DNA of 22,274 nucleotides from a virus, in IMG/VR virus record IMGVR_UViG_3300042905_002828, positions 1-22,274 of that record; one strand, 5' to 3'. Every line of letters begins with the position of its first letter. The stretch's first letter is position 1. The notes under the pieces are model-generated. The model did no database searches and was not told the DNA's origin. It worked only from the letters and a program-made list of their open reading frames with translations. Both the position numbers and the translations under genes were made by a program. Below are positions 1-22,274 of the stretch, piece by piece.

Positions 1-368
1 GAGAAAGAACATATCAAGATTGGTCGATTCAAGTCTATGATTCAAGCATGCCTAATCATGATCTTAGAGCAATGTTTGAACAATGGATTAACCGAATGAA
101 TCACAGAGAAGTTCACACAATTAACTATGATTTAACTTCAGATTGGCAAGTATTGTATGTTGATAATCCTTCTCAAACATATTCTGCCGGACACGGTGAT
201 ACTCCATCTGAAGGTCAAACTGGACATGCTCAAGCAATATTGTTAAGAAATTGCTTCCCGATAGATCTTTCACCAATTGATTTGTCTTATGATTTGACAG
301 ATACTTTCTCAGAGTTTACAGTTACATTGGCTTACGATTTCTGGGAGTATACACAGGGTGGTTTATAA
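1..368 (+). CDS. gp19: Tail tube protein gp19 (3' part, cut by window start)
   Basis: This is the C-terminal part of the T4-type tail tube subunit, whose stacked hexamers form the inner tube of the contractile tail. The frame is already open at base 3, reading E-R-T-Y-Q-D-W-S-I-Q-V-Y, so the ATG at 48 is an internal methionine and the true start lies upstream of the window. Recognisable gp19 landmarks are the RTYQDWSIQVY strand, the FEQWINRMN helix, and the C-terminal PIDLSPIDLSYDLTD...EFTVTLAYDFWEY block. T4 gp19 is about 163 residues and roughly 121 are seen here. The gene precedes portal gp20, as in T4-like phages. No terminator separates it from gp20, so read-through is likely. Confidence 0.9.
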   Translation, partial: ERTYQDWSIQVYDSSMPNHDLRAMFEQWINRMNHREVHTINYDLTSDWQVLYVDNPSQTYSAGHGDTPSEGQTGHAQAILLRNCFPIDLSPIDLSYDLTDTFSEFTVTLAYDFWEYTQGGL

Positions 369-406
369 TTCGCTTTAACGACACTTAACTAGGAGAATTT
401 TATATT

Positions 407-1216
407 ATGGGATTTAAAGATATCTTCGGGTTTTCTATAGGTAAAAAAGAAAAAACCGAAATAAGTACAAATGAACCGTTGCAAGGAGGGCTGGAACAAC
501 CAAAGTCCCAGCCCTCTTTTACTTCACCAGATGACTATGATGGAACTTACATAGTTGAAGGTGGGTTTTATAGTAGTTACTTTGATTTCGGTGGCGCATT
601 AATACAAGAAAATACACAGATACAACAATATAGATCTATGGCGTTGTATCCTGAAGTAGATAGAGCAATACAAGATATTGTAAATGATTCTATCGTATTT
701 GATGACGATCAAGACTGTGTTAAATTAGATTTAGATTATGTTGAAACTGTTTCGGATAACATTAAACATAAAATAAATCAAGAATTTAAAACAATCAAAA
801 AACTTTTAAATTTCTCTAATAAAGCAGATGATATTTTTAGAAGATGGTATATTGATTCTAAACTTTTCTTTCACATAATAATTGACACAGAGTATCCAGA
901 AAAAGGTATTCAAGAATTAAGACCTATTGATCCAACTAAAATACAAAAAATCAGAAAAGTAGAAAAAGAAACAAAAAATGTTAACGGTGTAAACATTGCA
1001 TTAGTAAAGAAAATGGAAGAATTCTATGTTTATACTGATTTAGAAAAAGACTCAATAATGCCTACAACTGTTGGTGGTCTTAAAATAGCATTAGACTCTG
1101 TTTGCTATGTTCCTTCAGGTATGGTCGATAGTGCATCTAAGCGTGTTGTAGGATATCTACAAAAAGCAATAAGACCAATTAATATGTCAAATAGAGGATG
1201 CTGTTGTCATTTATAG
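407..1216 (+). CDS. gp20: Portal protein gp20, N-terminal part (frame broken near 1184)
   Basis: This is the first half of the T4-type portal (head-tail connector) protein, the dodecameric ring through which DNA is packaged. It starts MGFKDIFGF with AGGAG at 391-395, 11 bases before the ATG. The match runs through DDYDGTYIVEGG, the YPEVDRAIQDIVNDSIV block, FRRWYIDSKLFFHIIID and ELRPIDPTKIQKIRKV to KAIRPIN at about residue 259. The frame then runs into ten aberrant residues (ending RGCCCHL) and a stop. The homologous continuation (IEDAVVIYRISRAPERR) resumes at 1191 one frame over. Homologues have an NQLRM-type sequence at the junction that is absent here. The two frames together give about 525 residues, close to T4 gp20 (524). 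Whether this is a real lesion, recoding or a sequence error cannot be told from one sequence. Confidence 0.9.
   Translation: MGFKDIFGFSIGKKEKTEISTNEPLQGGLEQPKSQPSFTSPDDYDGTYIVEGGFYSSYFDFGGALIQENTQIQQYRSMALYPEVDRAIQDIVNDSIVFDDDQDCVKLDLDYVETVSDNIKHKINQEFKTIKKLLNFSNKADDIFRRWYIDSKLFFHIIIDTEYPEKGIQELRPIDPTKIQKIRKVEKETKNVNGVNIALVKKMEEFYVYTDLEKDSIMPTTVGGLKIALDSVCYVPSGMVDSASKRVVGYLQKAIRPINMSNRGCCCHL
483..520 (+). terminator. Terminator-like hairpin inside the gp20 coding region
   Basis: A perfect 9-bp GC-rich stem, GAGGGCTGG (486-494) with CCAGCCCTC (508-516), is extended by a G-U and two A-U pairs (483-485/517-519). The loop is 13 bases and TTTT follows at 517-520. It encodes a variable linker (GGLEQPKSQPSF) between the conserved MGFKDIFGF start and DDYDGTYIVEGG. 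The shape is that of an intrinsic terminator or attenuator, although the T run is short. It may instead be an RNA stability or processing element. Confidence 0.45.
1184..1193 (+). other. Frameshift junction in the portal gene
   Basis: The reading frame must change by +1 between AAT (1181-1183, Asn of RPIN) and ATA-GAG-GAT (1191, Ile-Glu-Asp). Only seven bases (atgtcaa) lie between them. Family members have about four residues here (NQLRM followed by M/I-ED), so the sequence looks as if five bases are missing rather than one being skipped. No recognised slippery heptamer or hairpin is obvious at the junction. Confidence 0.75.
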
Positions 1217-1241
1217 AATATCAAGAGCACCTGAAAGAAGA

Positions 1242-1991
1242 GTGTTTTATGTAGATGTAGGCAATCTTCCTAAGCAAAAAGCTGAACAATATATTTCTAG
1301 TTTGATGAACAAATATAGAAATAAAATTACCTATGATAGTAGATCAGGTGAAATTAAAGATGAAAGAAATCACCAATCAATGTTGGAAGATTTCTGGATT
1401 CCTCGTAGAGAAGGCGGCAAAGGTACGGAAATTTCTCTACTAGATGGTGGTCAAAATCTAGGTCAAATGGAAGATGTGGATTATCTTTTAAAGAAAGTCT
1501 ACAGAGCATTAAATGTACCTATTAGTAGAATGGAAACCACCACCGGGTTTAATTTTGGAAGATCTAGTGAAATAACAAGAGATGAAGTTCAGTTCTATAA
1601 ATTTATTGAAAAACTTAGAAAGCGTTTTTCCTTAATATTCTTGGATCTTTTGAGAAAACAATGCCTATTAAAAGGCATTATGACTGAAAAAGATTGGAAT
1701 GATTTAGAACAAGATATTCGTTTTGATTGGAATAAAGACTCTTATTTCACAGAGTTAAAACAAAACGAAATAATGAGAGAAAAAGTAGATATGATGAATA
1801 TTATGGCAAATTATGTTGGTCAGTTTTATTCTGCAAAATGGATAAGAAAAAATATTCTAAAGCAAACTGAAGATGAAATTGCTGAAATTAACAAACAAAT
1901 ACAGGAAGAACAGGCATCTATGATGCAACAGCAGTTAATGCAACAGCAAATGAACCCAGAACAAGGTCAAGAACAACAAAACGGGCAATAA
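1242..1991 (+). CDS. gp20: Portal protein gp20, C-terminal part (shifted frame)
   Basis: This is the second half of the portal protein. Homology in this frame begins upstream of the listed GTG, at ATA-GAG-GAT (1191), with IEDAVVIYRISRAPERRVFY. The GTG at 1242 is the valine of the conserved R-R-V-F-Y-V-D-V-G motif and probably not a genuine initiation site. Clear gp20 landmarks follow: GNLPKQKAEQYI, YDSRSGEIKDERN, SMLEDFWIPRREGGKGTEI, LNVPISRME and SSEITRDEVQFYKFI. The tail is Gln/Met-rich (QQQLMQQQMNPEQGQEQQN), as is common at portal C-termini. A functional virion needs both halves in one polypeptide, so treat 407-1991 as one gene with a frameshift. Confidence 0.88.
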   Translation: MFYVDVGNLPKQKAEQYISSLMNKYRNKITYDSRSGEIKDERNHQSMLEDFWIPRREGGKGTEISLLDGGQNLGQMEDVDYLLKKVYRALNVPISRMETTTGFNFGRSSEITRDEVQFYKFIEKLRKRFSLIFLDLLRKQCLLKGIMTEKDWNDLEQDIRFDWNKDSYFTELKQNEIMREKVDMMNIMANYVGQFYSAKWIRKNILKQTEDEIAEINKQIQEEQASMMQQQLMQQQMNPEQGQEQQNGQ

Positions 1992-2020
1992 AAAATAATA
2001 TATAGAAATAGGAGATAAAA

Positions 2021-2593
2021 ATGACAAACTTAGAACAAGCCGTCCATCACATTTTAAATAATAACCTTTTAGAAGGTAAAAAAATAATTCAAACATCTTT
2101 ATACGAAAAAATGGGTAAACTCCTAGAAGAAAAACTAGTTGAGTTTGCTCCTACTGTTTTTAGTGAAGAACTAAAAGGCAATCAACACAAAATTGATGCA
2201 AACAAAAATGGTAAAATTGACAAGCACGACTTTAAATTATTGAAAAAGAAAAAGAAAATGAATGAAGAAGATGAAAAGGATGAGGACGAAGAGGATGAGG
2301 ATGAAGAGGACATGAACGAAGAAAAAAAAGATGAGGGTGATGAAGAAGAACCCAAAAAGCATAAGAAGAAAAAAGATAATGACGAGGAAGAAGACGAAGA
2401 CGAAGAGGAAGACGAAGATGAAGATGAGGACGAAGATGAAGACGAGGATATGAATGAGTCATTGACAGAAGAAGAAATGCAAGAAATTTTATCTCAAATT
2501 ATTCAAGAGATTGAAGAAAAAGCAGGACAAGAATTAACAGAAGAAGAAGTTCAGCAAGTTGTTGAAAGATTCTTAGAAGAATTTTCTAACTAA
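2021..2593 (+). CDS. Acidic prohead core protein (gp67/gp68-like) with EF-hand-like loop
   Basis: Position between portal gp20 and protease gp21 is that of the T4 prohead core genes 67/68. This 190-residue protein probably fills the same role as a minor scaffold component degraded by gp21 during head maturation. The N-terminal 45 residues form an amphipathic helix region (ILNNNLLEGKKIIQTSLYEK), as in core proteins of T4-like marine phages. Residues 59-70 (DANKNGKIDKHD) have the 1-3-5-7-9-12 ligand spacing of an EF-hand or dockerin calcium loop. Residues 83-146 are an Asp/Glu tract interrupted by Lys clusters. The C-terminus returns to a Glu-rich helix ending FLEEFSN. There is a good Shine-Dalgarno (AGGAG) before the ATG. 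Only one gene is found here where T4 has two. The core assignment rests on context and composition. Confidence 0.75.
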   Translation: MTNLEQAVHHILNNNLLEGKKIIQTSLYEKMGKLLEEKLVEFAPTVFSEELKGNQHKIDANKNGKIDKHDFKLLKKKKKMNEEDEKDEDEEDEDEEDMNEEKKDEGDEEEPKKHKKKKDNDEEEDEDEEEDEDEDEDEDEDEDMNESLTEEEMQEILSQIIQEIEEKAGQELTEEEVQQVVERFLEEFSN

Positions 2594-2602
2594 AGGTTAA
2601 AC

Positions 2603-3250
2603 ATGAAGCTTATAACAGAGACATTAGAAACATTAAAACCTATTGTTGAATCCAAAGAAGATGGGAAAAAATCTTATTTTCTTGAGGGAATTATGTTACA
2701 GGCTGAAACTGTTAACAGAAATGGAAGAAAATATCCATTAATAATTTTAGAAAATGAAATAGGAAGATATCACCAAAATTTTATAGTAAAGAAAAGAGCT
2801 TTAGGTGAATTAAACCACCCTCAAGGTCCTACTGTTAATTTAGATCGTGTTTCACATATGATTGTGGAATTAAAGAAAAATGGAAATGACTTTATAGGAA
2901 GAGCAAAAATTCTTTGTGAAACTCCTATGGGAAACATTGTAAAAAATCTAATTGATGAAGGTGCTTTGTTAGGTGTTTCTTCACGCGGCATGGGTTCATT
3001 GAAAAAAGTAAATGAAATCAATGAAGTTCAACCAGATTTTACTCTCTCTGCAATTGATATAGTCGCAGATCCTTCAGCACCAAATGCTTTCGTAAATGGA
3101 ATAATGGAAGGCAAAGAGTGGGTATGGGATAATGGTATATTAAAAGAAACTGTTATCAACTCCTACCATAAAGAAATAACCAAAACCTCTAGAAAAAATT
3201 TAGAGAAAAAAGCAATACAATTGTTTGAAGATTTCCTAAGAAGGATCTAA
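2603..3250 (+). CDS. gp21: Prohead core protein protease gp21
   Basis: This is the T4-type serine protease (herpesvirus protease-like fold) that cleaves scaffold, capsid and internal proteins in the prohead before DNA packaging. At 215 residues it is close to T4 gp21 (212). Visible motifs are the N-terminal YFLEGIMLQAETVNRNGRKYP block, the catalytic-histidine motif GELNHPQ (His72), and the catalytic-serine motif LGVSSRGMGSL (Ser126/127 region). DIVADPSAPNAFV is also characteristic. The ATG at 2603 follows the core gene by nine bases, with AAGG nearby. It sits directly upstream of its presumed substrates, the 3252 gene product, gp22 and gp23. Family identification is secure; assignment of the exact catalytic triad is by motif only. 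Confidence 0.95.
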   Translation: MKLITETLETLKPIVESKEDGKKSYFLEGIMLQAETVNRNGRKYPLIILENEIGRYHQNFIVKKRALGELNHPQGPTVNLDRVSHMIVELKKNGNDFIGRAKILCETPMGNIVKNLIDEGALLGVSSRGMGSLKKVNEINEVQPDFTLSAIDIVADPSAPNAFVNGIMEGKEWVWDNGILKETVINSYHKEITKTSRKNLEKKAIQLFEDFLRRI

Positions 3251-3251
3251 A

Positions 3252-3998
3252 ATGTACGCATATATTTCAGAAGAAAATCTAATAGAATTAGAAAAATTTA
3301 ATGCTTGGAAAAAACAACAAGCAATAAATGAAATTTTTAGCACATTAGGTGCAATGATTCGACCCGCATATCAAGCCGCAACTGCTATTAGACAAGTTGG
3401 TTCTGGTATTGCATCAGGAGCAAGAGCAGTAGGATCTGCCGTTGCTAAACCTGTTAGGGGTGCTATTTCTGTTGGAAGAACTGCAAAAAATATAGGTGCA
3501 GGATTAATAGATCCAGCAAAACAAGCAATTGGTGCAGTTGGTTCTGCTTTTTCAGATATTCCTAAAATTGAAAAAGGTAGAGAGCAAACTAGAGTTTTAG
3601 CAAATCAAATGATTGCAAGTAGAGGATTAAGAGGAAATGCTGCAGCTGCAACCCGAGAAATGCCAAAAATATATGCAAATAAAGCATATGGTGCTTTGGG
3701 AGACAGACTTCGACAAAGAATTGTTGGAAGTCTCGATCAAGCAAAACAAAATATAAGCGCAGCAATAGGTCCAGCTAAACCGGGCGCCGGGTTATTATCA
3801 AGAGTTGCAAGATCTGCCGGCGGCGCACTTTATGATACTGCTAGGGAACGACTTTCTACCCCAGTAAAAACAAATACAGGAACTTCTGGTAGAAGATATG
3901 GTCAACCTGTTGGCAGTGGTGGTATATTTTCTAAAGAAAATCAAAAATTATTTGTTAGTAACTTTGCTAAAAGATTTGCAGCACAACCAGAAGAGTAA
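3252..3998 (+). CDS. Gly/Ala-rich basic protein between gp21 and gp22, function unknown
   Basis: I do not recognise this 248-residue protein. After a helical, charged N-terminus (MYAYISEENLIELEKFNAWK), residues from about 35 to 100 are dominated by Ala, Gly and small residues with repeated GxxxG/GxxxA-like spacing (VGSGIASGARAVGSAVAKP). A basic region rich in Arg, Lys, Gln and Gly follows and the end is Phe/Lys-rich. There is no signal peptide and no clear transmembrane helix. The N-terminus contains LxE/IxE-type tripeptides (YISE, NLIE) that could be gp21 cleavage sites. The gene starts one base after the gp21 stop and is followed by the gp22 promoter region. Location in the head-assembly cluster and basic composition suggest an internal head protein packaged with DNA, but this is inference only. 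Confidence 0.7.
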   Translation: MYAYISEENLIELEKFNAWKKQQAINEIFSTLGAMIRPAYQAATAIRQVGSGIASGARAVGSAVAKPVRGAISVGRTAKNIGAGLIDPAKQAIGAVGSAFSDIPKIEKGREQTRVLANQMIASRGLRGNAAAATREMPKIYANKAYGALGDRLRQRIVGSLDQAKQNISAAIGPAKPGAGLLSRVARSAGGALYDTARERLSTPVKTNTGTSGRRYGQPVGSGGIFSKENQKLFVSNFAKRFAAQPEE

Positions 3999-4043
3999 AA
4001 TGTTTGTTGTACACATTGCGTTAATGTGAAAAAATTAATTATT

Positions 4044-4070
4044 CTAAATATAAATGCCAAAAGTGGAGGA
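4044..4070 (+). promoter_or_regulatory. Candidate late promoter and strong RBS for gp22
   Basis: In the 80-base gap before gp22, TATAAATG (4049-4056) matches the T4 late promoter TATAAATA at 7 of 8 positions. It overlaps CTAAATA (4044-4050), which I recall as a late motif in marine T4-like phages. GGAGGA at 4065-4070 is a strong Shine-Dalgarno eight bases before a GTG start. A nine-codon ATG frame (4000-4029) in the gap looks fortuitous. Confidence 0.5.
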
Positions 4071-4078
4071 AACACAAA

Positions 4079-5032
4079 GTGAAAAATAAGAAACAAGTTC
4101 AAGAAGAAACAGATGGTTACTCATCAACCCAATTATATCACGACGCTGACGGAAAAGGCGCAATGTTGGGAACTCTTGCCGCAGATGACAATGCAGCCAA
4201 AAATATGGCTACATTAAGTCCCGGCGGTAACAAGGGAGAAGCAGAAGAAAAGAAAACAGAAGATGAAGAAGAAACAAATGAGCAATTAGAGATCAATATC
4301 AATGATACACTAAATGCTTTATTTGAAGGTTCCAATGCATCTCCTGAATTCGTTGAAAAAATCAAAACAGTATTTATTGCTGCATTAAATGAAAAACTTT
4401 CAACAATGGAAGATGCTATGGTAGAAGCATCAAAAGAAATAATTCAAGAACAAATTCAAGAAAATGTTTCATCCATAGTTGAACAAGTAGACCAGTATCT
4501 AAATTATGTTGTAGAAGAATGGTCAACTGAAAATAAACTAGCAATTGAAAACGGATTCCGTACAGAAATTGCTGAAAACTTTATTCTCGGACTTAAGGAA
4601 TTGTTCCAAAACAGTTTCATTGATGTTCCTGAAGAAAAGTACGATATTCTAGACGATTTGTTTAACACAAATGCAGAACTAGAAAAAGCAGCAAACGAAG
4701 TTATTGCTGAAAATCTTCAACTTAAAAATGAAATTCTTGCTCATAAGTGTGCAGAATCTTTCATTGAAATAAGTGAAAATTTGGCAGACACAGAAGTAGA
4801 AAAACTTGCTAAATTATCAGAAAATATTGAGTTCGATAGCGTTGAACAATACACAGAAAAAGTAAAAATTCTTAAAGAATCATACTTTGGACCAAACGCT
4901 AAAAACACTGTAATTTCTGATGAAACTACAGCAACATCGTCAAAACCAACTGGTGCAGATCCGCTTATGGAAAACTATGTAAAAACCATCAGCAATCAGT
5001 TGAAATTAACAAATACACCTCGTAAAAACTAA
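4079..5032 (+). CDS. gp22: Prohead scaffold (core) protein gp22
   Basis: This is the major internal scaffold around which gp23 assembles, later degraded by gp21. It starts at a GTG at 4079 preceded by GGAGGA. The 317-residue product is longer than T4 gp22 (269). It has a low-complexity acidic segment (EAEEKKTEDEEETNEQ, residues ~55-70), long helical and coiled-coil-prone stretches, and the family block YVVEEWSTENKLAIENG...FIDVPEEKYDILDDL in the middle. The end, MENYVKTISNQLK, is typical. Several LxE tripeptides could serve as protease sites. It lies directly before gp23, as in all T4-like head clusters. Use of a GTG start with a strong RBS is mildly unusual for a highly made protein. Confidence 0.9.
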   Translation: MKNKKQVQEETDGYSSTQLYHDADGKGAMLGTLAADDNAAKNMATLSPGGNKGEAEEKKTEDEEETNEQLEININDTLNALFEGSNASPEFVEKIKTVFIAALNEKLSTMEDAMVEASKEIIQEQIQENVSSIVEQVDQYLNYVVEEWSTENKLAIENGFRTEIAENFILGLKELFQNSFIDVPEEKYDILDDLFNTNAELEKAANEVIAENLQLKNEILAHKCAESFIEISENLADTEVEKLAKLSENIEFDSVEQYTEKVKILKESYFGPNAKNTVISDETTATSSKPTGADPLMENYVKTISNQLKLTNTPRKN

Positions 5033-5071
5033 TTGTAAAAGTTCAAATTAATATATAATAATAACAAGGAG
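5033..5071 (+). promoter_or_regulatory. Candidate promoter and RBS upstream of gp23
   Basis: TATAAT at 5054-5059, continuing into TATAATAA, lies in an AT-only stretch before gp23. A poor -35-like TTGTAA (5033-5038) is 15 bases upstream. It is also two mismatches from the T4 late element TATAAATA. AAGGAG at 5066-5071 is a strong Shine-Dalgarno six bases before the ATG. Promoter class is uncertain. Confidence 0.35.
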
Positions 5072-5077
5072 ATAAAG

Positions 5078-6490
5078 ATGGACTTTAATTCAGTAACACC
5101 GTATGACACACTAGTAGAAAAATGGGAACCCGTTCTTAATCACAACGAGCTTCCCGAAATCAATGATGTACACAAGCGCAGAGTAACTGCTGTTCTCTTA
5201 GAGAATCAACGCAAAGCTCTCAACGAAGGAATGCTTACAGAAACTCCCGTCAATGCTATGGGTGGTAACTTTGCCACAGGTCAAGTTAACATCGGTGGTA
5301 TGGGTGCTAACAGCAATCTTGCTGGTTATGATCCAATTCTAATCAGCCTTGTTCGTCGTGCAATGCCCAACATCGTAGCATACGATATTGCTGGCGTTCA
5401 ACCAATGACTGCTCCCACCGGATTGATCTTCGCAATGAGATCAAGATATAACACACAAGGTGGAGAGGAAGCAAGATTTGATGAAGCATGGCCAGCATGG
5501 TCAGGTGCTACTGGTGCTTGCGGTGCATATAATGCTGCAATGTTGGCCGGTCACACCTTGGGTGTTGAACCAATCACATCAACAGGAACAAGAAACGATT
5601 TGTTCTCTAAGTTCCGTGGTATATTGACAACACAAGCAGAACAATTGGGTGGTCCTAGCGATTCATATCAGTTCCGTGAAATGGCCTTCAGCATTGAGCG
5701 TGTTGCCGTCGAAGCAAGAACACGCGCACTAAAGGCAGAATACACAACTGAGTTGGCTCAAGACCTTAAGGCTGTTCACGGTCTAGATGCTGAGTCAGAA
5801 CTCGCCAACATTCTAAGCACAGAAATCTTGAACGAAATCAACCGTGAAATTATTCGTTCAGTCTACACCATCGCCAAGACAGGTGCTCAAAACGCCGACT
5901 TGGCTGGTGCAGGAAACGGTGTCTACGATGTTCTCGCTGACTCTGACGGTCGTTGGAGTGCAGAACGCTTCCGTGGACTAATGTTCCAGATTGAGCGCGA
6001 AGCAAACCTAATCGCCAAGCAAACTCGTAGAGGAAAGGGTAACTTCATCCTATGCAGCGCAGATGTCGCTTCTGCTCTCGCAATGGGTGGATTCCTAAAC
6101 CTCTCTCCTGCTCTCAATGTTCAAATGAATGTTGATGACACAGGAAATGTGTTTGCCGGTGTATTAAACGGTAAGTTCAAGGTATTCATCGACCCATTCG
6201 TTAAGGAAGGCGTAGATTTCTGCATGGTTGGTTATAAGGGTTCATCTCCTTATGACGCCGGTATGTTCTACTGCCCATATGTTCCTCTACAAATGGTCCG
6301 TGCAGTATCTCAAGATACATTCCAACCCAAGATTGGATTCAAGACTCGTTACGGAATGGTCGCTAACCCCTTCGCTAAGGGTCGTACAGCAATCACCACC
6401 AACACCGATGGTTTGGATGCAAACAGCAATGTCTACTACAGACTCTTTGCAATCAAGAACCTCCACGGTCAAACTGGTGGAACAACCTGA
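5078..6490 (+). CDS. gp23: Major capsid protein gp23
   Basis: This is the HK97-fold major capsid subunit of the prolate head. At 470 residues it is shorter than T4 gp23 (521) and close to the marine T4-like size. Landmarks include NSNLAGYDPILISLVRRAMPN and GVQPMTAPTGLIFAMRSRY, MAFSIERVAVEARTRALKAEYT with DLKAVHGLDAE in the E-loop/P-domain region, and GKGNFILCSADVASAL. The N-terminal propeptide probably ends at an L-T-E site (residues 53-55, followed by TPVNAM), fitting gp21 specificity. Codon use differs from the neighbours, with many C-ending codons and clearly higher GC; this is expected for a very highly expressed gene and not evidence of transfer. A strong terminator follows immediately. 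Confidence 0.97.
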   Translation: MDFNSVTPYDTLVEKWEPVLNHNELPEINDVHKRRVTAVLLENQRKALNEGMLTETPVNAMGGNFATGQVNIGGMGANSNLAGYDPILISLVRRAMPNIVAYDIAGVQPMTAPTGLIFAMRSRYNTQGGEEARFDEAWPAWSGATGACGAYNAAMLAGHTLGVEPITSTGTRNDLFSKFRGILTTQAEQLGGPSDSYQFREMAFSIERVAVEARTRALKAEYTTELAQDLKAVHGLDAESELANILSTEILNEINREIIRSVYTIAKTGAQNADLAGAGNGVYDVLADSDGRWSAERFRGLMFQIEREANLIAKQTRRGKGNFILCSADVASALAMGGFLNLSPALNVQMNVDDTGNVFAGVLNGKFKVFIDPFVKEGVDFCMVGYKGSSPYDAGMFYCPYVPLQMVRAVSQDTFQPKIGFKTRYGMVANPFAKGRTAITTNTDGLDANSNVYYRLFAIKNLHGQTGGTT

Positions 6491-6515
6491 GTTAAGTCAC
6501 ATCTAAATTGATTCG

Positions 6516-6550
6516 AAACCGAGGGGAGAAATACCCCTCGGTTTTGTTTT
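6516..6550 (+). terminator. Intrinsic terminator after gp23
   Basis: An 11-bp perfect stem, AAACCGAGGGG (6516-6526) with CCCCTCGGTTT (6534-6544), has a 7-base loop (agaaata). The T tract TTTTGTTTT (6542-6550) follows. It lies 26 bases after the gp23 stop and should end the abundant capsid transcript. Confidence 0.9.
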
Positions 6551-6557
6551 ATAAATA
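6550..6557 (+). promoter_or_regulatory. T4-type late promoter TATAAATA
   Basis: An exact TATAAATA, the T4 late promoter element recognised by gp55, begins on the last T of the terminator tract. The element normally spans about -13 to -6, so the predicted start falls at 6563, the A of the next gene's ATG. There is no room for a Shine-Dalgarno. Presence of gp55 in this window supports the call. Confidence 0.65.
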
Positions 6558-6562
6558 TTAGT

Positions 6563-7138
6563 ATGACCAGTTATACAGATTATTTTAATAATTTGCCTCA
6601 ATCGGTAAAAGACAAATTACCGGGTGATTTATTAGCAACAAATCCAAAAGAACCAGTAAATAAAAACAATCTAACAACAAATAAATTTTTGTTGTATATT
6701 CCTAGATTACCGACTGTAACATACTTTTGCCAAAGAGCAAATCTACCCTCTATATTCTTCGGTAATGCGGTACAAAGCACTCCAACGGGTCTAGGACCAA
6801 TCAGCAGACCAGGCACAAGACAAACCTATGAAGACTTACAGATTGGATTTATAGTTGATGAAGACATGCGTAACTGGTTAGAAGTTCATGATTGGATGAC
6901 TTCTTTGGGGTCTAATCTAGGCACAAAAGATGTTCTAAAAGAACACCAAAAAACATCAAATATTGCCTTATATGTTTTAAATAGTTCATATAATATAAAT
7001 CTAACAGTAACTTTTCACAATGCTTTTCCTATGTCTTTATCTGGTTTAGATTTTGATGTTTCTGTTCAAGATATAGATCCTATATTATCAACGGCCACAT
7101 TCTCATACACACATTACACAATAGCTCGCCAACAATAA
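6563..7138 (+). CDS. Tail-tube-fold virion protein, probably gp3-like tail completion/sheath stabiliser
   Basis: This 191-residue structural protein resembles the gp19-like family of tail tube and tail-terminating proteins. Visible blocks are NKFLLYIPRLPTVTYFCQRA, NLPSIFFGNAVQSTPTG, QIGFIVDEDMRNWLEVHDWM and a beta-rich C-terminal half (ALYVLNSSYNINLTVTFHNAFP). From memory of marine T4-like genomes, the gene between gp23 and uvsY is usually annotated gp3, which caps the tail tube and stabilises the sheath. The position fits, but I could not compare sequences. It has its own late promoter directly upstream and no Shine-Dalgarno. It could equally be an extra tube-like or baseplate-tube (gp48/gp54-like) protein. 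Confidence 0.75.
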   Translation: MTSYTDYFNNLPQSVKDKLPGDLLATNPKEPVNKNNLTTNKFLLYIPRLPTVTYFCQRANLPSIFFGNAVQSTPTGLGPISRPGTRQTYEDLQIGFIVDEDMRNWLEVHDWMTSLGSNLGTKDVLKEHQKTSNIALYVLNSSYNINLTVTFHNAFPMSLSGLDFDVSVQDIDPILSTATFSYTHYTIARQQ

Positions 7139-7140
7139 GC

Positions 7141-7168
7141 TACCATTTTATGGTATATCTGATATAAT
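7141..7168 (+). promoter_or_regulatory. Extended -10 promoter of uvsY with a dyad upstream
   Basis: TGATATAAT at 7160-7168 is an extended -10 with a perfect TATAAT hexamer. There is no recognisable -35. Instead a perfect inverted repeat, TACCAT-TTT-ATGGTA (7141-7155), covers the -35 to -20 zone and could be an operator or activator site. The predicted start is at 7175/7176, at the uvsY ATG. Confidence 0.6.
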
Positions 7169-7175
7169 ACACATT

Positions 7176-7616
7176 ATGAGCATATCATTAAATGAAATAA
7201 GAAAAATGGTTGAGTCTGACATTAAAATAGACAATACACAACTAGACAAGGAAAGTCTTAATATTCCACAAATACACAACAAGTATCTGTGTATTTTAAT
7301 GGATGAAAAACTTGTTCTTAAAAAATATGAAGGCGACTATAGCATTCTCAAGAAAAATAAATGGTTATATTACACAGGAAAATTATCAGAAGAACAACTC
7401 TCAGAATTAAACTGGGAACCTTTTGAACTCGCAATACTAAGACAGGATGTAGATAAGTTTTTAGATTCAGACAAAGAGTTAATTACTCTCAAAAACAAAA
7501 TAGAATATCAAAACGAAAAAATTAATTATTTAGAAAACATTGTAAAGGGAATAAGCAATCGTATTTGGAATATTCGTGCAGCAATTGATTGGATTAAATT
7601 CACACAAGGTCAATGA
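7176..7616 (+). CDS. uvsY: Recombination mediator UvsY
   Basis: UvsY loads the UvsX recombinase onto gp32-coated single-stranded DNA during recombination-dependent replication. The product is 146 residues (T4: 137). Family features are the N-terminal EIRKMVESDIKIDNTQLDKE, a central YYTGKLSEEQ segment like the YYSG of T4 UvsY, a charged coiled-coil-prone middle, and the C-terminal IKGISNRIW/IRAAIDWIKFTQG-type helix. The ATG sits seven bases after a TATAAT box with no Shine-Dalgarno, so the mRNA may be leaderless. The stop overlaps the uvsW start (ATGA), suggesting translational coupling. Confidence 0.9.
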   Translation: MSISLNEIRKMVESDIKIDNTQLDKESLNIPQIHNKYLCILMDEKLVLKKYEGDYSILKKNKWLYYTGKLSEEQLSELNWEPFELAILRQDVDKFLDSDKELITLKNKIEYQNEKINYLENIVKGISNRIWNIRAAIDWIKFTQGQ

Positions 7617-9094
7617 TTACAATAAACGAAATAGATTCTGTAAATTTAAAAATAGACTGTGATCGCTCTATAGCAAAAGAAATCAGTTCATTTTTTACAT
7701 TTACTGTTCCTAATTACCAATATACACCCGCATTTAAAAATAAATTGTGGGATGGTAAAATTCGTTTATTCAACACACTAACACACACGATATATTCAGG
7801 ATTAACTGATTATGTGTTTAAGTTTGCAGAGGAAAGAAATTATAAAATACAATTTAATCCTTTAATTAAACCCACAATAACAGAACAAGAAATTGATTCT
7901 TTTCTTGAATCCTTTTCCTGCTATCTTGGTGGTGAAAAAATACAACCACACGAACATCAAATAAAAGCAGTAAAACATGCTTTACTAAAACAAAGAACAT
8001 TATTGATATCTCCTACTGGAAGTGGTAAATCTCTAATAATTTATCTTCTTATACGATTTTTGTTAAATCATATTCCTGAAGATAAAAAAGTATTGGTTAT
8101 TGTTCCCACTACTGGACTAGTAGCACAGATGTTTAATGACTTTAAAGAATACTCAAACAAAGATGGTTTTATTAAATCTTGCCATGTTTTGTACGAAGGA
8201 CAAGACAAACAGACAAACAAAAGAATTGTAATTTCAACTTGGCAAAGTATTTACAAAATGAAAGAAGAATACTTTAAAGATTTTTATTGTGTATTTGGTG
8301 ATGAGTGTCATTTGTTTAAAGCAAAATCTCTTACAGCAATAATGTCTAAAATGAAAACATGTCCATATAGAATTGGAACAACAGGTACTCTCGACGGAAC
8401 ACATGTACATAAATTAGTAATAGAAGGTTTATTTGGTCCAGTCTACAATGTAACTTCGACAAAAACTTTAATTGATAAAAATCTATTAGCAAATTTGAAA
8501 ATTAATTGTTTATTATTACAATACACTCCACAAGAAGTAGAAGAAATTAAAAGAGCAAAATATATCGAAGAAATACAATGGGTAGTTGCAAACAAAAAAA
8601 GAAACAAATTTATTGTAAATCTATGCACTCATTTAAAAGGAAATACTTTAGTTCTTTTTAACTTTGTAGAAAAACATGGATTACCATTATTTAATGATAT
8701 AGAAAAAGTTTCAAAGAAACCATGTTTTTTAATTTATGGTAAAACCGAAGCAGCAGAAAGAGAAGATATTCGTCAAATAGTAAACAATCAAACAGATTGT
8801 ATACTTGTGGCATCATATGGAACATGTTCTACGGGTATCAATATTAAAAACATACACAACATTGTATTCACATCTCCTTCTAAATCTGTTGTTCGTGTAT
8901 TACAATCAATTGGAAGAGGATTAAGAAAAAGTGAATCAAAAGAAAAAGTAGTGGTGTATGATATCGGTGATGATCTAAAGCACAAGAAGTATCGTAACCA
9001 TGCCTTGCGTCACATGGATGATCGAATTAACATATATACTAATGAGAAGTTTTCATATAGTTTGACTAGCATACGCCTGGAGGATTTTGAATGA
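7613..9094 (+). CDS. uvsW: UvsW helicase (RNA-DNA and branched-DNA helicase)
   Basis: This is a superfamily 2 helicase that unwinds R-loops and branched recombination intermediates, shifting T4-type phages from origin-dependent to recombination-dependent replication. The 493-residue length matches the family (T4 about 500). It has an N-terminal DNA-binding domain, a Q-type motif near PHEHQIKAV (112-120), Walker A SPTGSGKS (133-140), DExH box GDECH (229-233), motif III-like TGTLDG (257-262) and motif VI SIGRGLRK (432-439). All core motifs appear intact. It overlaps uvsY by ATGA and the downstream Sm-like gene by ATGA. Confidence 0.95.
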   Translation: MITINEIDSVNLKIDCDRSIAKEISSFFTFTVPNYQYTPAFKNKLWDGKIRLFNTLTHTIYSGLTDYVFKFAEERNYKIQFNPLIKPTITEQEIDSFLESFSCYLGGEKIQPHEHQIKAVKHALLKQRTLLISPTGSGKSLIIYLLIRFLLNHIPEDKKVLVIVPTTGLVAQMFNDFKEYSNKDGFIKSCHVLYEGQDKQTNKRIVISTWQSIYKMKEEYFKDFYCVFGDECHLFKAKSLTAIMSKMKTCPYRIGTTGTLDGTHVHKLVIEGLFGPVYNVTSTKTLIDKNLLANLKINCLLLQYTPQEVEEIKRAKYIEEIQWVVANKKRNKFIVNLCTHLKGNTLVLFNFVEKHGLPLFNDIEKVSKKPCFLIYGKTEAAEREDIRQIVNNQTDCILVASYGTCSTGINIKNIHNIVFTSPSKSVVRVLQSIGRGLRKSESKEKVVVYDIGDDLKHKKYRNHALRHMDDRINIYTNEKFSYSLTSIRLEDFE

Positions 9095-9798
9095 ATTGTA
9101 AAATTCTTAAGTTAAAAAGTGGCGAAGAATTAATTGCTATGATAACTGAGAAAAGTAGTAGAACATTTACTCTCAGTAGGCCTATGATTTTTAAAACTGC
9201 TACTGTTACCGATCCTGTGGGAAGACCATATGATATGACTTTATTAAAGGATTGGTTGATTCATTCAAACGAAAAACAAGTAAATCTTCCAAGAACATAC
9301 ATTGCAACTCTTTTGGAACCAACAGAGGAGATGGAAAAAATGTATACCAATGAAATGAAAAGATTAGATGAACTTCCAAAACTTCCAAAACCAAACGAAG
9401 TAATGAAAAAGTTAAAAGAAGCAAATAAAGGTCCAGTTAGCGATGAAGATATTTTAAATGAGATATTTGGAAATCTTTTCAAAGAAATGGAAGAAATGGG
9501 TGAGCAAGCAATCAATGAAGCGATGGAAAATGGTACGCTTCCTCCTCCACCAAATGAACAATCTGCCGAAGAAAGAAGAGAATTGGAAAGACCCATGCTT
9601 TATATTTCCATGATGCTTCCTGCTGAAGCAATCATGAATTTGATTACTGCGGGTATATTAGATCCAAAACAACTGGGTAAAATAGTTAAAAAAATAAAGA
9701 AAGATAATAAATTTACCGGGGACGAAAAGGATCGTCCTGACTTCGGAAACAAATGGACAGATTGGAATCCCGATCCCAATTCCGGTGACTATATTTAA
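9091..9798 (+). CDS. Sm-like N-terminal domain protein, conserved next to uvsW, function unknown
   Basis: The first ~60 residues (NCKILKLKSGEELIAMITE, then FTLSRPMIFKT) look like a small Sm/LSm-type beta-barrel seen in proteins next to uvsW in T4-like marine phages. The middle is charged and helical (KRLDELPKLPKPNEVMKKLKEAN and an EMEEMGEQAINEAMEN helix). After PPPP comes a second hydrophobic segment (MLYISMMLPAEAIMNLITAG) that may pair back with the barrel. The C-terminus is basic, then ends DWNPDPNSGDYI. The start is well defined by GGAGG (9079-9083) seven bases before the ATG, which overlaps the uvsW stop. An RNA-binding role is conceivable from the fold but unproven. Confidence 0.8.
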   Translation: MNCKILKLKSGEELIAMITEKSSRTFTLSRPMIFKTATVTDPVGRPYDMTLLKDWLIHSNEKQVNLPRTYIATLLEPTEEMEKMYTNEMKRLDELPKLPKPNEVMKKLKEANKGPVSDEDILNEIFGNLFKEMEEMGEQAINEAMENGTLPPPPNEQSAEERRELERPMLYISMMLPAEAIMNLITAGILDPKQLGKIVKKIKKDNKFTGDEKDRPDFGNKWTDWNPDPNSGDYI

Positions 9799-9830
9799 TT
9801 CGTTTCTTAGAGCTCTTAAAGCTTCTTAAT

Positions 9831-9911
9831 ATGGATCTTCTTGATACCAGACACAGGGATTGTAAACATAGGTGTCAAGTCTGTCAAGGGAAATTTTTAC
9901 AAAATTCTTGA
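9831..9911 (+). CDS. Candidate 26-codon Cys/His-rich mini-protein
   Basis: In the 158-base gap before gp55, an ATG at 9831 opens a 26-residue frame. It contains RHRDCKHRCQVCQGKF, three cysteines spaced C-x3-C-x2-C with two nearby histidines, reminiscent of half a zinc ribbon. There is no clear Shine-Dalgarno. The repeated TGTCAAG at 9873 and 9882 is explained by the C-Q-V-C-Q codons. It could be a real micro-protein or chance. A homologue search in related phages would settle it. Confidence 0.35.
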   Translation: MDLLDTRHRDCKHRCQVCQGKFLQNS

Positions 9912-9935
9912 TTTAGTAGCACAGATTGTTATAAT
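9908..9935 (+). promoter_or_regulatory. Sigma70-like promoter of gp55
   Basis: TTGATT (9908-9913), a 16-base spacer, and TATAAT (9930-9935) preceded by TGT make an extended -10 promoter, the best sigma70 match in the window. The predicted start is at 9942/9943. A five-codon ATG frame (MVVMI, 9943-9960) begins there and its TGA overlaps the gp55 ATG. GGTGG at 9945-9949 could also act as a weak RBS for gp55. Confidence 0.75.
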
Positions 9936-9956
9936 GTTGTTTATGGTGGTTATGAT

Positions 9957-10547
9957 ATGAAAAAGAAGAAAAAGAAAAAAGCAGTAGAGACACCCGAAGA
10001 AAAAGAAATAAAGAAATTAAAACATTATATTGATAATGATTTATTCTGTGATGCAATGAAAGAGTGGAAAAACCGGGTTAATGCAGCAGATGCATGTGAC
10101 GAACCCCGTCCCCCGGTAACAGATTACATTGCCGAATGTTTTATAAAAATAGCAGAACATTTGTCACATCGACCAAACTTCATAAGTTATCCTTTTCGTG
10201 ATGATATGGTAGGTGACGGAGTAGAAAATTGCCTATTATATGCACACAACTTTGATCCCAAGAAATCAACAAATCCTTTTTCATATTTTACCCAAATAAT
10301 ATATTATGCTTTTTTACGAAGAATAGAAAAAGAAAAGAAACAAGCATTTGTAAAATATAAAGCTTTGCAAATGAGTGATATGGATGGTAAATTTACGGAA
10401 TGGTTGAATGAAAATCAAGGTAGATCTACCATGAGTGAATTTTTACAGAAAACTTTTTTCTTGAGCGAACAGGATATCAACAATCTAGAACCAAAACCCA
10501 AGAAAAAGAAAAGAAAGAAGAAGAACAAGAAAAATCTTTTTGAATAA
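9957..10547 (+). CDS. gp55: Late-transcription sigma factor gp55
   Basis: This is a T4-type sigma factor that directs host RNA polymerase to TATAAATA late promoters together with the sliding clamp. At 196 residues it is near T4 gp55 (185). The conserved core is FRDDMVGDGVENCLLY (80-95), HNFDPKKSTNPFSYFTQII (97-115) and YYAFLRRIEKEKKQAFVKY (116-134). Both ends are strikingly basic: MKKKKKKKAV at the start and a Lys/Arg tract (180-192) before the final N-L-F-E. A hydrophobic/acidic C-terminus fits the clamp-binding tip known for T4 gp55, here on a lysine-rich linker. It has its own sigma70-like promoter, consistent with expression before late genes. The next gene starts one base after its stop. 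Confidence 0.95.
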   Translation: MKKKKKKKAVETPEEKEIKKLKHYIDNDLFCDAMKEWKNRVNAADACDEPRPPVTDYIAECFIKIAEHLSHRPNFISYPFRDDMVGDGVENCLLYAHNFDPKKSTNPFSYFTQIIYYAFLRRIEKEKKQAFVKYKALQMSDMDGKFTEWLNENQGRSTMSEFLQKTFFLSEQDINNLEPKPKKKKRKKKNKKNLFE

Positions 10548-10548
10548 T

Positions 10549-11601
10549 ATGAAACTTGCAATTATTAATGATACGCATTTTGGTGCAAGAAACGACTCTC
10601 CGTTTTTTCTTGAACAATCATTTAAATTTTTTGATGAAGTATTCTTTCCATATTTAAAGAAAAATAAAATTAAAAATGTTCTACATCTAGGAGATCTTCT
10701 TGATCGTAGAAAGTATATTAATTTTAACACACTCTCTCAAATGAGGAAAAGATTTTTAGAACCTCTTATTGAAAATAAAATAAACACATACATTACCATA
10801 GGTAATCACGATACTTATTACAAGAATACAAATTCTCTGAATTCTTTAAGAGAATTGTTTAACAATGAAAGCAATTATATCAAAATACTAGAAACTCCTG
10901 AAGTTTTAAATTTTGATGACACTTGCATTGGAATGGTTCCGTGGATTGCAAAGGACAATGAAACCCAATGCTTGAAATTTATTAAAGATTGTGCTTGTCC
11001 AATATTAGTTGGACATTTTGAAATTAAAGGATTTCAGGTTATTAATGGTGTAGTACATCAACACGGAATAACTGAAAAAGAATTTAGTAGATTTGAAATG
11101 GTTTTATCTGGTCATTTTCATATCAAGCAATCAAAAGGAAATATTCATTATGTTGGAACACAATATGAATTAAATTTTGGTGACGAATCCTCGCAAAAAG
11201 GATTTCATATTCTTGATACTAAAACAAGAACTTTGGAATTCATAAAAAACCCAAACAAAATTTTCTTTAAAATTAAATATGATGACACAAAGAAAGAAAC
11301 TCAGGATTTATTGAACGAAGATTTTTCTAAATACAAAAATTGTTTTGTCAAAATAATGGTAATGAACAAAACAAAACCATATGTGTTTGACAAATTTGTT
11401 GATAACCTGTATGCTGCATCTGCACAAGAAATATCAATAATTGAAGATTATCAAGAGAAACAAATTGAAACCGATATTGATATTGCAGAAGACACATTGA
11501 GTATAATTAATAAAGAAATAGATGTTATGGAAAATGTTGATAATAAAGATAAATTGAAACTCTTGGTAAAAGATTTATACATGGAGAGTTTGACTTTATG
11601 A
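10549..11601 (+). CDS. gp47: gp47, Mre11/SbcD-like nuclease subunit
   Basis: This is the phosphoesterase subunit of the gp46/gp47 complex that resects DNA ends for recombination-dependent replication. The best start is the ATG at 10549, giving MKLAIINDTHFG and 350 residues (T4: 339). A TTG at 10540 is in frame but lies inside gp55 and has no RBS. Metallophosphatase motifs are intact: D8 and H10 (NDTHFG), D49 (HLGDLLDRR), N86-H87 (IGNHD), H156 (LVGHFEI) and the SGHFH signature (187-191). The C-terminal part is the variable domain that contacts gp46. The stop overlaps a 38-codon ORF. Confidence 0.95.
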   Translation: MKLAIINDTHFGARNDSPFFLEQSFKFFDEVFFPYLKKNKIKNVLHLGDLLDRRKYINFNTLSQMRKRFLEPLIENKINTYITIGNHDTYYKNTNSLNSLRELFNNESNYIKILETPEVLNFDDTCIGMVPWIAKDNETQCLKFIKDCACPILVGHFEIKGFQVINGVVHQHGITEKEFSRFEMVLSGHFHIKQSKGNIHYVGTQYELNFGDESSQKGFHILDTKTRTLEFIKNPNKIFFKIKYDDTKKETQDLLNEDFSKYKNCFVKIMVMNKTKPYVFDKFVDNLYAASAQEISIIEDYQEKQIETDIDIAEDTLSIINKEIDVMENVDNKDKLKLLVKDLYMESLTL

Positions 11602-11714
11602 ACGAAGAAGAGGAAAAGAAAGAAGAAAAAAAGGAAGAATCTCCTATACTTTTCCGTTCAATGATTGTACCGGAGATCATACTAAATGATAAAGTTCAAG
11701 AAGGTAAGATTTAA
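11598..11714 (+). CDS. 38-codon small protein between gp47 and gp46
   Basis: A short frame starts at ATG 11598, overlapping the gp47 stop as ATGA. It runs to TAA at 11714, 29 bases into gp46. The peptide has a highly charged start (MNEEEEKKEEKKEE) and a hydrophobic second half (SPILFRSMIVPEIILNDKVQ). Without it, 84 bases would be left uncovered in an operon that is otherwise packed, and the stop-start coupling matches the neighbours. T4-like marine phages often carry a small ORF at this spot. Function is unknown; a link with the gp46/47 nuclease is only positional. Confidence 0.65.
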   Translation: MNEEEEKKEEKKEESPILFRSMIVPEIILNDKVQEGKI

Positions 11715-13401
11715 AAATTTTGGTTCGTTTGGTAACAATTTTACCGAACTAATTTTAGATAAAAACCCAACAACTTTAATTTGTGGAAACAATGGAAGCG
11801 GAAAATCTTTTGCTTTTCTTGATTCTATAACTTTTGCACTATTTGGAAAACCATTTAGAAAAATCAATATACCTCAATTGATAAATTCTATTAATAACAA
11901 ACAATGTTTAGTTGAGATTGACTTCTCAAAAGGAACAGATGAATATCTTATTCGGCGAGGATTAAACCCCAAAGTATTTGAAATATTTAAAAATGGAGAT
12001 CTTGTAAATCAGGATGCAAAAAGCATAGATTATCAAGATGTACTAGAAGAACAGATACTAAAGATGAACTATAAAACTTTTACTCAGGTAGTAATACTTG
12101 GTAGTTCGTCGTTTATTCCTTTTATGCAATTACCGGCAGCAGATCGTCGGGCAGTTATTGAAAATATTTTAGATATTAATGTCTTTACCACCATGAATGT
12201 TTTGCTTAAAGGTAAAATGCTTCAAATAAAAGAAATGGTAAAGGAAGTAAACAATAAGATAGAATTAGAAAAACAAAAAATAGAACTACATGAAAAATAT
12301 GTAACATCATTGGAAAAGAAAAGCAATGATGACATAAAATCTGCACAGTCTAAATTGGAAGAAATTAAAAAAGAAATAGTTACTTTGGAACAAGAAATCC
12401 AATCACTATCATCGTCAGTACAAGATAAATTAAACTCAATCTCAGATAAACCAAAGCATAGTAAAAAAATTGCAGAGATAGAGAAACTACAAACAAAAAT
12501 AACAATAAATTTAAATAACATTCAAAAAGATATTGATTTCTTTTCTAATAATATTTCTTGTCCATCCTGCAATCAGACGATAGATGAAAACACAAAAACT
12601 ATAGAGATTGGAAAAAGAAACAAGAAAGCTAAAGAGTATTCTGACGCATTAAAACAATTAGAAGATTCTTTTGAAGAAATCAATAAAAAAATGTCTGAGA
12701 TTGAGCAAGTAAGCAGAGAAATTACAGATATTAATTTAGAAATACTTCAAAAACAAACTTCTTTGACTAATGCTAAAAGATATTTAAAAACATCTTTAGA
12801 TGAATTAAATAAAACTACAAACTCTGTTGATGAAATTGATGAAGAAAAGAAAAAATTATCACAACATCAGTCCATACTAGAAACTTTAGAAAAAGAAAAA
12901 ACTGAATTGAAGGATGAGTTGTTGTATCACGAACACGCACATCTTCTTCTCAAAGATACGGGTGTAAAAGCAAAAATTATAAAGTACTATTTGCCTTATA
13001 TGAATAAGTACATTAATAAATTTTTGTCTTCTATGGATTTCTTTGCACAATTTACACTAGATGAAGATTTTAATGAGAAGATTAAAAGTAGACACCGTGA
13101 TGAATTCAGTTATATGAACTTTAGTGAAGGTGAAAAGATGCGTATCGACCTTGCTTTGCTTTTGGCTTGGAGAGAAATAGCAAGAGCAAAGAATAGTGTA
13201 AATTGTAATTTATTAATTCTTGACGAAGTATTTGATTCTTCTTTGGATTCTTTAGGTATGGATGAACTTATGAAGTTGTTGAATACTGTGAGTGATAAAT
13301 CAAACATATTTGTTATAAGTCACAAGTCAGATCAATTAATTGATAAATTTCAAAATTTGGTGTCATTTGAAAAGAAAAACAATTTTAGTAAAATATTATG
13401 A
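11686..13401 (+). CDS. gp46: gp46, Rad50/SbcC-like ATPase subunit
   Basis: This is the SMC-like ATPase partner of gp47 in DNA-end resection. Its 571 residues match T4 gp46 (560). Motifs in order are Walker A GNNGSGKS (34-41), the Q-loop region MNYKTFTQVVILGSSSF, two long coiled-coil arms flanking the zinc hook CPSC (292-295), the ABC signature FSEGEKMR (479-486), Walker B LLILDEVFD (509-517) and the H-loop VISHK (543-547). All look intact. The start MIKFKKVRFKNFGSF is the usual N-terminus. It overlaps the 38-codon ORF upstream and the PLP-enzyme gene downstream (ATGA). Confidence 0.96.
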   Translation: MIKFKKVRFKNFGSFGNNFTELILDKNPTTLICGNNGSGKSFAFLDSITFALFGKPFRKINIPQLINSINNKQCLVEIDFSKGTDEYLIRRGLNPKVFEIFKNGDLVNQDAKSIDYQDVLEEQILKMNYKTFTQVVILGSSSFIPFMQLPAADRRAVIENILDINVFTTMNVLLKGKMLQIKEMVKEVNNKIELEKQKIELHEKYVTSLEKKSNDDIKSAQSKLEEIKKEIVTLEQEIQSLSSSVQDKLNSISDKPKHSKKIAEIEKLQTKITINLNNIQKDIDFFSNNISCPSCNQTIDENTKTIEIGKRNKKAKEYSDALKQLEDSFEEINKKMSEIEQVSREITDINLEILQKQTSLTNAKRYLKTSLDELNKTTNSVDEIDEEKKKLSQHQSILETLEKEKTELKDELLYHEHAHLLLKDTGVKAKIIKYYLPYMNKYINKFLSSMDFFAQFTLDEDFNEKIKSRHRDEFSYMNFSEGEKMRIDLALLLAWREIARAKNSVNCNLLILDEVFDSSLDSLGMDELMKLLNTVSDKSNIFVISHKSDQLIDKFQNLVSFEKKNNFSKIL

Positions 13402-14129
13402 ACGACGAAATGAATCCATATCCTGTAATTGAAAAACATGAAGAATTTTATGTTGTTCGTGATGATTTGATTGATGGGGGATCAAAAACTAGATTTGTTC
13501 AAACTCTCATAAAAAATTCACCAGAGGAAGAGATGGTTTATGGTTCTTCACCCGCCACAGGTTATGCTCAAATTGCACTTGCAAGAGTGTGTAATCACTA
13601 TAACAAAAAATGTATATTGTTTATGGCAAAAAGAAAACCAGAAAATCTTCATCCCTACCAGTTGAAAGCAATCAAACATGGTGCTATAATTCACAATGTA
13701 GAAAACGGTATGCTTTCTGTGACTCAAAAAAGAGCAAGAGACTATGTTGCACAATTACCCAGTAATAGAAAATTGTTTCCTATTGGATTTGATTGTCCCG
13801 AAGTTGTGCAAGAAATATGTGATCTTGCAAAAAGTCTTCCAGTAAAACCAACAGAAGTATGGACAGTTGGTTCAAGCGGAACTTTAACTAGAGGATTACA
13901 ATTAGCATGGCCAAATGCAGATTTTCATTGTGTATCGGTAGGACATAAAATGGGGCAGAAGGAATTGGGTAGAGCAAAAATGTACAAGTGTGAACTTCCT
14001 TTCTTTGATGCAGTCGATACTGCTGATGCTCCGCCCTTTCCTTCTGCTCCAACCTACGATGCAAAAGCATGGAAGTTTATGAAACAATATGCAAAACCTG
14101 GCGCTTTGTTTTGGAATGTTGGAGCATGA
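13398..14129 (+). CDS. Short PLP-dependent fold-type II enzyme (ACC deaminase/D-Cys desulfhydrase-like)
   Basis: This 243-residue protein carries the hallmarks of fold-type II (tryptophan synthase beta-like) PLP enzymes. RDDLIDGGSKTRF (21-33) resembles the R-x-D-x-x-GGNK-x-RK motif of ACC deaminases and D-cysteine desulfhydrases, making Lys30 the probable Schiff-base lysine. VGSSGTLTRGLQLA (157-170) resembles the glycine-rich phosphate-binding loop. The S-N-H-type substrate loop is replaced by GSSPATGYAQIALARV (49-64), and the length is well below the usual ~325 residues, so substrate cannot be predicted. It is coupled by ATGA to gp46 and to the methyltransferase downstream. The tight pairing suggests a joint role, possibly DNA base modification, but amino-acid metabolism is an alternative. 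Confidence 0.8.
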   Translation: MNDEMNPYPVIEKHEEFYVVRDDLIDGGSKTRFVQTLIKNSPEEEMVYGSSPATGYAQIALARVCNHYNKKCILFMAKRKPENLHPYQLKAIKHGAIIHNVENGMLSVTQKRARDYVAQLPSNRKLFPIGFDCPEVVQEICDLAKSLPVKPTEVWTVGSSGTLTRGLQLAWPNADFHCVSVGHKMGQKELGRAKMYKCELPFFDAVDTADAPPFPSAPTYDAKAWKFMKQYAKPGALFWNVGA

Positions 14130-15703
14130 AACCTTTTTACGAAAGAAACGATTATCTTTTAAATCATAAAATAAATGTATTTTATGAGAATATTGTTTCA
14201 ATGACTGATAAAGAGTTTGAAACATGGGTTTCTGATATGCGTAAAGTTGTAATGGAAGCATGGAACACCCACAATTGTCCGCCAAGAACAGGTAAAAACG
14301 AACAAGACATTATTAATGAGTTTAATAAACTAACCGGATATCCTGTTAGTACATTTGAATTTGTTGATGAACTTACAGGAAATAAAGATGTAATAATAAA
14401 CAAATCTAGACTTGGTGCAGAAGTGGATCAATGGTTTCCAAATATGTACAAGACTAGAATAAACTATAGTGAAAACGATGTGGGTTATTCTATTTACGAT
14501 TTGTTTGCAAATGATAAATTTTTACCTAAAATGATAAAGGGTGCTCGTCGTCATATTAGACGAGATTCTTTATATACATTTGCATGTTCGGCAATTAAAA
14601 ATGATACAAAGTATGCTATCGTATCTGTATCTACAGGCAATGAGTGGTTAACTGCTTATTTTGGCAATCCATCAATATTTAAAGATCACGATTTTATTTT
14701 AGATCAGCATGATGATGAAGATGGATTAAATACTGGTTATTATCAGATTGAACAGTCTAAAATACTTTCTTTAACTAAAGATGATTTTTTGAAATGGAAA
14801 CCCAAATTATCTTATAGACACTATTCAACTTTTGATTCGGAAAATTTAAGTGATGATAAAATATTCAGAATTCGTGTTTATGAAAAAGGACATAAAGTTT
14901 TTCCAAAATGCTTTCCCAGTTTCAGAATAGGATACATACAACCGGCAGTAAATTTTCCACCACTAACAGCGAGATATCTTTATGAAAAATACACGGAATC
15001 GTTTATGGACCAAGATAGAATTGTCATCTATGATCCTTCTTCTGGCTGGGGTGGACGCATACTTGGTGCGATGTCTGTCTCGGATTCTAGAAATATTTTA
15101 TATGTCGGAACTGATCCTAATGTGGATAATTTCGATAATTCTCTTGTCGGTGGCAGCAAGTATTCTAGTATTGCTGATTTTTATAATACGAGAACTTATA
15201 GAGGAAATTCTTTCTTCTCCAAAACTCACGAATACGAAATTTTTTCGTCGGGGTCAGAGGTAATTCACAAAGATAAAAAATTTAAGAAATATAAAGGTAA
15301 AGTAGATTTAGTATTTACTTCTCCTCCATATTTTAATAGAGAAGCATATTCAGATGATTCTAATCAATCATACAAGAAATTTAGTAATTATGATTCTTGG
15401 GTAAAAGGATTTTTACGCCCAACTCTCGAAACTTGTGTTGAATATCTCAAAAACAATAGATATCTTTTGTGGAATATTGCCGATATTCAGGTGTCGGGGG
15501 AATATCTACCTTTAGAAAAAGACTCAAGAGATATTTTAGAATCTTTGGGAATGAAATATATCGAAACATTAAAAATGGCAATGGAAGGAATGCCCGGGCA
15601 AAACAGACTAGATGAAAACGGAAAACCAAAATGTAAAAACTTTTGTAAAGTAAATGGAAATTATTTGAAATACGAACCAGTTTTTGTATACTATAAGCCA
15701 TGA
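14126..15703 (+). CDS. DNA methyltransferase-like protein (SPPY motif) with large N-terminal domain
   Basis: The start at ATG 14126 overlaps the PLP-gene stop (ATGA); an in-frame ATG at 14069 lies inside that gene and is less likely. The 525-residue product has an uncharacterised N-terminal ~270 residues. This is followed by FPPLTARYLYEKY, the AdoMet-binding motif YDPSSGWGGR (302-311) with GTDPN (328-332), and the catalytic motif TSPPYF (398-403). SPPY is typical of amino-group (N4-cytosine or N6-adenine) DNA methyltransferases. LLWNIADI follows as a later strand. No restriction partner is nearby. Probable roles are self-modification against host restriction or a modification step together with the PLP enzyme. 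The target is unknown. Confidence 0.85.
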   Translation: MKPFYERNDYLLNHKINVFYENIVSMTDKEFETWVSDMRKVVMEAWNTHNCPPRTGKNEQDIINEFNKLTGYPVSTFEFVDELTGNKDVIINKSRLGAEVDQWFPNMYKTRINYSENDVGYSIYDLFANDKFLPKMIKGARRHIRRDSLYTFACSAIKNDTKYAIVSVSTGNEWLTAYFGNPSIFKDHDFILDQHDDEDGLNTGYYQIEQSKILSLTKDDFLKWKPKLSYRHYSTFDSENLSDDKIFRIRVYEKGHKVFPKCFPSFRIGYIQPAVNFPPLTARYLYEKYTESFMDQDRIVIYDPSSGWGGRILGAMSVSDSRNILYVGTDPNVDNFDNSLVGGSKYSSIADFYNTRTYRGNSFFSKTHEYEIFSSGSEVIHKDKKFKKYKGKVDLVFTSPPYFNREAYSDDSNQSYKKFSNYDSWVKGFLRPTLETCVEYLKNNRYLLWNIADIQVSGEYLPLEKDSRDILESLGMKYIETLKMAMEGMPGQNRLDENGKPKCKNFCKVNGNYLKYEPVFVYYKP

Positions 15704-16818
15704 AATCTGAAACAGAAGAGATTTTTTACGGTAAGCAACCAAATTGGAAGCATTGGAAACCGGAAGATTTTAAAGACGAAGAAAAAGTTTTTTGGTCTAT
15801 TGCTTTTGCCTTAAATTGGTATAATGTAAAATATACAGATAGAGATTACAAGAAAAGCGTAATCGACTATATGGAAAAATTTAAAGTTAAAGGCAAGGAA
15901 TTGGTTGTAAAGGTTCCTGTTGATAACTTTACATTTAGACTTATTGGTGGTAAGTGTCAAGCGGCTTTAGCACATTGTATTCTTCCCGATAAAGCAAACG
16001 ATGCTATTAAAAATGGCATCTCTGATCTTATTCGTATAGGTTCTTCTATTAAAGATACAGAAATTCCGATGATATCGGTTCGTGAAAGAGTCATGGAACA
16101 GGCAATGGATTTGTCTGCCGTAATAGAGGGAGAGGTTGACAAATATCAACTCTATGTTAGGGGAAAATATTCAAATTATAAACAATTTGATGTTGAATCT
16201 TGGTTGGCAGAAAACGAACCAAGTGCCATGCACTGTGAATTTATGTTACAGATATTTGAAAGATCTTTGAATGAGTATAAATTAGTTTTAGCAGGCACAG
16301 ATCCACAATTAAAAGAAGCATATTCACATTTTACAAAAAAACAACTTCAAAAGGTTCATGATTTTTATAAAAACATTTGTGAATTTTTGAAAGTTCGAAT
16401 TATTATTGCCAAAAGTAATAGAAAACCAAGAAAACCAAGAAAAAAGAAACCAGAAAAGGTTGTTAAGAAATTAAAGTATCTTGCAAAGGATACAAATAGT
16501 GGTATTGAATCTATTATGCCAGAAAGCATAGTTGGTTGTATGACTTTGATTACATTTAATGTAAAAAACAAAAAAGCAACTATATTTAAGGCAGATGAAA
16601 ATAGTTCAGGTATTTCAGTTAAAGGCACAACACTAATAGGATTTTCTGAAAAAGATTCAGTAGAAAAAACTATTAAAAAGCCTGTAGAATTTATGACAAA
16701 AGCCAAAAATGAAGGTATTAGAAGTATAAATAACTATTGGAAGAGTGTTAAGACTAAAGAAAATACACCTAACGGTAGAATCAATGCAAACATTTTGATT
16801 TTGCGAGCCTTTAAATGA
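15700..16818 (+). CDS. T4-like phage protein with basic linker, function unknown
   Basis: This 372-residue protein resembles a hypothetical protein I recall from T4-like marine phages, but I cannot name its function. The N-terminal half is helical (KPEDFKDEEKVFWSIAFALN, then a region around 75-235). Residues 239-258 form a very basic linker (RKPRKPRKKKPEKVVKK). The C-terminal ~115 residues form a compact beta-rich domain with GIESIMPESIVGCMTLITFN, ISVKGTTLIGFSE and NGRINANILILRAF. The basic linker suggests nucleic-acid binding. It overlaps the methyltransferase stop by ATGA and the next gene by ATGA, so it is co-translated with them. A link to DNA modification is positional only. Confidence 0.85.
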   Translation: MKSETEEIFYGKQPNWKHWKPEDFKDEEKVFWSIAFALNWYNVKYTDRDYKKSVIDYMEKFKVKGKELVVKVPVDNFTFRLIGGKCQAALAHCILPDKANDAIKNGISDLIRIGSSIKDTEIPMISVRERVMEQAMDLSAVIEGEVDKYQLYVRGKYSNYKQFDVESWLAENEPSAMHCEFMLQIFERSLNEYKLVLAGTDPQLKEAYSHFTKKQLQKVHDFYKNICEFLKVRIIIAKSNRKPRKPRKKKPEKVVKKLKYLAKDTNSGIESIMPESIVGCMTLITFNVKNKKATIFKADENSSGISVKGTTLIGFSEKDSVEKTIKKPVEFMTKAKNEGIRSINNYWKSVKTKENTPNGRINANILILRAFK

Positions 16819-17132
16819 CAACAACAGGACAACTTAACTTTTTAGGAATATACAAAAAGTATAATTCAAATGGTTCTTTGTTTATTTACTATGTTGGAGA
16901 TGTTGTAGAATTTGAAGGCAAAAGATATGTGGCAACAAGAACCATAACTGGTGTTTCTCCTTTTGCGCTAAACAGTGGTTGGGTTGAATTGAGTGGTCAG
17001 AGTGGTTTTTTTATACAGGAAGTTACACCTATAAATTCCACGATAGGAGATCGTTGGTTGAATCCAATAACAGGCGTTCTTTACACAAAAATAAAAGACG
17101 ATCAAAATAATAATCATTGGGTTGAAATATAA
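16815..17132 (+). CDS. Small carbohydrate-binding/tail-fibre-like protein
   Basis: This 105-residue protein has two recognisable patches. IYYVGDVVEFEGKRYVATR (24-42) followed by GWVELSG matches the pattern Y-x-x-G-D-x-V-x-x-x-G-x-x-Y-x-A of small carbohydrate-binding (CBM5/12-like) modules. GDRWLNPITGVLYTKI (78-93) with a closing WVE resembles repeats common in phage tail-fibre and adhesin proteins. No signal peptide or transmembrane segment is seen. It is an unexpected neighbour for replication genes and overlaps the previous gene by ATGA. It may be a fibre accessory or virion-decorating protein. The -35 of the rnh promoter overlaps its last codons. Confidence 0.7.
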   Translation: MTTTGQLNFLGIYKKYNSNGSLFIYYVGDVVEFEGKRYVATRTITGVSPFALNSGWVELSGQSGFFIQEVTPINSTIGDRWLNPITGVLYTKIKDDQNNNHWVEI

Positions 17133-17149
17133 CAAAAAATTGATATACT
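17122..17149 (+). promoter_or_regulatory. Sigma70-like promoter of rnh
   Basis: TTGAAA (17122-17127), a 16-base spacer and TATACT (17144-17149), preceded by TGA (17141-17143), form an extended -10 promoter. The predicted start is 17156, the A of the rnh ATG, and no Shine-Dalgarno is present. It would supply transcription to the rnh-45-44-62-regA block. Confidence 0.65.
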
Positions 17150-17155
17150 AGTATT

Positions 17156-17998
17156 ATGATTCTTTTAGACAATAATCAAATTATACTTGCAAATCTTTTT
17201 CATACAGTAAAAAATAATACTGAGATTCAAGAAGACTTGCTTCGGCATATGGTATTGAATTCGTATAGACTATTACGAAAGCATTTTTCCAAAGAATATG
17301 GTGAATTGGTAATTTGCCAAGACTCTTCTAATTCATGGAGAAAGCAATACTATTCTCATTATAAGGCAAATAGAGCAAAGGCTCATGATAAGTCAGAGTT
17401 TGATTGGGATTTGATTTATCAAATTCTTACTAAAATTCGTGACGAAATTCGTGATACTTTTCCATATAAGAATATGAAGGTTGAAAATTGTGAAGCAGAT
17501 GATATTATTGCAGTGCTTTCACAAACATATCATAATCAGGAAAAAATTCTAATTATTTCAAATGATAAAGATTTTCAACAGTTACAAAGATATCCAAATA
17601 TTTTTCAGTATAGCACATTTAAGAAGAAACTCTTAACATGTGATAATCCTGAATACTTTTTGTTTGAACATGTAGTTCGCGGAGACTCTGGTGATGGAGT
17701 GCCAAATATTTTATCAGATGATGATTGCTTTGTTGATCCTGAAAAGCGTCAAAATAGGTTGACACAAAAAACAATTGATGAAATTGAGCAAATTAAAGAT
17801 ATTTCTGCAACTAAGTATTCTAGAAACTGGGATAGAAATCGAACATTAATTGATTTTCAAATGATACCGGATCATATTCGGTCTAGAATTTTGACAGAAT
17901 ATGAAAAACCTTCGTTGGTAACAGATAGGTCAAAGGTTCTTTCCTATATGATTACTAATCGTCTAAAGAACCTAATAGAAAATATCGAGGAATTTTGA
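17156..17998 (+). CDS. rnh: Phage RNase H (T4 Rnh, FEN-1 family 5' nuclease)
   Basis: This 5'-to-3' exonuclease/flap nuclease removes RNA primers during lagging-strand synthesis. The product is 280 residues (T4: 305), lacking about 15 residues at the N-terminus relative to T4. Metal-binding acidic clusters are present: D5 (MILLDNNQ), D56 (ICQDSS, then WRKQYYSHYKANRAK), E113/D115/D116 (CEADDIIAV), D137/D139 (SNDKDFQQL) and D177/D180 (GDSGDGVPN). The C-terminal NLIENIEEF resembles the T4 end that contacts gp32. The start codon coincides with the predicted transcription start. The stop and next start overlap as TGATG. Confidence 0.95.
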   Translation: MILLDNNQIILANLFHTVKNNTEIQEDLLRHMVLNSYRLLRKHFSKEYGELVICQDSSNSWRKQYYSHYKANRAKAHDKSEFDWDLIYQILTKIRDEIRDTFPYKNMKVENCEADDIIAVLSQTYHNQEKILIISNDKDFQQLQRYPNIFQYSTFKKKLLTCDNPEYFLFEHVVRGDSGDGVPNILSDDDCFVDPEKRQNRLTQKTIDEIEQIKDISATKYSRNWDRNRTLIDFQMIPDHIRSRILTEYEKPSLVTDRSKVLSYMITNRLKNLIENIEEF

Positions 17999-18183
17999 TG
18001 AAAAGAGATTTTCATGAAAAAGAGTTTAGAGATAAAACTCCAAACAAGGACAGAGGCTTCATTGAACGACAAAAAAAGTCAAAGAAGAATAAAATGAAAA
18101 GCGATTTAAAGAATATCGTTGACAATCTTAACTCTGGCAACTATAATGACGATTTTGAAGATGACTGGAATGACAATGACTAA
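17998..18183 (+). CDS. Small charged protein between rnh and gp45, function unknown
   Basis: The ATG at 17998 overlaps the rnh stop (TGATG); a TTG three bases earlier is in frame but unnecessary. The 61-residue product is basic in its first two thirds (RDFHEKEFRDK, then RQKKSKKNKMKSDLK) and strongly acidic at the end (DDFEDDWNDND). Such bipolar small proteins between replication genes recur in T4-like marine phages. Its tight coupling to rnh and overlap with the gp45 start suggest it is expressed with the replisome, but no function can be assigned. Confidence 0.75.
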   Translation: MKRDFHEKEFRDKTPNKDRGFIERQKKSKKNKMKSDLKNIVDNLNSGNYNDDFEDDWNDND

Positions 18184-18874
18184 AACACTAACGAAAAACG
18201 AAATAACACTAAGCAAAACAACTCTTTCCATTTTGAAGAACTTTGCTTCTCTCAATTCAAACATTTTGGTAAAACCCGGAAATACCCTTCGAACAATTAC
18301 ACCGTCTAAAAATGGAATGGCGGAAGCAATTGTAGAGGAAACATTTGATGTTGAATTTGGTATTTGGGATTTGTCTAAGTTTTTGGGTGTTGTCAGTTTA
18401 TTTACAGCGCCAAAATTTGAATTCAAGGAAAAGTCGGTTATTATTCATGGCGGTAATGGTTCTCGTGTTACTTATTTTTACTCAGAACCAAAACTTTTGA
18501 CCGTTCCGACAAAAAATGTAAACATGCCACAAACATCTGTAAATGTAAGTATTACAGAAAAAGTTTTTGTGGAGTTACAAAAAGCATCAGCAGTTCTTCA
18601 ACTTCCCGATCTTTCTTTTGTTAGCGAAGACGATAATGTAGTTGCTGTTGTTTCTGATTTACTAGATCCAACAACAAACAATTATAAAGTTATTGTTGGA
18701 AAGAATGATTCAGATGCTTCATTTAGTCTAAACTTTAAGATGGAAAATATCAAAATTCTTCCTGGCGACTATACTGTTGAATTTTCCAAGAACATTGTCG
18801 GTCAGTTTACACACGACACATTGGATATTAAGTATTGGTTTGCTATGGAGAGTAATTCCAAATATAGTGAGTAA
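18176..18874 (+). CDS. gp45: Sliding clamp gp45
   Basis: This is the trimeric processivity clamp for the T4-type replicase and the mobile activator of late transcription with gp55. The frame is open further upstream (to an ATG at 18119), but those residues read through the end of the preceding gene and have no family resemblance. MTKTLTKNEITLSKTTLSIL at 18176 fits the T4 N-terminus; ATG 18170 is an alternative two codons earlier. This gives 232 residues (T4: 228). Landmarks are LKNFASLNSNILVKPG, FDVEFGIWDLSKFLGVVSLF, the middle VSITEKVFVELQKASAVLQLP segment, and the C-terminal ILPGDYTVEFSKN...HDTLDIKYWFAME. It overlaps the previous gene by a few bases and is followed two bases later by gp44. 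Confidence 0.95.
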   Translation: MTKTLTKNEITLSKTTLSILKNFASLNSNILVKPGNTLRTITPSKNGMAEAIVEETFDVEFGIWDLSKFLGVVSLFTAPKFEFKEKSVIIHGGNGSRVTYFYSEPKLLTVPTKNVNMPQTSVNVSITEKVFVELQKASAVLQLPDLSFVSEDDNVVAVVSDLLDPTTNNYKVIVGKNDSDASFSLNFKMENIKILPGDYTVEFSKNIVGQFTHDTLDIKYWFAMESNSKYSE

Positions 18875-18876
18875 TT

Positions 18877-19827
18877 ATGATTATTAAAGAGAATGAATTT
18901 TTGTGGGTTGAGAAATATCGACCCCAAACAATTAAAGATTGTATTCTCCCCGTGTCCTTGAAAAACACTTTCGAGGACATGGTTACAAAAGGAGAACCAC
19001 AAAATTTGCTATTGTCTGGCACAGCAGGAACCGGAAAGACAACGGTTGCAAAAGCTTTGTGCAAGGATATCGGTGTAGATCATATTTTGATCAATTGTTC
19101 AGAAAATGGTAATATCGACACACTACGAACAGATATTAGACAATTTGCAAGCACTATTTCTTTGACTGATGCAAAGAAAACTGTAATTCTAGATGAGTTT
19201 GATTATAGTAACGCACAAAGTATTCAACCTGCTCTCAGAGGAGCAATTGAAGAGTTTTCAAATAATTGCAGATTTATAATCACTTGCAATTATAAAAGTA
19301 GAATTATTGAACCCATTCATTCTCGTTGCACCTGTATTGATTTTAGTATTACAGGCAAAGAAAAGGAAGAAATTGCTATAGAAATGTGGAAGCGATGCAA
19401 GCAAATTCTTCAAAACGAAAATGTAAAATTCAATGAAAGTGTTTTGGCACTAGTAATTAAAAAGTTTTTTCCTGATTTTCGTAGAATTCTAAATGAACTT
19501 CAAAGATATTCTGTTTCAGGTGTCATTGATGAGGGTATTTTATCCAAATCTTTTAGAGAGATGGAAATAGATGAACTAATTGCATCCATGAAACAGAAAA
19601 ACTTTTTGGGAGTTCGTAAATGGATCGTTTCGAATAAAGATGTCCCTAGTACAGAACTTTTCCGTAAAATATATGACAATATAAGCACAGTATTGGTTCC
19701 GAGTAGTGTTCCTGAAGCAATACTTGTTTTAGCAGAATACCAATATAAGTCAGGATTTGTCGCAGATCAGGAAATCAATACTTCCGCGTGTATGGTTGAA
19801 CTGATGATGCGATGTGAGTTTACATAA
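18877..19827 (+). CDS. gp44: Clamp loader ATPase subunit gp44
   Basis: This is the AAA+ large subunit of the clamp loader; four copies with one gp62 open and load gp45. It has 316 residues (T4: 319). N-terminal LWVEKYRPQTIKDCILP is the conserved RFC-box start. Walker A is GTAGTGKT (48-55) and Walker B is LDEFD (105-109). Sensor 1 is TCN (136-138) and the arginine-finger SRC motif is at 149-151. The C-terminal collar domain follows. It begins two bases after the gp45 stop and ends two bases before gp62. Confidence 0.96.
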   Translation: MIIKENEFLWVEKYRPQTIKDCILPVSLKNTFEDMVTKGEPQNLLLSGTAGTGKTTVAKALCKDIGVDHILINCSENGNIDTLRTDIRQFASTISLTDAKKTVILDEFDYSNAQSIQPALRGAIEEFSNNCRFIITCNYKSRIIEPIHSRCTCIDFSITGKEKEEIAIEMWKRCKQILQNENVKFNESVLALVIKKFFPDFRRILNELQRYSVSGVIDEGILSKSFREMEIDELIASMKQKNFLGVRKWIVSNKDVPSTELFRKIYDNISTVLVPSSVPEAILVLAEYQYKSGFVADQEINTSACMVELMMRCEFT

Positions 19828-19829
19828 TT

Positions 19830-20222
19830 ATGGAACTTGGTGATTTCTTAAATTCTATTAATCTTAATAAAAAAGATTTGATGAAAGAAGATCCAAACTG
19901 TGAAAAACAGTATCTTCCTTTTATTGTAAATAAGTCTCTTTCTTATTTTATTGATTCTTTGTTTTATTCAAATAAAATGAATGAGTTGCATTTTTTGGAT
20001 AAAAAGATGCAATATGATTACTTGAGACACAAGTTAGTAAAAAAGAAAAGATTTAGTAAGTGGTTTAAACCTGATGAATTAGAATCATTGGAGTATATTA
20101 AAGAATACTATGGTTATTCTACACAAAAAGCTAAAGAGATTATGTGTGTCTTGACACCGGATCAGATATTAGAAATTAAGGCAAAACTGAATAAAGGCGG
20201 CGCAAAAAACCAAAAAACATAA
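19830..20222 (+). CDS. gp62: Clamp loader small subunit gp62
   Basis: This non-ATPase subunit of the gp44/62 clamp loader is identified by position and by LPFIVNKSLSYFIDSLFYSN (residues ~30-49), the MNELHFLDKKMQYDYLRH motif and KRFSKWFKPDELE. At 130 residues it is shorter than T4 gp62 (187), as in other compact T4-like genomes. The C-terminus (ILEIKAKLNKGGAKNQKT) is basic. The stop overlaps a late-promoter-like CATAAATA. Confidence 0.9.
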   Translation: MELGDFLNSINLNKKDLMKEDPNCEKQYLPFIVNKSLSYFIDSLFYSNKMNELHFLDKKMQYDYLRHKLVKKKRFSKWFKPDELESLEYIKEYYGYSTQKAKEIMCVLTPDQILEIKAKLNKGGAKNQKT

Positions 20223-20243
20223 ATATTATCGTTCAATATGGGG
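20218..20243 (+). promoter_or_regulatory. Possible late-type promoter and RBS before regA
   Basis: CATAAATA (20218-20225) matches TATAAATA at 7 of 8 positions and overlaps the gp62 stop. GGGGA at 20239-20243 gives an RBS before the ATG at 20251. RegA is usually early or middle, so this match may be fortuitous. Confidence 0.3.
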
Positions 20244-20250
20244 ATTTAAA

Positions 20251-20646
20251 ATGAATGATGATATTTTTTCTGGATTGGGTGTAGAGATAACATTAAAAAC
20301 AAAAGAAAACTTCTTAAAAGTAAAAGAAACTTTGACACGATTAGGCGTGTCTTCGAAGAAGGATAAAAAACTTTATCAATCTTGTCACATTCTTCACAAA
20401 AGGGGAAGATATGCTATTATGCATTTTAAAGAAATGTTTATATTAGACGGATTGGAAAGTGACATAACTTTAGAAGACATACAAAGAAGAAATACAATAG
20501 TAAATCTTTTGGAAGATTGGGATCTTTTGGAAGTTGTAGATCCAAAAAAATCAGAAGACGAATTAAGTTTGGCAAGAATAAAAATACTTTCCCACAAAGA
20601 AAAAAACGAGTGGACACTTGTACCTAAATATCATATAGGTAAATGA
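20251..20646 (+). CDS. regA: Translational repressor RegA
   Basis: RegA binds the start region of many phage mRNAs and blocks translation. The 131-residue product carries the full family core: VEITLKTKENFLKVKETLTR, LYQSCHILHKRGRYAIMHFK (lines the RNA-binding face), VNLLEDWDLLEVV and WTLVPKYHIGK at the end. It has a nine-residue N-terminal extension (MNDDIFSGL) relative to T4, preceded by GGGGA. The order 45-44-62-regA is that of T4. In T4 the DNA polymerase gene 43 follows; here sugar genes follow instead. Confidence 0.96.
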   Translation: MNDDIFSGLGVEITLKTKENFLKVKETLTRLGVSSKKDKKLYQSCHILHKRGRYAIMHFKEMFILDGLESDITLEDIQRRNTIVNLLEDWDLLEVVDPKKSEDELSLARIKILSHKEKNEWTLVPKYHIGK

Positions 20647-20667
20647 CATTTATGGAGACTTTTTATT

Positions 20668-21510
20668 ATGGAAAAAATGCAAGCAATTGGGGAACCGTTT
20701 CCGGTTCAGTATTCATCCTGCTCAGATAAAAAACCAAAATACTTTGAATGGACTAACGAACATTGTCCCATTAAAGTGTTTATGGATCAAGCAATAGCAC
20801 CGGGAATGAATTATACAAAGAAACCCGGAGATGCTAAAAAAGTAGCATGGATTTGTGAGTCACGCGCAATATTTCATTCATGGGCTTTTCCTAGAGATTT
20901 ATGGGAAAAGCACTTAGATAAAATAGTCGATTCATATGATGAAATATATGTTTCAGATAAGCATTGGTGTCAGTTTTCCCCAAAAATAAAATTTTGTTTT
21001 GCGGGAAGCAATGCTGCGTGGGTCAAAGAACCTAAAATATACGAAAAAACTAAACTAACATCAATGATTGCTTCTGCAAAGGTGATTACACATGGTCATC
21101 AAATTAGACACTCTATTGCAAACAAATTTAAAGATAAAATAGATGTCTATGGAGGTGCCGCTGGTTCTAAAAGATTTGGTGGAGGAACCTGGCCAGATAA
21201 ATCTGAAGCAATGAATGATTATATGTTTTCTATAGTTATAGAGAACGATAGTTATTCGACATATTTCACAGAAAAAATTACAGACTGTTTTGCAACGGGA
21301 ACGATACCAATTTACTGGGGTGCTCCTGAAATCGGAGACTACTTCAACATGGATGGAATAATTTTGTATACGCCAGATTTTGACATTTCAATGTTGACAC
21401 CTGAACTTTATAAAAGTAAAATGAGTGCTGTTTTGGATAATCTTGAGCGAGTTAAATCTATGGACATGGCTGATGATTTTTTATATAAATTAATTAACAA
21501 TGAAAACTGA
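20668..21510 (+). CDS. GT10 family glycosyltransferase (alpha-1,3-fucosyltransferase-like)
   Basis: This 280-residue protein has the C-terminal donor-binding signature of family 10 fucosyltransferases: FSIVIEND (187-194), YFTEKITDCFATGTIPIYWG (199-218) and the following APEIGDYF. The N-terminal half is a GT-B-like domain with VAWICESR (59-66) and YDEIYVSDK. There is no membrane anchor, as in bacterial and phage members. GGAG at 20654-20657 is the RBS. Transfer of fucose or a related deoxyhexose from a GDP-sugar is the family reaction; the acceptor (host lipopolysaccharide, virion glycan or DNA) is unknown. It overlaps the next gene by 11 bases. Confidence 0.9.
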   Translation: MEKMQAIGEPFPVQYSSCSDKKPKYFEWTNEHCPIKVFMDQAIAPGMNYTKKPGDAKKVAWICESRAIFHSWAFPRDLWEKHLDKIVDSYDEIYVSDKHWCQFSPKIKFCFAGSNAAWVKEPKIYEKTKLTSMIASAKVITHGHQIRHSIANKFKDKIDVYGGAAGSKRFGGGTWPDKSEAMNDYMFSIVIENDSYSTYFTEKITDCFATGTIPIYWGAPEIGDYFNMDGIILYTPDFDISMLTPELYKSKMSAVLDNLERVKSMDMADDFLYKLINNEN

Positions 21511-22168
21511 AATTATATCATTTTTTTCTGACATAGACGGGACTAGTTATTATAGTGACCATGCGTTTAGACTTAGAGAAGAATGTTTCAAACATAATGT
21601 TCCATATGATTTTAGACACATGGAATCTACGGGAGACTATAGATTAAATTGTCTAAGAAAACCTCAATTTATTTTATCTCTTTTAGAAGAAAAGAAAAAA
21701 CCTTTAGTATGGATGGACATTGACAGTATTATTCATAAGGAATTATTGGCTTTTGATCACTTATCAGAAAATAATGCAGATATAGGATTTGCTTATCCTA
21801 TAACGAAACCGGATCAAATTAATATGTCAAGTCCTAAAGCATCTCCAATTTTTTGCAATTATAACGAAAAAGTTATCAAATTTTTACAAACATGGATTGC
21901 TAATTGTGAAGAAAGTTTGAAAAACGGTGAACATTTTTTCGATCATGAAATTTTATTAATGCGAGTTTTACCAAAAGTTAAAGAAATAAAAATTGGTATA
22001 TTGCCAATTAATTATTGTGTTTGGCCAAATAAATGTCCAAAAGGTATAGATCCGTATATAACAATGGGAATTGCAGATGGAAAATCAAAAGAAAAGAATT
22101 TGAGAGAATTGGCAAAAGTATTAAATATGAGCGAACATCATATTTTATTCAATTTAAATAAGGTATAA
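21500..22168 (+). CDS. GT-A-type nucleotide-sugar transferase-like protein
   Basis: This 222-residue protein has features of small GT-A nucleotide-diphospho-sugar transferases: CLRKPQFILSLLEEKKKPL followed by VWMDIDSII with a D-I-D metal/donor motif (73-75), ADIGFAYPI and an N-x-C-V-W-P segment near the end. The ATG at 21500 lies inside the end of the GT10 gene, so the two are translationally coupled and probably act on the same glycan. No signal peptide or membrane segment is visible. Sugar donor and acceptor are not predictable. Confidence 0.75.
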   Translation: MKTEIISFFSDIDGTSYYSDHAFRLREECFKHNVPYDFRHMESTGDYRLNCLRKPQFILSLLEEKKKPLVWMDIDSIIHKELLAFDHLSENNADIGFAYPITKPDQINMSSPKASPIFCNYNEKVIKFLQTWIANCEESLKNGEHFFDHEILLMRVLPKVKEIKIGILPINYCVWPNKCPKGIDPYITMGIADGKSKEKNLRELAKVLNMSEHHILFNLNKV

Positions 22169-22169
22169 T

Positions 22170-22274
22170 ATGAAAATTGAAGTATCAAACGGTGAAATAG
22201 TAGATAAATTTACAATATTAAAAATAAAATTATCAAAATCTATTGAGGGATCTGAGAAATACAATAATATTAAA
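22170..22274 (+). CDS. DUF6165-like protein (5' part, cut by window end)
   Basis: The frame opens at ATG 22170, one base after the previous stop, and is still open at the window end (35 codons). MKIEVSNGEIVDKFTILKIK closely resembles the start of the DUF6165-type family, found in polysaccharide loci and in T4-like marine phages. Position after two glycosyltransferases fits a sugar-related module. Function of the family is unknown to me. Confidence 0.75.
   Translation, partial: MKIEVSNGEIVDKFTILKIKLSKSIEGSEKYNNIK

Follow-up and report, generated by a model that had tools for sequence, protein, structure and literature searches.

The 5-(2-aminoethyl)dU phages M6 and SN1 carry a thymidine hypermodification cassette in which a PLP enzyme (gp52 in M6) is accompanied by a hydroxymethylase, a kinase, aGPT-Pplases and a radical SAM protein. 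In Synechococcus phage S-B43, carboxymethylcytosine is the product of the CmoA/CmoX/CmoY system; CmoX, an SPPC C5-cytosine enzyme that uses Cx-SAM, pairs with an enzyme that makes the SAM variant or elaborates the adduct, and often lies near ParBc genes (PMC12783734). At the right end of the Mu prophage, Com is followed by a DNA-modification gene, Mom. ParB-fused adenine methylases are also known (PMC5512222), and the class 1b SpeD of Croceibacter phage P2559S has been shown to decarboxylate SAM (Li et al., 2023; PMC9992855).

We examined a pair of genes, encoding a PLP enzyme and an SPPY methyltransferase-fold protein (MTase), in a marine T4-like phage record of 22,274 bp (the window, meaning the whole stretch of DNA that was analysed). 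The PLP enzyme is homologous to M6 gp52, with which it has in common the predicted Schiff-base Lys and a C-terminal YDxKAW...FWNxG signature, at just 25-28% identity. The 30.8 kb of M6 sequence that we examined contained no SPPY transferase, and we found no match to the hydroxymethylase, kinase, aGPT-Pplase or radical SAM protein among the genes scanned in the window, a genome fragment of 22 kb. The MTase is, like CmoX, a phage DNA transferase of the PP-motif family, but its family carries SPPY or CPPY and has PLP enzymes or SpeD as partners. C5 chemistry of the CmoX type was rejected for the window MTase, as the catalytic Cys of SPPC is absent and TSPPY is invariant in 19 of its relatives.

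An overlapping gene pair in a T4-like replication operon

Four genes (gp46, PLP, MTase and phrog_11903) are chained by 4-nt ATGA overlaps. The features of the locus are as follows.

11686..13401, + strand: gp46-like SMC-type ATPase, overlapping the PLP gene by ATGA (operon context; ORF and profile match)
13398..14129, + strand: PLP enzyme of fold-type II (D-cysteine desulfhydrase/ACC deaminase-like), 243 aa (ORF, Pfam/PHROG, AlphaFold, fold search)
13485..13487, + strand: codon of Lys30, the predicted PLP Schiff-base lysine (GGSK-R), invariant (alignment)
14126..14129, + strand: ATGA overlap of PLP stop and MTase start (sequence)
14126..15703, + strand: SPPY methyltransferase-fold protein, 525 aa (residues ~1-270, unknown domain; 275-525, catalytic domain)
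15032..15067, + strand: motif I, DPSSGWGGRILG (alignment)
15056-15058, + strand: codon of Arg311 in motif I of the MTase (alignment)
15317..15352, + strand: motif IV, TSPPYFNREAYS, with Tyr402, Glu406 and Tyr408 invariant (alignment)
15700..16818, + strand: phrog_11903 protein, overlapping the MTase gene by ATGA (PHROG match)

We set the MTase start at 14126 by conservation; a longer form starting at 14069 is not conserved among relatives. A preliminary description of this DNA had joined the two genes through an ATGA, and the ORFs at 13398-14129 and 14126-15703 do overlap in this way. It had also placed them in a recombination/replication operon, in agreement with profile matches to gp47/gp46-like genes upstream and to RNase H, the sliding clamp gp45 and a clamp loader downstream. 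The phrog_11903 gene was found in 85 T4-like relatives, and its product is possibly an accessory to the pair.

The PLP enzyme matches phrog_7093 (E 1.8e-44) and, below the Pfam cut-off, PF00291 (E 7.8e-5). Since single-sequence searches of the PDB returned only weak or spurious matches, we compared folds in their place. The AlphaFold model (pLDDT 93, pTM 0.88) has a type II fold, and the closest solved folds found with Foldseek are D-cysteine desulfhydrase (E 1e-10; TM 0.66-0.76 by query length) and an ACC deaminase homologue. These proteins have 317-335 aa and are 75-95 residues longer than the window enzyme, close to the shortfall of about 80 residues that had been claimed; the short length is a trait of the whole family. 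Lys30, in a GGxKxR context, does not vary in any relative, M6 gp52 included, and distant relatives, again including gp52 of Pseudomonas phage M6, keep both a glycine-rich SSGT loop and the C-terminal signature.

The canonical substrate loop of the fold-type II group is of the SNQT type, with Asn/Ser. In the alignment of relatives, this loop is absent from the PLP family: the conserved loop after strand 2 reads SSPATGYAQ in the window enzyme and takes SSPATGYAQ or ATPxEGGAQ forms across the family, bearing out an earlier claim that the substrate loop is altered. One explanation for the pair is that the PLP enzyme links an amino acid to a DNA base by beta-substitution, with chemistry like that of cysteine synthase, and that the MTase acts on that base or one next to it. 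Beta-replacement is known chemistry of fold-type II enzymes, and both the nearest folds (D-cysteine desulfhydrase and ACC deaminase) and the PAPS-reductase-like genes near some pairs would fit it. However, the usual Asn of the substrate loop is replaced, we know of no precedent for beta-substitution by a PLP enzyme on DNA, and we regard this explanation as improbable.

By fold search, residues 275-525 of the MTase form a class I SAM-dependent fold. The N-terminal ~270 residues have no match in Pfam, PHROG or PDB sequence families, consistent with their earlier designation as an unknown domain. The match to PF01555 (E 3.7e-8; 34 bits against a cut-off of 26.7) includes the SPPY/DPPY motif, and the fold and SPPY motif are common to the MTase and the N4/N6 amino DNA methyltransferases. 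Unlike in PF01555 enzymes, motif I of the MTase precedes motif IV; the PF01555 profile aligns to the MTase family in swapped order, and the family is therefore circularly permuted relative to that profile. The MTase also differs from those enzymes in having an Arg in the motif I loop and an invariant Glu and Tyr (Glu406 and Tyr408) after SPPY. The Arg is present in PLP-linked and partnerless relatives and lost in SpeD-linked ones, with Arg311 of the window family aligning two columns off the Arg of the ParB family. From the sequence, we infer that this residue may contact the SAM carboxylate. A match to the nocardicin acp-transferase, at rank 46 of the fold search, was discounted as a generic class I match.

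Recurrent pairing of PLP enzymes with transferases

We scanned IMG/VR with the MTase and with alignments of the PLP enzyme, scanned GTDB genomes as well, and counted neighbours by six-frame HMM search. Among 148 distinct PLP enzymes, 134 adjoin or are fused to a transferase: 78 follow it, 53 precede it and 3 form one protein with it. Loci were sampled by similarity, and some counts still include near-identical phages. The 14 near which no transferase was seen include about six at contig ends and two from M6-like phages. Of the 149 loci that had been found through the PLP enzyme and were not cut short, 144 had a same-strand MTase no more than 2.5 kb away. A -4 overlap joins 95 of the 131 unfused pairs. 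Such adjacency is far above chance, and this holds in unrelated phages.

The pair occurs in T4-like phages, in Mu-like prophages at the com-mom site, and in siphophages. In the right ends of two Mu-like prophages (L135 and L136), Com (PF10122) is followed by the transferase and then the PLP enzyme; the arrangement is that of Mu, with the MTase and PLP pair standing in place of Mom. We found no relatives of the PLP enzyme of L136 on the plasmids searched. Two other records (L078 and L133) have the order MTase-PLP in a phage context other than the T4-like replication operon, a Microcystis phage has the order ParB-MTase-PLP, and mycobacteriophage Vincenzo provides a further context. PAPS-reductase-like genes were seen near some pairs.

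The PLP domain of Erythrobacter phages R6L/ZS04 and of Pseudanabaena phage Pam4 lies within the transferase itself: motif I (341/348) comes before the inserted domain and motif IV (661/685) after it. The inserted domains belong to two divergent subfamilies that are barely alike. The open literature that we searched contained no account of a PLP enzyme inserted in a DNA methyltransferase fold, and although such an absence is weak evidence, the arrangement is to our knowledge undescribed so far.

The fusions also bear on whether the PLP gene has an auxiliary metabolic role with no connection to DNA and became paired by operon hitch-hiking. Its fold, and the annotation of such genes as threonine dehydratase or D-cysteine desulfhydrase, would suit that role. 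The pair nevertheless recurs in several unrelated contexts, in both orders and as a single protein, and because PLP/transferase fusions exist, we disfavour a generic metabolic role and consider it highly improbable.

Pairing is asymmetric. The preliminary description had proposed that the two genes are functionally coupled and that independent occurrence would speak against this. PLP enzymes are rarely found apart from a transferase, as coupling predicts, but the transferase often occurs on its own: no PLP gene lies beside the T4-like MTases of five records (L035, L036, L042, L048 and L050), and many ParB-MTases adjoin terminase genes and have no partner. With 134 of 148 PLP enzymes beside or within a transferase, functional coupling of the two proteins is well supported, and the module is real and recurrent.

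A sister clade linked to SAM decarboxylase

Both Pseudomonas phage ZRG1 and P2559S have a SpeD gene that overlaps the end of the ParB-MTase gene (PF02675, E 1.6e-23 and 2.1e-19). SpeD, a pyruvoyl enzyme that is not homologous to the PLP enzyme, takes the position next to the sister transferase that PLP has in the other pairs. The authors of the P2559S study read this enzyme as part of polyamine metabolism, and the word methyltransferase is absent from the main text of their paper (PMC9992855). Searching 18 SpeD-linked records, including the complete ZRG1 and P2559S genomes, we found no homologue of SpeE (spermidine synthase), and these phages would therefore have decarboxylated SAM without a phage-encoded polyamine synthase. 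Host SpeE could use the decarboxylated SAM.

Motif I reads FAGD[ST]xFG in all 47 scored MTases with an adjacent SpeD, whereas SpeD adjoins none of 103 MTases of the FAGGSVRG type, among them all PLP-linked MTases with this motif; because the motif switched only once on the tree, this split does not amount to 150 independent observations. The SpeD-linked clade has a further Gly-to-Asp change at alignment column 376. The motif I switch may be unrelated to the cofactor. The window MTase lacks the traits of this clade, having GWGGR and a PLP partner, and no SpeD was found in the window-like records searched. T4-like records of 156, 142 and 128 kb likewise contained no SpeD; the sole match elsewhere was in L078, where an AdoMet_dc gene lies ~450 nt after the MTase-PLP pair and all three genes fall within 3 kb. 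As L078 has both partners, we rejected strict exclusivity of PLP and SpeD.

These observations bear on two further explanations. In one, the PLP enzyme supplies the cofactor: it would turn SAM, or a precursor, into an uncommon donor (decarboxylated or deaminated SAM, for instance) for the transferase next to it, and would be the functional equivalent of SpeD. The presence of SpeD at the corresponding position next to the sister transferase favours this possibility, and there is a published precedent in CmoX, a phage transferase that uses Cx-SAM made by the phage (PMC12783734). However, the tree requires at least 10 gains or losses of PLP, during which the MTase pocket stayed unchanged, and PLP-linked transferases, unlike SpeD-linked ones, keep the motif of their partnerless relatives. 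In addition, the M6 homologue of the PLP enzyme belongs to a post-replicative DNA-modification cassette. Because the pocket motif does not track PLP, we rank this explanation second and consider it rather unlikely.

In the other, the transferase is an ordinary N4-cytosine/N6-adenine methyltransferase and the PLP enzyme either supports it, for example by removing homocysteine or products derived from SAH, or carries out a separate modification. The PF01555 match and SPPY motif agree with such a role, as does the existence of ParB-fused adenine methylases (PMC5512222); the many relatives that lack a partner may themselves be ordinary methyltransferases. This would leave unexplained both the insertion of PLP inside the transferase and the fact that in the sister clade this position holds an enzyme proven to be a SAM decarboxylase, and we also judge it unlikely.

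A proposed route to amino-acid-derived DNA modification

The homologue in the M6/SN1 cassette and the position after Com, at the mom site, agree with the proposal in the preliminary description that the pair modifies DNA bases. Its alternatives of an amino-acid-derived modification or an unusual cofactor supply are supported as an idea, the sister clade being linked to a SAM decarboxylase. Its statement that the pair does not serve simple restriction evasion is unsupported as worded; because the pair occupies the mom-locus position, restriction evasion is a likely benefit.

Taken together, the comparisons suggest that an amine from an amino acid, and not a plain methyl, may be attached to phage DNA. 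Our tentative preference, which we hold at somewhat below even confidence, is that the transferase family moves the amino-acid side of SAM and that the PLP enzyme then processes the transferred 3-amino-3-carboxypropyl (acp) group, probably by decarboxylation. Action after transfer is favoured over cofactor supply because the MTase pocket did not change over the 10 or more times that PLP came or went. We are more doubtful of the wider proposal that a widespread phage family of DNA-modifying enzymes moves the amino-acid side of SAM, and not methyl, to DNA bases, and that the carboxyl group is removed either by SpeD, from the cofactor, or by PLP, from the DNA.

For acp or aminopropyl transfer, decarboxylation, the target base and protection, we infer the following route. 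The SPPY protein, as a class I SAM-dependent transferase, would flip a DNA base and move acp from SAM onto an exocyclic amine, rather than only a methyl. SAM would be the expected donor for those sister enzymes in which the SAM loop keeps its Arg, and the same geometry could allow acp transfer. On the base, acp would be an alpha-amino acid, the substrate type ascribed to the M6 PLP enzyme, which was reportedly identified as a decarboxylase by Lee and colleagues in 2022. The PLP enzyme of the pair would take the base-linked acp as its substrate, and decarboxylation to 3-aminopropyl is the most likely reaction. Aminopropyl transfer is the expected use of decarboxylated SAM, as in spermidine synthase. 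In the sister clade, the order would be reversed: SpeD would decarboxylate SAM, and the transferase would then move aminopropyl to give the same product. The positively charged side chain may shield phage DNA from nucleases.

If this proposal is correct, DNA bases in these phages would carry 3-amino-3-carboxypropyl or 3-aminopropyl, a new type of DNA chemistry in which the amino-acid side of SAM is attacked. Of the many phage genes now annotated as DNA methyltransferases, a part would be reassigned. Some phage SpeD genes, so far read as polyamine genes, would gain a role in DNA modification, which would explain why some phages encode a SAM decarboxylase without a spermidine synthase.

Genes adjoining or replacing the PLP gene

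In some operons of related phage and prophage loci (L numbers, each with its own coordinates), the PLP gene is adjoined by an entry for an Asp/Asn-hydroxylase-like 2OG oxygenase protein:

L134:1790-4396, oxygenase entry
L126:4460-5617, oxygenase entry
L129:4799-5947, oxygenase entry

A PAPS-reductase-like gene separates PLP and MTase in L134; an aspartate/ornithine carbamoyltransferase gene lies 3' of PLP at L126:6711-7694, where no MTase was seen. At L032:6384-7965 and L033:5946-7527, the position of the window PLP gene is taken by a second, degenerate MTase with a TSCPD motif and a different PLP enzyme, which is longer (318-325 aa; ~25% identical). Only L078 contained both partners, PLP and SpeD-family, with the SpeD-family ORF (7120-7539) a short distance downstream of the MTase-PLP pair.

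Ends of the window

Two ORFs (407-1216 and 1242-1991) form one split portal-like coding sequence, which we liken to gp20; the split may reflect a frameshift or assembly error. After the replication genes, positions 20668-22168 hold a GT10 fucosyltransferase-like gene followed by a protein of unassigned function.

Possible further module components

A glutamine-synthetase-like gene recurs within or beside the PLP-MTase operon, at five loci:

L032:9607-10704, glutamine-synthetase-like
L033:9617-10708, glutamine-synthetase-like
L048:9577-10698, glutamine-synthetase-like
L084:6642-7775, glutamine-synthetase-like
L127:6703-7764, glutamine-synthetase-like

We speculate that GS-family gamma-glutamyl-amine ligases (PuuA type) might cap an aminopropyl amine. 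In most T4-like relatives, a conserved protein of unassigned function (phrog_11903; window 15700-16818) is ATGA-linked 3' of the MTase, and is a candidate third component of the PLP-MTase module.
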